Virus record (IMG/VR): IMGVR_UViG_3300047321_000238
Location: 174,297-238,296 of that record
Length of the DNA: 64,000 bases
Source: a virus
Direction: 5' to 3' (one strand)
The notes below the pieces were generated by a model. That model was given only the letters and a program-made list of their open reading frames with translations, made no database searches and was not told the DNA's origin. Each line of letters begins with the position of its first letter. Positions within the stretch are counted from its first letter, which is position 1. This document shows positions 1 to 64,000 of the stretch, piece by piece. The position numbers and the translations under genes were made by a program.

Positions 1-1011
1 GGATTCTCATTAGAAGAGGGATACAAGATAATGAAGCATGCATCTAAGAAACATTTTGATGAACTAAAAGCTTATGAAGAAGAATTCAAAAAGCTTGCAG
101 ATAGTATCAATATGGACGATGATGTTGCTGATAGAATTTTTAAGATGATAGTAGAATCTGGTTTGTATTCCTTTAATGAATCTCACGCAATAGCTTATGC
201 TATTTTGACATATATAGGAGCTTATTTAAAACTATATTATCCAAAAGAATTTATGGCAGCTTCTTTAACTAATGCTTATGAAAGAAAAGAAGATGTTGTT
301 GATTTAATACAAGAGTGTAGACGTCTTGGTATTCAATTCGTAAGTCCTGATATAAATATATCTGATTGGGATTTTGTTCTTGAAGAAGACAATAAGATAA
401 GACTTGGAATGTGTGCAGTTAAATCATTTGGAGATAAAGCATATCAAGAGATAGTGCTTAAACGGCCATTCAGTTCTATGGAAGACTTCTTAACCAGAAT
501 AGTAAAGAAAGATTGTTCTAAGCGAGCTATTATTCCAGCTATCTTCTCAGGTGCATTTAATGAATTCTATGACACTAGATTAGATGCTTATCTAGATTAC
601 TGTAAAGTAACTGAAACAGAACCGTCTGAAGAATTAACTATTCAAGGCGTAAAAGAAAAGATAAGTGTTAACTCAAGTGATTTTGAATTCGAAGAAGTAT
701 TCTTACAAACTTGTATAATATCTAATCCAATTAATAATTTTAAACCAATAGGCGTTGAACAAATGTCACCTAGTTCCTCTTTTGGAATACTAGGTTTAAT
801 GGATAGAGTAAAGAAGTTTAAAGATAGAAATGGTAATCAAATGGCCTTCTTAAGTATTAGTACTGGAGATGGAGTTTTAGAAGCAGTAATATTTGCAAAA
901 CAATATTCTGAATTTAAAAGTTATCTAAAGAAGAATTTAATTTGTAGATATACTCTTAAGAAAAATAAAGAAGATTATATAGTAAATGCAATAGAGCTTT
1001 CTGCAGCATAG
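1..1011 (+). CDS. dnaE: DNA polymerase III alpha subunit (DnaE type), C-terminal part; 5' end outside window
   Basis: The reading frame is open from base 1, so 336 residues of a longer protein are visible. The stretch SFNESHAIAYAILTY followed by YLKLYYPKEFMAA is the conserved end of the DnaE finger region. Further on come a tandem helix-hairpin-helix-like region and a C-terminal OB-fold (VKKFKDRNGNQMAFLSIS, then GVLEAVIFAKQYSEF). The role is template-directed DNA synthesis in phage replication. The polymerase active-site aspartates and any PHP domain lie upstream of the window. It ends in TAG and is followed closely by a small gene with its own ribosome binding site. It is clearly different in sequence from the complete DnaE at 11223-14678, so the phage has two DnaE-like polymerases unless this copy is truncated upstream. 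Confidence 0.9.
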   Translation, partial: GFSLEEGYKIMKHASKKHFDELKAYEEEFKKLADSINMDDDVADRIFKMIVESGLYSFNESHAIAYAILTYIGAYLKLYYPKEFMAASLTNAYERKEDVVDLIQECRRLGIQFVSPDINISDWDFVLEEDNKIRLGMCAVKSFGDKAYQEIVLKRPFSSMEDFLTRIVKKDCSKRAIIPAIFSGAFNEFYDTRLDAYLDYCKVTETEPSEELTIQGVKEKISVNSSDFEFEEVFLQTCIISNPINNFKPIGVEQMSPSSSFGILGLMDRVKKFKDRNGNQMAFLSISTGDGVLEAVIFAKQYSEFKSYLKKNLICRYTLKKNKEDYIVNAIELSAA

Positions 1012-1042
1012 TAGGAGCTCTTCCTTTAAAGGAGATAAACAT

Positions 1043-1210
1043 ATGGAAATATTAAAACACTTACAAGACGTAGAAAAGGAAATTGAAAAAGAATGGACTG
1101 AGATATTATTTTACCGTGTGTGGAGAAGATATGGATACACTACTGGAACTGAAGTTGTAATAGGTAGAAATGGAACTAAATACACAGCAATATCAAGAGA
1201 TAAAGAATAG
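1043..1210 (+). CDS. Small protein with MEIL N-terminal tag (55 aa)
   Basis: ATG at 1043 follows an AAAGGAGAT ribosome binding site at about 1028-1036. The protein begins MEILKHLQDVEKEIEKEW, a charged amphipathic helix, then a basic stretch (YRVWRRYGY) and a short beta-like tail ending in SRDKE. Its stop codon (TAG, 1208-1210) touches the ATG of the next gene. The first nine residues closely match the next protein and resemble the start of seven other small proteins in the window. I do not recognise a family. The tight coupling to its neighbour and the good ribosome site support translation. Confidence 0.75.
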   Translation: MEILKHLQDVEKEIEKEWTEILFYRVWRRYGYTTGTEVVIGRNGTKYTAISRDKE

Positions 1211-1405
1211 ATGGAAATATTAAAATACTTACAAGATTTAAAAGAAGAAGAGATGACACTTCCATATATAAAATATGAAGGTGATACTTTAACAAAAGAA
1301 ATATTTGATAAGATGATAAGCTCTTTAGGAATTCCTAGTCATCTGCTTAATATTGAGCCAGCAATACCAAGAAGTTACAGTAGAGGAAGAAGAGGAGGTC
1401 AATAA
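1211..1405 (+). CDS. Small protein with MEIL N-terminal tag (64 aa)
   Basis: The ATG abuts the preceding stop codon, suggesting translational coupling. The protein starts MEILKYLQDLKEEEMT, nearly the same as the gene before it, then diverges, and ends in an Arg/Gly-rich tail (RSYSRGRRGGQ) that could bind nucleic acid. The tail codons also supply the purine-rich ribosome site (GGAGG) for the next gene. No known domain is recognised. The N-terminal likeness to 1043-1210 suggests a local duplication of the tag followed by divergence of the bodies. Confidence 0.8.
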   Translation: MEILKYLQDLKEEEMTLPYIKYEGDTLTKEIFDKMISSLGIPSHLLNIEPAIPRSYSRGRRGGQ

Positions 1406-1879
1406 GTGGAATTACTTAATTATGTAAATAACATGTATGAGTTTATGGCATTAGGATCCATGGAGAACAAAACAGAAGCTAATATTAAAGAACATATCAT
1501 ATGCTTCTTTAGTAATGACTATGACAAGTCATGGTGTTCTAACATAAATACAAACATGCCATGCATAACAGAAGCAGAAATAGAAGATGAGTTGTATAAC
1601 TTAAACATATTAATAGCTTATGAGACTTATATAGTAAATAATGGCGGACGTAATTGTGCCTTTTGTTTATTCAGACATAAAGTAACTAGAGAATACTATT
1701 ATCTTAAATGCGATATAGATTCAGCTCATGGATTTGAAGGTTATTTTATATTAAACAAATTAGAGAAACTATCTGAGATGTTACCTATAGATGTAAGTGA
1801 ATCATCACAAGCTAAAGCAACTGAAGTAAAAGAAAAGATAAGAGATTATATAAGAGAATATGTTCCTATGCGTGATTAG
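1406..1879 (+). CDS. Protein of unknown function with MELL tag and CxxC motif (157 aa)
   Basis: It starts with GTG directly after the previous stop and behind GGAGG. The N-terminus MELLNYVNNMYEFMA fits the tag seen in its neighbours. The middle has CAFCLFRHKV and YYLKCDIDSAHG, so two or three Cys and several His residues could bind a metal, although a canonical zinc finger is not complete. The C-terminal 40 residues look helical and charged. No family is recognised. It is probably co-transcribed with the two small tagged genes upstream. Confidence 0.8.
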   Translation: MELLNYVNNMYEFMALGSMENKTEANIKEHIICFFSNDYDKSWCSNINTNMPCITEAEIEDELYNLNILIAYETYIVNNGGRNCAFCLFRHKVTREYYYLKCDIDSAHGFEGYFILNKLEKLSEMLPIDVSESSQAKATEVKEKIRDYIREYVPMRD

Positions 1880-1914
1880 GAACTTTCTCTTAATCATGAA
1901 AGGAATGAGGAAAC

Positions 1915-3237
1915 ATGTTATTTTCAATGTATATAATAAAAGACAGAAGAATTAAAATAGCAGGATTAATAAAGAACATAAAGGACGAACAAGAAGACTT
2001 AGCTACAGAAAAAGGCCGAGTAAATGGTTTTGTATATGACATAAAGTTAGCACTTAAAGAATTTAAATATACAGCTGATTCAAATCTATTAGAACATTAT
2101 GATAATATATTAAATTCATCTTTAAGAAATATCGCAAGTTCAACTACAGGTGAATTAATGAAACAACACTTAGATGTATTATCTAATACTTTAGACAGTA
2201 TCGAAACAGATAAATATAATAATGCAAACAGTGGAAGTTATAGAGTTATAAGCCCAAGAATAATTTCATCTATAATGCCACACATAAATAATGGAAGTAG
2301 ACCTTTTACAATATTTGATCCAGAATGTAAAGATGGAATATTATTAAAAGAAGCAAAAAACATAAATACAAATGCAGTCCTCTACGGACTAGAAGAAGGA
2401 AACAACTTAGCTGAAAAAGCTAAAGAATCTGTTGATAAAGTCATAAAAGGAAAGCTAAAAGGAACTAGAATTTCTAATGACGCTTTTGATATGGTTTATT
2501 GTGTTACACATATAACTACAGAACTACAAGACAATATGAGTTGTGGTGCTATTTCTAAAGTAGAAAAAATGCACATAATGAATATGATGAAATATTTAAG
2601 ATCCAATGGAGTAATCATGATTGCTATTCCTTATTATAGAATGCATAAAGACATATGCACTATGTTATCGAGGCAACTAATAAACGTATCTGTTATTAAA
2701 GGTATGGGAGATGATGAAGAAAAAGGAATTATATATATAGTCGGTCAAAAATGTAAATCTAAAGAGTTAGATGAAGAAATATACGAATCACTCAGAAAGT
2801 GTTATAATTATGATAATGTAAAATATATTCACGAAGCAGAAATATCAACTTTTACTTTACCTAATATTGCTATAGATATAGATATCTTTAAAGGTTCTGT
2901 TCTAGATACAAATGAACTATTAAATATAGTACAAACTTCTGGATGTGTAGATGCATTCTTCGAAAGACAAAAAGTCAAGAAGATACATGAAAACACAATC
3001 AGACCATTACTTCCTTTTAATGTTGGACAAATTGGCTTAGTACTTACATCTGGATGCCTTGATGGTATTATCGATGAAGGGGACAACCATTTCCATTTAG
3101 TAAAAGGTAGAGTATCAAAGAAGACAGAGACTGAAAGAACTACAAATAATGGAGTAGTAGAAGAAACAGAAGTTATATCAAACAGAGTAGAAATAAATGT
3201 TATATTACCAAACGGAGATTTTAAAACTTTAGCATAG
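1915..3237 (+). CDS. DUF6094-like methyltransferase-fold protein lacking the NPPY motif
   Basis: The 440-aa protein has an N-terminal coiled-coil-like helical part (1-110) and then a Rossmann-like block: SYRVISPRIISSIMPH, a motif I-like FDPECKDGILLKEA, an acidic strand end (LYGLEEG), and a late strand GVIMIAIPYYRM. This order is that of DUF6094 proteins, an adenine-methyltransferase-like family that sits beside a large helicase in many integrative elements. Here the catalytic NPPY/DPPY position reads YCVTHITT, so methyl transfer is unlikely and a DNA- or cofactor-binding role is more plausible. The next large gene is indeed the helicase. The family call is from memory of the family pattern; the loss of the motif is seen directly. 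Confidence 0.65.
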   Translation: MLFSMYIIKDRRIKIAGLIKNIKDEQEDLATEKGRVNGFVYDIKLALKEFKYTADSNLLEHYDNILNSSLRNIASSTTGELMKQHLDVLSNTLDSIETDKYNNANSGSYRVISPRIISSIMPHINNGSRPFTIFDPECKDGILLKEAKNINTNAVLYGLEEGNNLAEKAKESVDKVIKGKLKGTRISNDAFDMVYCVTHITTELQDNMSCGAISKVEKMHIMNMMKYLRSNGVIMIAIPYYRMHKDICTMLSRQLINVSVIKGMGDDEEKGIIYIVGQKCKSKELDEEIYESLRKCYNYDNVKYIHEAEISTFTLPNIAIDIDIFKGSVLDTNELLNIVQTSGCVDAFFERQKVKKIHENTIRPLLPFNVGQIGLVLTSGCLDGIIDEGDNHFHLVKGRVSKKTETERTTNNGVVEETEVISNRVEINVILPNGDFKTLA

Positions 3238-3248
3238 GAGATAAAACA

Positions 3249-3308
3249 ATGATAATAGCGATGATTGTATCAATAGTATTATCAATTATAATTATATGGA
3301 AACTCTAA
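3249..3308 (+). CDS. Putative 19-residue transmembrane peptide
   Basis: ATG at 3249 lies eight bases after an AGGAG ribosome site that overlaps the previous stop codon. The peptide MIIAMIVSIVLSIIIIWKL is almost entirely hydrophobic with a Trp-Lys end, a plausible single membrane span. The only support is the ribosome site, the position in a 95-base gap between genes and the composition. It could be a chance reading frame in AT-rich DNA. Confidence 0.4.
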   Translation: MIIAMIVSIVLSIIIIWKL

Positions 3309-3332
3309 AACAGGAGAGATAGAGGAGATAAT

Positions 3333-3617
3333 ATGAGTGAATTATTAAAACAAGTAAATAAACTATTCCCAAAAGCCAATTTCAAGAATGGAATGGTTGT
3401 GGAATTAGATACACGAAAAAGAAGATTGTTTTGGGAAGGTCGATTTATTGATGGGACAGGTTATATTCCATTAGGTTATTATGATAACGAATTAAACAAT
3501 ATGGATACTATAAATCATACTGACAATATAAATAAAATATATCTATCTCATGATGTTGGATATTTTGAAGACTTTTTTAGAGACGCTAGTTTGACTGAAA
3601 TTTGGAGAAGAGAATAA
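3333..3617 (+). CDS. Hypothetical protein (94 aa)
   Basis: ATG at 3333 follows AGAGGAGATAAT. The protein is mixed alpha/beta with several aromatic residues (RRLFWEGRFIDGTGYIPLGYYDNE) and no recognisable motif, signal peptide or membrane span. It sits between the DUF6094-like gene and the helicase and ends 17 bases before the helicase start, so all three are likely one transcript and possibly one functional module. I cannot assign a function. Confidence 0.75.
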   Translation: MSELLKQVNKLFPKANFKNGMVVELDTRKRRLFWEGRFIDGTGYIPLGYYDNELNNMDTINHTDNINKIYLSHDVGYFEDFFRDASLTEIWRRE

Positions 3618-3634
3618 TAGGAAAGGAGAATATC

Positions 3635-6600
3635 ATGGCTGATATAAAATTAAAAAGATTAACAATAGGAAAGAATAGCTATGTTCATTTTGATACAATA
3701 GTAACAGATGAATTCAGTGGCCAATTAGTTTTTGCATCATTAGTGGATAATGATAAAGACTTAAAAGTAAATCAATATGAAGTAAATAAAAAGAATTCTG
3801 TTTACATTGAATCTACTAAAAGATATGTATCTACAGATGGAAACAAATATGACATAGATAAAAGAAAATCATCAGGATCTGATTTTGGACATTTAGTTCT
3901 AAACAAGAAAGATTCTGTAGAAACATTGCAAGAAGATAATGAATTGCTAACAGCTTATGTATATGCAAAAGAAACAGATAGTTTAGATGCTAAACTTTAT
4001 GACAAGCTATATGCCAATACATCTATTCCAATGTTGGAGGCATGGATGCCATATTTAAAAGATGAAATGTTTAAGCATCAATACTTAAGACAACTTAATA
4101 TTATAACAATCTATGACACTAATCCTTTTGAATCATATAGATTAAGAGTATCTAAAGTTCAACTATTAGAACTTATTCAAAGAGGAATTCAAAATAAACA
4201 TATAAACATTAATAATTCTTATGAAAATTCTGAACTAATGGAGTTCACAAATGGACTTGATAGTTACTTAAATGTATTTGGAGACACATTAGCTCAAAGA
4301 ATACAAGAATCCTTCTCACCAAAATTCAATCCTAATACAGATGAATATTCAGAATATGTTAATAACTACGATGATAGTTGTTTTCATAACGGAATAGAAT
4401 TGTATAATGCTCAAAAGGCTACAATACAAGCAGCTGTAAATAACTTAAACGTTAACAATGTTACATTAGTTATAGGAGAAATGGGATGCGGTAAAACCGC
4501 TGTAGGCTCAGGAATTGCATATGCTCATTATGGTAAAAAATCAGGAATGACAAATGTTGTGATGTGCCCTTCACATTTAGTTGAAAAATGGAAGAGAGAA
4601 GTAGAGAGATTAGTACCTAACGGTAAAGGATATATAATAAGAGATATCGGAGACTTAATAAACATAGAGAGAAAAATTAAGAATAAGAATAAACCAGAAA
4701 ATACATTCTTAATATTATCAAAGGAAACTGCAAAGTTTTCTTATGAAACAAGACCTGCTGGTGTTTGGTCAAGAACCAAAGACACATTCTTATGTCCATG
4801 TTGTGGACAACCTTTATATAAGAAAGAAAGAATAGGATCAGGTAGAAGTGCAACAACAATTATAAAAGACTTTGATAAATTAGATTTTCAAACTCAATTA
4901 GTATATAACAGCAGATGTCAAAACAAAGTAAGAGTATATAACACTAAGACTTCCAAATTTGAAGAGAAGCTTTGTGATACCGACTTGTGGGTGCCACTAA
5001 ATAAAGAAGACCGAAACACTGGCTGGATAAAGCTAGGTAAGGAAGGTTGGGTTCAAAAGAAACACGTTAATGATGTGTTCAACGAATTAACAGCTAAGGC
5101 AACCGTAACTAAAAAAGAAGCTGCATTATATACAAAGATAATAGAAGCTAAGAATGCTATAGAAGATGGAGAAGAAATGAAAGGCTTAAAGGCCCCAAGA
5201 AAATATAGCATTGCAAAATATATAAGAGAAAGATTTAATGGAAACATAGATTATTTCTTAGCAGACGAATTACACTTGTACAAAGGTGATTCTAAGCAAG
5301 GTCAAGCAATGGCAGATATAGCAAGTGCATCTAATCATTTTATCGGATTAACAGGAACACTGTTAAATGGATATGCAGATGGACTATTTTATATCCTTTA
5401 TAGAACATTACCAAAACTTATGAAGAGTGAGGGATTTGAATATAAAGATGAAGCCGTATTCATGAGAACATATGGAGTTGTTAAAAAGAAAAGTTCATAT
5501 TCATTTACTAACGGAGTAATTGGAGAAAGAGTTGGAATGAGTAACGAGAAAAAGTTACCAGGAGTCTCACCAATAGTATTTACAAAATTCTTACTTGAAA
5601 ATTCAGTATTCTTATCATTAAGTGATATGGACGGAGGATTACCAAGTTATGAAGAGATACCTCTAGTTGTAGAAATGGATAGAGAATTAAAAGATGCTTA
5701 CTCAAGACTTGAAAGAGAACTAAGAGAAGCATGTAGTTTTAACAGTGGTAGACGATCTGGTGCTGGTGGAGGAATGAAGATAATGGGTTCTTTATTGCAA
5801 ACATTATCAGTATATCCTGATATGCCATATAACCAACCAGCAGTGTTACATCCAGATACCAATGAAGTTATTGTAGTTCCTCCAGTATTACCTGAAGGAT
5901 TAAGAAATAAAGAGAGAGCGTTATTGGCTTTAGTTCAAGAGAAGATTGAACGAGGCGAGAAAGTATTAATCTATTATGAATGGACTAATAGAACTGACGT
6001 AGCTCAAAAGTTAAGTACGATGCTTACAGATAATAATATAAATGCTGTTGTCATGACTTCCACTACTGCTGCGGCGGAAAGAGAAGAATGGATAGATAAG
6101 CAACTTGAAAAAGGTATTGATGTATTAATCTGTAATCCAAAGCTAGTTGAAACTGGATTGGATCTTTTAGCATTTACTTCTATTGTATTCTATCAAGTAG
6201 GATATAATATATTTACAATGAGACAAGCTTCAAGAAGAAGCTGGAGATTATCTCAAACTGAAGACATTAAGGTTTACTTCTTATATTATGAAGGAACCAT
6301 TCAAGCCCAAGCACTTAGTCTAATGGCAACTAAACTTCAAGCATCTATGGCAATAGAAGGTAAGTTCTCAGAAGAAGGTTTACGAGCTATGAGTAATAAC
6401 GAAGATTTATTAACTCAAATAGCGAACTCTGTAGTAGAAGGTATCAAAGATACTGTACAAGTTCAAGGCTTTGCTTCTGTAGAATCAAAGGATAGGGAAC
6501 ATAATGAGAGTAGAACAAGACTTCCACTCAAGTATTTATTAGTTGTTAAACCTATTACTTATTCTCTACCATATCTTAACCGACCATTAGCTATTAATAA

Positions 6601-6682
6601 TAAAACTCTTAAATCAAACAAAACATCATTAGCTGACTTATTAAACTCTAAAACTTCACTTTCTTCTCTCCTTTACTTATGA
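3635..6682 (+). CDS. Large SNF2/DEAD-type helicase with inserted zinc ribbon
   Basis: A 1015-aa superfamily 2 ATPase. Walker A is GEMGCGKT (about residues 281-288), the Walker B/DEAH equivalent is DELH (about 544-547), motif III is GLTGT, and the C-terminal helicase half ends in the arginine-finger region RQASRRSWRLSQ. Between motifs I and II is a zinc-binding insert with CPCC and later Cys residues (RCQN, LCDTD). Zinc-ribbon helicases of this size next to DUF6094 proteins are typical of conjugative elements and some large phages; the role is probably DNA or nucleoprotein remodelling in replication. The start at 3635 is chosen because GGAAAGGAG lies just upstream; an in-frame TTG at 3602 has no ribosome site. 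A transcription terminator follows directly. Confidence 0.88.
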   Translation: MADIKLKRLTIGKNSYVHFDTIVTDEFSGQLVFASLVDNDKDLKVNQYEVNKKNSVYIESTKRYVSTDGNKYDIDKRKSSGSDFGHLVLNKKDSVETLQEDNELLTAYVYAKETDSLDAKLYDKLYANTSIPMLEAWMPYLKDEMFKHQYLRQLNIITIYDTNPFESYRLRVSKVQLLELIQRGIQNKHININNSYENSELMEFTNGLDSYLNVFGDTLAQRIQESFSPKFNPNTDEYSEYVNNYDDSCFHNGIELYNAQKATIQAAVNNLNVNNVTLVIGEMGCGKTAVGSGIAYAHYGKKSGMTNVVMCPSHLVEKWKREVERLVPNGKGYIIRDIGDLINIERKIKNKNKPENTFLILSKETAKFSYETRPAGVWSRTKDTFLCPCCGQPLYKKERIGSGRSATTIIKDFDKLDFQTQLVYNSRCQNKVRVYNTKTSKFEEKLCDTDLWVPLNKEDRNTGWIKLGKEGWVQKKHVNDVFNELTAKATVTKKEAALYTKIIEAKNAIEDGEEMKGLKAPRKYSIAKYIRERFNGNIDYFLADELHLYKGDSKQGQAMADIASASNHFIGLTGTLLNGYADGLFYILYRTLPKLMKSEGFEYKDEAVFMRTYGVVKKKSSYSFTNGVIGERVGMSNEKKLPGVSPIVFTKFLLENSVFLSLSDMDGGLPSYEEIPLVVEMDRELKDAYSRLERELREACSFNSGRRSGAGGGMKIMGSLLQTLSVYPDMPYNQPAVLHPDTNEVIVVPPVLPEGLRNKERALLALVQEKIERGEKVLIYYEWTNRTDVAQKLSTMLTDNNINAVVMTSTTAAAEREEWIDKQLEKGIDVLICNPKLVETGLDLLAFTSIVFYQVGYNIFTMRQASRRSWRLSQTEDIKVYFLYYEGTIQAQALSLMATKLQASMAIEGKFSEEGLRAMSNNEDLLTQIANSVVEGIKDTVQVQGFASVESKDREHNESRTRLPLKYLLVVKPITYSLPYLNRPLAINNKTLKSNKTSLADLLNSKTSLSSLLYL

Positions 6683-6683
6683 T

Positions 6684-6714
6684 AAGATACGTCTAGTATC
6701 TTCTCTTTTTCTTT
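6684..6714 (+). terminator. Rho-independent terminator after the helicase
   Basis: The 7-bp stem AAGATAC/GTATCTT with loop GTCTA is followed by a long T-rich run (CTCTTTTTCTTTTT). It starts two bases after the helicase stop codon and separates this operon from the lysin operon. Confidence 0.8.
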
Positions 6715-6746
6715 TTATTCTCTATTTAATTTTATAACTATGAATG

Positions 6747-6756
6747 GTAATATTAA
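6747..6756 (+). promoter_or_regulatory. Candidate phage late promoter element
   Basis: GTAATATTAA lies 28 bases before the ATG at 6775 and after a terminator, as expected for the promoter of the lysin operon. It matches eight other intergenic sites with consensus close to GTAATATATA. It is only a motif match in AT-rich DNA. Confidence 0.4.
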
Positions 6757-6774
6757 ATAAAGGAGGTGCAATTT

Positions 6775-7056
6775 ATGGAAATATTAAAAAGTATCGAAGA
6801 AATACGAATAGCTAACTGTATAAAGCAAGCTATTGAAGATGGAAAACTTGTTCCTAATGGTAAAAACTTAAGTCGAATTAAGAAACAACTAAGAGAAGAA
6901 CATGGACTAATCTTTTTAAATATCATAAGTTCATCAAGGAATGGCCTGCAAGTAATGGCTAAGACAAAAAGTTATAGTTATACATATAATTATAATGGAG
7001 ATGTGAAAGAAATAAGTTTAATAGGAGGAATAAGAAAGAATGTTAGTACTAACTAG
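6775..7056 (+). CDS. Small protein with MEIL N-terminal tag (93 aa)
   Basis: ATG at 6775 stands seven bases after AGGAGGT; an upstream in-frame GTG at 6766 overlaps that ribosome site and is rejected. The protein starts MEILKSIEEIRIANCI, has a basic helical middle (LSRIKKQLREEHGL) and a beta-like C-terminal part rich in Tyr and Ser. No domain is recognised. It is the first gene of the operon that holds the three-domain lysin, and its end overlaps the next gene by 17 bases. Confidence 0.75.
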   Translation: MEILKSIEEIRIANCIKQAIEDGKLVPNGKNLSRIKKQLREEHGLIFLNIISSSRNGLQVMAKTKSYSYTYNYNGDVKEISLIGGIRKNVSTN

Positions 7057-7351
7057 AAATCTAACTCCTGGTGAAGTGAGAACCTGTAAACTTTCTCGTA
7101 AGATGATTGTTTACGGGGACTTCTATTACCAAGACACAGAAGATCCTAAGCTATACATTAAAGCTACTGAATATCATAAACTAAAAAAGCAAGAGAAGAT
7201 AAATGCTTTTGATTATTCTAAACTAGAGCAAGCTCAAAGTGAAAAAGAGTATAGACAATATATGATACAAGCTCAACAAGAATACTTAACCGCTACCATT
7301 CTCAGTAAAGAAATTTGCATCAATGGCGAAATTGAAAATACGGAATTATAG
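7040..7351 (+). CDS. Hypothetical protein (103 aa)
   Basis: ATG at 7040 lies inside the end of the preceding gene, behind an AGGAGGAATAAG ribosome site. The N-terminal half looks beta-rich (RKMIVYGDFYYQD), the C-terminal half is a charged helix with many Gln and Glu residues (SEKEYRQYMIQAQQEYL). No known family is recognised. Position just before the lysin gene suggests it could be a partner or chaperone of that protein, which is inference only. Confidence 0.75.
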   Translation: MLVLTRNLTPGEVRTCKLSRKMIVYGDFYYQDTEDPKLYIKATEYHKLKKQEKINAFDYSKLEQAQSEKEYRQYMIQAQQEYLTATILSKEICINGEIENTEL

Positions 7352-7359
7352 GGGGAAGT

Positions 7360-10300
7360 ATGAATAGAGACGATTTTAATATAATAGACCACAAACTTTC
7401 AAAACTTACTAATAAAAAAAGAACTGATACTAAAGGTATAACATTACATTGTTATGCTGATTGGTATGATAATAAATCACAATACGGCGGCTTTGATTTA
7501 GTACAATCAATAAATACTAATCAAGAGAACTATGGCTTTAACTTCTTGCTTGATCAATATGACATTGTTGAAGCGGTTAAAGAGAGTTCAGTTGCTGATC
7601 CATTTGGTACAAAGAAACCAACATACATTGCTACTAACTTATATGAAAATAAGATTAGTGAGAATACTTTATCTATTTGTATATTCATATCAAAAGAGCA
7701 CAACTATGAAGAGACTGAAAAAGTCCTAGTAAAGTTCTTAGCTTATTTGTTGAATGAATACAAATTAAAGACAGATGATATTTGGAGAGGACATGACTTA
7801 TCTAAAGATGATAAGGGCCCAATACAATATCTAGATACTGATATCTTTAAGAAATTACTTAAAGAAGTTGATGACTACATTGCATTTATAAGTGACGATG
7901 ATAACAAAGACAAAGAGTTTGAGTTTGTTTCTCCTTTTAAAAGTGCTGATAACACAACTACAGTTGAAGAAGCTGTTAATAAAATATTTGATACAAATAA
8001 AGATAAGATAGATGACTATGTTAATCAATTTGAACCATGGGATAAAGAGAAAGCAGAAATTAAACAAGCTGTAGCTAAACCTGAAGTAGGAAACCTAAAG
8101 ACTAAGACATTCCCTACTAAGAATAAACTACAATATAAAATTACTAATACACCACCAGGATCTGCAACACATTGTGTTAAGGCTTCTGATAGATTAGAAG
8201 GTATAGAAACTGAAGAAGATACTTTTGTAGAACCAATCTATCCTGATTTGATAACACCTCCAGGTGGAGAAATCAATATAGCTAACGGTTCATCAGAAAC
8301 TGCAGTTCAATCTAGCTCTAGTTCTACTACACCAATATCAGTAGAGGACTTTGAAAAGAGACAAAAGACTTTCGATATGAAAGACTTCTCTAACGTTAAG
8401 AAAGAGACTGTAGGTAGACCTATTAATACAGATGATCCATTTCCAGTAGATGAACAAATTAAGAAACTCGAAGAACATTTTCCTAAAGTTAAAATAGATA
8501 AAACTACTTTTGATTTTACTGAGGATAACCATCCAGGTTCAGCAATAGGCAAAGCAATGGCTAAAAACTATGCAATGACTTACGATATGGTTAATGAAAT
8601 AAGTAAACGTACTGAAAAGAGATTAGTTAAAATTGAAAACAATCTTGCAACAGTAATGCGTAACATGTTTCGAATGTCTTCTAGAGTTAATATTAATTGT
8701 GTTTATTATGGAGGTCAATCTGTTTATGGTAAATATAAATGTATTAGATGTCTTCATGACAATAGAATAGATGATGGAGCTATAGTAACTATGGACCAAT
8801 GTCTATGTTGTACAAGATACGAACCAATCCTTGGACAAGTCTATGCAATATTAGATGAGACTGGTTCTAATGTATCACAAGTGGTAGATGATCTACAAAT
8901 GTCTTATATGGAATTATATGATTATCAAGTATTTAATAATGTTAATGAATACAATACTGCACCTAAGGATGCAAATCTTAAAAAGGATTCTACAGATATT
9001 CCAAAAGAATTTAGAGATACTAAATGGGCGGATACTGCAGAGGAAAAGAAAGCCAAAGCAGAATTAAAAGCTAAACGAGCTGCTGCCGCTAATGTTTCTG
9101 GAGAACCAGAAGTAACTAAGAAAGATGAAAAGATTCTTATTACTTACGAAGAAGTTAAAGAATACTTAGATACGAAACTTCAAGAAGTTATTATATTAGA
9201 CTCAGAGAATAAGCAACTTACTAAAGATGAATATATAATCATCAAGAAGTATGAAATGCTTAAGGCTATTACAGATAAAATAAACGAAGAATCTACTGAA
9301 AAGAAATATAAAGATGATTCAGGAAATGATATAACAAGAGAAGATTACATTAAGCTATTAACAAAGAAATTTAAGGATTCATATGTTAGTGACGAATATT
9401 ATAATGGATTTAAAATGGATTGGACACCTAATCTTTTAGAAACTCATAAAGCTAATATCAATGTTTATGATGTTGAGAAATTAAAAGATGGTAAGTCAGC
9501 ACAAATAGATACAGTTGATCATCAACCATCGCTATCTAGAGATCTGTTTATTGACTCTAGAGAAGAAGCTATTGAGTATGAAAAATTAGAATTCAATATT
9601 AAAGACTATGACATTGGAGACTTCTCAGGTGGAGTTAACGGTTCATCATCTTCTGGAGGTATATTTGGAGGTATGGGCTCTACAGTGGTAAGAAATAAAA
9701 TTGTAGAATATGCTAAAAATGCGGTTACTTTATGTGCAGAAGGGAAAGCTAAATATTCACAAGGTCAACGTATGTTACATGATGATAAAGCTGTTAATGG
9801 TATTAGTTATTGGGATTGTTCTTCATTAGTTCAAGCAGCTTATGAAGCTGGAGGTATTACTGGAGTTACAGGAAATACATGTTCAGAATATCCGTCTTGT
9901 TTAGATACAAATGGTGGTTTACTTATCCCTATCGCGGAAGTAGATAAAGCTATACCTGGAGATATCGTATGGTTCTATTCAGGTAACAAACCAACCGATC
10001 AAGCAGGACTACAAACTATAGATTATAGTAATGCTAGTTTACTTCATCACGTTGCTATTTATATTGGAGACGGAAAGATTGCTCATGCAAGTGGAGAGAA
10101 TTCTACTCCTAATATTAAGATATCTGATTTATATAGTGAGGCAATAGCTTTTGGTAGACCAAAGGATTTAATTGAATTAGATAGAGCTGCATCTACAGGA
10201 GCAAGTGGACCTGGTGTATGGAATAGAGAAGCTCAAGGAATAGATGATGAATTATGGAATGCATCATCAGTAGCTGATGAACAAGTACCTGCATTTATTG

Positions 10301-10776
10301 CTAATATGGCTAAGTACGGATATAAAGATGCTATTAATAATATAAGTAAAGAGTTTAATTTCGATCCTTATGTTATAGCAGCTATGGCAACTATTGAAAC
10401 TACAGGAAATCCTCATGAAGGTTCTACGTATAAAGGTATACTGCAAGTAGAAAATGGCTCTGAAGATCCAACAACTAATATAAGGCAAGCTCTTGAAGGA
10501 CTCATGGCAAGAAAACCTTACTTAGTACAAAATGGTTGGAGCGAAAATAATATTCACGTATTGGTATCTGCTCATAACTCTGGAGAAGGAACCGTAGGAG
10601 GAGCTAAAAAAGCTAGCAATTTAAATTTAGCATCTTGTAAAATACCAGAGATGGGAGAAGCTTTGTATAACTATGTAAAAGCAACTACGTCTTGGGATCC
10701 TATGGAAAAGAAAACTTACACAACTAAAGTATTAAGAGCATATGCGTTACTTTATTCTCAAAACGCGTTAAGTTAA
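7360..10776 (+). CDS. Three-domain peptidoglycan hydrolase (amidase + NlpC/P60 + lytic transglycosylase), likely tail-associated
   Basis: The 1138-aa protein carries three cell-wall-cutting domains. Residues 20-170 resemble an N-acetylmuramoyl-L-alanine amidase (Amidase_2) with likely zinc ligands His30, His145 and Asp151 (DKGP, as in AmpD DPGP). Residues about 780-925 are an NlpC/P60 endopeptidase with catalytic DCSS (Cys820) and HHVAIYIG (His897). Residues about 985-1125 are a lysozyme/SLT-type domain with Glu1013 (ATIETTG) and SAHNSGEG. Between them are acidic low-complexity linkers and a Cys-rich module (CIRC, CLCC, about 445-490) reminiscent of tail-hub lysins. It has no signal peptide. 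The size and linkers favour a virion-borne lysin for DNA entry, although it may also act in lysis. It lies far from the structural cluster. Confidence 0.88.
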   Translation: MNRDDFNIIDHKLSKLTNKKRTDTKGITLHCYADWYDNKSQYGGFDLVQSINTNQENYGFNFLLDQYDIVEAVKESSVADPFGTKKPTYIATNLYENKISENTLSICIFISKEHNYEETEKVLVKFLAYLLNEYKLKTDDIWRGHDLSKDDKGPIQYLDTDIFKKLLKEVDDYIAFISDDDNKDKEFEFVSPFKSADNTTTVEEAVNKIFDTNKDKIDDYVNQFEPWDKEKAEIKQAVAKPEVGNLKTKTFPTKNKLQYKITNTPPGSATHCVKASDRLEGIETEEDTFVEPIYPDLITPPGGEINIANGSSETAVQSSSSSTTPISVEDFEKRQKTFDMKDFSNVKKETVGRPINTDDPFPVDEQIKKLEEHFPKVKIDKTTFDFTEDNHPGSAIGKAMAKNYAMTYDMVNEISKRTEKRLVKIENNLATVMRNMFRMSSRVNINCVYYGGQSVYGKYKCIRCLHDNRIDDGAIVTMDQCLCCTRYEPILGQVYAILDETGSNVSQVVDDLQMSYMELYDYQVFNNVNEYNTAPKDANLKKDSTDIPKEFRDTKWADTAEEKKAKAELKAKRAAAANVSGEPEVTKKDEKILITYEEVKEYLDTKLQEVIILDSENKQLTKDEYIIIKKYEMLKAITDKINEESTEKKYKDDSGNDITREDYIKLLTKKFKDSYVSDEYYNGFKMDWTPNLLETHKANINVYDVEKLKDGKSAQIDTVDHQPSLSRDLFIDSREEAIEYEKLEFNIKDYDIGDFSGGVNGSSSSGGIFGGMGSTVVRNKIVEYAKNAVTLCAEGKAKYSQGQRMLHDDKAVNGISYWDCSSLVQAAYEAGGITGVTGNTCSEYPSCLDTNGGLLIPIAEVDKAIPGDIVWFYSGNKPTDQAGLQTIDYSNASLLHHVAIYIGDGKIAHASGENSTPNIKISDLYSEAIAFGRPKDLIELDRAASTGASGPGVWNREAQGIDDELWNASSVADEQVPAFIANMAKYGYKDAINNISKEFNFDPYVIAAMATIETTGNPHEGSTYKGILQVENGSEDPTTNIRQALEGLMARKPYLVQNGWSENNIHVLVSAHNSGEGTVGGAKKASNLNLASCKIPEMGEALYNYVKATTSWDPMEKKTYTTKVLRAYALLYSQNALS

Positions 10777-10818
10777 GTTATTAGCTATTAAAAATATAAT
10801 CAAACAGGAGGTTTGCTT

Positions 10819-11124
10819 GTGGAAATTTTAAGTAGTATTAACTACGGCAGATGTTTGAATTATCATAATGTGCACGAAGAATGTGATTTATGTTGCTGTG
10901 AGTGCACCAGCAGATGTGATAAGTGTTGTAAGATAATTAATCATTTGGATAATAGGCATGATTGTGGGAACTTCTATAACGTAGTTGACTTCCATAATAA
11001 ACTATTAAAGCAAACTCTTTTCATTAAAGAGGAAATGAAAAGACTCAATGATACTAAAAAGAGATTTGCACAAAGAGATTTAGGCACAATACAAATCATA
11101 AAAAAGATAACAAAAGAAAGGTAG
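10819..11124 (+). CDS. Cys-rich small protein with MEIL tag (101 aa)
   Basis: GTG at 10819 lies seven bases after AGGAGGT; an in-frame TTG at 10813 would begin next to the ribosome site and is rejected. The protein begins MEILSSINYGRC and then has a dense Cys cluster (CDLCCCEC, CDKCC) with flanking His residues, suggesting two zinc sites. The C-terminal half is a basic helix (KEEMKRLNDTKKRFAQR). This fits a small zinc-binding nucleic-acid or protein adaptor, but no family is recognised. It is the last gene of the lysin operon, before a terminator. Confidence 0.75.
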   Translation: MEILSSINYGRCLNYHNVHEECDLCCCECTSRCDKCCKIINHLDNRHDCGNFYNVVDFHNKLLKQTLFIKEEMKRLNDTKKRFAQRDLGTIQIIKKITKER

Positions 11125-11147
11125 TCGTTATGACTACCTCCTTTTTA
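11119..11147 (+). terminator. Terminator at the convergent gene junction
   Basis: AGGTAGTC-gttat-GACTACCT forms an 8-bp stem followed by CCTTTTTATTTT. It overlaps the stop of the Cys-rich gene. The same hairpin may also halt the opposing dnaE transcript, though its T-run on that strand is weaker. Confidence 0.85.
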
Positions 11148-11165
11148 TTTTATTCTTTTCCCAAG

Positions 11166-11223
11166 TTGCTTACTTGCGAGTGCCACCGTATTTCTTTTTT
11201 TATTGCTTACTTACGAGTGCCAC
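11166..11223. repeat. Two 21-bp direct repeats at the end of dnaE
   Basis: TTGCTTACTTGCGAGTGCCAC at 11166-11186 recurs at 11203-11223 with one substitution, a period of 37 bases. The second copy ends on the first base of the dnaE stop codon (read on the + strand). It is non-coding and of unknown function; it is more GC-rich than its surroundings. Confidence 0.75.
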
Positions 11224-14200
11224 TATGAGATTGCTTCAAATGATTCCTCTGCTTCTTCTTCCATTATATCTATTTGTGGAAGTGTGTTAGTTTCTAGTAC
11301 TGCGTTTGCTATTATCTTCCCGCTCGCGTCCTTCTTACCTTGGATAGTAATGTCTCTTATTACACTCATATCGAATGAACAACTTGTTTTCTTGTATAGG
11401 TTAGCAAATACTAATCCTTCAATTGATATTCCTTCATAACTGAAAGTTACAAATCCCATCATGTTTCCTTTCTTATCACACTTTTCCATAACTTTTTCAA
11501 GTTTGAAAGTTTGTTGGAATGAATCATTTGTTTTGATTGTTTCCCACCATGGTTGATAAGTAATAGAAGTTCCAAGTACTTCAGTTTCTAATTCCATACA
11601 TGCATTCTTATCATAAACTAAAGATACTAATCTTTCATCTTTATCTTTTCTAATATCCATTAGCTCATTCATAGTTTCATATCTATTAGTGTTATAGAAA
11701 TCAAATGCTCCTGCTTTAATTAAACCAAACATAACTCTCTTGTTAGCATGTTTCTTATCCATTTTATCAAGAGTATCTTGAATACTTACATAAGGTCTAT
11801 TCTCTATTATATTGTTTATACTGTTTTCGCCTAACCCCTTTACTGATTTAAGTCCATAATATATTTCACCATTTACTTCAGTGAAATCGTAGTCTGAATA
11901 ATTCACATCGGGAGTGGTTATATTAATGTTGTAACCCTTAGCAGTTTTAGAATATAAATCTATTTTATCAGATTCACTTTGCATTGAAAGTAAAGCAGCA
12001 AAGAATTTAGCAGCGTGCTTTTTCTTCAAATACATTGTACATAAAGTAACTACGGCATAAGTCGCTGAATGAGATTTATTGAATAGGTATGAAGCGTATC
12101 CTTTAAGCTTATTCCAGAAATCTACTAGTTCCTCTTCAGTGTAACCATTGTTAATTCCCCCTACTACAGGTGAACCGTATTTACCCTTCGCATCGTATAT
12201 GCATTGATCAGTATTCGTCTCATCATAATCTGCAGGAGGGTTACAATTTTTTTTACCATATATGAACAATCTCCTAGCAAGTTCCATCTTATCAGCTTTC
12301 TTTTTAGCTAGTGCTTTACGAAGTATACTGTCAGCTTGAACATCGTCAAAGCCAGCTACTAGTTTAGAGATAAGCATACATTGTTCTTGGTATATAATTG
12401 TGTTATAGGTATCCTTAGTAATTTCTTCAGTCCCTCTAAGTTGTGGGATTGCTATTTCAAATCCGTTCTTTCTTTGAGCGTATTGAGTATGCATTCCTGC
12501 ACTTAATGGACCTGGCCTACCTATAGCTAATATTGCACAGATATCATTAATGTCTGTTGGAATTATATCTGAAACTAAAGATTTAAATAGATTACTTTCC
12601 ATTTGGAATAATCCTTCTGTTTCTTTATTTTGTGTCATTTCAAATATCTCTTCATCATCTAAGTGATTTTCTATTTCTTTATATAAATCATTCATTGTAG
12701 CATTTGAATCTACAGCCTTAATTGTTTTATCTAATACATCTAATGTTTTAAGTCCTAGTATATCAAGTTTGATTGCATTTAAGCTTTCTAATTGTGGACC
12801 TGTAAATAATGCAACTCTTATTCCATCAACAGTTCTTGTAGGGAAATAGTCTGTAACATCACATGGCATTACTAATATTCCTGATGCATGAACTCCCATG
12901 TTTCTTGGAGTGCCTTCAAATCTTCTAGCTAATCTAAATAGTTCAGGATATCTATTTTCTATATCTTTAAATTTATTATACTTAGCTATTAATTTATTGT
13001 AAGTAGCATCATCGCCTTCTGCTTTTGCTTCATTAGCACTTGTTTCTAATTTATCTAAGTCTTTAAACTTAATTGCTGGAGCATTGTCTGTTATATCATC
13101 AATATCTTTTGATATATTATTCATTATCATAAAGTCTACTCTAAGAACTCTACCGAAGTCTTTAAGTCCTGACTTAACTCCCATTACTGTATAAGTTCCA
13201 ATATGAGATACAGCAGCTTGACCATGAACTTCTTCTAGATGTTTTATAAGTTTATCTCTACCATAGTATGAGTAATCCATATCTACATCTGGTGGATCAA
13301 CTCTATCTTTAGTTAAGAATCTAAAGAATAATAAGTTATATTTAATTGGATCGATTATCTTAGTTGCACCATTAACGAATAGTGTAAGAGCTCCTGCCGC
13401 ACTACCACGTCCTGGTCCTACTGGAATATCTTCTTGGTCACAGTATTCAACGTTCTCAAATATCTTTAATATATAAGGAGCAAATCCTTTAGAGTTTATG
13501 ATATCTAATTCTTCATATAATCTTTTCTCATATTTGATTACATCTATTTCAGGATGTTCATTTTTATATTTATATAATCCTTTGTATGATTTCAAAGTTA
13601 AGTATTGTTCAGTAGTTAATCCTTGAGGTACTTCTACTTTAGGGAATAAAGGTTTCTCTGAACCAATCTTTAAGCCATCTTCTATTCTACTTGCTATGAC
13701 ATTTGTATTAGATAAAGCATGCTTAATTATACTGTCCTTGATTTGATGTCTAGTTAAAGCACTTTCCATTTCATCATAACTTCTAATCCAAAACTCTTCT
13801 TCGTAATGCATTCTGTCTTCATCGTCTTTAGACTTACCAATACCAACACATAATAAAGTATCATGGTCATCAGCATCTTCTCTTAGTGTGTAATGTACAT
13901 CGTTAGTTGCAACTAATTCTATATCATGTTCTATAGATAATTCTATAAGTCTATGATTAACAAATTGTTGTTCAGCTACATTTAATGGTTGTATTTCTAA
14001 ATAGAATCTATCTCCAAAGATACCTTTGTATTTTTCTATTAATGGATTTACTTGTTCTTCATGATGTCTTATACAATATGGTATCATTCCACCTAAGCAT
14101 GCAGATAAACATATAAGTCCTTCATTATACCTTTCAAGCATTTCAAAGTCACAACAGAATCTGCCATTGTAAGTGCATGTATCAGCCGCTTCTGATTGTA

Positions 14201-14678
14201 GTTTGATTAAGTTATTTAAACCTGTTTGGTTCATAGCTAATATTACAATATGGAATTGTTTAACTTGATATGTGTAATCAGAAATGATTTCATTAATTTC
14301 TTTCTTAGTAATTTTCTTCTTACCAATCTTTTCAGGTATTTCAAGTCCAGTTGCTTCCGTATAATTTTTAATAGCTAACTCTCTTCTCTCATCAGCTGTT
14401 AATGATAATATACCAGTGTCCCAAGTTTGATACATTTCGCATCCGTATATAGGTTTGATTCCTTCTTCTTTACAAGCATCTTTAAAGTCTAACCAACCAC
14501 CTATGTGATTATGGTCTGTAATTGCTATAGAAGTCATTCCTAGTTTTTTTGCTCTTTTAACTCCATCTATTATCTTGTTTCCTCCATCTAGGAAACTATA
14601 TGTTGTATGAACGTGTAAGTGTGTAAATTCTTCTTGTATTATTTCCATTGCATTTATCTCATCAAAAAAATTACTCAT
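11223..14678 (-). CDS. dnaE: DNA polymerase III alpha subunit, DnaE type, complete
   Basis: A complete 1151-aa polymerase. An N-terminal PHP domain keeps metal-site motifs (HLHVHTTYSFLDG at about 20-32, ITDHNHIGG at about 53-61), so a proofreading-type activity is possible. The palm has PGRGSAAGAL and DPPDVDMDY; Asp466 and Asp468 match the catalytic pair of E. coli DnaE, and KLDILGLKTLD carries the third aspartate. A finger region (NKSHSATYAVVTL) and a C-terminal OB-fold follow. There is no inserted exonuclease domain as in PolC. The start touches the stop of a ribbon-helix-helix gene. This is probably a main replicative polymerase of the phage and differs from the DnaE at 1-1011. Confidence 0.95.
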   Translation of the reverse strand: MSNFFDEINAMEIIQEEFTHLHVHTTYSFLDGGNKIIDGVKRAKKLGMTSIAITDHNHIGGWLDFKDACKEEGIKPIYGCEMYQTWDTGILSLTADERRELAIKNYTEATGLEIPEKIGKKKITKKEINEIISDYTYQVKQFHIVILAMNQTGLNNLIKLQSEAADTCTYNGRFCCDFEMLERYNEGLICLSACLGGMIPYCIRHHEEQVNPLIEKYKGIFGDRFYLEIQPLNVAEQQFVNHRLIELSIEHDIELVATNDVHYTLREDADDHDTLLCVGIGKSKDDEDRMHYEEEFWIRSYDEMESALTRHQIKDSIIKHALSNTNVIASRIEDGLKIGSEKPLFPKVEVPQGLTTEQYLTLKSYKGLYKYKNEHPEIDVIKYEKRLYEELDIINSKGFAPYILKIFENVEYCDQEDIPVGPGRGSAAGALTLFVNGATKIIDPIKYNLLFFRFLTKDRVDPPDVDMDYSYYGRDKLIKHLEEVHGQAAVSHIGTYTVMGVKSGLKDFGRVLRVDFMIMNNISKDIDDITDNAPAIKFKDLDKLETSANEAKAEGDDATYNKLIAKYNKFKDIENRYPELFRLARRFEGTPRNMGVHASGILVMPCDVTDYFPTRTVDGIRVALFTGPQLESLNAIKLDILGLKTLDVLDKTIKAVDSNATMNDLYKEIENHLDDEEIFEMTQNKETEGLFQMESNLFKSLVSDIIPTDINDICAILAIGRPGPLSAGMHTQYAQRKNGFEIAIPQLRGTEEITKDTYNTIIYQEQCMLISKLVAGFDDVQADSILRKALAKKKADKMELARRLFIYGKKNCNPPADYDETNTDQCIYDAKGKYGSPVVGGINNGYTEEELVDFWNKLKGYASYLFNKSHSATYAVVTLCTMYLKKKHAAKFFAALLSMQSESDKIDLYSKTAKGYNINITTPDVNYSDYDFTEVNGEIYYGLKSVKGLGENSINNIIENRPYVSIQDTLDKMDKKHANKRVMFGLIKAGAFDFYNTNRYETMNELMDIRKDKDERLVSLVYDKNACMELETEVLGTSITYQPWWETIKTNDSFQQTFKLEKVMEKCDKKGNMMGFVTFSYEGISIEGLVFANLYKKTSCSFDMSVIRDITIQGKKDASGKIIANAVLETNTLPQIDIMEEEAEESFEAIS

Positions 14679-14837
14679 TTATTTATCCCCCTTATACTTT
14701 TCTATTACTAGTCTTAATCCCTCTTCTATTAAATCATTAGCACATATCTTTTTACTTTCATTCGATAATTGTAAAGCTAATATTTGAATTGGTCTATATA
14801 AATCTCTTTCCAGAGTTGTATTTACTGCTACTCTCAT
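14679..14837 (-). CDS. Ribbon-helix-helix (Arc/CopG-like) protein, 52 aa
   Basis: ATG at 14837 follows GGAGACGATTAAA, and TAA lies directly before the dnaE ATG. The 52 residues read as a short beta strand (RVAVNTTLERDL) then two helices (PIQILALQLSN, ANDLIEEGLRLVIEKY), the layout of a dimeric ribbon-helix-helix DNA-binding protein. Located between the first gene of the operon and dnaE, it is a candidate autorepressor acting on the palindrome inside the operon promoter at 15261-15289. The fold is inferred from pattern, not from a search. Confidence 0.7.
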   Translation of the reverse strand: MRVAVNTTLERDLYRPIQILALQLSNESKKICANDLIEEGLRLVIEKYKGDK

Positions 14838-14849
14838 TTTAATCGTCTC

Positions 14850-15239
14850 CTATTCTGTTGGTGTCCATTCAGCTGTGTATTCTTCATCAAAAATAATTCT
14901 ACTTACTCTAGCTCCCCTATATGCAGGAACTCTTTGATCAGGATATATTGCTCCTTCACCTATTTCATATGCATTTACATCATCATTATAACGTCCATTA
15001 ATATTTGTAACATGAGTATAAGTTTCATTAATCATTAATATGTTTTGCATCTTAATTTGAGTCTCTGCACAATCAGTAATAAATTTAAAAACTTCTCTAG
15101 GTACAAATTCATTTGTTAATGGATTAACTTTTAATATATTATATGCACCTGCATAATCTTCTTTTGTATCTCCGTTATATATTAAATTTAACGCTTCATA
15201 TATATCTTGTATTTGTTGAGTATATTTAAGTAGTTCCAC
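14850..15239 (-). CDS. Small protein with MELL tag (129 aa), first gene of the dnaE operon
   Basis: It starts with GTG behind GAGGTGG. The N-terminus MELLKYTQQIQDIYEAL fits the shared tag and continues as an amphipathic helix. The rest is mixed, ending in a beta-like segment (RVSRIIFDEEYTAEW). No family is recognised. It is the first gene after a strong sigma-A-like promoter, followed without gaps by the ribbon-helix-helix gene and dnaE. Confidence 0.8.
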   Translation of the reverse strand: MELLKYTQQIQDIYEALNLIYNGDTKEDYAGAYNILKVNPLTNEFVPREVFKFITDCAETQIKMQNILMINETYTHVTNINGRYNDDVNAYEIGEGAIYPDQRVPAYRGARVSRIIFDEEYTAEWTPTE

Positions 15240-15260
15240 TATTAACCACCTCTTGAATAT

Positions 15261-15289
15261 ATTGTATCATGTAGTTACCTACATGTCAA
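15261..15289 (-). promoter_or_regulatory. Sigma-A-type promoter with operator palindrome in its spacer
   Basis: On the minus strand TTGACA (15284-15289) and TACAAT (15261-15266) are separated by exactly 17 bases. The spacer holds the 18-bp palindrome CATGTAG-GTAA-CTACATG (15268-15285), which overlaps the -35 box. A repressor bound there would block RNA polymerase. It drives the tagged gene, the ribbon-helix-helix gene and dnaE. Confidence 0.8.
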
Positions 15290-15317
15290 CATGAAAAATG
15301 TTAATAAGGGAAATATT

Positions 15318-15331
15318 TGTAGTAATATATA
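15318..15331 (+). promoter_or_regulatory. Candidate phage late promoter element (holin gene)
   Basis: TGTAGTAATATATA lies about 40 bases before the holin ATG and has no good sigma-A boxes around it. It matches the GTAATATATA motif found before other lysis and structural operons. Confidence 0.45.
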
Positions 15332-15359
15332 TCGAATAAATTAAGATGGAGGTTTTATT

Positions 15360-15647
15360 ATGGATTATACTAATTTAGTTAAATTCGTCCCAGAACAACT
15401 ATTAATTCTTGTAGCTGCATTAGGTGTGGTTGGGTACTTTGTAAAGAGTACTAACAAAATTCAAGATGCTTATATACCATTTATTTTAATGGTGTTAGGT
15501 GTTGCAGGTTCTTTGTTAATGATGGGGCTTAATGTTACTTCTGTATTACAAGGTATCATTTCTGCCGCAGTTGCCGTTCTTGGTAATAATATTGTTAAAC
15601 AAGGTTCTGAAATATTAGGCACTACAGATACAACAGATGTAAAATAG
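15360..15647 (+). CDS. Phage holin (Hol44/holin superfamily V-like)
   Basis: The 95-aa protein has three hydrophobic segments (about residues 12-28, 38-56 and 59-78) and a short charged C-terminus, as in small holins. The opening MDYTNLVKFVPEQLLILVA and the KIQDAYIPF motif before the second span match the Hol44-type family of Gram-positive phages. It would form membrane lesions that end the infection cycle. The ribosome site is ATGGAGG. It is a single + gene between two minus operons, framed by its own promoter motif and a bidirectional terminator, so it is regulated apart from its neighbours. Confidence 0.8.
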   Translation: MDYTNLVKFVPEQLLILVAALGVVGYFVKSTNKIQDAYIPFILMVLGVAGSLLMMGLNVTSVLQGIISAAVAVLGNNIVKQGSEILGTTDTTDVK

Positions 15648-15655
15648 TTGCACAA

Positions 15656-15684
15656 AAAGAAGAAGCCGTAATGGCTTCTTTTTC
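15656..15684. terminator. Bidirectional terminator between holin and folD-like gene
   Basis: AGAAGCC-gtaat-GGCTTCT (15661-15679) is flanked by A-rich sequence on the left and T-rich sequence on the right, so it has a T-run after the stem on both strands. It serves both convergent genes. Confidence 0.85.
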
Positions 15685-16607
15685 TATTCTACATTACTTT
15701 TTGTACGTTGCATCATTGCGTTCTGAATGTTCGCACAGATCAACGTGTTCTCTAATAAACTACACAATGCTAAGTTTACATATTCCCAAACAGGTAGAAC
15801 TTTTAAATAAGTTAAATAGTCAAATTTATATTTGTAATCTAGATTGTTATATTGAAGATTTCCATTAATTTTATTTGCACGGTTTTTATGAATATCAAGG
15901 TCAAAGATATAAGTGGACTTGTTATTTATGCCGTGTATAATTCTTTGTTCTATGTGGTAGTTAACATCGTCTAATAAATCGTATCCTATAGAGTTAGCTT
16001 TCTTATTAGCTATTAATATAATATTTGAATCATAAAATAAAGATGATAAGTTATGAGTATTATTATTTGCAATTATAATAGTAGACTTTTCTCTTCTTAA
16101 TATTTCAGTTAAGTATTTTATATAGTGATTATTATTATCGTCTGTTACTATTAAGACCTTGCTCTTATCTAATGGCACTTTCTCGTAACGAAGTAAAGAT
16201 AAGATACCTTTTGCTATGCACGGTTGTGTAATATCTTCTCTAGTCATTAAAGATCCTACATTAGGAATAGATAAACAATCTACATCTTTAAAAGGTACAA
16301 TATTATTCGCAAGGTTTTCATTGGGTGTTTCAAGGATAATGCCGTGAACATTAAAGTCATTATTATACTTATCAATGACTTGTATGGCCTTCTCCTTATT
16401 GTTACTGAACACGTCAACAACATCAAGTTTAATATTGCAATATTCACAATATTGTTTTAACACATCCATATAGTATTTATACTTTGAACTTCTAGTTGTT
16501 CTTATTATAACTAAAGAGGGGTATACTCTTTGCATTCTTAGCAGACTAGTTCTTATCCTTGCATTCTTTAAAATGTTTTCTATTATTATTTTAGTATCAA
16601 TAATCAT
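15684..16607 (-). CDS. FolD-like protein (methylenetetrahydrofolate dehydrogenase/cyclohydrolase family), divergent
   Basis: The 307-aa protein keeps the FolD order: a SxxYxxxxxK-like helix (residues about 41-55), VHGIILETP (88-95; FolD has VxGILVQLPLP), KDVD (107-110; FolD KDVDGF), IPNVGSL (114-120), QPCIAKGILSLL (FolD PCTPxGxxxLL) and then a Rossmann-like half with NNNTHNL in place of HSxT. The GRSxxVGxP cofactor loop reads TDDNNNHYIKY and the catalytic Lys position appears replaced, so ordinary folate activity is doubtful. It could have been recruited for another nucleotide or folate task. Family membership is well supported; activity is not. Ribosome site AGGGAGG. Confidence 0.7.
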   Translation of the reverse strand: MIIDTKIIIENILKNARIRTSLLRMQRVYPSLVIIRTTRSSKYKYYMDVLKQYCEYCNIKLDVVDVFSNNKEKAIQVIDKYNNDFNVHGIILETPNENLANNIVPFKDVDCLSIPNVGSLMTREDITQPCIAKGILSLLRYEKVPLDKSKVLIVTDDNNNHYIKYLTEILRREKSTIIIANNNTHNLSSLFYDSNIILIANKKANSIGYDLLDDVNYHIEQRIIHGINNKSTYIFDLDIHKNRANKINGNLQYNNLDYKYKFDYLTYLKVLPVWEYVNLALCSLLENTLICANIQNAMMQRTKSNVE

Positions 16608-16708
16608 ATTTAATTTGCCTCCCTATTCTAATTTGTCGTTTTAGTATTCATTAATAGCTATTAATTTATTCATTATTACAACAATTAAAACAAGGAAAAC
16701 TATGCCAG

Positions 16709-17083
16709 TTAATCTAGATATTCCACTTTGAGATCTGCTGATATTAAACTTAATGAATACACCATTTCATCGTCATTGTTTAATCTTACTTCTTTACGCA
16801 TTACGTAAGGACAATATAAGTGTATTGTAACTTGTCCATCTGGTGAACATATTATTAGACTTTGTCCTTCTTTTAAATGAGCAATGTTTTGATCTTTAGT
16901 TATTAAATCAACTACACAGTTTTTTCTTCCTACAGAATGAAAGTCTGGACCTTGACTGGATCCCATAGTGAATACAGGAGCAGTCTCTCTTGTGATTTGA
17001 TAACTAACAGAGTCTGCTGTAATTGTTATTTCTGTTGCATTTTCTAATTTATTTATTTGTTGTACATAACTTAATAATTCCAT
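16709..17083 (-). CDS. Beta-rich small protein with MELL tag (124 aa)
   Basis: ATG at 17083 overlaps the previous stop by one base and follows GAGGAG. After the tag MELLSYVQQINKLEN the sequence is beta-rich (ATEITITADSVSYQI, CVVDLIT, QSLIICSPDGQVTIHLY, MVYSLSLISADLKVEYL), suggesting a beta-sandwich. The neighbour upstream carries the same kind of tag and an Ig-like domain, so this pair may be related structural or decoration proteins. No family is recognised. Confidence 0.78.
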   Translation of the reverse strand: MELLSYVQQINKLENATEITITADSVSYQITRETAPVFTMGSSQGPDFHSVGRKNCVVDLITKDQNIAHLKEGQSLIICSPDGQVTIHLYCPYVMRKEVRLNNDDEMVYSLSLISADLKVEYLD

Positions 17084-17436
17084 TATATTATCTCCTCAGT
17101 TGTAAAAGATGCAGTTATATTTATACTTCCCCTGTCTGTAATGATTATTGGTACTTGTATTTTATCTATGGAAGATGTGACTATATCTATAGTTTTGTTA
17201 CCATTAGTAAATGTACAATTCTTTATGTTGTCTCCAAACATGCCTATTCCATCTATGTGTAACTGCAATATACATATCATTCTATTCCCATGTTCGTTTA
17301 TAGCCTCTACATTTATGAAAGTGTTTATTGGTGATCCATTGTAAATAAAATCGTTATTTTCAAATTCTATATCTATAGCTGTTGGATAGCTATTAATTAA
17401 ATATATTTCAGTATTTATATGTTTTAATAATTCCAT
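17083..17436 (-). CDS. MELL-tagged stand-alone copy of a fibre C-terminal beta domain (117 aa)
   Basis: The start at 17436 is set by AAGGAGGAAATT just upstream; a longer frame to 17481 has no ribosome site. After the tag MELLKHINTEIYLI, the body aligns along its length with the C-terminal domains of the proteins at 54455-55987 and 52898-54433. Shared points in order are: FxxxxxxYNGxxI, an xxNExG/NYQG turn, xLQL/I, NCxFT, K-T-I-x-T, and VPxxITDxGxxxI/V. It is thus probably an Ig-like beta-sandwich. A free copy joined to the sorting-like tag points to a virion decoration or assembly role. This is inference from alignment by eye. Confidence 0.78.
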   Translation of the reverse strand: MELLKHINTEIYLINSYPTAIDIEFENNDFIYNGSPINTFINVEAINEHGNRMICILQLHIDGIGMFGDNIKNCTFTNGNKTIDIVTSSIDKIQVPIIITDRGSINITASFTTEEII

Positions 17437-17486
17437 AATTTCCTCCTTAATAAGCATGCTTTTTTGTAAAAGAATAGACACTAGAC

Positions 17487-19271
17487 TTAAGCAGTCATAA
17501 TGTCTATTACATTTAATGTGTATGCTCCATTCATAAATGATTTAGTAATTTCTCCAGCAATATGAATTGTAGATGGGCAATGTAATTCTTCTATATATTT
17601 AGAACCAAATCCCCATGCCCAAACGTCATGTCTTTGCTTTCCTTGTTTAACTGTGAACTTAATGTTTTCAGGATTATTCTTTGAAAGAGTATATCCTAAT
17701 ACTTTTAAATCAGTTAATGCAAATGTAGGATTCTTAAATTCCTTACCATTGCAAGGGAACATATTAACTATTGCATAGATTACTTTACTTAAATGATTTA
17801 ATGAAATGATTTCATCTATCTTTAATACTTCTTCGAATATTTCATCTGTACCATCTAATAGTTCGTCTTGTATTATTATAGCTTGATTAAAGTATGTCTT
17901 TATCAATTCTATCTTATCTATATCAAATGTGCACACACACGCTGCAGAGTGACCACCGTATTCGATTATAAGTCCTAAGTGTTTCATTTGCTTAAATAGT
18001 TCTATCATATCAATGTTATTATAAGTTCTTACTGAACCATGATAATGTCCATCAGCAGTCATTGTAGCGACTATAGCAGGTTTCTTAAATCCTTCTGCTA
18101 TCTTTCCTGCTATGATTCCAAGTATTCCATTTGGATATTCATTAGTTGTAAAGATACAAACTTCATCTTTATCATAGTTCATTTTAGCAATCTTAGTTTG
18201 TGCTTTCTTTGTTATAGCTTTTCTATCTTCATTAGTTTTCATAATGTTCATTACATCTTGTTTGATAGTATCAGTTACAAAAAATAACTTACTTGCTAAT
18301 GCTGTGTCACCCATTCTACCGCAAGCATTAATCATTGGAGCAACTGACCAAAGAATATCTTTAGAAGTCATTACATCGATCTTAGCTAATTCTTTTAATA
18401 CTTTAATACCTTGTGGGCAATCTTCTCCGTTGATTATTTCTAATCCGTATTGTACTAAAGCTACGTTTTCTTCATTCATAGGCATTACATCTGCAAGTGT
18501 AGCAAATGCTAAGTATGGAGTGTAGTTCATCATATCATATATATTAAAATTCTCTTGAACCAATTGTGCTACTTTAAATGCTACTCCGCATCCACATAGA
18601 TGTTTGAATGTATCATCTTGTTCGATATCTGCATTATGAGGATTAACTACAAGACAATCTGGCGTTTCACCTTTTTTAGATGGGTGATGGTCTGTAACTA
18701 CTACTTCTATTCCATTGTCTTTAAGAAGTTTAACTTCTTCTTTTTTAGTTATACCATTATCTACAGTAATAACTAATACATCTTTAGTTCCTTTGTTAGT
18801 AATTACAGATGTACAGAAAGGAATGTTTATTCCATATCCATTTATTCTATTTGGGAAGATAACTATAACTTCACAAGTAGTTAATGCTCTCAATACGTCT
18901 GCAAGTAAGTATCCACTTGTAACACCATCTACATCGTAGTCAGCATAGATATATATTATAGCATTAGGATTATTTAAATATGTTGTAATCAAATCAGCAG
19001 ATGCTTTAGCATTAACTAAATCATAAGGATTTGTAATAGAAACATTAATGTTGTTAAATAGAGTGTCAACCTTAGTTTGATTGTCAATGTTTCTATTTAT
19101 TAAAATGCAACTTATTAATTTTTCTACTTCTTCCTTAGCTACATTTCTAAATAAATCTTCTTTAGTTACATTTAATGTGTAACACAATCTAGCTATTAAT
19201 TTATCTTTATCTATAAGGTTTGAAACATTGATTATCTTTTCATCTAGTTGTTTGCTTGTTTCCCATTTCAT
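17487..19271 (-). CDS. recJ: RecJ-type single-strand DNA exonuclease
   Basis: The 594-aa protein has the DHH phosphoesterase motifs in order: YADYDVDG (109-116), TVDNG (169-173), TDHHP (193-197), then AFATLADVMPM and the DHHA1 motif EYGGHSAA. It would degrade single-stranded DNA 5' to 3' in replication repair, recombination or host DNA breakdown. Its length and domain order fit bacterial RecJ. The start overlaps the end of a ribbon-helix-helix gene by 32 bases, suggesting coupling. Confidence 0.93.
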   Translation of the reverse strand: MKWETSKQLDEKIINVSNLIDKDKLIARLCYTLNVTKEDLFRNVAKEEVEKLISCILINRNIDNQTKVDTLFNNINVSITNPYDLVNAKASADLITTYLNNPNAIIYIYADYDVDGVTSGYLLADVLRALTTCEVIVIFPNRINGYGINIPFCTSVITNKGTKDVLVITVDNGITKKEEVKLLKDNGIEVVVTDHHPSKKGETPDCLVVNPHNADIEQDDTFKHLCGCGVAFKVAQLVQENFNIYDMMNYTPYLAFATLADVMPMNEENVALVQYGLEIINGEDCPQGIKVLKELAKIDVMTSKDILWSVAPMINACGRMGDTALASKLFFVTDTIKQDVMNIMKTNEDRKAITKKAQTKIAKMNYDKDEVCIFTTNEYPNGILGIIAGKIAEGFKKPAIVATMTADGHYHGSVRTYNNIDMIELFKQMKHLGLIIEYGGHSAACVCTFDIDKIELIKTYFNQAIIIQDELLDGTDEIFEEVLKIDEIISLNHLSKVIYAIVNMFPCNGKEFKNPTFALTDLKVLGYTLSKNNPENIKFTVKQGKQRHDVWAWGFGSKYIEELHCPSTIHIAGEITKSFMNGAYTLNVIDIMTA

Positions 19272-19422
19272 TTAAATAACACTCCCATTTCTCATCGATT
19301 AATGTTTCTAGTAAGGCGTTCTTGCCACTCTTTTCATAGTGAGCAGTTAGAATAGCCATTTTTTTAATATGTTCTTTTGTTAATGTAGTTGTAAACTTTG
19401 TTCTTTCATTGTTAGCTTTCAT
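19240..19422 (-). CDS. Ribbon-helix-helix (CopG-like) protein, 60 aa
   Basis: ATG at 19422 follows AAAGGAGTTAGATGAC; a longer frame to 19488 would start upstream of the promoter and is rejected. The sequence shows a beta strand RTKFTTTLTKEH and helices KKMAILTAHYEK and NALLETLIDEKWECYL, as in small DNA-binding repressors. It is the first gene of the recJ operon, directly after a perfect promoter containing a palindrome, so autoregulation is likely. A related palindrome precedes the primase operon. Confidence 0.72.
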   Translation of the reverse strand: MKANNERTKFTTTLTKEHIKKMAILTAHYEKSGKNALLETLIDEKWECYLNEMGNKQTTR

Positions 19423-19447
19423 GTCATCTAACTCCTTTATATATACT

Positions 19448-19476
19448 ATTATACGTGTTGTACGTATGAATGTCAA
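19448..19476 (-). promoter_or_regulatory. Consensus sigma-A promoter with ACGT-N5-ACGT operator
   Basis: TTGACA (19471-19476) and TATAAT (19448-19453), both perfect, are 17 bases apart on the minus strand. The palindrome ATACGT-gttgt-ACGTAT (19451-19467, + strand) covers the spacer and part of the -10 box. The transcript would start near 19441, about 19 bases before the ribbon-helix-helix ATG. Confidence 0.85.
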
Positions 19477-19477
19477 G

Positions 19478-19500
19478 AGAAAAGGCAAAAAAGCCTTACT
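19478..19500 (-). terminator. Short terminator after the sigma-factor gene
   Basis: On the minus strand AAGGC-TTTTTT-GCCTT is followed by TTCTCTT. The stem is only five pairs, but it lies between the sigma-factor stop and the next promoter. Confidence 0.55.
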
Positions 19501-19517
19501 CTTTTAGAAATATTTTC

Positions 19518-20405
19518 CTAACCTGTAGGAAGTATTGCTTTCTTGCCACTTTTTCGTGTTCTCTTTATGCTTTCTAATTCAATACCTAAGTTCTCTGCTA
19601 TTTTCTTAGCAGCACTTCTTCTACGTTGATTAACTGTATTTATATGCATTCCGAAATGGTCTGCTATTTGTTTATCTTTCCATTCTTCAAGATAGTATTT
19701 AATTAATATCTTTCTATCTAACGGAGTAAGGTTAGAGAATATATCTGAACAGTTACTTCCCATTACCCAATCTGTATTTGGAATACCAGTTAAGTCTTCA
19801 TAGTAGTTGTCCTCATAAGAGTTTTCTATATCGTAATCTGTTTCTCCGTTTATACAATCTTCATATTCTAAATTCTTGTAAGCTATATTGATTGGATCTT
19901 TTATAAAGTTCTTAATGAATCTACATACTTCGTATCTGTAAGCATTGTATACATAGGAACAAAAGTTTCTACCCATTTGCTTGTACCTTTTTGCAATAGT
20001 TAGCAATAACGTTTGCAGGTCTGATATAATCTCAACTTCCGTAAGAGAGCCATAGGTTTCTTTTATAAAATTGAATTTAACATATATATCATTTCTATAA
20101 GTAGCTTTTTGTTTCTTACGCTTAAGTGCTTTCTGTAAGTTCTTATCACTTATGAAGTTACATACGAACAGTTTCATTTCTTTATCATTCCAATCGATTT
20201 GACCAGACGTTAATAATGAAGCGTACTTTTTAAATAATGGTATAAATTTCTCAAGTAATTGTTGACCAGCTATTTTTGCTTGTGTAACCTCTAAAGGTGT
20301 AGCACCTTCATGGAATTGTTTTTGAAATTGCATAACATTGTCTTCGATATCCTGCCACTCTTTAAGTCTTTCATTATAGTTCTCATCTGCTTCTGAATAA
20401 TACAT
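19518..20405 (-). CDS. Phage-encoded RNA polymerase sigma factor (sigma-70 family-like)
   Basis: The 295-aa protein ends in a sigma region 4 helix-turn-helix: LTPLDRKILIKYYLEE, then WKDKQIADHFGMHINTVNQRRRSAAKKI split over the two helices. A region 2-like segment with conserved aromatic and basic residues (CSYVYNAYRYEVCRFIKNF) lies near residues 145-165, and an acidic linker lies between. It probably redirects host RNA polymerase to phage promoters, possibly the GTAATATATA motif before lysis and structural genes. The C-terminus has a basic tail (KRTRKSGKK). The ribosome site AGGAGGT overlaps the end of the DUF1064 gene. Confidence 0.85.
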   Translation of the reverse strand: MYYSEADENYNERLKEWQDIEDNVMQFQKQFHEGATPLEVTQAKIAGQQLLEKFIPLFKKYASLLTSGQIDWNDKEMKLFVCNFISDKNLQKALKRKKQKATYRNDIYVKFNFIKETYGSLTEVEIISDLQTLLLTIAKRYKQMGRNFCSYVYNAYRYEVCRFIKNFIKDPINIAYKNLEYEDCINGETDYDIENSYEDNYYEDLTGIPNTDWVMGSNCSDIFSNLTPLDRKILIKYYLEEWKDKQIADHFGMHINTVNQRRRSAAKKIAENLGIELESIKRTRKSGKKAILPTG

Positions 20406-20408
20406 AGA

Positions 20409-20939
20409 TTACATACCTCCTAATAATAACTTTTTAGCTTTTTTGTCTGCTGAAATTCGTTTTTTGTTGGTATAATAATCCACCCATTCACCTTTGCTAA
20501 GTACTACAACCTTTAAGTTTCTGTCAGGATATTTACACATAAACATTTTTCTCTTTAATTCAAAGTCAGCTGTTGCTATACCTTTTGGATCCACAACCTC
20601 ATTGTGTCCATCAGCATAGTTAACATCGAAATCGCTAATGTATTTAATAGCTTGTACCGTTGGAGCTTTTGTTTGTCTTTTAATTTTATTGAAGTTTGGA
20701 TCATCTCCAAAAACAGCTTGTCCATCTACAATCATGAACTTGTCCTGTAATATGAATTCAGGTTGTAGAGTAAAGCTAGTTACTATTCCTTTAGCTTTTA
20801 AATCTTTTAAGTGTTCGTAATACTGCGATTCCATCTTTGAATCAAATATAATGTCATCCACTGTTGTCTTTGTATGCTTAATCTTTCCTGAGCTTAACTT
20901 AGGTTTAACTGATTTTTTACTCTTGAATCTTCTAGCCAT
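20409..20939 (-). CDS. DUF1064-type nuclease (PD-(D/E)XK fold)
   Basis: The 176-aa protein has a basic N-terminus and then FDSKMESQYYEHL, IVTSFTLQPEFIL, YISDFDVNYADG and VVDPKGIATADFELKRKMF. These are the hallmark blocks of DUF1064, a phage nuclease family related to Holliday-junction resolvases, with Glu (SKMES), Asp (SDFDV) and D-P-K as likely catalytic residues. It probably resolves branched DNA in replication or packaging. It lies between replication and sigma-factor genes with a GGGGGAAA ribosome site. Confidence 0.85.
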   Translation of the reverse strand: MARRFKSKKSVKPKLSSGKIKHTKTTVDDIIFDSKMESQYYEHLKDLKAKGIVTSFTLQPEFILQDKFMIVDGQAVFGDDPNFNKIKRQTKAPTVQAIKYISDFDVNYADGHNEVVDPKGIATADFELKRKMFMCKYPDRNLKVVVLSKGEWVDYYTNKKRISADKKAKKLLLGGM

Positions 20940-20964
20940 TTATAAATTTCCCCCTTAATATTAA

Positions 20965-21093
20965 CTACTTACTTTTCTTAGCAGTAGCTTTATCTTTAGT
21001 CTTAGTTGGTTTAGCTTTAGAATCTTTAACTAGTGAAGTTATTTCTTTAACTTCTTTAGGTTGATGTCCTACATATTCTTTAAGTTCTAACAT
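20965..21093 (-). CDS. Lys-rich tiny protein (42 aa)
   Basis: ATG at 21093 follows GGAGGTGAATGTA. The peptide begins MLELKEYVGHQPKEVKEIT and ends in a very basic Lys/Thr/Ala tail (KPTKTKDKATAKKSK). It resembles in composition the three tiny basic proteins at 22796-23276, which have the same kind of ribosome site. It could bind nucleic acid. It fills the gap between the DUF1064 and Cas4-like genes. Confidence 0.7.
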   Translation of the reverse strand: MLELKEYVGHQPKEVKEITSLVKDSKAKPTKTKDKATAKKSK

Positions 21094-21109
21094 TACATTC
21101 ACCTCCTTG

Positions 21110-21823
21110 TTATTTCCATCCTCTGCAATAGTTCTTATAAGAGCAACTTTGACACATGTGTGATTCTCTTGGGTAAAAGGCTTTATTGTTTATCCCTGTA
21201 GCTACTCCTTCTATAGTAGCAAGTAACCTATTATAATCGTTTTCTGTTCTTGCTGTTATGAAGTCTTTACCAGATTTAACATTATGGACTTTAGTTGCAT
21301 AGATTTGATTGTCCTTATTTGAGTTGTTAAATGACATCATATCTATTGAATACTTTAACTTAGTATCCACTTCTAATTGGTCAGGCAATCTTGATGAGAA
21401 ATTCATAATTAGAAATTCTAACTTCTTATCTTTGTTGATTGCAACTGGGTTCATTATTCCTTCTAATATAGTTTCTTTATGTGTTATCATATATCTAACA
21501 TCAGAATCTATTACAGCAATTTGATTACTGCATGCCCAGTTATAGAAGTTTCTTAATTGAAATATTGCATCGGTATATTGTTTTGTACTTATGATATCCA
21601 TGTAAGGTTTGGCTAGAGATTCAAACTTGGTTGTTATCATGTTCATAGTCGGAGTCTTCAAGTTGTTTACTACATAGAAGTAAAAGTACTTAGATACTGT
21701 ATTCAGTATTGAGTTTATTGAGAAAGCATCTTCTATTACTATTTTTTTATTATATTTCATATCGTACTTTGCAGGACAATATATATAATCAAATAATTGT
21801 TGTTCTGTTAAACTAGTTTGCAT
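21110..21823 (-). CDS. Cas4/AddB-like Fe-S PD-(D/E)XK protein, active site apparently degenerate
   Basis: Start at 21823 is chosen because the upstream small gene ends just inside it and a GGAG lies 10 bases before; 237 aa. Cys16 (IYCPAKYDMKY) together with Cys224, Cys227 and Cys233 (CQSCSYKNYC at the end) is the cysteine layout of the 4Fe-4S cluster in Cas4 and AddB-type nucleases. The expected G-x-x-D and D-x-K catalytic motifs appear as GIMNPV and IMNFSS, so nuclease activity may be lost. There is no CRISPR array nearby. Its place among replication genes suggests a role in DNA end processing or binding. Confidence 0.75.
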   Translation of the reverse strand: MQTSLTEQQLFDYIYCPAKYDMKYNKKIVIEDAFSINSILNTVSKYFYFYVVNNLKTPTMNMITTKFESLAKPYMDIISTKQYTDAIFQLRNFYNWACSNQIAVIDSDVRYMITHKETILEGIMNPVAINKDKKLEFLIMNFSSRLPDQLEVDTKLKYSIDMMSFNNSNKDNQIYATKVHNVKSGKDFITARTENDYNRLLATIEGVATGINNKAFYPRESHMCQSCSYKNYCRGWK

Positions 21824-21977
21824 TACTACACAACTCCATTCTTTTACATTCATCCTTTGATAACTGTCTATAAGAACTGTTTTCAGAGAACAAGTTTTTT
21901 AATATGTCAAATTCCTTAGTTGTAAGAATCGAGTTAACATCGTTATCATAGTTATGCACAAGAATGAAGTTGCTCAT
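21813..21977 (-). CDS. Small protein of unknown function (54 aa)
   Basis: ATG at 21977 follows AAGGAGGCGTTATTA. The protein starts MSNFILVHNYDNDVNS and ends in CKRMELCSNAN, overlapping the Cas4-like start by 11 bases, which suggests translational coupling. The middle (TTKEFDILKNLFSEN) looks helical. No family is recognised. Confidence 0.7.
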   Translation of the reverse strand: MSNFILVHNYDNDVNSILTTKEFDILKNLFSENSSYRQLSKDECKRMELCSNAN

Positions 21978-21990
21978 TAATAACGCCTCC

Positions 21991-22458
21991 TTATATAATT
22001 TTGCTTTTTGTTTTATAATATATAGAACATGCTAATGAAAAGTGTGCACCTGGAGTATTAGGATTAGGTATTAATAATACCATTGGGTGATCCTTTCCTA
22101 GTTGTCCCTCTATAGCTTGGAATATAGATTCAATATAAGTTTGAGGTACTTTTATATCCTCATTTAATTCATTCAATAACTTTCTTGCTTTGAATAGATT
22201 TTCAAAGTCTGACTCTCCATATTTGTAAGCTATATTATGAAGAAGAGAAGCAGCTGCTAGAACATCTACGAACAATGCATAATTGTTATCAGCTATTAAC
22301 TTATCATTCTTAAGCAAGAAGAACATCCACTCTGTTACTTGAACTGCATCTTCAGCAGTTTCATCAGTAGCATAAATTTCTACAGCTTTTGAAGTTAACT
22401 CTTTAATGCTTATATCTTGTATTCTTTCTACATAAGTACTATATGTTGATTTATCCAT
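21991..22458 (-). CDS. Helical protein, possibly a degenerate HD-domain protein (155 aa)
   Basis: It starts behind GGGGGATAACACTTA. The all-helical sequence contains AAASLLHNIAYKYG, which resembles the HD motif of metal phosphohydrolases (LLHDI) with Asn in place of Asp, and a later HPMVLLIP and GAHFSLAC. If it is an HD protein, a key metal ligand is changed. The call is weak; it may be an unrelated phage protein. It is between a zinc-finger gene and the Cas4-like module. Confidence 0.6.
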   Translation of the reverse strand: MDKSTYSTYVERIQDISIKELTSKAVEIYATDETAEDAVQVTEWMFFLLKNDKLIADNNYALFVDVLAAASLLHNIAYKYGESDFENLFKARKLLNELNEDIKVPQTYIESIFQAIEGQLGKDHPMVLLIPNPNTPGAHFSLACSIYYKTKSKII

Positions 22459-22472
22459 TAAGTGTTATCCCC

Positions 22473-22745
22473 CTAGTTCTCTTCTTTATTTGCTTTTGCA
22501 AACTCTGCTATATGTTCATCATGTATTGCTTTAACACAATCCATACATATGCATTGGTCTACTCCGCTAGTTCTTACGAATATAGCTTTCTTGTTTGCTA
22601 TCTTCCCTTTAAGTTCTGCTTGTGCTTCATAAGCACCTATCTTCTTTTCTGCACAAAGTTTCTTTGCACATATTGTACAGTAATCATTGTCACCTGCTAT
22701 TTTAAGAAAATCATTTATAGCTGTAACTCCATTATATATTGCCAT
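22473..22745 (-). CDS. Small zinc-finger protein (90 aa)
   Basis: CTICAKKLC and QCICMDC form a likely treble-clef or zinc-ribbon site of two Cys pairs about 37 residues apart. The rest is helical and charged. The ribosome site AAGGAGG precedes ATG at 22745. A GC-rich hairpin (22772-22787) lies just upstream. It is probably a nucleic-acid or protein-binding factor in the replication cluster. No specific family is recognised. Confidence 0.75.
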   Translation of the reverse strand: MAIYNGVTAINDFLKIAGDNDYCTICAKKLCAEKKIGAYEAQAELKGKIANKKAIFVRTSGVDQCICMDCVKAIHDEHIAEFAKANKEEN

Positions 22746-22771
22746 TATTATTCCTCCTTTAATTTATGTTT

Positions 22772-22787
22772 GGGGGACTTAGCCCCC
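22772..22787. other. GC-rich intergenic hairpin
   Basis: GGGGG-acttag-CCCCC stands out in AT-rich DNA. It lies between a tiny basic gene and the zinc-finger gene with no T-run on either strand, so an RNA stability or processing element is more likely than a terminator. Confidence 0.6.
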
Positions 22788-22795
22788 GTTATTTG

Positions 22796-22939
22796 CTATT
22801 TACCTTTTGTCATTTTAGCAGGCATAGTAGTTGATTTCTTAGCTGCAGGTTTAGTAGCAGTTTTCTTTGCTCCCTTTTTAGCAGTTGCTTTTTTATCAGT
22901 TGCCTTAGCATCTTTTTTAGCGAATGGTATGAAAGCCAT
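22796..22939 (-). CDS. Histone H1-like Lys/Ala-rich tiny protein (47 aa)
   Basis: ATG at 22939 follows GGAGGTGAACATT. The protein begins MAFIPFAKKDAKATDKK and continues as Lys-Ala-Thr repeats (AKKGAKKTATKPAAKK), ending TKGK. The composition matches the DNA-binding tails of bacterial histone H1-like proteins. It may condense phage DNA or bind RNA. It belongs to a set of tiny basic proteins with matching ribosome sites. Confidence 0.75.
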   Translation of the reverse strand: MAFIPFAKKDAKATDKKATAKKGAKKTATKPAAKKSTTMPAKMTKGK

Positions 22940-22973
22940 AATGTTCACCTCCTTTTATCATTTGTTAGTTAAC

Positions 22974-23114
22974 CTACTTGCTAGCACTCATTCTTGTAGC
23001 ATTGCTAATTGTTTTAGCATTGCAAGTAGTAACTTTGTTTGTAGTTAAACTTGATCCTATTGAACTAGGAACAACTACAGATGGTCCAGATGTCTTCTTT
23101 GGAAATGTAGGCAT
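22974..23114 (-). CDS. Tiny basic protein, paralogue of the next gene (46 aa)
   Basis: ATG at 23114 follows AAGGAGGTGAAATCT. The protein reads MPTFPKKTSGPSVVVPSS and then a C-terminal part shared with 23148-23276: the blocks SLTT, NAKT and TRMSASK are in the same order and spacing. It is Ser/Thr/Lys-rich and probably unstructured in isolation. The conserved TRMSASK end in two adjacent genes supports real coding and a tandem duplication. Function is unknown. Confidence 0.75.
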   Translation of the reverse strand: MPTFPKKTSGPSVVVPSSIGSSLTTNKVTTCNAKTISNATRMSASK

Positions 23115-23147
23115 AGATTTCACCTCCTTATAATGTATTGCTTACTA

Positions 23148-23276
23148 CTATTTACTTGCACTCATTCTTGTACTTTTGTTAGCAGTCTTTGCATTTGGTG
23201 CAGTTGGTTTTTTAGTAGTTAAGCTTTTACCAATCTTTGCAGGTTTAGTAATTTTTGTTGTAGTCTTCTTAGCCAT
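23148..23276 (-). CDS. Tiny basic protein, paralogue of the previous gene (42 aa)
   Basis: ATG at 23276 follows GGGAGGTGACTAAC. The protein starts MAKKTTTKITKPAKIG, followed by SLTT, NAKT and TRMSASK as in its neighbour. It is about one third Lys, with no acidic residues that I can see, so binding to DNA, RNA or an acidic protein is likely. It directly follows the DnaB-type helicase gene. Confidence 0.75.
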   Translation of the reverse strand: MAKKTTTKITKPAKIGKSLTTKKPTAPNAKTANKSTRMSASK

Positions 23277-23305
23277 GTTAGTCACCTCCCTTCAATGTCA
23301 TGTTA

Positions 23306-24490
23306 TTAAGATTGGATAATGATTTGGTCATATCTCTTGTTATCTTCTTTTTTACATTCCATACATAGAGAGTAGTAAGGTCTGAACTTAGTGTAGGTTC
23401 TTCCTTTGAATGAAGACTTCTTGTTTTTGCTCCAGTCAATTTCAATAATCGCTCCTAGTTTATCTTCAGCCATATCATCTGCCCAGTATATCTTAGCTCC
23501 ACCTTTGTTCTTAGAAACATCATTGTAAACTAACCAAACTACAGAAGCTTCATATAATAATGTATTTGCTTCTTTTAAATCATCTACGCCTGGTCTTCTA
23601 TTACCATTAAGTTTTCTTAAGTGAGATGAAGAGAAAACAACTATGTCATAATCAACAGATAAGTCTTTAACAAAAGCTGCTGTGAACTCTGCTTTTTGTT
23701 TATCTGATGTTGTATTAAAATCTAATTTAATATCATTTATAGAATCTATAGCTATTATGATATTCATTTCAGGATCGATAGACTTAACAAAGGTTTGTAC
23801 CTTTATGATATGCTTCTTTAAATCAGTTTGATTTTTAATCTTAGTAGTATCTTCTATTTTAAATAAGTTAGATTCTTCTCTAAGTTTCTTTAAACCAATT
23901 TCTCTTTTCTTTAATTGATCTTCAAAGATTAAAGCGTTATCATCATCGCCATGGTCTATCATGTTTTGAAATCTCTTTGGCTTAGATGCAACTGCTATTG
24001 GTATTTGTTGTTCCATAGCAATTATTCTAGGAATGATTTCATTCTTACTATCATCTAATGAATAGTAAACACCATATAATTTATTTTCTTTGCAAGAACA
24101 TATATCTTTAAGTATGTTCATCATTAAGGCAGACTTACCACTGTTTGATTCTCCAGCAAATAAGTAAAGTCCAGATTCTAAACCTTCAAGTCTTGCTTCC
24201 ATTTCTGGATAACCAGGTATCTTATATCCGTCTCCTTTGTTCCATGCTCTTTCATCAAAGTTCTCATAATCATTTCTAGTTGTTGCAAAGAAATCTTCCA
24301 TAATAACATCTTCTGATGATTCTACAGTTTCTTCTTCTTTTAAAAGAACGTTCTCAAGAGTTTGTACAGAATCTACATTGTAGATATCTTGGTCATCTTG
24401 CTCTATGATATCTTTGCTTTCTATAACTTCCTCTTTGATAATCTTTGGAACAATATTAACTGATGGTTTTTTCCCTGGTAACTTAATCAT
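23306..24490 (-). CDS. DnaB-type replicative helicase (RecA-fold ATPase)
   Basis: The 394-aa protein has a long acidic N-terminal region (1-90) and a RecA-like core: Walker A GESNSGKS (113-120), a Walker B strand IIIAIDSIND, SSSHLRK and a DLKEANTLLYEASVVWL segment typical of DnaB H4 and sensor regions. The N-terminal DnaB domain that contacts primase is not recognisable. It likely unwinds DNA at the phage fork. Only 12 bases separate it from the primase gene, whose product is the probable partner. Ribosome site AGGGGGAAG. Confidence 0.85.
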   Translation of the reverse strand: MIKLPGKKPSVNIVPKIIKEEVIESKDIIEQDDQDIYNVDSVQTLENVLLKEEETVESSEDVIMEDFFATTRNDYENFDERAWNKGDGYKIPGYPEMEARLEGLESGLYLFAGESNSGKSALMMNILKDICSCKENKLYGVYYSLDDSKNEIIPRIIAMEQQIPIAVASKPKRFQNMIDHGDDDNALIFEDQLKKREIGLKKLREESNLFKIEDTTKIKNQTDLKKHIIKVQTFVKSIDPEMNIIIAIDSINDIKLDFNTTSDKQKAEFTAAFVKDLSVDYDIVVFSSSHLRKLNGNRRPGVDDLKEANTLLYEASVVWLVYNDVSKNKGGAKIYWADDMAEDKLGAIIEIDWSKNKKSSFKGRTYTKFRPYYSLCMECKKEDNKRYDQIIIQS

Positions 24491-24502
24491 GACTTCTTCC
24501 CC

Positions 24503-25528
24503 CTATTTATATATCTTGCATTCTTTCCCTACACATAATCCACTATCTTTAATTGATGCACAACCGTATCTTCTTCCCGATTGTACTTGTTGATAAGCAC
24601 TTAACACTGTTGTATTAATCTCTGATTCTGAAAGGCTTGGATCATTTCTCTCATCATTCCATTTATGTAACATAGATGAAGTAGTGTCAAAATCAACACC
24701 TTGTTGAAAGAAGGCAGAGGCTAGTATAATAGTAGTGTTATTTCTATTCCCCTCTGCACAACCATTTTTATATATGTCTTGAATGCAACTAGGGAATTTA
24801 ACTTTAGATAAATCAACATTGGTAGGAATTGCTCTGTTCTTTTGTTTTTGTAATGCTACTTCTTTTAAAGTAGTTTTTATGGAGTTATATTTATTAATAG
24901 CTTTATCAACAGGTTGTACTTCTTTTGAAGTAACACTCTTTGGGCTTGTAGCATATTCTCTAATCTCTTCATATGTAAACTTTAATATGTCTGCATATGT
25001 GATTGGAACTTTATATAAGCCTGTCTTACCGTTGATACTGTTTGGTAATCTTAATAGTCTTTTCTTATCATATATCTTTATATCTATTATCGGTAGGATA
25101 GTGTTTTCACTTAACTCTTTAGCTATTATCTTGTAGTATACATTCAAGTCTTTATCAGGCTTTATGTTAAATACTTTAGCAGGTATCATTAAGTGGAAAC
25201 CTTTCTTTCCTGTGAAATAGAACTTTATATAATCTGTTGGTATATCGTACTGTAGATTAAGATATGTAATGATTCTAGCTAAGTCAGCTTTTAGTTTGCT
25301 ATATTCTTCGTTAGAATTGAACTCCATGTCTAAGTCTAGATACATGGGACCAAACAAGTCACTATCGTTTTGATCGTCTTTATTATATTGAAATACTGTA
25401 GCATATACATCAGTGTTATTAAACTTACTTCTTATTTCAGTTTTTTTATCTATTGAAGTATATATCTTTCTTCCAAATACTTTTTGAGAATTAATATTAT
25501 ACGTTCCACCCATTTCTATATACCACAT
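24503..25528 (-). CDS. AEP-family DNA primase (PriS-like) with C-terminal Cys domain
   Basis: Start at 25528 is chosen because GGAGG lies eight bases upstream; an in-frame ATG at 25543 contains that site. The 341-aa protein has the archaeo-eukaryotic primase motifs: YLDLDMEF (about 63-70) with catalytic Asp65 and Asp67, FTGKKGFHLMIP (105-115) and the basic motif RLLRLPNSINGKTGL (157-171). The C-terminal part has GNRNNTTI and Cys residues (GCASIKDSGLCVGKEC) that could hold zinc or Fe-S. It makes primers for the two DnaE polymerases. It overlaps the gene upstream by 13 bases. Confidence 0.88.
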   Translation of the reverse strand: MWYIEMGGTYNINSQKVFGRKIYTSIDKKTEIRSKFNNTDVYATVFQYNKDDQNDSDLFGPMYLDLDMEFNSNEEYSKLKADLARIITYLNLQYDIPTDYIKFYFTGKKGFHLMIPAKVFNIKPDKDLNVYYKIIAKELSENTILPIIDIKIYDKKRLLRLPNSINGKTGLYKVPITYADILKFTYEEIREYATSPKSVTSKEVQPVDKAINKYNSIKTTLKEVALQKQKNRAIPTNVDLSKVKFPSCIQDIYKNGCAEGNRNNTTIILASAFFQQGVDFDTTSSMLHKWNDERNDPSLSESEINTTVLSAYQQVQSGRRYGCASIKDSGLCVGKECKIYK

Positions 25529-26151
25529 ACGTCCATCCTCCATATAACTTTGTTCTTCTTAGATGCTTTAGCGTTTTCTATATCTAATTCAAGATACTCA
25601 ACGCATTCTGTCTCATAGTTTCTTAAGTCATATAATGAAGTGGCTTTACAGCCTAATGAACTTACATAGTCTATTAGATGAAGTAAGAAGTCTACAGATT
25701 CAATGAAACCATATTTAGAGTAATCTTTCAACAAGTATTTTATTGAACCTAACTCTTTTTCTTTATTCATCCAATCTATATTTACTTTAAATGTTTTAGT
25801 AAAGTAATCTAATAGATTTTCTATAGAATATTGTATTTTCATTTCTATATAAAATGGAAACGACTTGTCCCATGTTGGAGGTGGAGATAATATTTGAAGT
25901 TCTTTGTGGTAATAAAACTTATTTCTTACTAGTAAAGAACTTTCCCATAAATTATCTGGAATATCTTCTGGATATAATACATCTTTATTAGGAAAATCAT
26001 TTATTATACTTGTTAGTAATTGTTTTCTTGTACAACCCGATTCACTTAAAAATCCAAATATCATAGATGTCTTAATTAAGCTTTCTTGTTCTTCAGGAAA
26101 TTCTCCAACTACGAAATTATAATAAAAATTATTCAATTCATTAAAATCCAT
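25516..26151 (-). CDS. Replication-operon protein of unknown function (211 aa)
   Basis: It starts at 26151 behind GGGAGGAATAGAAT and its end overlaps the primase start. The sequence is mostly helical with several aromatic residues (NNFYYNFVVGEFPEE, SPPPTWDKSFPFYIEM) and one Cys-containing loop (SESGCTRKQLL). It might be a helicase loader or primase cofactor by position. I recognise no motif that proves this. Confidence 0.75.
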   Translation of the reverse strand: MDFNELNNFYYNFVVGEFPEEQESLIKTSMIFGFLSESGCTRKQLLTSIINDFPNKDVLYPEDIPDNLWESSLLVRNKFYYHKELQILSPPPTWDKSFPFYIEMKIQYSIENLLDYFTKTFKVNIDWMNKEKELGSIKYLLKDYSKYGFIESVDFLLHLIDYVSSLGCKATSLYDLRNYETECVEYLELDIENAKASKKNKVIWRMDVCGI

Positions 26152-26177
26152 ATTCTATTCCTCCCATATATTTTTTG

Positions 26178-26225
26178 TACGTCTAGTACGTATATAAATA
26201 TAACATATGTACAAACAATATGCAA
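26178..26225 (-). promoter_or_regulatory. Promoter of the primase-helicase operon with ACGT-N5-ACGT palindrome
   Basis: On the minus strand TTGCAT (26220-26225) and TATATT (26197-26202) are 17 bases apart. The palindrome TACGT-ctagt-ACGTA (26178-26192) lies at the expected start site. It has the same half-sites and spacing as the palindrome at 19451-19467. Confidence 0.7.
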
Positions 26226-26240
26226 GAGGAATTTTCCAAT

Positions 26241-27353
26241 TTATCTATTCTCTATATGAAACTTTAACGCAAATATGGTAGAATTGGCAGATATAGTAGT
26301 GCTAACTTGTCCAATAGGAACTTTGAAATATATTTTCTTAATATTTCTAGATATAGTTTTCCTTGTGTTTTCAGAAGGTTCTAGTTCTGTAGTTAAAATT
26401 CCATTAACTTTATCTAAATATATTTTGATATCTTGTTCTAATAAAGTTGTAGTTATTATTCCAGTAGGAGTATATATATCTACTTTATTATTAACATAAT
26501 CTATATATTCCTCTGAAGTATATGAAAGTTCTACATAAGAATCATTTCTAAAATCAGCTTCGTAGAAATATATATGCTTTAATCCAAAAGGAATTATTTC
26601 TTCACCACTTTTTATAGTACTATATTTAGGAACAATTACAAATTCTACTTTTCTAAATAAATACTTTTGGTCTAAGATAATTCTTGTTTTACCTACGTTT
26701 GTAATTGCATCTATTGTTTTAGTTGCAGTTACATCATTAGCATCATAGATTTTAATACTTTCTATATCAAATGACTTCATTAAGAAAGGATCGATTTCTA
26801 TCATGTTGAACTTATTAATTCCATAAGCTTTTTGTGTGTCTATAGAAACTCTTATTGTAATCTTATTGTCTTTAGCGATATAAGCTGTTCCGACTGTGTC
26901 AGTAGCGATTGAAGTGCTTGACGCATATTCTTCAAAGAACACTTTCTTCGATGCTACAGTGTCTTCCTTTAAGATGTTTTTATAAAAGTCATTCTCTACT
27001 CCATTGATTGCAACTTTCATTTCATCTTTAAAATATATAGCATCACTATTAACAGGTTTTAGATTAAACATATTAATAGGTTCTTTCTTAAAGTATGGAT
27101 GTACATTATTACAGTACGTAGAATACAATCCTTCATTGTTATTATCAAGTAATATATATACACCATCTTGTGGCACTGCATTGCTCAGTTGCTCTACAGA
27201 TGTATTTAAATAACTTATCTCATGGTCTAATACTGTAAGTTTAGTTTGCATATCATTCTTTATAGTAGTAATGCCATTATTCATAGTTAGAATCTTATCT
27301 TGAGTATCTGACAATATATCATTCAAGTCTTGTGATGACATTTTCTTTATCAT
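26241..27353 (-). CDS. Structural protein with N-terminal coiled coil and beta-rich body (370 aa)
   Basis: Residues 1-60 form a likely coiled coil (LSDTQDKILTMNN, LDHEISYLNTSVEQLS); the rest is rich in beta strands with Thr, Asn and Ile. It is the last gene of a run of four proteins of similar design (26241, 27621, 28811, 30088), all on one strand with overlapping or abutting ends. This suggests trimeric appendage or baseplate components. No catalytic motif is visible. The start follows GGGGGAATATTAA. Confidence 0.75.
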   Translation of the reverse strand: MIKKMSSQDLNDILSDTQDKILTMNNGITTIKNDMQTKLTVLDHEISYLNTSVEQLSNAVPQDGVYILLDNNNEGLYSTYCNNVHPYFKKEPINMFNLKPVNSDAIYFKDEMKVAINGVENDFYKNILKEDTVASKKVFFEEYASSTSIATDTVGTAYIAKDNKITIRVSIDTQKAYGINKFNMIEIDPFLMKSFDIESIKIYDANDVTATKTIDAITNVGKTRIILDQKYLFRKVEFVIVPKYSTIKSGEEIIPFGLKHIYFYEADFRNDSYVELSYTSEEYIDYVNNKVDIYTPTGIITTTLLEQDIKIYLDKVNGILTTELEPSENTRKTISRNIKKIYFKVPIGQVSTTISANSTIFALKFHIENR

Positions 27354-27608
27354 TTAATATTCCCCCTTATAATTATGAAACTTAGTAAATATTTGTTCAG
27401 TGATTCCTATTTCTTTAGATGTTCCTAATAACTTATCGTATAAGCTATTAATAGAATCATAAATTGAATTTAGAGATTCCTGTTCCATGTCTGATTGACT
27501 TAACTCATTGAGCTCCGCTAAATTAACAGCATTATATAACTGCAATATATTCAAGACAAACTTATCATATTCATATGGTCCACGTTCTCTCATGTTGTAC
27601 AAAATCAT
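27354..27608 (-). CDS. Small helical protein in structural operon (84 aa)
   Basis: ATG at 27608 follows AGGAGGGCACTTAT. The sequence is helical and acidic in the middle (LAELNELSQSDMEQESLNS), perhaps a coiled coil. Its stop directly precedes the start of the next gene. It could be an adaptor or chaperone for the flanking structural proteins; no family is recognised. Confidence 0.75.
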   Translation of the reverse strand: MILYNMRERGPYEYDKFVLNILQLYNAVNLAELNELSQSDMEQESLNSIYDSINSLYDKLLGTSKEIGITEQIFTKFHNYKGEY

Positions 27609-27620
27609 ATAAGTGCCCTC

Positions 27621-28811
27621 CTAATTCATTTTCTTTATAACTATATTCTCTATAGATACATTGTTGTTGTTATCATTATAGATCTTAAGCTTAGATTCGT
27701 ATGTCTTGGAAGCACCTGCTGCTTCTTCTATAATATGAAAGTCTGTTACTATATTTGGTCCAGTGTAATATAACTTATTGTTATTTATGATTCCATCTTC
27801 ATTTATTGCATAGATATTGCCTTTATCTAGCGACACCTCAAAGCAGAAGTCTTCATCGCATTCTAAGAAGAAGTGATGAACAGGACTCAGGTTAGTTACA
27901 GTGTTGTCTTCTATAGGGAAATTAGTTGATATTGGTTTCTTATTAAAGTTAAATGATATTGTATTACCACCAACTACATAGAAGTTAATGTATAACTTAT
28001 CATTAAATAATAGTACACCAGAACTATTAGGTACATCCTGTACGCTATATACGTTAGTTGCTTTGTTATTTATAAACATCTTATCTTTTCCGCCGAGGAT
28101 AGTATATTTGTTTTTAGTTACTATATCATTAGATAAGTTTATTAAAATGGGCCCACTAACTGCTTGAGTCTCTGATAAAGAATAATCATATGCTGCAGTA
28201 GTCTTTTTACCTGGAATAGTTAATGTAGCATTCCCTATATTATAAGGAGATATAGTTAGCTCTTCGTCCCCGTTTGTAAATGAGAAGACTATATTATTGT
28301 TGTCAGTGTTATTTACATTTGCTATGCATGCGATCTCTGACGCCTCTTCTACAGTGATTGAAGATAAATCTACTATTGTAGTACTGTTATCATTTGAGAT
28401 AGTAAAGTTATTATTTTGGAATAGTAATGTTTCTCCAAGAGTAGTTGAGTTATTTTCATAACTAGCACGCGTCTTATAAGTATCTACTACAGAGTTAAGC
28501 TCATTGATGTATGAGTTTATATAATTCTGCAGGTCGTTAAATTCTTTAATAGCTAAATCTTCTAGTATTCCGTAGAGGATTTTTATATCAGTATATATCA
28601 TCTTTATACTTTCATTGAATTCAATTGCATCGAAGTTCTCTCCAAGTACTTTATTGTAGTTCTTGAATATAGATAAATTTAAATCTATATTATCCAAGTG
28701 ATTTGTTATTAAAGTGTTATCTGGATAAATTCCCTTTTGAATAAATTGTTGAAGTATCTTTTCTTTTTGATATATAAGTTTTTGTTCTACATCTAAGTAT
28801 TGCTCACTCAT
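27621..28811 (-). CDS. Structural protein, coiled-coil plus beta domain (396 aa)
   Basis: The N-terminal 110 residues are helical (EQKLIYQKEKILQQFIQK and following). The rest is beta-rich, ending SIENIVIKKMN, a tail like the ends of the two upstream proteins (YISNLKLL, FINNIKIKK). ATG at 28811 shares one base with the previous stop and follows AGGAGG. It is one of four paralogue-like appendage proteins. Confidence 0.75.
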   Translation of the reverse strand: MSEQYLDVEQKLIYQKEKILQQFIQKGIYPDNTLITNHLDNIDLNLSIFKNYNKVLGENFDAIEFNESIKMIYTDIKILYGILEDLAIKEFNDLQNYINSYINELNSVVDTYKTRASYENNSTTLGETLLFQNNNFTISNDNSTTIVDLSSITVEEASEIACIANVNNTDNNNIVFSFTNGDEELTISPYNIGNATLTIPGKKTTAAYDYSLSETQAVSGPILINLSNDIVTKNKYTILGGKDKMFINNKATNVYSVQDVPNSSGVLLFNDKLYINFYVVGGNTISFNFNKKPISTNFPIEDNTVTNLSPVHHFFLECDEDFCFEVSLDKGNIYAINEDGIINNNKLYYTGPNIVTDFHIIEEAAGASKTYESKLKIYNDNNNNVSIENIVIKKMN

Positions 28812-30100
28812 TAGTTATAACCTCCTACTAGTAGTTTCAGATTTGAAATGTATGGCGTGATACTTGTTGAAGAGCTTATAACTATTTTAAGTTTTGCACT
28901 CTTAATACTTTCTTCTATATATATAGTGTTATCTAATTGATAAGTTTGAGAAGATGTTCTTATTATCTTCTTACCATTACGTTGACTATTTACTGGAGTT
29001 ATTTCGTGTTCAGTTCCATTTATAATCAAGTAATACTTCACAGTATTCTCTATATCGTAATCTGAACTGATGTATTCATTACAATAAAGTCCTATATACT
29101 TTACTGGATCCGTGATCAATTCTTTTGATACAGCAGTTCCTTTTCCATATACATTCTTAGATAACGTGATTCCATTTAATTTAATCACATGTCTCTTAGC
29201 TGATGCAACTTGAACAATCTTCTTAGTTACTGTTGTAGTGTCACTAAATGCTTTTATATATGCAATTGTGTCATCAGTATATCCATTTGATTTAAAACAT
29301 AACTTTACATACTTACTAGGTTTTACTGATATGATACCTGAGCCATAGATGTAAGATTGATCATTGTATTTTTCCTGATTCTTATTAATTTGAATGTTGT
29401 ACGTTCTGTCTAAAGTAAAAGAGGAACCATCATCAGATATATAAACCTCTTTCAATATTAAATCAGTTCTATCACTATTAACTAATACTTTGTTTATATA
29501 ATCAGAAGAGCTTAGAACTATAGAACACTTTGCCTCTATTGAGTCTTTATTAAAAGATAGAGGAGCCGTCTCGCTATTGTTAATTGTTAGTCTTTCATAT
29601 TCATACGAAGTGGTTAAGTTACCATCACCTATATATGAAGTATTGCTTGTATCTAAAACATCAGAGATAAACTCTTCATTTTGGTATACATAAGTATTAC
29701 CAGCCTGGCCATTACCACTAATATCTTTCACTGTATATGTTAAAGGTGTTGTGCTATTAACATTGGCAGTTAAGATTCCATCTGTAAAAGTTAAACCTGC
29801 TTCGAAGTTTGGCTCTCCTAAAGTAATTACAGAAGAGAAGTCAGAGTATTTATTACATAAGATGTTTATATCTTCTTGTCTTTCCTTTTCTGTATTCAAT
29901 AGCTCTTTTATATTATTAAGTTTTAATTTAGTGCTTTCCATTAAAGAGTTATAATTAGAAGCAACCATTGTTAATGTATCATCTATATATTTCAAATCAG
30001 TGTCTATTTGAGTTATATTTAAATTTAATTCATCTACAATAGGTTCTTCTTCTGGATGTATATATATAGGATTAAAATTCATATCTGTTATACTGTCCAT
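28811..30100 (-). CDS. Structural protein, coiled-coil plus beta domain (429 aa)
   Basis: A helical start (NITQIDTDLKYIDDTLTMV) is followed by a discoidin-like or jelly-roll-like beta region: NTSYIGDGNLTTSYEY, SSSDYINKVLV, YGSGIISVKPSKYVKLCF, then a C-terminal domain ending SNLKLLVGGYN. The gene start overlaps the previous gene by 13 bases behind CGGAGG. It is probably a tail appendage component that may bind glycans; the last point is inference. Confidence 0.75.
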   Translation of the reverse strand: MDSITDMNFNPIYIHPEEEPIVDELNLNITQIDTDLKYIDDTLTMVASNYNSLMESTKLKLNNIKELLNTEKERQEDINILCNKYSDFSSVITLGEPNFEAGLTFTDGILTANVNSTTPLTYTVKDISGNGQAGNTYVYQNEEFISDVLDTSNTSYIGDGNLTTSYEYERLTINNSETAPLSFNKDSIEAKCSIVLSSSDYINKVLVNSDRTDLILKEVYISDDGSSFTLDRTYNIQINKNQEKYNDQSYIYGSGIISVKPSKYVKLCFKSNGYTDDTIAYIKAFSDTTTVTKKIVQVASAKRHVIKLNGITLSKNVYGKGTAVSKELITDPVKYIGLYCNEYISSDYDIENTVKYYLIINGTEHEITPVNSQRNGKKIIRTSSQTYQLDNTIYIEESIKSAKLKIVISSSTSITPYISNLKLLVGGYN

Positions 30101-31455
30101 AAGTTGTTACCTCCGTACTTCTTTATTTTTATATTATTAATAAAGCTAACATAATTAGTATCATAAGATCTAATTATTACTTTTATTTTTATAGAGTCAT
30201 TAATTAAGTTTCCAATAGTATTGATTACTGGAACATAAGAAACTGTATAATTTCCGCCAGAAGTATTAATAGCATCATACAACGATACGTTAACTATTTC
30301 ATTATTCATTTTAACAACTGGAGCAACCTTAGTATCAACAGTAAATCTTGTAGGTGATTTATAAAATATCTTTTCATCAACTACTTGAGTTTGATTCTCT
30401 GGAAGCATTGGGATTGTCTCTGAGCCATTTATAATATAGTATTCTATACTTCCTCTTTCTACAGAGTCTTCTGCATATAAAGTTAAATGTTCATTTGTAT
30501 TTAACTTCCCAATACTTACTTCTTTAGAATAGAAGCCACTCTTTTCATATACAGTTACATATTGAGCAGAGATACTGTCAATACCAAATAAATAATAATA
30601 ATATTTAGTAGCACCTACAGTTGAATTTGTATCTGTATTTACATCATTGATTATAGATGTAAAGTTAGTTGATGTTATATCAGAATAATTAGTTTGAGAT
30701 ACAGAATAGTTTGAGCAGGATACTATTACAGAAACCGAATCAACATATTGTGTTTCAAATAAATTTAACTTATCAATATCTAAGTCTTTAGTTTTATTGT
30801 TTTCTAAGTTAAGTGTGACAGATTTTATTTTGCAATTAGATAAATTCAATTTAAGTTTATTTAATTTAACTGTGCTATTGAATTTAAAAGTTATAGTTTC
30901 CTCTATTGGTGCAGAGCTAATTGCTTTGAATGCATATAAAGATCTGTAGTTTTTTGCAGTCAAGTAATTTGCTTCGTTGCTATATATGCAAGTTTGGCTT
31001 CTTTTTATTGCGAAGTAAGACATAAGATAAGAAGCTATTACGTTATCTGCTAAGGTAAGTTTACCGTCATATACAGTTGCTGTGTTAATTATTGAATTGT
31101 CTCTATCTATTATATTATTTAATCCAAAATAAAATGGCACTGAATATTTAATATATGTTTTATCTTTAACTAAATCCTTATCATCTTCTATTGATTGAAG
31201 AAGAGTTTTGCAATCTGTAATACTGCTATTAATTTCATTAGTCAAGAAAGTTTTAGAGTATTTGATTAAGTCTTGTAGAGTTCTATTTTTCTCATACAAG
31301 AAGTTAAGTGAATCCTCAATATACTTAAAAGTATTATTGAAAGAATCTGAGTCTAATATCTTGCTTTGTAAATCTATATTATTTTCTACATTTGTACTTA
31401 AGCTATGATTTAATATAAAATCCATGTTTGCATTAAAGTCATAATTGTTTGCCAT
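30088..31455 (-). CDS. Structural protein, coiled-coil plus beta domain (455 aa)
   Basis: The first gene of the four-member run. It starts MANNYDFNANMDFILNHS behind AGAGGTGATTCGTA, has a helical part to about residue 100 (including FLYEKNRTLQDLIKYSKTF) and a long beta-rich part with the end FINNIKIKKYGG, matching the next protein in style. A terminator and a late-promoter-like motif precede it, so it begins a transcription unit. Function: probable virion appendage. Confidence 0.75.
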   Translation of the reverse strand: MANNYDFNANMDFILNHSLSTNVENNIDLQSKILDSDSFNNTFKYIEDSLNFLYEKNRTLQDLIKYSKTFLTNEINSSITDCKTLLQSIEDDKDLVKDKTYIKYSVPFYFGLNNIIDRDNSIINTATVYDGKLTLADNVIASYLMSYFAIKRSQTCIYSNEANYLTAKNYRSLYAFKAISSAPIEETITFKFNSTVKLNKLKLNLSNCKIKSVTLNLENNKTKDLDIDKLNLFETQYVDSVSVIVSCSNYSVSQTNYSDITSTNFTSIINDVNTDTNSTVGATKYYYYLFGIDSISAQYVTVYEKSGFYSKEVSIGKLNTNEHLTLYAEDSVERGSIEYYIINGSETIPMLPENQTQVVDEKIFYKSPTRFTVDTKVAPVVKMNNEIVNVSLYDAINTSGGNYTVSYVPVINTIGNLINDSIKIKVIIRSYDTNYVSFINNIKIKKYGGNNLWTV

Positions 31456-31470
31456 TACGAATCACCTCTT

Positions 31471-31484
31471 TTTATATATTACTT
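31471..31484 (-). promoter_or_regulatory. Candidate phage late promoter element
   Basis: Minus-strand AAGTAATATATAAA, 27 bases before the ATG at 31455 and just after the terminator at 31500-31532. It matches the GTAATATATA motif. Confidence 0.45.
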
Positions 31485-31499
31485 AAAGAAAATATGTTA

Positions 31500-31532
31500 T
31501 AAATAAAAAGCCCAGGAATAATTCCTGAGCCT
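31500..31532 (-). terminator. Terminator after fibre gene
   Basis: On the minus strand GGCTCAGGAAT-t-ATTCCTGGGCT (one G-U pair) is followed by TTTTATTT. It begins seven bases after the stop of the gene at 31540. Confidence 0.85.
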
Positions 31533-31539
31533 AATATTA

Positions 31540-32997
31540 TTATGGCCATAGTTGGCACAATGCATATTCTTGGTCATGTGTTTTGTCTTCTAATAATCTA
31601 CCAACACTATGATCAGTTTTATGATGTGTAGTAACAAACGTAACATGTTCTCCGTTTAAGTTAAAGATATTAACATAGTTACCTACTTTTCCACTAACCT
31701 CTGTGCCAAGTTTACATTTAATTCTTCCTACTAATGTTACTGCAACCATTCTACCTGAATCAACATCATCTCTATCAGCTCCAAATAAAGTTGCATACTC
31801 ATTAGATACGAATCCTAAGAATCTTTTACTATTGGCTTCATCGTATTTAGTTACTTTTAAGCCACCTTCTTCACACAAGCTAACTGGATCTCCAGGTTGC
31901 AAGTCGCAAGTTGGAATGTAAGCTTCTGCTATATCTGCAAACCATGGATTGAAAACCCTTGCTCCAGTAATATCTCCAGTTGATTTTATATCTCCATTTA
32001 CTTCTAAGTTTACTTTTGTGCCATCAGTACTTTTCATTACAACGTTACCGTTTATTAATGCTGTGTTATAACGCTCTTGATTATCTACAACTACAATTGG
32101 TTGTATTTTTATAGAGTTATTTATAAGTAATTGCGTACTTGCATTTAACTTAGTTATTGATACTGCACCGTCAGCTATAAGATTAGTTGTGATATTATTG
32201 TTTTTAATTTTAGAACTTAATATTGAATTATCAAGTATCTTGAATCCATCTACTGCCTCTATGTGACTATCCTTAATTGCATAGTTAGGAATTTTATTTC
32301 CACTTACTGCACCTGTAGCTATTTTCTCTGCAGTAATGCAAAGATTATCTAAGTGAATAGTCTTTACTTCTTTAACTCCAATATTGTTAGCTAGAATAGC
32401 ATTGTCTGCAATTAATCCATTTAAAATAGTCTTAGCTACAATTTTATCTCCTGTTATAGATGCATCAACAATTTGATCAGCAGAAACAGAATCATCTGCA
32501 AGTAACTCTAGTGTTATATTTTTAGGAGTTATTTTATTTGTAGTTATTGCTCCATTGAAAATCTTATCACCCGTTATAGAGTTGTCACAGATCTTACTTG
32601 TAATAATAGTGTTATCTTTTATTTTATCTGCATCTATACAATTTAATTCAAACTTGCTATCTGTAATAGCTTTGTCTGCAATTTTTATTGTAGTTATACC
32701 AGCATCAATAATCTTATCTGGAGATATAGATAAGTCAACTAATTTAGCAGCGTGTAAGGAATTATCTTGAATCAATGCTGAATCAAAAGTTCCATCTTCA
32801 AATAAATCACTCATATCAAATGTATTCCATATTTTTGTTCCATCGCCAGCTAAATGTATATACTTAAGTCCACCAGAAGTTGGATCCAAAAAGATCGTGC
32901 CTGGTGCTAATGTAGAAGTATCACTATTGAATTGTGTCATTACTAATGTACGACCGTCTTTAAGTAAATACTCATTAATCTTCTTTACTCCATCCAT
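31540..32997 (-). CDS. Tail fibre with hexapeptide-like repeats and globular C-terminal domain (485 aa)
   Basis: Residues about 60-290 carry many imperfect repeats of the form xITxDKIxDxS (SITGDKI, AITDSKF, AITTNKI), which suggest a beta-helical trimeric shaft. A linker NLEVNGDIKSTGDITGA leads to a C-terminal domain with FADIAEAYI, DLQPGDPVSLC and VAVTLVGRIKCKL, of a kind common at fibre tips. The N-terminus (LAPGTIFLDPTSGGLKYI) is probably the attachment part. It is a receptor-binding fibre candidate. Start follows GGAGGTGAAATAACA; a strong terminator follows the gene. Confidence 0.85.
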   Translation of the reverse strand: MDGVKKINEYLLKDGRTLVMTQFNSDTSTLAPGTIFLDPTSGGLKYIHLAGDGTKIWNTFDMSDLFEDGTFDSALIQDNSLHAAKLVDLSISPDKIIDAGITTIKIADKAITDSKFELNCIDADKIKDNTIITSKICDNSITGDKIFNGAITTNKITPKNITLELLADDSVSADQIVDASITGDKIVAKTILNGLIADNAILANNIGVKEVKTIHLDNLCITAEKIATGAVSGNKIPNYAIKDSHIEAVDGFKILDNSILSSKIKNNNITTNLIADGAVSITKLNASTQLLINNSIKIQPIVVVDNQERYNTALINGNVVMKSTDGTKVNLEVNGDIKSTGDITGARVFNPWFADIAEAYIPTCDLQPGDPVSLCEEGGLKVTKYDEANSKRFLGFVSNEYATLFGADRDDVDSGRMVAVTLVGRIKCKLGTEVSGKVGNYVNIFNLNGEHVTFVTTHHKTDHSVGRLLEDKTHDQEYALCQLWP

Positions 32998-33022
32998 TGT
33001 TATTTCACCTCCATATAAATGT

Positions 33023-33052
33023 CACACTGCTCTTAATATAAAGGGCAGTGTG
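33023..33052. other. Strong intergenic hairpin without a T-run
   Basis: CACACTGCTCTT-aatata-AAGGGCAGTGTG forms a 12-bp stem with one G-U pair. The minus-strand sequence after it (ACATTTATATGG) has no T-run, so it may be a weak terminator, attenuator or RNA-processing site between two structural genes. Confidence 0.65.
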
Positions 33053-33059
33053 AATATTA

Positions 33060-35099
33060 TTAATAGTTCTTATCAAACGATAATATTAAATCATTAATTC
33101 TACCGATTAATTCATTGAATCCATTTTGAATATTTTCAGGTTTATTGATTTCAGCAAATTCAAATTTACTTTTCCATCTCATTTGGAATTCGAATTCATT
33201 TGCTAATTTAGCTATTCCGTTATCATCATTTCCAAAGTTACCTTCAAATAACAATCTATCAGAAATTCTAGAACCAGCCTTATTGCTTCCTGTTGGAAGT
33301 ACTGCAACTAAGTCTAAGTTTACTATTTCATTTGTAACTGCAGTAGACACGAATTCTTTTTTAACTGTATCAAAGTTTGTCCAATCAACAAGGTATGGTT
33401 TTATAGATACATCGTAATTCATTCTATATACAGGGATCTTTGTAGAAGTGTTATTCTTTGTATATAGTTTTTCAATTCTTGAATCTATAAAGATTGGAGC
33501 ATATAACTCTACAGTGTTGCTTGTACTTTTCTTAACTGTACCAACTTGATTTCCTATAATAATTGTATCACCATCATCAAATCTTAAATCAGTTGTTGAA
33601 GCAGCATATACATCTTCCTTAGCTAAAGTGAATTTAGTATAAGAAGCATCATAAGACTCTACATACCAACATCCTTCTCTTTCTATTCTAGTAGTTAATC
33701 TAGCTCTAGAAATATCAATAGGTTTTGGTAAGATTATCTTAACTGTATATAAACCTTCTTTATTACCGTATTCAGTTTGATCGATTATTTCTTTAGTAGT
33801 TAACATGAATAACATATCGTATTTGTCTATATCATCTATAACACTGATAGATCTTTCTAAAGGATTAGATCCTGTATCAATTACAGTATGGAAATCAAAA
33901 CTTGCATTGTTCTTTTCTAAGTCTTCAATTAAGCTTGCACCATTCATGTAATAAGAGAATCTAATATTCCATAAGTTAGTTGCATCAGCATTAACACATT
34001 CTATTACAAACAAGTATTGAGTGTTAGAAATAACAGGATATTCATTTGTTGATAAATCAAAGAAGTTAAAAGCTAATTGTGATTCATTGAAAGCGTCCTC
34101 AGCCTTTATTGGTTGAGATGTTGCAATAACTAGACCTTTATCTTTTGCATCTTGTATAGATGTAAATTTAGGAGCAAATACTCCTGTGTCATATATTGAA
34201 TCTGCTTTAACTACGTGACATAATAAGTTTCCTGGATTTCCAATTGCTTTAGCTGTGATAGCAAAACTTGTTAGAGCTGCTTTAAAGTTTGTAACACAAT
34301 TGTCAGGAACTTTAAAGTATATTGCATATCCTGTTCCTGTTGCACTTATTTGTCTTGGAGTAGTCATAGTATCATCTGATTGCATATGATATCTTTCTTT
34401 ACTTCCAATATCAACACCTGAAACTACTTTAGAGAAAGAGAAACTGTCTCTAAGATACATTCCTGAAGTCTTATGAAGTTCTATAGTATCTTTATCAAAT
34501 AACAAACTACTAGAAGGATAGAAAGTTATTTTATTAACACCGTCAGATGTTGCAACAGTAACTATTTGTTCTTCAGTAGTATCAGTCTTCTTAATTATAA
34601 AACTCTTGCCTACTTCAAAATCTCTTATCTTAGATTCATCAGATATAAACAATGTATCTGTAAGAGCTATAGAAGATTCAAAGATTCCACAAATAAGTCT
34701 TTCATATTTTATATTGTTATTTTTGAATGAATCTTGGAAACCTTCATAAGGAATAGTTTCTTCGATATATCCATTTTTAGATAGTTGAGATTTTAATTGA
34801 TAAAGTTCATCTCTTAAATTCTTAACTTCTCCAGAGAATAGTGTAGACATATTATCTGCAACACCGATTATCTTAGTTCCATCTTCTGATGTCATATAAT
34901 CATCTGCAACTAATCCACCTAATTTAAGTGAATTTTCTACTGTAGTGTTATCTCCAGCTACAGAGACAGCTAATGGATCTATAGCTGTCTCGATAGCTTC
35001 AGTAACAAGAGTATTTGTCATAAAGTTTCTGTTTTCCTTTAAATCACCTGCAATATCTTCCATAGGAAGAAAAGTGATACTTGGTTTTTCTAAAGCCAT
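33060..35099 (-). CDS. Large virion structural protein (679 aa)
   Basis: Start at 35099 is set by GGAGGTAATAAA; the longer frame to 35138 lies inside the upstream gene. The protein starts MALEKPSITFLPMEDIAG, contains a fibre-like LKLGGLVADDYMT, a coiled coil near residues 105-125 (RDELYQLKSQLSKNG) and a long beta-rich body. No enzyme motif is visible. It follows the 1235-aa gene closely and probably forms the same appendage. Confidence 0.8.
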   Translation of the reverse strand: MALEKPSITFLPMEDIAGDLKENRNFMTNTLVTEAIETAIDPLAVSVAGDNTTVENSLKLGGLVADDYMTSEDGTKIIGVADNMSTLFSGEVKNLRDELYQLKSQLSKNGYIEETIPYEGFQDSFKNNNIKYERLICGIFESSIALTDTLFISDESKIRDFEVGKSFIIKKTDTTEEQIVTVATSDGVNKITFYPSSSLLFDKDTIELHKTSGMYLRDSFSFSKVVSGVDIGSKERYHMQSDDTMTTPRQISATGTGYAIYFKVPDNCVTNFKAALTSFAITAKAIGNPGNLLCHVVKADSIYDTGVFAPKFTSIQDAKDKGLVIATSQPIKAEDAFNESQLAFNFFDLSTNEYPVISNTQYLFVIECVNADATNLWNIRFSYYMNGASLIEDLEKNNASFDFHTVIDTGSNPLERSISVIDDIDKYDMLFMLTTKEIIDQTEYGNKEGLYTVKIILPKPIDISRARLTTRIEREGCWYVESYDASYTKFTLAKEDVYAASTTDLRFDDGDTIIIGNQVGTVKKSTSNTVELYAPIFIDSRIEKLYTKNNTSTKIPVYRMNYDVSIKPYLVDWTNFDTVKKEFVSTAVTNEIVNLDLVAVLPTGSNKAGSRISDRLLFEGNFGNDDNGIAKLANEFEFQMRWKSKFEFAEINKPENIQNGFNELIGRINDLILSFDKNY

Positions 35100-35103
35100 T
35101 TTA

Positions 35104-38100
35104 TTACCTCCACTCAAAAGTGATAAAGTTATTACCACTATTATCTATTAGATTTTCTATTTTCGTATCTTGTAATGTAATAGTTTTGTATTCATTCTTA
35201 TAGGTATTACCATATGCATATCCATTTATATATATCATGATTGTATCTTTAGATTTAAATAAATCTTCTGGTAATCCATCTGCAACTCCAAAACTAGTTT
35301 GACCATACTTAAGGGTTAATGTTGCTTCTCTTAAACCTAAATCTGTTCTGCTTTCAACAGTGATTGAATCTATTACTTTATAAAAGTCTTTTACACTAGA
35401 AGGATTGTATGGGAATAATGGAGTAACTTCATCTCCAAGATTTGTTCCATGACCACCTATTAATGGATATTGAACTTGAATTGTATGAGAATCTATAACT
35501 GTATAAGCTTCAATCATATTTCCATCTATATCAGCATAAGCTCCGTATGGTTGTCTTAATCCATTAATGAATACTTTTATATTTCCTTTATTAAGATTTA
35601 AACTCTTGTTAGAATAAGTGTTGTTAGCATAAGCACCCTTAGAAGATAAAGCATCTTTATAAGTTAACACTGTTCTGTCGCATGCCATAGATTCTCCTGT
35701 CTCACAAGGTTCAATTACATAGTAAATAGTATTTTTGTTTGGAGAACTTACAAGAGTAATTGTTGAGCCTAAATCTTTAATAGCTTGTAATTCAACATCA
35801 GTTAGTTCAACTTTCTTATATAAGTAATCAGTTGATCCATCTTTTACAGTTTTGTAAGTATAGTATCCATCGTAAGCATTAATTGCTTTACCTAGATTTG
35901 ATCCATTCTCATGAGCAAGAACGAAACTGTTAGTTCCAATTAAATTACATTCTCTGTTAGTAGATTCATTAAATCCAGCTTCAAATGGAGATACAAGATT
36001 TTGTCTTATACCATTTAAGTAAACTGTTAATTCATTTCTACCTGGAGAATAATAATGTTTAGGACTTAATTTGAAATCCGACACACCATCATTAATACCC
36101 ATTTGACCATCAGGATCTACAAATCCAGTTAACAATTGTTTCTCTACAGTATCTGAATATACATAAGCAAAATAAGTGCAATATTTTTGATCTACTAAGT
36201 CTTTTAAAATAGTTACATTGTTATTATAAGATGTATAACCATTTGCATTAGACATTATTATTGCAGCTTCTGTTTCAGTTATTGTTTCCCACATTGAAGT
36301 ATAGTCACTGTACATTACCCATTTGTCTTGAACTGTATTAAACAAGTGCTTAATTTCTCCGTGAACTCCTTCTTCAGATAATGTAGTTACAGTAACTGCA
36401 TCAGTATCACAAATCAATCCATCTTTAACATAAAGAACAGTTGTGTCATTTCTTTCAGTTTTAACTACTACACTTGATATATTATCTTCAAATAAAACAT
36501 TATCTGAATTTAAACCAGCTAAAGCACTAAAGTTATATATTGTATGCAAGTATCTTAAATCTTCATAAATGAATTCTGTCAATACTTCTACTCCTGTGTT
36601 AGGATCTGTCATGCTTTCTATGATTTGTCTCTTAGTAACATCTTCTTCTAATGGAGCTTGATTTTGAAGGTTAATAAGCAATTCAGTTTTTTCAATGATA
36701 TCATCAATTGAAATATTCGAATTGATATCCGCAAGCATTACTACATTTTGACCTGCAACTAATCCATCTACTGATAGATAGTCTTCAAAAATATTTACAT
36801 CTTTTTGTGATACCAAGATACCATCTACAAAAAGAATAGGAGATTCAGTATAATCTAAGAATAGAATATCTGGAGTAACTTGATTCTTATCTCTAGTGAT
36901 TTTAATACCTACTTCACTATTTACATTTATAGCAGTAGTTGTGCCTCTATACATTTCAAGAGTTAAAGTGCTATCTTCAAACCAATCTGTTTCAGCTATA
37001 ACCCAATCAATTTCTCCATTGTGAGCATCTACATAAGCTTGAGTAAAGTTAGTAAAATAAACGGCTGTTAAATCATCAGGATAGAAAGCAAAGTCATTTA
37101 GAGGATCTACTTGAATCCCAGATATGAAACACATACAATGTGCAGTGTTATATGGAATAGCATTAATATCTATTCTATAACCTCTACCTGATATATAACT
37201 TGCAGCATTATAACTATCAGTAGTTATTGTACCTTTAAATAGATTAGGGAATTTAAGTACTGATATATCCATTCTTTCATCTGGAGAAACTAATAACTTA
37301 TCTTTGAATTCTATATATTCAGTATCATAATTGTAAGTATAAGTATCGTCAGCTTGTTGATAGAATAGCCCTTGAGCAAATACTGCGATAAATCTATCAT
37401 TTTCTTTACCTATATATATTGAAGTTTCGTCATTTAATTGAACTTTCTTTCTATATAAAAGACCAACTTTTTTAGCTGATGAAATAAAATCATAATGAAT
37501 TGCATATATATAGTCATACTTCATTGCAACCTTATCTGATATTTTAATACATACATTATTGTTATATAATGCAGAACAATAATCATATACTGTGTCAGAA
37601 GTTGTTTCAAATAATAATGTTCCAATACCATCTATGATTCCATAGAATTCAGTATTCTCTTTTATAATAGGAACTATTTTTGAAGTCTTATCTAACTTAA
37701 TAAAATGCTTTGTTATTTTATCAACTCTAACTGGATTAACATGAATAGCACTTACCATCTTGTAAGCTTCATCTTTTCCATAATGGTATTCATCATTGTC
37801 TAGATAGCTTCCAGCATCATCTTTATCTCTCATAAGATCTGATTCAGGAATATATAAAGCAATATTAGTGTTAGCTATATATCCTTCATCTTCAGTAATA
37901 GGTTTTATGTCTACAGTATCTGAAGGAATATCAGTAGCACCATCTACTAACAAAGTAGCAGTATCGTAATAACCTGCGTCATTATCAATATCAAATCTTA
38001 AACTATCATGAATAACAGAATCGTCTTCATAACCAAATGTAAGACCAAATGATTTGTAAAGAGTTTCTTTTATATCATCTAATACAGAACCTACTTTTTC

Positions 38101-38811
38101 ATGAGCAAATAAACCATTAATAAATACCTTATCCGTAACAGTGTTAGGAACTAAGAATTGTATTAAACTATCAACTCTTGACCAGTAGTAAGGATTGTTC
38201 AATGTTATAGAATCACTTGCATAATGTTCTCTATTACATACATATAAAACTCCAGTAGGATCAGTTACTCCTTGTTGATAATAATATAATGTTCCATTTG
38301 TCCATGGCAGTATAGGAGTATTAGCAAATAAGAATTTACTAAAGTTATTAAGCACTGCATGTTCAGCATATTCTAATGGAGAGATAGCTAAGAAGTCTTC
38401 AAACATTGAAGTATTAGAATCTTCTGTATCTGATAGTGTTGACTTAATGGGAATGAATTGCCCATCTTTATAATATGTTAAAATACCAGAACTATTAATC
38501 CATAATTGGCCTTCTACTGGACTTGTAGGTTCTGATGAATCTAGCATATGAGTTATTAATTTGAACCTATCACCAAATAATAGTTTCCATGTTCCACTAT
38601 CATAGTATTTCAAATCAGCGTTGTCATTGTCGTTATATTTGTCTAACCATAAAGCACCGTTTTGTATACCATCGGAAGTTGAAAATGTTTCAGGACCTTT
38701 GGTAAAATCGCTTGGATGATTAAAATAATATTCCATAGCTTTGAAAATATCGTAATGAGTTGAATTCATTAAGACTTCGTTTTGACGACCTATATCAAAT
38801 TTTCTTGACAT
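35104..38811 (-). CDS. Very large virion structural protein (1235 aa)
   Basis: The N-terminal part has two repeats of a carbohydrate-binding-like pattern (NGALWLDKY plus LKYYDSGTWKLLF; EGQLWINSSG plus LTYYKDGQFIPI) often found in phage appendage proteins. The C-terminal part has several copies of the motif Y/F-hydrophobic-NGxR/Y (VYLNGIRQN, VFINGLRQP, IYINGYAY), also present in the 791-aa protein at 60091. No catalytic residues are recognised. It is probably a main baseplate-attached or whisker-like component. The start follows AGAGGTGAACGTAAATA and a late promoter-like motif. Confidence 0.8.
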   Translation of the reverse strand: MSRKFDIGRQNEVLMNSTHYDIFKAMEYYFNHPSDFTKGPETFSTSDGIQNGALWLDKYNDNDNADLKYYDSGTWKLLFGDRFKLITHMLDSSEPTSPVEGQLWINSSGILTYYKDGQFIPIKSTLSDTEDSNTSMFEDFLAISPLEYAEHAVLNNFSKFLFANTPILPWTNGTLYYYQQGVTDPTGVLYVCNREHYASDSITLNNPYYWSRVDSLIQFLVPNTVTDKVFINGLFAHEKVGSVLDDIKETLYKSFGLTFGYEDDSVIHDSLRFDIDNDAGYYDTATLLVDGATDIPSDTVDIKPITEDEGYIANTNIALYIPESDLMRDKDDAGSYLDNDEYHYGKDEAYKMVSAIHVNPVRVDKITKHFIKLDKTSKIVPIIKENTEFYGIIDGIGTLLFETTSDTVYDYCSALYNNNVCIKISDKVAMKYDYIYAIHYDFISSAKKVGLLYRKKVQLNDETSIYIGKENDRFIAVFAQGLFYQQADDTYTYNYDTEYIEFKDKLLVSPDERMDISVLKFPNLFKGTITTDSYNAASYISGRGYRIDINAIPYNTAHCMCFISGIQVDPLNDFAFYPDDLTAVYFTNFTQAYVDAHNGEIDWVIAETDWFEDSTLTLEMYRGTTTAINVNSEVGIKITRDKNQVTPDILFLDYTESPILFVDGILVSQKDVNIFEDYLSVDGLVAGQNVVMLADINSNISIDDIIEKTELLINLQNQAPLEEDVTKRQIIESMTDPNTGVEVLTEFIYEDLRYLHTIYNFSALAGLNSDNVLFEDNISSVVVKTERNDTTVLYVKDGLICDTDAVTVTTLSEEGVHGEIKHLFNTVQDKWVMYSDYTSMWETITETEAAIIMSNANGYTSYNNNVTILKDLVDQKYCTYFAYVYSDTVEKQLLTGFVDPDGQMGINDGVSDFKLSPKHYYSPGRNELTVYLNGIRQNLVSPFEAGFNESTNRECNLIGTNSFVLAHENGSNLGKAINAYDGYYTYKTVKDGSTDYLYKKVELTDVELQAIKDLGSTITLVSSPNKNTIYYVIEPCETGESMACDRTVLTYKDALSSKGAYANNTYSNKSLNLNKGNIKVFINGLRQPYGAYADIDGNMIEAYTVIDSHTIQVQYPLIGGHGTNLGDEVTPLFPYNPSSVKDFYKVIDSITVESRTDLGLREATLTLKYGQTSFGVADGLPEDLFKSKDTIMIYINGYAYGNTYKNEYKTITLQDTKIENLIDNSGNNFITFEWR

Positions 38812-38840
38812 TATTTACGTTCACCTCTTTCTATGAATTT

Positions 38841-38857
38841 CTATAATAATATTACTG
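38841..38857 (-). promoter_or_regulatory. Candidate phage late promoter element
   Basis: Minus-strand CAGTAATATTATTATAG lies about 45 bases before the ATG at 38811 in a gap of 70 bases. It is the least exact of the motif set. Confidence 0.35.
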
Positions 38858-38881
38858 TCTGAAAGTTACATCTTCATATTA

Positions 38882-39514
38882 TTATAGATGTATTATAAAA
38901 TTTAAAAGATTGTTATATATCTTCTTTGATATTGCATTGATACCTATAAGACTTTTAGTTCTAATTCTATTAAGACCTGGATAGTTAATATTAATCCAAT
39001 TATTCAAATCATATAAACTATTATTAATAAAAGAGAAATAGTTTTTATAAATCTTAGATTCATTAGAAGAAGGGTTGTCCATATCAATAGGAGTTCTGTT
39101 ATAAGCTTTTAATGTATCATTAGTCATGAGTAATAAAGACTTAAATTTAGGAGCAGTAATTGCCTCTGTATCTTCATTAACAGCTAACAATGATTCTTTG
39201 TAGTTAAACATAAAAGTTTTTTCAGAACTAAAACTTTCATCACCATATGTTCTAATAGAGACTACGTTCTCTCCTTCGCATATATCTTGAGATACAAATG
39301 AAACTTTATCAAATGGTTTAAATGCAATTGCACTAAACAATTCAGGATTTCTTGTGCTAGTGTAATTGAATACTCCTGTATTATTACTTACTGTTACATA
39401 TATGATTATTAAACCATTACCATCATTTAAGTTAAATAGTATTCTTGCATCTTTGCAATAAAGTGTACTGTTGTTAATTGGAGCTACTAATGTAACTGGT
39501 TCTAATACGCCCAT
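38882..39514 (-). CDS. Structural protein with N-terminal Ig-like region (210 aa)
   Basis: Residues 1-105 are beta-rich (PVTLVAPINNSTLYC, LIIIYVTVSNNTG, KTFMFNY), like a single Ig-type domain; the rest is helical and ends LLNFIIHL. It starts its own transcription unit, as a hairpin and a promoter-like motif precede it. It may be a small baseplate or neck protein. No family is recognised. Confidence 0.75.
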   Translation of the reverse strand: MGVLEPVTLVAPINNSTLYCKDARILFNLNDGNGLIIIYVTVSNNTGVFNYTSTRNPELFSAIAFKPFDKVSFVSQDICEGENVVSIRTYGDESFSSEKTFMFNYKESLLAVNEDTEAITAPKFKSLLLMTNDTLKAYNRTPIDMDNPSSNESKIYKNYFSFINNSLYDLNNWININYPGLNRIRTKSLIGINAISKKIYNNLLNFIIHL

Positions 39515-39530
39515 TATTTATCACCTCGTT

Positions 39531-39543
39531 TTATATTACTACG
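39531..39543 (-). promoter_or_regulatory. Candidate phage late promoter element
   Basis: Minus-strand CGTAGTAATATAA, 27 bases before the ATG at 39514 and right after a hairpin. The core TAGTAATATA is identical to that of the holin site at 15318. Confidence 0.45.
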
Positions 39544-39549
39544 AAAATT

Positions 39550-39576
39550 AAGAGTATGTATATGCTACATACTCTT
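39550..39576 (-). terminator. Hairpin/terminator after the holin gene
   Basis: AAGAGTATGTA-tatgc-TACATACTCTT is an 11-bp perfect stem directly after the holin stop. The minus-strand tail AATTTTCG is a weak T-run; the opposite strand has CTTTTTAC. Confidence 0.65.
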
Positions 39577-39580
39577 CTTT

Positions 39581-39925
39581 TTACTTTTGTTTATCGCCAA
39601 AATCTGTATCTGAATCATCTAACTTGATACTTTTTGCACTTGCGAATAGTTTTACACCAATCTTTAATACTAGTTTCATTAAGTCAAATCCAAAAAGCCC
39701 TCCGATTCCAGCAGCAATTGTTAGAGAATTCATATCTGTCCATCCCAAATATTTAGATGCAATTAACGCAAAAATCCACCCACTGAATCCATGTAAAATA
39801 ATTTCTCCAAAAAATATATTAAATGATTCGTTAGTTTTAGATTTATCATTTATCTCCTTAGCTAGAGCTCCAAAAAAAGAGATCATAAGTGTATATATTA
39901 TATTGGAGAAGCCGTTGTTATTCAT
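39581..39925 (-). CDS. LydA-like phage holin (114 aa)
   Basis: Start at 39925 is chosen because AAAGGAG lies 11 bases upstream, inside a longer in-frame reading. The protein has an amphipathic start, a hydrophobic segment YTLMISFFGALAKEI, then HGFSGWIFALIASKYLGW and a Gly-rich span SLTIAAGIGGLFGFDLM, the order seen in LydA/phage holin family proteins. The tail is charged. It would act in membrane permeabilisation. It directly follows a membrane sensor-like gene, which could control it. Confidence 0.72.
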   Translation of the reverse strand: MNNNGFSNIIYTLMISFFGALAKEINDKSKTNESFNIFFGEIILHGFSGWIFALIASKYLGWTDMNSLTIAAGIGGLFGFDLMKLVLKIGVKLFASAKSIKLDDSDTDFGDKQK

Positions 39926-39951
39926 TATAGCAGCATCTCCTTTCATACTTA

Positions 39952-40728
39952 TTATACTTTTTTGTTTAGATACACGTATATTATTAAGTTAAATATACAT
40001 ACAGCTACAGACATCGAAACAAATAACTGCGTTTGTTCGATAGTCTTGTCGATAGTTTCGAAGTTCTTTGTAAATGTGCTTTGAACTTCGTCTTGTTGTG
40101 TCCCCAGAGCGATTAACAATTTACTATACTTTTGATTAGGTATTCCACCCACGGTAATTGGCTCTGCGTTGAAACCAAGTGAACCTGGAGGTATAACTAT
40201 CCATTCTAAATATTCTGGTGATCCATCAAAGTTCCACCAATTATTATCTAAAGTAGTTAATGTGCTTTGAGCTAATCTCATTTTATCTAATATGATTTTA
40301 GCTTGTGCTGGATCATAATGCATTCCTGCTTCATCTTTCATGAATCTACCGTTAGTTATAAAATCTGTTTTAGCACAATCGGGACTTCCATCCCAGATGA
40401 ATTTTTCATTGCCTAGATTTATCATAAAGGCATCACCTGTATTTCCACCATTTAATACTCCAGATATATTTCTTTTAGCCCACGATTGTAATGATAGTTC
40501 ATTAGATGGATCAACTGTTCCATTATTCATATCATACATAAATTGAGCTTCAAGATTAGAGAGAGTTCTTTTTGCTTGTTGTCGCCATTCAGTTTCAATA
40601 TTTGTTTTCAAACTTTCTTTGGTAGATTTTAAACTGTTTACGATACCACTTCCAACAAAAAATATAGTAAGACAAATAACGAATGCAATGACATTGATTA
40701 TATTTTGCATATATCTTTTTTTAAACAT
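39952..40728 (-). CDS. Membrane protein with extracytoplasmic sensor-like domain (258 aa)
   Basis: A basic N-terminus is followed by a membrane span (about residues 9-31, VIAFVICLTIFFVGSGIV), a 200-residue external region and a second span near the end (about 234-254). The external part starts with a helix rich in charged residues and has a Cache-like centre (GDAFMINLGNEKFIWDGSP, WNFDGSPEYLEWIVIPPGS). This two-span arrangement is typical of bacterial chemoreceptors and histidine kinases, but no cytoplasmic signalling domain follows. Next to a holin, it may be an antiholin or lysis-timing sensor. The fold assignment is tentative. Confidence 0.7.
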   Translation of the reverse strand: MFKKRYMQNIINVIAFVICLTIFFVGSGIVNSLKSTKESLKTNIETEWRQQAKRTLSNLEAQFMYDMNNGTVDPSNELSLQSWAKRNISGVLNGGNTGDAFMINLGNEKFIWDGSPDCAKTDFITNGRFMKDEAGMHYDPAQAKIILDKMRLAQSTLTTLDNNWWNFDGSPEYLEWIVIPPGSLGFNAEPITVGGIPNQKYSKLLIALGTQQDEVQSTFTKNFETIDKTIEQTQLFVSMSVAVCIFNLIIYVYLNKKV

Positions 40729-40760
40729 AGAATAATCTCCTTTCTTATATATTTGACTCG

Positions 40761-40775
40761 TTATAAATTACTATG
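40761..40775 (-). promoter_or_regulatory. Candidate phage late promoter element (lysis genes)
   Basis: Minus-strand CATAGTAATTTATAA followed by CGAG, about 45 bases before the ATG at 40728 and after a terminator. The site at 45764 is nearly the same (AAGTAATTTATAA, then TGAG). Confidence 0.45.
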
Positions 40776-40810
40776 ATATTCCATTATATTAACATGGCTT
40801 GTACGTAAAA

Positions 40811-40832
40811 GAAAAAAGACTATTGCTAGTCT
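40811..40832 (-). terminator. Terminator after fibre gene
   Basis: On the minus strand AGACTA-gcaa-TAGTCT is followed by TTTTTC. It lies four bases after the stop of the fibre gene at 40837. Confidence 0.8.
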
Positions 40833-40836
40833 CATT

Positions 40837-41982
40837 TTATTCCCAAATTTCGTAAGTAATTGTAGCATTAGCTGGATAAAATCCACTAGTTGCAGTGATA
40901 GTAGTTGAAGTGCAAGTAATATTAGCTACGGATCCAGAGCCAGCCCAAAAAACACCTGATATACTAGGATAAGAATAATGCCCACCAGACACGGCTGAAG
41001 ATGTCATATAAATAAAACGTGCTGTAAAAGGCAATGTAAAAGTTGCTGCTGTTGAAGTCACATAATTAAATGTTCCTGTAGCATATCTTTTCCCACCTAA
41101 ACTTGCTATTGTCAATGAACCTGTTACTCCGAATATGCTCTTACCACTAGGTATATTACTAGCTATAAAGTTAGCATCATAAGCATATACCCAACAATTA
41201 GCATCACCACTCCAATATCCTTGAGCTGGCTTTAGGTAAACTGTTCCAACGGCGTTTAATCCAGTACTTATACACGCTTCTTGTTCATGTGTAGCCATTA
41301 TTCCAGTTAGTCCAATTCCATTAGCACTATTAAAAGTAGAACCAGCTAACACTTGAGCTGTAGTTGCAGTACCTGTAGTAGCTGCTATTGTTTGTGCTCC
41401 ACTAAGATATTGATTAGTAGCTATTGTTTGTACCGCGGTGCTTGGATTGTAAGTTTGTGCAGTCTTACTAGACATAGTCCCAACTAATCCCGTATCATCA
41501 TCATTGCTAAAAGTTTTACCAGCTAGAACATTAGCAATTACTGCTGTGCCCTCTGTACTAGCTTTGATAAAAAAATTATCACCACTTAAGTTGTACCATA
41601 CGGTATAAGCCTTTCCTAAAATTAAGTTAGGTGCTAAAACTGTATTAGGCTTGTACAAAGGCTTTCCATTAATTGTTGTAGCAACTCCACCATTACTTGC
41701 ACTTGCTATAAAAGTTCTATTATAACCATTTGTTAATGTTCCAAAAGTTAAAGTAATAACTGTTCCAGTTCCACCTGCTGTTTCATATGCAGAGTCAGAT
41801 GGCTGAATGGAATTGACAACTACAGTTAAATTATCTAAGTCTAATTGTTTTGCAAAACCAATATTTCCAGAATCAGAGCCAACATAAAACTCTTCTGTAT
41901 CAGTAGTGAAAGCTGGCTCGCCTACACTTAATGTAGGAAGATTAGCTTTAGCTCCTCTTTTCATTTGTATTTTTTGACTCAT
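40837..41982 (-). CDS. Fibre protein with Mtd-like attachment domain (381 aa)
   Basis: The N-terminus MSQKIQMKRGAKANLPTLS, then GEPAFTTDTEEFYVGSDSG, is the shared attachment module of five genes here; it resembles the N-terminal domain of Mtd-type tropism proteins. Residues 60-145 are a beta domain also found in the next genes (ITLTFGTLTNGYNRTFIAS, KPLYKPNT). Then come repeats of the form VLAGKTFSNDDDTGLVGTM and LAGSTFNSANGIGLTGIM, and a unique C-terminal tip. It is a receptor-binding fibre candidate. Confidence 0.83.
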   Translation of the reverse strand: MSQKIQMKRGAKANLPTLSVGEPAFTTDTEEFYVGSDSGNIGFAKQLDLDNLTVVVNSIQPSDSAYETAGGTGTVITLTFGTLTNGYNRTFIASASNGGVATTINGKPLYKPNTVLAPNLILGKAYTVWYNLSGDNFFIKASTEGTAVIANVLAGKTFSNDDDTGLVGTMSSKTAQTYNPSTAVQTIATNQYLSGAQTIAATTGTATTAQVLAGSTFNSANGIGLTGIMATHEQEACISTGLNAVGTVYLKPAQGYWSGDANCWVYAYDANFIASNIPSGKSIFGVTGSLTIASLGGKRYATGTFNYVTSTAATFTLPFTARFIYMTSSAVSGGHYSYPSISGVFWAGSGSVANITCTSTTITATSGFYPANATITYEIWE

Positions 41983-42002
41983 TTATTATTCCTCCTTTTT
42001 TA

Positions 42003-43694
42003 TTATCCAATTGCAAACCAAGAACACAGATGAGAACCATTCGACGTATATATTGGTAATGTAAATCCAGTACTTGATATAACTACTGGTGACGTATCTC
42101 CTCTCATGCAATAAGTTCCATATCCAGTATTACCTCCACTATCGTTAGTGTTCGAAAACGACCTAACTATAGCTCCAGCATATACTGGATCAGGTAATAT
42201 TTTTTCATATATTGTAGAATAGGTCAGCGTAGTACCATCACGATATTTTAATGATATAAAAGTCGGCAAAAATGTCAAACCTGTTACAGTTGCAGTAGCC
42301 ATATATACTAGATTTCCATATACTGTAGTAAAAGCAATAGCACTTGCAGAAGATGTAACAGTACCACTTGCAAAATTTAAACCACCCATATTTGCTGCTG
42401 TTGCTGTACCAATTACTCCAAATATATTTTTACCAGTTACTATATTAGCAGCTACTAACTCTGCTTCAGCAGCTTGAAGTTGTGTTGTTGGAACTTTTAC
42501 TTCTGAAGATCCTCCTCCTGATCCAGAGAGATAGTAACCTGATTGAGCTAAATAAACTGCTAAAGCTCCATCGCCCCATTGAGAACATGAACTTGATATA
42601 TTAGCGGCTCCTATAGTTGCCATTGTTCCAGTAATTTTATTTCCATTTACATATGCAGTTTGACTTGCTAATATTTGTGGAGCTGTTGCAGTTGCATCGG
42701 AAGTGTAAGTCCCTGCTACATAATGTCCACTCCATCCAGCTTGTGCTCCTGCTTTTATATTACTAGGATATAGATTTGGAATATGAATTCTTGATAAAGA
42801 ACTTCCATTGTAATATCCTTCTGGAATATACATGTCCCATGCTCCAACTGACGTATTAGATGTGGCTCCTCCGCATAAAGCAGCACTTGCAGTAAATGCA
42901 TCTATTGCAGAAGAACCTATTATTGTTCCAGATTTATTAACCATAGTACCTGTTAATTGTGCTCCATCTACAAATGCAATTTGACTTGCTAGTATCTGTG
43001 CTGCAGTTGCAGTACCAGGACTGGTATCAACAACATTACTATTTCCTGCTAATCCAAATACTGAAACTCCTGATTTTATATTAGTTGAAATAAAATTGCT
43101 ATCAATAACTTGTGTGTTAGTTCCAGCTACTCCATCGTAATATCCAATTTTAGGACGAACATTTAACAGACCAGATCCATCAGTAAAAATAGCATCTGCT
43201 GTTGTTATTGTTCCAGTTCTATCTATCATAGTTCCAGTTAATCCTACATCACTATCATTGCTAAATGTTTTACTCGCTAGTACTTGAGAAGCAATTACAT
43301 CTCCTTCAGCACTAGCTACACAAAAAAAACAACTACTTGCAGAATTGTACCAAATAGAATACGCCTTCCCAGCTACTAAATTCGGAGCTGTTGTTGTATT
43401 AGGTTTGTATAATGGATAGGTTGCATTAATAGTCGTTGCTGAACCACCATTATTAATATTTGCTATAAACTTTTTAGAATATCCACTTGTTAAAGTTCCA
43501 AGAGTTAGTATCATAGCAGTGCCTGTTCCACTCGCTGTTTCGTAAATCATTTCAGATTCTTTTATATATCGTATATTGCTTGTACCATTGCCGACATATA
43601 AATCATTACTATCAGTAGTGAAAGCGGGTTCGCCTATACTTAACGTAGGAAGATTTGCTTTAGTACCACGTTTGAATAATATTTTTTGACTCAT
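42003..43694 (-). CDS. Fibre protein with Mtd-like attachment domain (563 aa)
   Basis: It opens with MSQKILFKRGTKANLPTLS and GEPAFTTDSNDLYVGNG, then the same beta domain as 40837-41982 (LTLGTLTSGYSKKFIANI). Five or so repeats of (Q)xLAS-Q/K-T-xFx-N/D-GxxLTGTM follow. The C-terminal domain, beginning NMGGLNFASG and including VTGLTFLPTFI and SSTGFTLPIY, is shared with 44366-45736, ending CSWFAIG. The mosaic of shared start, repeats and tip suggests recombination among fibres. Ribosome site AAGGAGGAATAACAA. Confidence 0.83.
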   Translation of the reverse strand: MSQKILFKRGTKANLPTLSIGEPAFTTDSNDLYVGNGTSNIRYIKESEMIYETASGTGTAMILTLGTLTSGYSKKFIANINNGGSATTINATYPLYKPNTTTAPNLVAGKAYSIWYNSASSCFFCVASAEGDVIASQVLASKTFSNDSDVGLTGTMIDRTGTITTADAIFTDGSGLLNVRPKIGYYDGVAGTNTQVIDSNFISTNIKSGVSVFGLAGNSNVVDTSPGTATAAQILASQIAFVDGAQLTGTMVNKSGTIIGSSAIDAFTASAALCGGATSNTSVGAWDMYIPEGYYNGSSLSRIHIPNLYPSNIKAGAQAGWSGHYVAGTYTSDATATAPQILASQTAYVNGNKITGTMATIGAANISSSCSQWGDGALAVYLAQSGYYLSGSGGGSSEVKVPTTQLQAAEAELVAANIVTGKNIFGVIGTATAANMGGLNFASGTVTSSASAIAFTTVYGNLVYMATATVTGLTFLPTFISLKYRDGTTLTYSTIYEKILPDPVYAGAIVRSFSNTNDSGGNTGYGTYCMRGDTSPVVISSTGFTLPIYTSNGSHLCSWFAIG

Positions 43695-43729
43695 TTGTTA
43701 TTCCTCCTTTTTCATTGGTTTAGTTAAAG

Positions 43730-43915
43730 TTATACTGTAGTATAAGAATCTAATAATGCTTTTAATTCATTGTATTGAGTAATTACTATTCTATCTCCAG
43801 CTAAGAACAAATCTATAATGTTTTGCATTTCAACGACATCTAATGTAAGTTTATTAATAGCTGAATTAATTCTGTTTTTTAATACTGTTCCTAAAATCTC
43901 TTGTTTTTGTGTCAT
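43730..43915 (-). CDS. Small helical protein between fibre genes (61 aa)
   Basis: Start at 43915 (MTQKQEILGTVLKNR) is chosen because GGAG lies nine bases upstream; an in-frame ATG at 43930 contains this site. The protein is helical throughout (NRINSAINKLTLDVVEMQNIIDLFLAG). It follows the 141-aa gene with overlap of the ribosome site. Proteins of this size and place often assist fibre folding or assembly, but I recognise no family. Confidence 0.75.
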   Translation of the reverse strand: MTQKQEILGTVLKNRINSAINKLTLDVVEMQNIIDLFLAGDRIVITQYNELKALLDSYTTV

Positions 43916-43916
43916 A

Positions 43917-44342
43917 TTAAACAACTCCATTCTCTATATTTGTTAATTCATATTGTATAATTGCATTTTCAATATCATCAATACTACTAGTGTTTTGGTT
44001 AACATATTCACTGATTGTGTTTATTCTACTTTCGGTAACTTGCTTATCTGCTATCACTTGAGCTTGACCATCTAATTCCTCTTGAGTATATTTGATTACC
44101 TCAAAAGTTCTAGTTGACAAATTGACAGAATATGATTTTGCATTGTTAAACGTAGTCGCTAAAGTTCCATATTCTAATTCTATATAATCTATCTCATCTA
44201 TAAACTTGTCCTTTAATATATCATAAACTTCCATATCTCTTTCTTTTGTTGAAGGTTCTACACTTCCTTGCATTTCTGCAGTTACAGCTAGTACCTCTCC
44301 TGTTGCTATTAAGTAATATATCTTTGCACATATTTGATTCAT
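43917..44342 (-). CDS. Fibre-associated protein, possible assembly factor (141 aa)
   Basis: The protein starts MNQICAKIYYLIATGEVLA, is beta-rich to about residue 85 (DYIELEYGTLATTFNN, SYSVNLSTRTFEVI) and then forms a coiled coil (QAQVIADKQVTESRINTISEY). Similar small proteins accompany tail fibres in clostridial phages. It is between two fibre genes in the same unit. The assembly role is inferred from context. Confidence 0.75.
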   Translation of the reverse strand: MNQICAKIYYLIATGEVLAVTAEMQGSVEPSTKERDMEVYDILKDKFIDEIDYIELEYGTLATTFNNAKSYSVNLSTRTFEVIKYTQEELDGQAQVIADKQVTESRINTISEYVNQNTSSIDDIENAIIQYELTNIENGVV

Positions 44343-44365
44343 AATTTATTCCTCCATAATCATTT

Positions 44366-45736
44366 TTATTCATAAGCAAACCAGTTACAAGCATTTTGTG
44401 CAACGCTAAAAGGCAATATAAAACCAGTAGAAGTTACACTTGCATGTGTAGTATCAGCTCTAAAAGCGGTTGTACCCATTGATAATGTTCCAGTATTTGT
44501 TGCAAAGCATTCAACAGTACTTCCAGCATAGTTAGAACTATAACCAGCAGACATATATAAAGTTCTCCACGAGTTACCTGCTGTTTTTGATATTATAAGT
44601 ATTATTGATGGTAAAAAAGTTAAACCAGTTACTGTAACTGGCCAAGCAGCAGCAGTACCACTAGATATATATGCAAATGAAGATGATGATGCTGCTGATG
44701 TTGCTGTACCACTTGCCATCTGCTTACCTCCTAAACTTGATACCGTTGCAGTTCCTGCTAATCCAAATATATTTGCAGTACTTAATATGTTTGAAGCTAT
44801 ATAGTCAGCATCACTTTTATAAAGCCAAACATTGGTATCGTAATATCCTTTTGGCACATTATAAAATAAAGAATGTGTACCTAACCAAGTACTCAACGCT
44901 TCAAATCTTGCAGTAGTAGCTGCATCATCACCCAAGCCAGCATGACTTGCATCTGATACCATAGTTGTTCTATCAACAATATTTCCAGTTATTAAACTTC
45001 CATTTACATAACCAGTTTTCCCACTTAGTATTTGTGCAGCTGTTGCCGTTGCACTGCTTGTTTCTACTACGCTTGTTTTACCTGCAACTCCAAATATATT
45101 AGCACCAGCTTTTATATTGGCAGATACTAAATCAGGATCACCTAATATAGTTTGTACATCACCAAGATATTGTCCTGCCGCTATAGTTTGATTAACTGTA
45201 TTTGGAGTATAAGTTTGTGCAGTTTTAGTAGTAATTGTTCCTGTAATTTGTCCACTATTTACTGTAGCTGTTGCTGGAGCTAATATTTGAGCTGCTGTAG
45301 CTGTTCCACCTGTACTTGTACCACCACCTCCTTTACCCTGTAATATAAAAGAATTAGATACACTTTCATATCTTAAGTTTACGATTAAATTTAATCTTAC
45401 ATCAGTAACTGCTGCTCCTGAGTAGTCTAAAATACTTACATCGCCTAAAGTATTTACATTTAAAGTAATTGCTCCAGTACTAGCAGCATTAAATTTAATA
45501 ACAAAAAGATGGCCATCAGTTAATGTAATTATATTAGGTATAGTAACTGTATATGCATTTCCAGAATTAGTAGTTATATATACTGTATTAATGTCAGAAT
45601 CTTTTGCAATCCTTATATTGCTTGTGCCATTTCCTATATATATATCTTCTGTGTCTGTAGTGAAAGCAGGCTCTCCTGTATTTAACATAGGAAGATTAAT
45701 TTTAGTACCTCTTTTAAACAATATTTTTTGACTCAT
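44366..45736 (-). CDS. Fibre protein with Mtd-like attachment domain (456 aa)
   Basis: MSQKILFKRGTKINLPMLN and GEPAFTTDTEDIYIGNG form the shared attachment module. Next is a beta domain (AYTVTIPNIITLTDGHLF, GAITLNVNTLGDVSI), a Gly-rich hinge (KGGGGTSTGGTA), then QILAPATATVNSGQITGTI repeats. The tip (VSSLGGKQMASGT, VTGLTFLPSIILI, TSTGFILPF, CNWFAYE) matches that of 42003-43694. It is probably a receptor-binding fibre. A late-promoter-like motif lies upstream. Confidence 0.83.
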   Translation of the reverse strand: MSQKILFKRGTKINLPMLNTGEPAFTTDTEDIYIGNGTSNIRIAKDSDINTVYITTNSGNAYTVTIPNIITLTDGHLFVIKFNAASTGAITLNVNTLGDVSILDYSGAAVTDVRLNLIVNLRYESVSNSFILQGKGGGGTSTGGTATAAQILAPATATVNSGQITGTITTKTAQTYTPNTVNQTIAAGQYLGDVQTILGDPDLVSANIKAGANIFGVAGKTSVVETSSATATAAQILSGKTGYVNGSLITGNIVDRTTMVSDASHAGLGDDAATTARFEALSTWLGTHSLFYNVPKGYYDTNVWLYKSDADYIASNILSTANIFGLAGTATVSSLGGKQMASGTATSAASSSSFAYISSGTAAAWPVTVTGLTFLPSIILIISKTAGNSWRTLYMSAGYSSNYAGSTVECFATNTGTLSMGTTAFRADTTHASVTSTGFILPFSVAQNACNWFAYE

Positions 45737-45763
45737 ATTATCAAACCCCTTCTAAATCACTCA

Positions 45764-45778
45764 TTATAAATTACTTAT
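45764..45778 (-). promoter_or_regulatory. Candidate phage late promoter element
   Basis: Minus-strand ATAAGTAATTTATAA followed by TGAG, about 42 bases before the ATG at 45736, after a strong terminator. It is nearly the same as the site at 40761. Confidence 0.45.
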
Positions 45779-45803
45779 ATTACATAAGTTATTAACATAA
45801 TTT

Positions 45804-45834
45804 TCTTTAAAAAAAAGACTATCGCTAGTCTTTT
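45804..45834 (-). terminator. Terminator after fibre gene
   Basis: On the minus strand AAAAGACTA-gcga-TAGTCTTTT is a 9-bp stem followed by a further TTTT run. It lies some 13 bases after the stop of the gene at 45848. The core GACTA/TAGTC is shared with the terminator at 40811. Confidence 0.88.
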
Positions 45835-45847
45835 AATCATTCTCAAA

Positions 45848-47431
45848 TTAGAATGTTCCACCATCTATTGTTGCGATAATTGCAGCTATTGAAATATTTG
45901 CAGTACCATCAAAACTTGTAGCTGTCCCTGTAACATCTCCACTTATAGCTATAGTTCTTGCAGTAACTAACTTTGTAGTTGAAGTAGCATTGCCACTAAA
46001 TGCAGGAGCAGTTACTGTACCTGTAAATATTGGTGAAGCTAATGGAGCTTTTAAAGCTAATTGATTTGTCATAGTTGTAGAGAAGTTAGCGTCATTACCT
46101 AAAGCAGTTGCAAGTTCATTTAATGTATCTAAAGTAGCGGGAGCTGTATTAACTAAATTAGCAACAGTAGTAGCTACGAAAGCAGTTGTCGCTAATTGTG
46201 TAGTGTTTGTACCTACAGTTGCTGTTGGTGCTGCTGGAGCTCCAGTGAATATTGGTGACACTAAAGGTGCTCTTGTTGCATCAATAGGATGGACATGATC
46301 TTGTCTTGAATATAAATATGAAGTACCTACCGCAACTGTTCCATTTACTAATGGACTTGCAGTACCAACTTGTCCTAATACAAATTGAGTTGTTGCAACT
46401 TGTGTTGTGTTAGTATTTACTGCAGCAGTTGGAGCAACAGGAGTTCCTGTAAATGTTGGAGTTGTAAACATAACTGTTTTAGATTCATTAGTTACATTTC
46501 CTAATCCCATATTTGAAGCAGAAATTAAATTAGTCCAAGCTCCCCATGCTGAAGTTATATAATTTCTTTTGTATATAACGTTAACATCATCTGGATACCA
46601 TAGTTGAAATGGAATAGCAGTATCAAAATCTACAACTAATCTACCAGTATCAGTAGTAGCTGCATTTGTATTTGATCCTACTGTGAAATCAAATATTCCA
46701 GTAGTCATTAAAGTATTAAAATCTGTAACTGCGGTATACTTAGCTTTATATACTGCATCTGTAATAGAGTATCCTGCAATTGTAGTAGGATTTGCTCCTA
46801 CTGTAACTCTGCCTTTTGCATCTACAGTAATTTTAGTATAAGTACCAGCAGTTACTCCAGAGCTTGATAAAACTAAAGGTATTGTTACATTTACAGTTCC
46901 ATCAAAAACTACAGAACCTGTAGCATCTCCAGAAGTTGCAATTGTTCTAGCAGTAGTTAATTTGTTAGCAGTTGCAACAGTTCCAGAAACTGCACTTGAT
47001 ACAGCACTAGTAACGAAAGCAGTTGTTGCTAACTGTGTTGTATTTGTTCCAACTGTAGCTGTAGGTGCTGCTGGTATTCCAGTAAATGCAGGAGAAACTA
47101 ATGGAGATTTTAAATCTAAAGCGGTTTGTAATCCAGTTACAGTTGATATCGTATGATTATGACTGTCATCAACTACAGTAGCTACAATAGATACATTAGA
47201 ACCTCCATCAAAATTTGCAGTACCTGTTACATCTCCAGATATTGCAATAGCTCTTGCAGTGCTAAGTTTATCAGCAGCTACATATGAGTCTGGATTTATT
47301 AGTATTTTGCTTGCACCATTTCCGATATATAATTTATTAGTATCGGTAGTGAAAGCTGGTTCAGAAGTGTTTAAGGATATAGCACCAATATTAGTACTAA
47401 GACCTCTTCTTAACAATATTGTTTGTGGCAT
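45848..47431 (-). CDS. Tail fibre with Phage_fiber_2-type repeats (527 aa)
   Basis: Start at 47431 (MPQTILLRRGLSTN) follows AGAAGGAAG; the longer frame has no site. The N-terminal module (SEPAFTTDTNKLYIGNG) is a divergent copy of the shared attachment domain. The shaft has at least four repeats of the type FTGxPAAPTATVGTNTTQLATTAFV, as in lambda-like side tail fibres, plus SGDVTGTA and TARTIA blocks. It ends in TIDGGTF, as does the protein at 47809. It is probably a trimeric side fibre. Confidence 0.85.
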   Translation of the reverse strand: MPQTILLRRGLSTNIGAISLNTSEPAFTTDTNKLYIGNGASKILINPDSYVAADKLSTARAIAISGDVTGTANFDGGSNVSIVATVVDDSHNHTISTVTGLQTALDLKSPLVSPAFTGIPAAPTATVGTNTTQLATTAFVTSAVSSAVSGTVATANKLTTARTIATSGDATGSVVFDGTVNVTIPLVLSSSGVTAGTYTKITVDAKGRVTVGANPTTIAGYSITDAVYKAKYTAVTDFNTLMTTGIFDFTVGSNTNAATTDTGRLVVDFDTAIPFQLWYPDDVNVIYKRNYITSAWGAWTNLISASNMGLGNVTNESKTVMFTTPTFTGTPVAPTAAVNTNTTQVATTQFVLGQVGTASPLVNGTVAVGTSYLYSRQDHVHPIDATRAPLVSPIFTGAPAAPTATVGTNTTQLATTAFVATTVANLVNTAPATLDTLNELATALGNDANFSTTMTNQLALKAPLASPIFTGTVTAPAFSGNATSTTKLVTARTIAISGDVTGTATSFDGTANISIAAIIATIDGGTF

Positions 47432-47452
47432 ACACATCAACTTCCTTCTAAA

Positions 47453-47475
47453 TATTGTATATTTTCTATACAATA
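47453..47475. other. 9-bp perfect inverted repeat in 5' leader of a fibre gene
   Basis: TATTGTATA-ttttc-TATACAATA lies between the promoter-like motif at 47476 and the ribosome site of the gene starting at 47431. It would form a hairpin in the leader RNA or a protein-binding site. Confidence 0.6.
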
Positions 47476-47488
47476 ACTATATTACGTG
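47476..47488 (-). promoter_or_regulatory. Candidate phage late promoter element
   Basis: Minus-strand CACGTAATATAGT lies about 55 bases before the ATG at 47431. It is followed by the inverted repeat at 47453. Confidence 0.35.
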
Positions 47489-47526
47489 CGTATGTCATCA
47501 TTTTCCATATTATCTATAATTTTATT

Positions 47527-47784
47527 TTATACAATACTTGTAATCAATCCATCTACTACTGTAATTGTTTTAGAATCTACAGTAGTGAAAGTACCACTGA
47601 TTCCGTTCTTTACATTGCTGTTCGATATAGCATTCTCTAAATCTACTTGTTTAGCTAGTCCTATATTGCCAGAATCAGAGCCAACAAATAACTCTTCTGT
47701 ATCAGTGGTGAAAGCTGGTTCTGCCACACTTAATGTAGGCAGATTAGCTTTTGTTCCACGTTTTAATAATATTGGATTTGACAT
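47527..47784 (-). CDS. Minimal protein consisting of the fibre attachment domain (85 aa)
   Basis: The protein is MSNPILLKRGTKANLPTLS, AEPAFTTDTEELFVGSDSG and a short tail (ISGTFTTVDSKTITVVDG). It holds the attachment module of the neighbouring fibres with no shaft or tip. It may cap unused attachment points, act as an assembly partner or be a remnant of a deleted fibre. It has a good AAGGAGGGAATAAAT ribosome site. Confidence 0.75.
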   Translation of the reverse strand: MSNPILLKRGTKANLPTLSVAEPAFTTDTEELFVGSDSGNIGLAKQVDLENAISNSNVKNGISGTFTTVDSKTITVVDGLITSIV

Positions 47785-47808
47785 ATTTATTCCCTCCTTA
47801 GTTATTTA

Positions 47809-48990
47809 TTAGAACGTACCACCGTCTAATGCAGCAGTATCCGCATTTTGTAATGATACGATTTGATTTTGTAAACTAGTTAATGTTGTATTTATAGTAC
47901 CAATACTATTATTAGTTGCTGTTGTGAAACTAGATAATGTATTGTTAACATTTGTGATACTTGTATTTAAAGCTGTTAATTGATTTGTCATAGTAGTAGC
48001 AAAGTTTGCATCATTATTTAAAGCAGTTGCTAACTCGTTTAAAGTATCTAATGTTCCTGGAGCCCCATTAATTAGTTCAGTAAACTTAGTTTCAACAAAT
48101 CCATCTTTATATAAGATTCTATATTTATCATTAAATAAAGTCACTGTAGGATCAGTTGTAACGCATTCAAATGATTTATTTATAACTGAAGTTTCTATAT
48201 AGATATAATCTCCGTTTACAACAGTTAAACTCATTGCATCAGCTAATGTAGTTTGAATACAAGTCGCTTTGTCTTGAGCAGTTGTTACTGTAAATCTTGT
48301 AGCAAACGTACTACCACCTACATTCGTACATTGATAGAAGTCAGTTGTTATAGTAACAAAGTTTACAATAGTCCCAACATTAATTGTAAGACCATCTAAG
48401 TCATCTTCAGTTTCTACATCTATTGAACCTAGTCCAGCAAAGCCATCAAACTTACTATCTATATAACTATTCATAGTTAAGTAATAAGTCGGATCATTAT
48501 TAATAGCTGATGCCAATTTGTTTAAAGTATTTAGAGTGGCTGGAGCTGATCCTTTAAGAGTACTAATGTTTGTATCAGTATAAGTCTTAGCAGCAGCCAA
48601 GTTACTATCTAATAAAGTTTGTATACTACTTCCATCAGCAGCAGCATTCCAAGTAGTAATTTGAGCATCTGTTACGAACTTGTGAGTAGAATCTCCCAAT
48701 ATAATACTTGCTGGAAGAGTAGAAGGAAGAACATAATTATTAGCACCTACTTCTATACCACCTAACTTATTTTTTTCGTCTGTTGTGTAATTCTCTTGAG
48801 ATAATCCCATTCCAGTTACTTTATCTACTTTATTAGCAACATCAGATGTTGTCATTACTTCAACCAAAATAGATTCAAGATCACTTGCAGTAAATAAATT
48901 ATTTAAGTCTGCAACAACTACATCTTTAGCTTGTGTCACAGAACTAATAAGTTGACCTTTATAATACATTTGTCCACTTCTAGTAGCCAT
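47809..48990 (-). CDS. Tail fibre protein (393 aa)
   Basis: The N-terminus MATRSGQMYYKGQLISSVT is unlike the MSQKI module. The central part has fibre motifs (YTTDEKNKLGGIEVGANNY, TLNTLNKLASAINND, TLDTLNELATALNND), a beta domain, and a C-terminal coiled coil of Thr/Asn-rich heptads ending in LDGGTF. The TLNELATALxNDxNF motif and DGGTF end are shared with 45848-47431. It is probably a trimeric fibre. Confidence 0.82.
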   Translation of the reverse strand: MATRSGQMYYKGQLISSVTQAKDVVVADLNNLFTASDLESILVEVMTTSDVANKVDKVTGMGLSQENYTTDEKNKLGGIEVGANNYVLPSTLPASIILGDSTHKFVTDAQITTWNAAADGSSIQTLLDSNLAAAKTYTDTNISTLKGSAPATLNTLNKLASAINNDPTYYLTMNSYIDSKFDGFAGLGSIDVETEDDLDGLTINVGTIVNFVTITTDFYQCTNVGGSTFATRFTVTTAQDKATCIQTTLADAMSLTVVNGDYIYIETSVINKSFECVTTDPTVTLFNDKYRILYKDGFVETKFTELINGAPGTLDTLNELATALNNDANFATTMTNQLTALNTSITNVNNTLSSFTTATNNSIGTINTTLTSLQNQIVSLQNADTAALDGGTF

Positions 48991-49009
48991 GTGTTAAATC
49001 CCTTCCTTT

Positions 49010-51067
49010 CTATAGTTTGTATATTTCAACATGATTTTTGTAAGTATAAACATAATTAGGATAAGTTCCTGTATAAGTAGTAATACTGCCCATGAGCAAT
49101 CTATATTTACTTGTTAAGTTACCATAGTAACCTAAAGGAGATTGAGTGAATGTACCAGTAGTAGGATCAATTCCATCCATATATCCTGAACTAGCACTAG
49201 TTGTCCATTGTTGAGGATTATTAGTTAGAAGTCCTCCAAAAGCATAAATCGGATCACTATTGTTACTAGATGAATAGAAGTAATATTCTTGAGTATCACT
49301 TAAAATATCATAAATGTAATAATAAGTTTTATCCGTATCGCTACTATTAGAAGAATGTATATGCTCAGTTTGAATTTCAATTAATCTATCAGCTTCTTGA
49401 CTTGGAAGAGTATAAGCACGATATTGATCTGCATCCCAAGCAGAACTGTTTCTTGTTCTAATAAGTCCTTGATAAGTTCTAACAATAGATGCAGTATTAG
49501 TAATATCAACCTTAGCAAAATGACTATAATTAGATGTTCCATTGTTTGTTAAATTTTGTTCTTTTATATATACATAATTACCTTTTATAGCCAAAGCAGC
49601 AGAATCATCATATGTTACTAATGATGGTAAATCACATACAGTAGTTAAAGAGAAATTCGCATTAACTCTACTAACTCTTATAAAAATTCTTTCTCCATAG
49701 AACTCATCTGAATAACTACTAGAATACTTAGCATTCGAATGATAATATTGAACTGGAGAATAGTGACAATATTCAATAAAATACAAGTTAGCTGTATTTG
49801 AATAATCTACTATAAAATGATTAACAGTTCTCCTATTACTAAAGTTTAGATTATGAGGATCTCCATCAGCATCATTTATTACCATATAAAAATCATCGCC
49901 AGTTCTAGTTGCGTAAGAAGCTACTTCAGCAAATTTCAAATCATATATCTTTGTTCCATATATATAATATTGTTTATTCCATAGTTTCATAGGACCATAA
50001 CCATTTAAACCTGATGCAACTTTTGTTGCTAAATTTCTTCTAAGATTAAATGTATATAGATCATTACCCATGGTTCTATAAAGAACAGTTTCATAATTCA
50101 CTATTCTAACAACTTCAGCTACTCTATCATTTGCAGCTACTATTGTATCTCCGCTAGTAAGAAGTGTACCACTACCTGGCGTTATGTCAGGAGTTGTATC
50201 AAATAGTCCTCCAGATTTCTTACTAGCCCTGATAAAAAAATAGCTTCCAACCCTTACTAATATAATAGGTATTCCAGCTTTTAAATCCCCTGCAGATAAT
50301 AAATCTCCATCAAGATTTTTGATTTGCAAATAAGCTAATGTATTAATTCTTATTGTTGGTGAAGCTCCACAATCAACATGAGGTAATATAACAACAGTTA
50401 CGCCATCTGAATAAGACGCCACACCTGCAATTGATACAGTATAAGCTATATTCGAACCAGTTGTAACAGCATAGTTATTACCCTTAGTAATAATTTGATT
50501 AGTCAAAGTATTAGTTGTTGCAGTATTTGTTGATGTTATAGTACTATTGATAGTTGACACAGTAGAGTCAACTTGAGTCTTTGTATAATACCTAGTATCA
50601 GCCGCAGTCTTAGTATAATAATTAGTATCTGCTTGTGCCTTGGTATAATAATTAGTATCTGATTGCGTTTTAGTATAATAATTAGCATCTGATTGAGCCT
50701 TAGTATACACACTATTTTGTAATAAAGTTACGGTATTATCTTGTGTATCATTATAATCTTGTAAATCAATTATGTTATTATCAATAACATTTATAGATGT
50801 TGCTATACTAGTAAGAGCTCCATCTTGTGTAGCATCTTTAGTTTGGATAGCTGCAATCTGAGATGTAAATGTTGTATCTTTATCTTTTAAACCTTGAACA
50901 TCAACGATGTTAGTATCCTTGTATAGTATTAGTTCTGTGATTCTGTCTTCAACAGAAGTTGCTCCATCGTATTCAACTGCATCTGCAGAAGTGTATGGAT
51001 CTACTTCTTTTAATACTTGTCCAGTATTTTTATCTAATAACTTAATTCTTGCTTTTTCATAAGCCAT
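49010..51067 (-). CDS. Tail fibre/tailspike-like protein (685 aa)
   Basis: Start at 51067 (MAYEKARIKLLDKNTG) follows AAGGAGGAATTAACT; the longer frame to 51118 has no ribosome site. The N-terminal part has a coiled coil and five tandem 10-residue repeats YTKxQxDxNY (50558-50707), a fibre-shaft signature. A beta domain like those of the other fibres follows (YAVTTGSNIAYTVSI). The C-terminal 380 residues are beta-rich with many aromatic residues and may form a propeller-like tip. Receptor binding is likely. Confidence 0.83.
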   Translation of the reverse strand: MAYEKARIKLLDKNTGQVLKEVDPYTSADAVEYDGATSVEDRITELILYKDTNIVDVQGLKDKDTTFTSQIAAIQTKDATQDGALTSIATSINVIDNNIIDLQDYNDTQDNTVTLLQNSVYTKAQSDANYYTKTQSDTNYYTKAQADTNYYTKTAADTRYYTKTQVDSTVSTINSTITSTNTATTNTLTNQIITKGNNYAVTTGSNIAYTVSIAGVASYSDGVTVVILPHVDCGASPTIRINTLAYLQIKNLDGDLLSAGDLKAGIPIILVRVGSYFFIRASKKSGGLFDTTPDITPGSGTLLTSGDTIVAANDRVAEVVRIVNYETVLYRTMGNDLYTFNLRRNLATKVASGLNGYGPMKLWNKQYYIYGTKIYDLKFAEVASYATRTGDDFYMVINDADGDPHNLNFSNRRTVNHFIVDYSNTANLYFIEYCHYSPVQYYHSNAKYSSSYSDEFYGERIFIRVSRVNANFSLTTVCDLPSLVTYDDSAALAIKGNYVYIKEQNLTNNGTSNYSHFAKVDITNTASIVRTYQGLIRTRNSSAWDADQYRAYTLPSQEADRLIEIQTEHIHSSNSSDTDKTYYYIYDILSDTQEYYFYSSSNNSDPIYAFGGLLTNNPQQWTTSASSGYMDGIDPTTGTFTQSPLGYYGNLTSKYRLLMGSITTYTGTYPNYVYTYKNHVEIYKL
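50558..50707 (-). repeat. Five tandem 30-bp coding repeats in a fibre gene
   Basis: Five imperfect copies encode YTKAQSDANY, YTKTQSDTNY, YTKAQADTNY, YTKTAADTRY and YTKTQVDSTV. This kind of repeat could expand or contract by slippage or recombination. Confidence 0.85.
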
Positions 51068-51100
51068 AGTTAATTCCTCCTTGTTACTTGTTTTTTTCAT

Positions 51101-51114
51101 ATATATATTACATA
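51101..51114 (-). promoter_or_regulatory. Candidate phage late promoter element
   Basis: Minus-strand TATGTAATATATAT, about 45 bases before the ATG at 51067 and after a terminator. It matches the GTAATATATA core exactly. Confidence 0.45.
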
Positions 51115-51141
51115 TCATTAATCTTTTATAACTAAGTTAAT

Positions 51142-51176
51142 AAAACAAAGAAGCTAGAAAATCAATTCTAACTTCT
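51142..51176 (-). terminator. Terminator of the upstream structural operon
   Basis: On the minus strand AGAAGTTAGAA-ttgatt-TTCTAGCTTCT (one G-U pair) is followed by TTGTTTTATT. It lies some 20 bases after the stop of the gene at 51199. Confidence 0.85.
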
Positions 51177-51198
51177 CCATTTTTACAAGTATAAGAGA

Positions 51199-51339
51199 TT
51201 AAACTACTATAGGATCTCCATTTTCATCAAGACCTAAATTAAATAAATAAGCTCTTACTCCATCTTGTAATTTTGCAGGTACTTGATCAAATGTAGTACC
51301 TCCGCTTATGATTTCACTTGCATATAATCTTACTAACAT
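51199..51339 (-). CDS. CD1375/XkdX-like small protein (46 aa)
   Basis: Start at 51339 (MLVRLYASEIISGG) is supported by AGGAAGCGAGGG upstream. The pattern short strand, YA-x-E-I-I-x-G, then D-x-V-P-A-K-L-x-D-x-V resembles small proteins called CD1375 or XkdX-like in clostridial phages, found next to tail-fibre genes. It is a paralogue of the gene just upstream (shared EII, VPAKL). Function unknown. Confidence 0.75.
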   Translation of the reverse strand: MLVRLYASEIISGGTTFDQVPAKLQDGVRAYLFNLGLDENGDPIVV

Positions 51340-51401
51340 ATTTTTGCCCTCGCTTCCTTTAATTAATAAATATATAAATAATAACAAGTAATTAATCATT
51401 A

Positions 51402-51527
51402 CTAATCACCTACTATTGCTTTATCTAATTCTGCTTGTATCTTTTCTTTTAATTTAGCTGGTACATCATCAATTGTGATATTACCATTAATTATCTCTTT
51501 ACAATATAATGTTATTAAATTTTCCAT
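51402..51527 (-). CDS. CD1375/XkdX-like small protein (41 aa)
   Basis: ATG at 51527 follows AAGGAGGAATTTATTC. The protein MENLITLYCKEIINGN then TIDDVPAKLKEKIQ aligns with the gene at 51199 (LY-x-x-EII-x-G, D-VPAKL). The pair probably arose by duplication. It fills the gap between 51400 and 51541. Confidence 0.75.
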   Translation of the reverse strand: MENLITLYCKEIINGNITIDDVPAKLKEKIQAELDKAIVGD

Positions 51528-51541
51528 GAATAAATTCCTCC

Positions 51542-51880
51542 TTAAGCATATACAATACTAGCTAATTCCATAACACAGCCTTTTAGTAATTCATTGTCAG
51601 ATACTACATTATCTAAAGTTGTTTTCAATGAATCATTGTTAGTTGTTAAATCAGCTACTTGTTTTTGCAAAACTTCAACATCTGTAGGTTGTACTATTTT
51701 TTCTTCAGAAGCCATTATAGTCATATTCAAATCATTTGCAATATCTGTAGCCCATGCTATAGCTTCATCTTTATTGGCAAAGTAATCTTGAGTAGCAGGA
51801 TTCTTTTCTTGAAATATTGTTATATCGAAGTCATTAGTTATAGTTATTGCTGTATTTCCATTAAAAAAATATCTAAGCAT
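51542..51880 (-). CDS. Small tail-region protein with C-terminal coiled coil (112 aa)
   Basis: Start at 51880 (MLRYFFNGNTAITIT) lies nine bases after AGGA; an ATG at 51889 is too close to that site. The N-terminal half looks beta-rich, the C-terminal half is a coiled coil (VEVLQKQVADLTTNNDSLKTTL). It resembles small phage proteins between fibre genes and XkdX-like proteins. It may act in fibre assembly or attachment. Confidence 0.75.
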   Translation of the reverse strand: MLRYFFNGNTAITITNDFDITIFQEKNPATQDYFANKDEAIAWATDIANDLNMTIMASEEKIVQPTDVEVLQKQVADLTTNNDSLKTTLDNVVSDNELLKGCVMELASIVYA

Positions 51881-51895
51881 AGTTATCATTCCTTT

Positions 51896-52852
51896 CTATA
51901 AGTTTCTTGGAACTTGCGTAACAATTAATAATCCACTAAGAGCTGTATTGTCATCCATTTTTATATTAATAGCAAAGTTACCTGCTACCGTAGGAGCACC
52001 TTTTAGATATCCATTTTCAAAAAACATACCTTGAGGCAGTGCTGTTATATCAGTTACAGTACCTTTAGTAAACGATAAGTATTGTTCAAAATAAGAATAC
52101 TTCTGGACTACAAGCCTAAAGCCTTTTAATCCTCCTCCACCACTAAATGCAATTACTCCAATAGCAGGTGGTTTGTAATCTTCAATAGTAACTGTAACTG
52201 GTTGGATTAGAGTAGAAGTACTTTTTATTACTGGAACTCTATTCTCAACAAAGATACTGGCATAATTGATTTTTAATCTACTATCATCAATGTCATATAC
52301 CATTACATCTTTTTCAACACCTAAAGGATAGTATTGATTTTCATGCACTTGTCTTTTACTAAATACTAATTTTGGTTTATTAATAATTATACTTTGTTTA
52401 TAACATGTTACTGATGCGTTATATGAATACACTCTAGTATCATCCATTATTAAATATTGCATAATATACTTATTTGTATCATTTTTATCAATAACCTGAC
52501 AAGTAGCTTTCATTACTATAGAACTTTGAGCAGAATTATCTACTGTAACTGATGCCTCGCTGTTTTTGTTTTTGTTATATGACCAAAACAAAGTAGGCTT
52601 TTTTTCATGTGATGCTACAATTTGTGTTTCACTATTGATAACGATTCTATTGAGATTTAATAATTCATTATTAGCCATCAAACTCTTTTCAAAACATAAA
52701 TCACTATCATTTATAGTATCACTAACTACAATAATGTCTGTATTGACATTACTATTTACTACAGCAATTCCATTAGCTATTAAACATATTACAGAACTTC
52801 CTACTGTTCCAATACTTTGTGCTATACCATCTCCAAAACTCATTAAATTCAC
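51896..52852 (-). CDS. Structural protein with Ig-like C-terminal domain (318 aa)
   Basis: Most of the protein is beta-rich. The C-terminal part TALPQGMFFENGYLKG followed by PTVAGNFAINIKMDDN is the pattern of a putative Ig (He_PIG) domain, used for adhesion. A Gly-rich hinge (SGGGGLKGF) precedes it. Start follows AGGAGGTGAATTTA. It is probably part of an appendage with the two paralogous genes upstream. Confidence 0.78.
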   Translation of the reverse strand: MNLMSFGDGIAQSIGTVGSSVICLIANGIAVVNSNVNTDIIVVSDTINDSDLCFEKSLMANNELLNLNRIVINSETQIVASHEKKPTLFWSYNKNKNSEASVTVDNSAQSSIVMKATCQVIDKNDTNKYIMQYLIMDDTRVYSYNASVTCYKQSIIINKPKLVFSKRQVHENQYYPLGVEKDVMVYDIDDSRLKINYASIFVENRVPVIKSTSTLIQPVTVTIEDYKPPAIGVIAFSGGGGLKGFRLVVQKYSYFEQYLSFTKGTVTDITALPQGMFFENGYLKGAPTVAGNFAINIKMDDNTALSGLLIVTQVPRNL

Positions 52853-52869
52853 CTCCTGATTGTAAAACT

Positions 52870-52888
52870 GGGGTATATAAAATACCCC
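52870..52888. other. Intergenic hairpin
   Basis: GGGGTAT-ataaa-ATACCCC is a 7-bp perfect stem in the 45-base gap between 52852 and 52898. The minus-strand tail (AGTTTTAC) is a weak T-run, so it may be a partial terminator or a processing site. Confidence 0.6.
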
Positions 52889-52897
52889 TTATTATTA

Positions 52898-54433
52898 TTA
52901 CAGTACTAATTGTGGATATATTGTTAAACTACCTGCTCCTTGAACTTTTATAGGAACTTGCAAATCACCTGTTGATAGAGTAGCAACTGTTAAAGTTTTG
53001 CTACCACTAGAAGTAAATATACCATTACCTTTTAAAGTTAATTGTAAATTTGTTACGATATAATTACCTGAGTAGTTTTGACAATTGATTGTGCTATAAG
53101 TATTTATATCAGTTCCTTCATATTTATAAGATCCAAGTTCATATTTAACATTAATGTTTGTAGGAACGAATGGACTTAAGTATTCTACTTCTCCCAAAGC
53201 ATTAACTATCCATATATTTTCACTTTGATCTGTTCCTATATGAGATGGTTGATTACTTAGAGTGTCTGTAATTACAAACTTTTCATTTGCAACATCAAAG
53301 TTCATGAATATACAAGCAGTAGGAGATGCACATACTAAGAATGAGTTATTTTTAACTCCTACAAATCCTCTGAAGTAATCTACAGTAGGTTGTACAAAAC
53401 TCTTAAAAGTTAATGTATTAGCAGCCATATCTATTAGGAAAGTATAAATACCGTATCCAGTTAGATTGGCTGGAGTTGAAGAAATCGTATGCTCATATAT
53501 TGCAATATTTAAATATTGCTTACCATTTGCAGTTGTTATAAAAGGTTCATATTTAACATTAAGGTTAGCAGCGAAAACTGGAAGTTGAGTTATTGAACCC
53601 CAAGTAATTGTTGGATCTGCTTCTGTACATATAGTAGCCAGAGTAGCTTGTGTTGTATCAAATTTATATCTAGTGAATGCAAATTTATTAGTACCTGTAT
53701 TATGCCATGGTGCGAAAGTATAGAATTCTGTATCGCTAACGTTTATAGTATCTGAATAACAAGTTCCAAAATCTAGAGTAGATGTTTTAGCACCTAACGT
53801 AAAAACTTCATTTAAAGCTGTTGTCTTATTATATCTTTTTATATTAACTGTTCCATATCTCTTTTTAGATGCATGGAATATATGAGTACTATTTTCTTTG
53901 ATTGCATTTGACCAACCATAAGTTAAATAATCTTCAATAGTAGTTTGAGTTAAAGTTATTTTATCTATTTTTACAAAGTAATCATGGAAAGTTGTTGCAC
54001 TCATTATATAATATAAATAGTTAACATCTTGTCCACAATAAGCCCGTACAAAAGGATAAGTAGTTGGTATAGCTCCATAACTTATAGAAGTTTGCAAAGT
54101 AACCTCTCCGTTACTTTCTTTTATTTTCATAAGTCTCATTGTATTAGAAGCTCTTGTTCCCATAACCCAAACATAACTTATTGTTGGATCATATCTATCT
54201 GTAACAACTGTATCTCCTTGAGTTTTTGAACTATGAATCCAAGAATGATTTAACATAAGTTTTTGAGACATACTTACATCAGCAATATCACCTAATGTTG
54301 GAAATAGCTTAAGTGGTTTTGGTATCATTTGTGCTTTGTCGTAGTAATGTGCATTAATGATATAGCCTAATGGAGTTTCTACTACCTTTTGTATTGAACC
54401 TGAAATTGAGTTATTGTCTAAAATTTTAGCCAT
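52898..54433 (-). CDS. Receptor-binding-like fibre protein, paralogue of the next gene (511 aa)
   Basis: The N-terminus MAKILDNNSISGSIQKVVE is shared in style with 54455-55987 (MAKILGTNSLNGNVSKLVE). The middle 350 residues are beta-rich with repeated aromatic strand patterns, possibly a beta-propeller. The C-terminal 90 residues (YELGSYKYEGTDINT, NCQNYSGNYIVTNLQLTLKG) form an Ig-like domain related to the small protein at 17083-17436. Start follows GAGGAGGAAATTATA. Host binding is the likely role. Confidence 0.8.
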   Translation of the reverse strand: MAKILDNNSISGSIQKVVETPLGYIINAHYYDKAQMIPKPLKLFPTLGDIADVSMSQKLMLNHSWIHSSKTQGDTVVTDRYDPTISYVWVMGTRASNTMRLMKIKESNGEVTLQTSISYGAIPTTYPFVRAYCGQDVNYLYYIMSATTFHDYFVKIDKITLTQTTIEDYLTYGWSNAIKENSTHIFHASKKRYGTVNIKRYNKTTALNEVFTLGAKTSTLDFGTCYSDTINVSDTEFYTFAPWHNTGTNKFAFTRYKFDTTQATLATICTEADPTITWGSITQLPVFAANLNVKYEPFITTANGKQYLNIAIYEHTISSTPANLTGYGIYTFLIDMAANTLTFKSFVQPTVDYFRGFVGVKNNSFLVCASPTACIFMNFDVANEKFVITDTLSNQPSHIGTDQSENIWIVNALGEVEYLSPFVPTNINVKYELGSYKYEGTDINTYSTINCQNYSGNYIVTNLQLTLKGNGIFTSSGSKTLTVATLSTGDLQVPIKVQGAGSLTIYPQLVL

Positions 54434-54454
54434 TATAATTTCCTCCTCTTATTA

Positions 54455-55987
54455 TTATAGTGCTTTAACAGCTACTTTAAGATTTCCAGAGTCTGTAATA
54501 GTTACTGGAATCGACATTGTATCAAGGTTAGATGTTGTAATAGTTTTAGTTCTTGTCCCATTATCAGTAAATTTACAATTACCATAAAGATTAATTTGCA
54601 AACTTGTAGACAAATAGTGTCCTTGATAATTTTTAACATATGCAACTACATTTGTAGTTATATCTGTTCCATTGTAGTTATAAACATCTGATTCAAAATC
54701 TGCAAATATAGTTACTGGCATTACATTTGAAATCATCTCTATGCTTGAATCAGCATATTGAATATAAAGATTATTATTACTATCGCAACCGATTTGACTT
54801 ATAGGTATATCAAATGAAGATACTTTTTTATATGAAGTTGTCCCAGTATCCCATGTATAAATATGACAACCATTTTCATAAGCTAACATTAAAGTTTGAT
54901 TATTTAATACAGGTAAAACTGTTTTATATATTATTGGATTAAAGTTCGTATAAGACACAAGTTTCCAATTGTTTTCATCTATAACTTCATACGTATATAG
55001 AGCTGAATCGTTAGCAGTGAGGGCTATAGCATTTGTGCCTCTATTGTAAGATAAATGATTTATATATTTTTTTCCTGTAACTGAATCAGTAAAATCTATC
55101 AATGTATTACATACATATAAATGAGAAGGGGATGTAAATGGAATTTTGCCAGCAGGCAATAAAGACATATCCACTGTCACTGTAGAATTTACTACAGTAT
55201 CTTTAGTGGTATTTAATACATATTTTCTATATGCAAAATAATGATCAGTCATTCCTAAACTTAAACCATCCCTAACTGCATAAAATACTCCATTGCTATT
55301 CATATCAGATGGGAATATCTCAAAAAAATTTCCAGTAGCAAATGTCTCTGCCAAAATCCAAGTTACTGCATTAGTAATTTTATTATATTTTCCAATATTA
55401 TAAGTAGTAGTACTCATAGTAGTTGTTCCAAAATATATATACATATCAGTGTCTTTTAATATTTTAATAGTTCCCATAGTACCTAAATTTACAGATGTTT
55501 GCACCATAGTTGTTTTATTTATATAACCAATATAAGCATATGCTGCACCAGCTTCTCGGTTTACTGTAAAGTATGCTTTTTGACTATCTTGACTTATTAA
55601 ATCTACACATGTGAAATAAGAAGTAAGAAAATCAGTCATTTGAGTATCTGTCCAAGTTCCATTTGAATTCTTGGTAAGTTTATGAACATATGCATTTCCA
55701 GTTATACCTAATATACTTTGAGCTGCCACATAACAAGTTGAAGGATCTACAGAGTCTATTAAATAACTATTGGTTGTTCTATTTCTATACCAATGACTAT
55801 TTACATAAGCAGTTTTACTTAAAATCATATCATTGTTTGCACCAACAAGTATTGGACAGAAATCGAAAGGGATTGGAGAAAGTGTATTTTTATCGTACAC
55901 TTGTCCATTTATTAAGAAGCTATCACCTAGCTCTACTAATTTAGATACATTTCCATTAAGTGAATTCGTTCCTAAAATTTTTGCCAT
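54455..55987 (-). CDS. Receptor-binding-like fibre protein, paralogue of the previous gene (510 aa)
   Basis: Similar in length and plan to 52898-54433: MAKILGTNSLNGNVSKLVE start, a beta-rich middle and a C-terminal Ig-like domain (YNYNGTDITT, KNYQGHYLSTSLQINLYG, NCKFTDNG, IPVTITDSGNLKV). The middle parts are much more diverged than the ends, as expected for receptor-binding proteins. The C-terminal domain is the closest match in the window to the tagged protein at 17083-17436. Confidence 0.8.
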   Translation of the reverse strand: MAKILGTNSLNGNVSKLVELGDSFLINGQVYDKNTLSPIPFDFCPILVGANNDMILSKTAYVNSHWYRNRTTNSYLIDSVDPSTCYVAAQSILGITGNAYVHKLTKNSNGTWTDTQMTDFLTSYFTCVDLISQDSQKAYFTVNREAGAAYAYIGYINKTTMVQTSVNLGTMGTIKILKDTDMYIYFGTTTMSTTTYNIGKYNKITNAVTWILAETFATGNFFEIFPSDMNSNGVFYAVRDGLSLGMTDHYFAYRKYVLNTTKDTVVNSTVTVDMSLLPAGKIPFTSPSHLYVCNTLIDFTDSVTGKKYINHLSYNRGTNAIALTANDSALYTYEVIDENNWKLVSYTNFNPIIYKTVLPVLNNQTLMLAYENGCHIYTWDTGTTSYKKVSSFDIPISQIGCDSNNNLYIQYADSSIEMISNVMPVTIFADFESDVYNYNGTDITTNVVAYVKNYQGHYLSTSLQINLYGNCKFTDNGTRTKTITTSNLDTMSIPVTITDSGNLKVAVKAL

Positions 55988-56008
55988 TATATAATTCCTC
56001 CTTTATTT

Positions 56009-59000
56009 TTAATATGCAGTAAGATAGTAATTTGCACTAAACTTACCATTAACCATTACTTGCACATTCGGACTTATACCCAATATATACTTTTGCGTAC
56101 TACCAGGTGGAATCAAAACATCTACTACAACTAAAGAACTATCTAGCACAACTAAATGTAATTGATTAATTGCTTTAGCATCTTCAGTTTCATTGACACT
56201 AATTACATCATTTTTAATAGTTAATTCACTTTGCATAATTGCACTATAAATATTTGCATTAAAAATTGTATTAACATCAGCAAGTAAAGTAGATGAAGCA
56301 AAAGTTTGTGTATCCCAATGATTTTGATAAGTGTAAGGTTGTAAGTTAGTTAAAATTTTCTTACCTCCAAAATACATATTACCGTTAACATCTTCTGTTA
56401 TTTTATTTAATGAAGCAATATTTGTATGAATATGCTCATTTATTTTAGAAGAGAATAATGCACTAGATTCTGTTTTAGTATAAACAGTACTCTTAGCAGC
56501 GTAACCACCTAATACAGTTGTTATCTTAGAAGAACTATAAGTTTTATCTGTTCTACTTCTAGTATCATCTATAAAATCAGCAGTCATAACTGTTGCTGAT
56601 CCTCCTCCAGTTCCTGTACCATTACCTACTGCTCCTTGAGAACAATTTATAACAACTCTTACAGCATTATTAGTTGGAGATTCTAATATTATTTCATCTG
56701 GATTTGTTCCATCTAAAAGTCCCCACGAAATACTGTTTATACTAAAGTTGGTTGCATCATAGAATCCTACTATAAGATTTTTAGAATTTAGTCCATGCTG
56801 AACCAAAGCAGTGTATATTCCTAATCCTGAATCATAAGTCCAATCTGTTTGACCTATTGTTTTAGTATAGTTCTCTTTACTATTAGTAAGAGTTCCTATA
56901 TCTTTCAACTCGTAATTCATTAGTGTTCCATTTGCAACTAAAATTTTACCATTGTCATAAACATCTGGCATGTCTTGCAAATCTGTAGTAAACATATTTG
57001 GTAAACTTAGTTCAACAGTTCCATCTACTTTTTGTAATCCTGTTAAATTTTTAAATGTCAAGTTTGGAACGTCTGTAAAATCTATTCCATCTTTATCAGT
57101 TACTTTTTGTATCTTTATCATAGACTTTATAGAGCTAAGATAAGTAACTTGTGTTCCTGTTGAATTAGTAACTAAGAAAGCACTTGGCTTAACTATTGGA
57201 TCTACATCAGATAATCCTGCTAATTTGATAGCACTTATCTTTGTATTTACAGTATTGTTAGTAACTAATTTATTTGAACTTGAAACATCAGGAGGGATAT
57301 CTGTAGCAATACCAGTTAAGGTAGTATTTATTGTAGCTTGCGTAGCTACTACTGCTGTTAAATTTTGAATATTAGCTTTTTCTGCATCTGTTACATATCT
57401 AAAGTTTGTAGTTTCTACTAAGTCTGCAGTATTAAATAGTGACAAGTCACTTATTCCTCCACCGCCTCCACTACTTATAATAGGATTTCCTTTATACAAT
57501 GGATTACCTAATCCATCTTCTGTGAAGAAATCTATAACATTCTTATTACTATGATCATGAGCTTTATTAATAGCATTTCCTATATCAGTATTAGTTTGAG
57601 TATAAGTATCTAATAAAGGCTTGTTAGCATGAGTATGTTTATTATTTACTGCATCTGCTAAATCAGCATCGATCTGAGTGTAAGTTGATAATAGAATTGC
57701 ATTAGGCAGATTTTGAATATCTGTTTTTCTAGCTATAAGTGGATCTATTCTACCTTCTTGATACATACCTGTTGATTCAGTAATAACATTAAGTTGGTTA
57801 GTACTAAAGTCACGAATAGTAGCCGTAAAAGAACCAGAGTAACTCCAAGAAGATGATGCATATAAATATATAGTAGATGCTCCTGCATGAGTTTCATCAG
57901 CTATTACTATAATCATATCTTTTGATTTTGGAGATGGAAATGTAGTTGCTATGTCTGCTTTAGTTGGCACACTCCCTGTGAAGTTTCCTACACTTGAAAT
58001 TGCATTGATTTGTGCTTGTATATTACTAGTAACTCCATACATATAATTTAATTCAGTTATAGTAGAAGTTAATCCATCTAAAGTAGTAGCTTTATCAACT
58101 ATTCCATCACTATTAGCATCATAGATACTTTTCTTCATATCTCCTAATATTTTTCCATTATAATATAAATTACCTAATACATCTGTCATATTATTAATTG
58201 CATCATGTTGATTTTTATCTATATGGTAGAATTCTGCTGTAGCAACTTTTCCACCTTGTATGGTACTTAATCCATTATGATTACCTGTAGCAGATAATAT
58301 TAAATTGGTTTTATCAAATGTTAATCCACTTGTGAAATTACTTGTAACCGTATAAGTCTCATTGTTATATACTAGGTTTTGACCTATTGTGTAAGGTGTA
58401 CTTGGTTTCCATGTTTGAACTAATTGAGTTTCTATTGCCATATCAGCAATCAAAGCATGTTCTGCTCTATCTACTAAAGCATTTCCGTTTATATCATAAA
58501 CAGTCTTATGCATATCAGAAACTACAGTCCAATCATTTAAATCAAAAGTTGAACTACTAGCAAAACTTGATTTAGATGTTAATAGATTACTATCGTGAAC
58601 AATAGTCTCTCCATAACTATAAGGATTGTTTGGAGTAAAGTCGGGGAATTTAATACTTGTACTACCACTTCCTCCTCCACTACCTCCGCCATATACAGCA
58701 TAGTTTCCTGGATCTATATCTGGACTTACTATAGCACTCGCAATTTCGTTTAAAGTTTTATATAACTTACCCATATAAGATATAAGTTGAAATTGTTTAA
58801 AACTTTTTCCTGATTGCCAATCTAACACTATAGCTACATCACTACCTGCTTCACTAACACTTTTGTCTATATTTATTTTGTAAATTGTTACTTTACTATT
58901 TGTAGTATCTGTAACAGCACATACTTGTCCAGCATATGCTTTTGAAGTTAAAGCAAAAGTTTGCAAAGCTGATAATGATGAAAATACTGAACTTGCTTTA

Positions 59001-59407
59001 AGATCTGATGCAAGACTTGCTATATTTGTTGTTATCATATTGTCAACACTTGTTGCAGTTGAAGCAAACATTGCATTGATTTGTTCTTTAGTATAATAAT
59101 CATTTAAATCAATTACATCAGTAATAGGATTACCTTGAAATAATAATTGTCCACCTACAAATGAGAACTTGTTTAATAAAACATCATTTAAAGAACCTAA
59201 TTTATTTTTATCTGCTGTTATATAATTATTATCAGACAATCCAGTTATAACTACATCAATTTTAGAACCGTCTTTCATTGTAAAGTGCAATGTACCGCCT
59301 GTATTTACAATGCTTTCTATTCCAACGTGCATACTGTTAATTGCTTCCATAACTATAATTTTAGATTTACCTTTAGCTATGGAAAGTGTTGTTACATCTA
59401 TACTCAT
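56009..59407 (-). CDS. Long tail fibre protein (1132 aa)
   Basis: The protein has repeated fibre-shaft motifs: NxHTHANKPLLDTYTQT and KAHDHSNKNVIDFFTED type segments (H-x-H-x-N-x-x-x-I/L-D), NYITADKNKLGSL, several GNPLYKGNPI/GKKI strands, and Gly-rich hinges (GGGSGGGSGS, SSGGGGGISD). A beta-rich C-terminus ends FSANYYLTAY. The H-x-H-x-N repeats are typical of metal-binding fibre shafts in phages and R-type particles. It is the largest fibre of the window. Confidence 0.85.
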   Translation of the reverse strand: MSIDVTTLSIAKGKSKIIVMEAINSMHVGIESIVNTGGTLHFTMKDGSKIDVVITGLSDNNYITADKNKLGSLNDVLLNKFSFVGGQLLFQGNPITDVIDLNDYYTKEQINAMFASTATSVDNMITTNIASLASDLKASSVFSSLSALQTFALTSKAYAGQVCAVTDTTNSKVTIYKINIDKSVSEAGSDVAIVLDWQSGKSFKQFQLISYMGKLYKTLNEIASAIVSPDIDPGNYAVYGGGSGGGSGSTSIKFPDFTPNNPYSYGETIVHDSNLLTSKSSFASSSTFDLNDWTVVSDMHKTVYDINGNALVDRAEHALIADMAIETQLVQTWKPSTPYTIGQNLVYNNETYTVTSNFTSGLTFDKTNLILSATGNHNGLSTIQGGKVATAEFYHIDKNQHDAINNMTDVLGNLYYNGKILGDMKKSIYDANSDGIVDKATTLDGLTSTITELNYMYGVTSNIQAQINAISSVGNFTGSVPTKADIATTFPSPKSKDMIIVIADETHAGASTIYLYASSSWSYSGSFTATIRDFSTNQLNVITESTGMYQEGRIDPLIARKTDIQNLPNAILLSTYTQIDADLADAVNNKHTHANKPLLDTYTQTNTDIGNAINKAHDHSNKNVIDFFTEDGLGNPLYKGNPIISSGGGGGISDLSLFNTADLVETTNFRYVTDAEKANIQNLTAVVATQATINTTLTGIATDIPPDVSSSNKLVTNNTVNTKISAIKLAGLSDVDPIVKPSAFLVTNSTGTQVTYLSSIKSMIKIQKVTDKDGIDFTDVPNLTFKNLTGLQKVDGTVELSLPNMFTTDLQDMPDVYDNGKILVANGTLMNYELKDIGTLTNSKENYTKTIGQTDWTYDSGLGIYTALVQHGLNSKNLIVGFYDATNFSINSISWGLLDGTNPDEIILESPTNNAVRVVINCSQGAVGNGTGTGGGSATVMTADFIDDTRSRTDKTYSSSKITTVLGGYAAKSTVYTKTESSALFSSKINEHIHTNIASLNKITEDVNGNMYFGGKKILTNLQPYTYQNHWDTQTFASSTLLADVNTIFNANIYSAIMQSELTIKNDVISVNETEDAKAINQLHLVVLDSSLVVVDVLIPPGSTQKYILGISPNVQVMVNGKFSANYYLTAY

Positions 59408-59423
59408 TAATTAATCCTCCTTT

Positions 59424-59621
59424 CTATTGTAAATGCCATTGTTCATCATCTTCTGAATACATATAAACGTCTCCCGTATCGATTACGTACACCGTACTAG
59501 AAGTAGGAATATATCCTCCAGTTTTGTTTAAGTTTGTAGGAAGATTAGGAACATCAGAAGACATACATGATAATTCTTTTATCTTTCTAACTTTTTCTCC
59601 ATCCTTATCTACTCTAATCAT
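59424..59621 (-). CDS. Small protein upstream of the long fibre (65 aa)
   Basis: Start at 59621 (MIRVDKDGEKVRKIKEL) follows AGAAAGGAG; a TTG at 59630 overlaps it. The C-terminal part STVYVIDTGDVYMYSEDD and QWHLQ resembles the short strand pair with Trp found in many small phage tail proteins. It lies between a baseplate-like gene and the long fibre. No specific family is recognised. Confidence 0.75.
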   Translation of the reverse strand: MIRVDKDGEKVRKIKELSCMSSDVPNLPTNLNKTGGYIPTSSTVYVIDTGDVYMYSEDDEQWHLQ

Positions 59622-59638
59622 TAAAAACAACTCCTTTC

Positions 59639-60073
59639 TTAATCGAATTCTATATCTAAAAACATATTCTTTAGACCGTTTTTTAGATTTCCAGGGAAGT
59701 TACTGAATTTTAATTTGATGTTTTTATAACTAGCAGCATTAGTTGATTGCTCTAATCCATCATTATATTCTCCACTTAACTGCCCTATTGAAACGACAGC
59801 TCTTTGAAGTTCCGTTTCTGGAACTGCATAGTAGCTATCGTTAACTGAAACTGTACAATATGATAATAGTGATGAATCTTCTATAGTGTCAAAATAGATA
59901 GCTAATCTTGCATCGTCAATGTTATCTACACTTTTCGAACCATATCTGTTATTCCAGACTTGTACACTTACATTGATTTCTGAATCAGATGTATATGAAC
60001 CTAAGTAATATTCATCATCTTGCATATAACTGTCCTGCTCTTTTACATACCAACTTATTATAGGATTACTCAT
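59639..60073 (-). CDS. Tail structural protein, beta-rich (144 aa)
   Basis: The protein starts MSNPIISWYVKEQDSYMQ and contains beta strands such as INVSVQVWNNRYGSK, DARLAIYFDT and KNIKLKFSNFPGN. This is the composition of a small Ig-like or jelly-roll structural protein. It sits between the 791-aa protein and the fibre genes. Start follows AGAAAGGAGAATATTTGGT. No family is recognised. Confidence 0.75.
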   Translation of the reverse strand: MSNPIISWYVKEQDSYMQDDEYYLGSYTSDSEINVSVQVWNNRYGSKSVDNIDDARLAIYFDTIEDSSLLSYCTVSVNDSYYAVPETELQRAVVSIGQLSGEYNDGLEQSTNAASYKNIKLKFSNFPGNLKNGLKNMFLDIEFD

Positions 60074-60090
60074 ACCAAATATTCTCCTTT

Positions 60091-62466
60091 CTATGATCTA
60101 TTAAATCTTATACCAGTCAAATATAAATGGTTAGATGCTAATACATCCGCGGCCATAATCGTCAAGAAAGTGTAGTCATTTTCTACTTCAATTTTGTAAT
60201 CTATATTTTGACATAATAATTTATTACTGTTGATATTCACCAATATAACAAAATCGCCATAAGAAAAAATATTGGTAACATCAAACTTTTGATAAAGTTG
60301 AGACACTGTAAGAGTAGTGTTTATGTTATTCATAGCAATACCTTCATACATTGCTGTGCTCAAATTATCTTTACCTATCTTAATGTCCTTAGCTAAATAC
60401 TTAGAATCTAAATTAGTCTCTATATTACTTAAAGTTTCTATATGACTTCTTACATCTGCAGTATAATCTTCTATCTTTTGATTCATAGCAGTTACTGTTG
60501 CACTATTTTGTTCTACTAAAGCATGTACAGTATCTATTTGATCTTGGAATCCAGATAATAAATTTTGTACGTGATCATAAGAATAAACTGTAGAAGTTAT
60601 CTTGTAAGAAACTCTATCTCCATCTTTTATTTCAGCTATTACTTTAAAGTTAAATAGATTAGCTCCTTTATCGTCAAGTTCAGTTCCTAACTCAATAAAT
60701 CCAATTCCTTTATCTAAACGCTTTCCATTTAGATATACTTCTAATTGATTCTCTTGATATCTAAAAGGTGTTGCACATTTAAATATTGGTTCTTGGAATT
60801 CGCTACCGTTAACTGTTTGAATATACTTTGTATAAACAGCAGAGTCCTCAGCTACAAATGTTGCACTTCTTTGGAATCTTTTAGCTATAGGATTTGAGTT
60901 CACTCTATGAGTTACTGAAGCTTCTATATAACAACTTTTCTTTTGAAGAGCTGCATCTAATTTAAATCCTACTCCAATGTTTTCATATGCTTCAGCTATT
61001 TTATAATCTTCAAAATCATTTTGATAATCATAATAACTAACTAATTGTCTTCTTATAAAAGAAGATTCATCTCCAGCTATTGCATCGTTAATTGTTATTT
61101 CTTCAAATTGATCTGAATGTAATGGTGTTTGATCTATCATTATATCTAAGCAATTCTTACCTGGAGTAAATAACATGTTTCTATTACTCTTAGAATTAAA
61201 GAAGAAATGTTGTAAATCCATCTCACATGTAAAGTTCAAATAACTAACATATTCAGGAGTCCATATGAATCTTTCTTTTGCATCGATATAAGACTTATCA
61301 TTTGCTGCTACCCATTCTGCATATCCATCATATCTTGTAATCCTATAAGTTATTAAATCACCTTTAACTAAAGTCTTTAATATCTTGAATTGTTTAGTCC
61401 ATGCAGTAGAGGCTTCTTTTTCTAGGTCAGTTAAGTCTGATCCTTCTACGAACTCTTCTATATTAGTAAGTTCATTTCCATTTACATAAACCTTTATTTG
61501 TTGCATACCATATTTATATCTTACATTTGTATCAAATATTTGAGGACTATTTGGATCTGAACTAGTGAATGCAATTGCATCTGCAAATTCAGAATAATCA
61601 GTATGTCTCCAAACCTTTAATTCATTTGAGAAAGTATCATACCATAAAGCATACTCCTCAGGATCTGATGGTTCAACAACATGAATTGTCTTTAATGAAT
61701 CAAAAGGTAATCCACATAGATATAGTTTATTGTTACTATCTGTGTAAACATTTCTAACTGATTTAAAATCTTTTACAAACTTAATTGTAGCAATTTCATT
61801 ACCTAAAGAGTCTACGCCGAATCCATCTACTTCAATGTATCCTAGCATGTAACTATACTCAGTGTCTTTTACTTCTGGAACTGAAGGCGATGGTGAAGTT
61901 ATTCCTTGTCTGTATTGTAATTTGTAGTTAGTATCTATAAAGATAACATCACGTCTTTTGTATGTTATGTTATAGAACACATCTAACTTCTTGCTTGCTA
62001 AATCTGTTATAGCATTTAAAGTTACGTAGTTATCACTAATGCTTGCTATAGATAACTTTTGTGTATTGTCTTCTGATAGTACTACAGTAACTCCTGAGTT
62101 AACTAAGTCAACATTATCTGAAGTTGTTAATCTAGTTAATGCATATGGTTTTTCTGCAAGTTTAACTCTATTGTATTCATCAGTGCTAACTAATAATTCG
62201 CTCTTCTCTATAAGTATAGGTTTATCTATACTCATTGTTGTTGTATCGATATATACTTCGGATCCGTCATTTGCAATTAAACATCCTTCTGCTATTGTTA
62301 AAGAAAAGTCGTTTAAAGTAAAATCAAATCCATAAGAAATACCAGGTCCACCAACCGCTCTTCGTTCATTACTTATTTGATCTTGAATAACATCGAAGTT
62401 GTGTTGTATTTCTGTTTGTTTGATTCCATTAGAGAAATCAATCATTTTCAATTTTTTATCGCTCAT
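60091..62466 (-). CDS. Large baseplate or appendage protein (791 aa)
   Basis: The start MSDKKLKMIDFSNGIKQTEI is followed by a beta-rich part with a Gly-rich turn (VGGPGISYGFDF). The middle has KVYVNGNELTN and LEVYLNGKRLDKG, the same NG-turn motif as in the 1235-aa protein at 35104. A coiled coil lies near residues 640-690 (VHALVEQNSATVTAMNQKI). It probably forms a trimeric adaptor between baseplate and fibres. Start follows AAGGAGG and abuts the next gene upstream. Confidence 0.8.
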   Translation of the reverse strand: MSDKKLKMIDFSNGIKQTEIQHNFDVIQDQISNERRAVGGPGISYGFDFTLNDFSLTIAEGCLIANDGSEVYIDTTTMSIDKPILIEKSELLVSTDEYNRVKLAEKPYALTRLTTSDNVDLVNSGVTVVLSEDNTQKLSIASISDNYVTLNAITDLASKKLDVFYNITYKRRDVIFIDTNYKLQYRQGITSPSPSVPEVKDTEYSYMLGYIEVDGFGVDSLGNEIATIKFVKDFKSVRNVYTDSNNKLYLCGLPFDSLKTIHVVEPSDPEEYALWYDTFSNELKVWRHTDYSEFADAIAFTSSDPNSPQIFDTNVRYKYGMQQIKVYVNGNELTNIEEFVEGSDLTDLEKEASTAWTKQFKILKTLVKGDLITYRITRYDGYAEWVAANDKSYIDAKERFIWTPEYVSYLNFTCEMDLQHFFFNSKSNRNMLFTPGKNCLDIMIDQTPLHSDQFEEITINDAIAGDESSFIRRQLVSYYDYQNDFEDYKIAEAYENIGVGFKLDAALQKKSCYIEASVTHRVNSNPIAKRFQRSATFVAEDSAVYTKYIQTVNGSEFQEPIFKCATPFRYQENQLEVYLNGKRLDKGIGFIELGTELDDKGANLFNFKVIAEIKDGDRVSYKITSTVYSYDHVQNLLSGFQDQIDTVHALVEQNSATVTAMNQKIEDYTADVRSHIETLSNIETNLDSKYLAKDIKIGKDNLSTAMYEGIAMNNINTTLTVSQLYQKFDVTNIFSYGDFVILVNINSNKLLCQNIDYKIEVENDYTFLTIMAADVLASNHLYLTGIRFNRS

Positions 62467-63999
62467 TTATATTTCCTCCTTAAAAATTATGATAGGATAA
62501 TCTTCAGCTAACATATATTGTTTCACTATATCCATTACTTTGTCTTTGTACTCTTCTAAATACTTTGGTAAAGTAATTATTAGTGAGCCAGCTTTTCTAT
62601 AAGGTCTACCATACATATTTCCGATATCAAAACAATCAAAGTTATCATCTGCATCTAAAGGTAAGCCGCCACCTCTTTGTCTCATATCGTAGATAGTGTT
62701 TTCAGTCTTAGTTACATCTTGCGATACGGTTATGGTCATTAGTATTAAACCGTTTGATGCTGCTGTGTAAGCTTTCTTATTTAATAGCTCATACTGACTT
62801 ACTGAATCATTTTGCTTACAGATTAAATAATATGTCTCATCTTGAATCTTTTGTTCTACATTATTAATTACTTCAATTAATGGTATAATTATAGGTTCTT
62901 GATTATATTTTATGAAAATTCCTGCATCAGAATTTTTAAAAGGTTTTAATTCAATGACTATCTCATCATCTATTCTTTCAACATTAACACAATCTTCTAT
63001 TGCTTCATTTATCTTATATATAAAATCTTGATAGAAGAAGATCTCTTCGTTAGTATATATAGACACCCAACCTGCAGGTTTCTCTTTTGGATCAGCATAT
63101 ATATTATCTGCTCCTCTAAGTTTAGTGAAAGTTAGGTAGTTATTATATACTCCACTATAAGTTACGTAAGGATATTTAGCTGAATCTATTACAACTGTAG
63201 TACTACTTATTTCACTATTATTAAGTCCGACTAACTCAGGAATGCTTAATGCACTAGTAAATTTATTCTTCTTAATAAGTTTATTGTCTTTAACTATATA
63301 GTCTGGAACCACATCTGCGATCCAATCAGTAATTAAATCTGAGTTGAAATAGCTATTAAAATAAGTGTAACTTAGCATCTCATAGAATATCTTGTAATTA
63401 CTAGTTGCAGTATTTAATAAGTCTTCAGAAATATATATAACAAAAGTCTTGTCCACATTTTCTTCTATAAGAACTGGAGTCTTAGTTGTATTTGTAAATA
63501 GACTATAGTATTTCTTAGTAGAAGTGTTTGGTGGCACATTGAAATAGTACTTAGTAATCATGCTACTGTTGCTATATATATTTGGATTACTAACTGTGTA
63601 GCTAGTGTTATTATAACTATACAATAAATTTACTTTACTACTATCGTATATGTCTCCTTCATAATCTTTAATGGCAAAATCATTCTTTACTATGAAGCAG
63701 AAGTTTGTATCATAGTTATCTATATAATAATCTTTATCAAATGTTAATGTAGCATCATCATCCTGCAATATAGTAGTCATATTTTTTAACAAGAAGAATG
63801 TAATATCAGAATCAGCAATTGTAGTTTCGCATAACTTGTTTAATGACATGTCACTATTGTTGATTGTAATGTTCCCTGGAGCCAATGCTCTAGAAACAGC
63901 ATCTCCGAATATAGGCATTAATCTATTTGCATAAACTTTATTGTTAAAGAATAATGCACTTATATTGTAAAGCATATTAGATTGATATTTGATTTTCTT
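62467..63999 (-). CDS. Structural protein, 5' end probably outside window
   Basis: An ATG at 63975 (MLYNISALFFNNK) has no ribosome site, and the frame remains open to the window edge, so the true start may lie beyond; 510 codons are visible. The sequence is beta-rich with Tyr and Asn, and has a coiled-coil-free C-terminus ending in YKDKVMDIVKQYMLAED. No enzyme motif is seen. Its stop abuts the start of the 791-aa gene, so they are one unit, likely baseplate or appendage components. Confidence 0.75.
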   Translation of the reverse strand, partial: KKIKYQSNMLYNISALFFNNKVYANRLMPIFGDAVSRALAPGNITINNSDMSLNKLCETTIADSDITFFLLKNMTTILQDDDATLTFDKDYYIDNYDTNFCFIVKNDFAIKDYEGDIYDSSKVNLLYSYNNTSYTVSNPNIYSNSSMITKYYFNVPPNTSTKKYYSLFTNTTKTPVLIEENVDKTFVIYISEDLLNTATSNYKIFYEMLSYTYFNSYFNSDLITDWIADVVPDYIVKDNKLIKKNKFTSALSIPELVGLNNSEISSTTVVIDSAKYPYVTYSGVYNNYLTFTKLRGADNIYADPKEKPAGWVSIYTNEEIFFYQDFIYKINEAIEDCVNVERIDDEIVIELKPFKNSDAGIFIKYNQEPIIIPLIEVINNVEQKIQDETYYLICKQNDSVSQYELLNKKAYTAASNGLILMTITVSQDVTKTENTIYDMRQRGGGLPLDADDNFDCFDIGNMYGRPYRKAGSLIITLPKYLEEYKDKVMDIVKQYMLAEDYPIIIFKEEI

Positions 64000-64000
64000 T

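Follow-up and report, generated by a model that had tools for sequence, protein, structure and literature searches.

In phage T4, a targeting sequence of 10 residues stands at the N-terminus of the internal proteins, the prohead protease cleaves after L/I-x-E, and gp21 has a similar cleavage site near its own N-terminus (PMC9026906). The lysines of the internal proteins contact DNA (PMC3012670). Large phages carry Cas4-like nuclease and DUF1064 resolvase genes, with like neighbours and order in relatives, and a comparable nuclease gene is present in Bacillus phage KLEB27-3. The locus described here holds four tiny genes, designated a to d. Gene a adjoins genes of this known nuclease/resolvase type and is itself unannotated. 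Like T4 IPI-IPIII it has a short conserved N-terminal peptide with an (L/I)xE site and a variable basic remainder, and as in T4 the putative prohead protease of the phage has a similar N-terminal site. Unlike IPI-IPIII it is far smaller, belongs to a replication operon and is known here from sequence alone. Gene b resembles the bacterial histone H1-like Lys/Ala-rich proteins in being rich in Lys, Ala, Thr and Pro with a probably disordered tail, but the likeness is one of composition only.

The window, i.e. the whole stretch of 64,000 nucleotides analysed, corresponds to bases 174297-238296 of a 247,883-bp IMG/VR virus record with 30.5% G+C and about 300 called genes. The record encodes a DNA polymerase, an NAD-dependent ligase, an anaerobic ribonucleotide reductase, a portal protein and a large terminase. 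By terminase comparison the nearest named phages are Moorella phage MTATph1 (43%) and KLEB27-3 (33%). Loci of relatives were gathered via helicase alignments and further ones via a resolvase alignment; single-protein scans with the helicase, a 702-aa protein (49010-51118) and the prohead protease yielded none. Genes a-d had no match in PHROGs, Pfam, NCBIfam or PADLOC, and an RNA family was not found in Rfam. Comparison by tblastn of c, d and the L069 form of a with 50,697 phage records returned nothing up to E 10, where low-complexity filtering may mask matches.

The first-pass annotation had proposed a-d as overlooked genes, and their coordinates, minus strand, lengths (42, 47, 46 and 42 aa), ATG starts and GGAGGTGA ribosome sites all proved exact (Table 1). 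On both strands of the record GGAGGTGA occurs 12 times. Four of these copies precede a, b, c and d as their ribosome sites, with a spacing of exactly 5 nt to the ATG in every case, and only four more lie 3-7 bases before an ATG elsewhere. The chance of drawing four of eight such genes from about 300 is approximately 2e-7 according to a hand calculation made partly after the fact. Since the flanking bases differ (6-10 of 22 alike), the sites look selected and not like copies left by a duplication. Synonymous codon usage of a-d amounts to +0.26 to +0.28 bits/codon, with reference values of +0.15 (sd 0.06) for genes of at least 250 aa and -0.20 (sd 0.18) for antisense frames. A spurious frame on the opposite strand had been described as covering the genes; it lies over b and part of c, but not over d or a, and scores like other antisense frames. 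Six short ORFs with Lys/Ala/Ser/Thr/Pro tails are present in the genome, four of them with a Shine-Dalgarno match of at least 8 nt, compared to a mean of 0.05 and to 0, respectively, in 40 third-order Markov genomes. The codon bias of the major capsid gene was also sought in a-d and gave no clear signal.

It might be argued that a-d are open by chance and happen to have good ribosome sites, as they are very short and as b, c and d are without a homologue outside their own genome in the collections searched. This is contradicted by the codon usage, the Markov control and the rare common ribosome site, as well as by the synonymous changes between c and d and the conservation of a described below, and we consider it highly improbable. 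Codon usage, ribosome sites and the Markov control support the claim of overlooked genes well. By sequence criteria a-d are real phage genes, and they appear to be translated strongly and to fall into two kinds. The initial view of a single group does not hold: a is a gene of the nuclease-resolvase operon, while d-c-b form a lineage-specific insert, and 1.7 kb with four genes separate a from b.

Table 1. Features of the locus in window coordinates.
Feature	Position	Strand	Evidence
Gene a, 42 aa, MLELKEYVGHQPKEVKE... with Lys-rich tail	20965..21093	-	codon usage; positional homologues in L069, L060
Ribosome site GGAGGTGA of gene a, 5 nt before ATG	21099..21106	-	8-mer search of record
Gene b, 47 aa, Lys/Ala-rich, H1-like composition	22796..22939	-	codon usage
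Ribosome site GGAGGTGA of gene b	22945..22952	-	8-mer search of record
Gene c, 46 aa, paralogue of d	22974..23114	-	alignment to d
Ribosome site GGAGGTGA of gene c	23120..23127	-	8-mer search of record
Gene d, 42 aa, paralogue of c	23148..23276	-	alignment to c
Ribosome site GGAGGTGA of gene d	23282..23289	-	8-mer search of record
Cas4-like PD-(D/E)XK nuclease, directly upstream of a	21110..21853	-	PDDEXK_1 3.9e-5, weak Cas4
DUF1064/Holliday-junction-resolvase-type protein, directly downstream of a	20409..20939	-	PF06356 3.3e-29, phrog_190 6.7e-33
DnaB-like replicative helicase, upstream edge of d-c-b accessory slot	23306..24490	-	family match
CxxC protein, downstream edge of d-c-b slot	22473..22745	-	directly after helicase in L018, L069
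Spurious 201-aa frame, antisense to b and part of c	22443..23048	+	ORF list; codon usage -0.25 bits/codon
G+C-rich hairpin GGGGGCTAAGTCCCCC, between b and CxxC gene	22771..22788	-	without T run 3' on minus strand

Six phages have the nuclease and resolvase genes as neighbours (the window phage, L069, L060, L059, L018 and L067), and each of them carries one gene of 40-54 codons between the two; in five of the six the encoded protein contains 27-30% Lys. Clear homologues of a are found in the window phage, L069 and L060 (MLELKEYVGHQPKEVKE..., MAIEIKEYVGHEPKHVKE... and MVEIKEYIGHKPVEIK..., z 9.3-10.6). Their N-termini read LELKEYVGHQP, IEIKEYVGHEP and VEIKEYIGHKP, corresponding to a motif [ILV]E[IL]KEY[VI]GHxP, followed by a variable, Lys-rich tail. 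At L069, a locus in the 118-kb record G010 (30% G+C) whose gene names were given by likeness to window genes, the order is as in the window: helicase, CxxC protein, small genes, nuclease, tiny gene and DUF1064 resolvase, then a sigma-like factor, a short RHH-like protein and a RecJ-like protein. In L060, L059 and L067 the reading frame of the slot gene abuts or overlaps that of a neighbour, and translation of the slot gene is therefore probably coupled. The resolvases adjoining the slot genes, including that of the window, have Lys-rich N-termini. Conservation in relatives, on which the first-pass annotation had made its proposal depend, was thus found for a, but not for b, c and d, as far as sampled. 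Judged from these comparisons, a belongs to the conserved core genes of a large-phage group. AlphaFold gave no confident fold for a (pLDDT 57.7, pTM 0.12) or d (68.9, 0.13), few sequences being available, and both are probably disordered peptides.

Our preferred joint reading, to which we assign a probability of about 45%, is that a would be a DNA tether in the nuclease/resolvase step and d-c-b an accessory cassette. Gene a would be made in one operon with the Cas4-like nuclease and the DUF1064 resolvase. Its N-terminal motif would most likely dock on one of these two enzymes, its Lys-rich tail would hold DNA electrostatically, and the peptide would act as a tether for cutting or trimming of replicated or recombining DNA. 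Several observations speak against this assignment. The location of a, flanked by two nuclease genes, may be a matter of gene packing only. L017 is without a and has a different 164-aa ORF in its place, and the L059 slot protein (MIDLNEKMGSAPV...) matches a weakly and is without the Lys-rich tail. The slot proteins of L018, with four SACKTK repeats, and L067 show no detectable sequence homology to a, sharing size, place and composition. Further, the N-terminus of a resembles that of a putative prohead protease, which points elsewhere.

This resemblance suggests a different role, in which a would be a very small internal head protein that its N-terminal peptide directs, along with the protease, to the core of the prohead. 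The protease would cut a after (L/I)xE, and the Lys-rich rest would remain with the DNA once packaged and might be injected. When the N-terminus of a was scored using homologues from other phages, the best match in its own genome, out of about 1,200 candidate starts, was the putative prohead protease MAIELQEYVGSK (LELKEYVG in a, IELQEYVG in the protease), with a score of 35 (next 26), or 34 (next 27) with another scoring. In G001 the homologous protease (MAIEIREEV) is again the top N-terminal match; the proteases of G010 and G004, however, do not rank high, so that the protease is top in two of the four phages compared. An (L/I)xE site ending at residue 6 or 7 is present in all four proteases compared and in a of the window phage, L069, L060 and L059, against a background of 4.4% of genes; b, c and d are without such a site. 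In the four-protease alignment, residues 3 (I) and 7 (E) are the sole invariant ones before residue 35. The putative protease P0001 (439 aa, record 41088-42407, outside the window) adjoins the portal gene. Three of the four protease homologues match the 'head maturation protease' family phrog_18299, but the protease of the window phage itself matched an uncharacterised PHROG only. P0001 also has a long scaffold-like C-terminus joined on and a Cys/His cluster, CSICG...C.H.

Because the N-terminal match and the (L/I)xE site coincide with the T4 precedent (PMC9026906, PMC3012670), the internal-head role is a serious rival. We nevertheless regard it as doubtful: the pattern was seen after the fact, the counts are not independent since the sequences are related and few, and a is located in a replication operon. 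Known internal proteins gave no match to a in PHROGs or Pfam, nor in phages by tblastn. As an extension, a would be the founding member of a family of internal proteins, minimal in size (40-47 aa), targeted to the capsid and bound to DNA, in large phages with a distant relationship to Moorella phage MTATph1. The first approximately 12 residues would be a targeting/(L/I)xE signal that the prohead protease also carries, and the Lys-rich remainder would travel with the genome, a proposal that we consider unlikely.

Unlike a, the insert d-c-b was met in the window phage only among the loci read. The duplication claimed initially for two of the genes is borne out for c and d, which share 52% identity with a Smith-Waterman score of 99, compared to 28.8 (sd 5.2) for shuffles. 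Identity is gathered in the C-terminal approximately 27 residues, where both keep the block SLTT.K.T..NAKT....TRMSASK, and synonymous codons differ at 10 of 22 identical residues. The N-terminal Lys residues of d are mostly replaced in c. Since the C-terminal block was kept rather than the charge, c and d point to a specific partner. Scores of a and b against c or d do not exceed those of same-composition shuffles, their likeness being one of composition only.

In L069 the CxxC gene begins at 90522, right behind the end of the helicase at 90504, so that d-c-b is absent; in L018 the CxxC gene likewise follows the helicase directly and d-c-b is absent. A c/d profile had no match in eight relatives, while the same profile recovers both genes in their own genome. 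Whole-record scans of G001, G004, G005, G010, G011 and MTATph1 detected no tiny Lys/Ala/Ser/Thr/Pro-rich gene with a good ribosome site except at the position of a. Proteins ending in TRMSASK were not encountered in IMG/VR using a DNA pattern for TRMSASK-stop with restricted codons. As read from these loci, d-c-b is a lineage-specific insertion behind the helicase, missing from every relative read. In L017 a TnpB-like gene and unrelated ORFs occupy this slot; TnpB-like ORFs of the IS200/IS605 type were noted by eye behind the helicase in L017 (9910-11109) and L061 (3301-3756). Because L017 and L061 hold other inserts there, the slot appears to take accessory genes, and d-c-b would be an accessory cassette in which d and c arose by duplication. 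The hairpin downstream of b is a possible end or processing point of the cassette.

Tiny phage accessory proteins often serve host takeover or anti-defence. Such a function for d-c-b would agree with their lineage specificity and with the other inserts in the slot of relatives. PADLOC profiles gave zero matches for a-d, however, and d-c-b are basic and probably disordered rather than compact, which makes this assignment improbable. Alternatively, all four peptides could be general nucleoid- or DNA-compacting or RNA-coating polycations, in line with the abundance of Lys in a, b and d and with the absence of a confidently predicted fold. The description of the genes as basic and Lys-rich applies to a, b and d, but c is weakly basic (six Lys/Arg, zero acidic residues). 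As c lost most of the N-terminal Lys of d with the C-terminal block intact, this peptide is unlikely to compact DNA by bulk charge. Moreover, a retains a specific N-terminal motif, and similarity to known DNA-packing families was not found in PHROGs or Pfam. We rate the polycation reading of all four as improbable, too. For b the comparison with a histone H1 tail made in the first-pass annotation stands as to composition, but H1 and bacterial H1-like family models in Pfam and NCBIfam gave no match, nor did PHROGs or PADLOC; within the preferred cassette reading b would be a polycation of the H1-like kind, with nucleic acid as its probable ligand. The N-terminus of b, MAFIPFAK, has as top match MAKIPFAK of a protein encoded in the structural region (record 50287-50721); its score of 27 does not exceed what other queries attain by chance (up to 28), so that the likeness is a lead at most. 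A PDB search with b gave a chance match only.

Other tiny or tagged genes were observed in the record. The Lys-tailed genes e and f are neighbours outside the window (record 76055-76246 and 76259-76405), one ending in TTAKKKKKKK and the other in KKSTKKSTKKTAVKKTTAKKTATKKK. Between b and f there is some excess likeness (p 0.0035, uncorrected and in low-complexity sequence). In addition, about 23 otherwise different proteins open with M(x)E[LIV]L.[YH][IV][NQ] (MELLKYIN, MEILKHIN and others), at record 68600-79061 outside the window and, within it, at 1043-1210, 1406-1879, 14850-15239, 16709-17083 and 17083-17436. The codons vary synonymously, so that this start is conserved as a peptide; it was found in none of six relatives. 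It is a candidate leader, targeting tag or much expanded gene family.

Genes of about 40 codons, which fall under usual annotation cut-offs, thus include a conserved core gene of large phages, and a was detected solely through its position and ribosome site. If a has the targeting signal of the head protease, it would offer a packaging tag beyond the T4 group that is short and easy to test. Should a act together with the nuclease and resolvase, it would be a minimal DNA tether.
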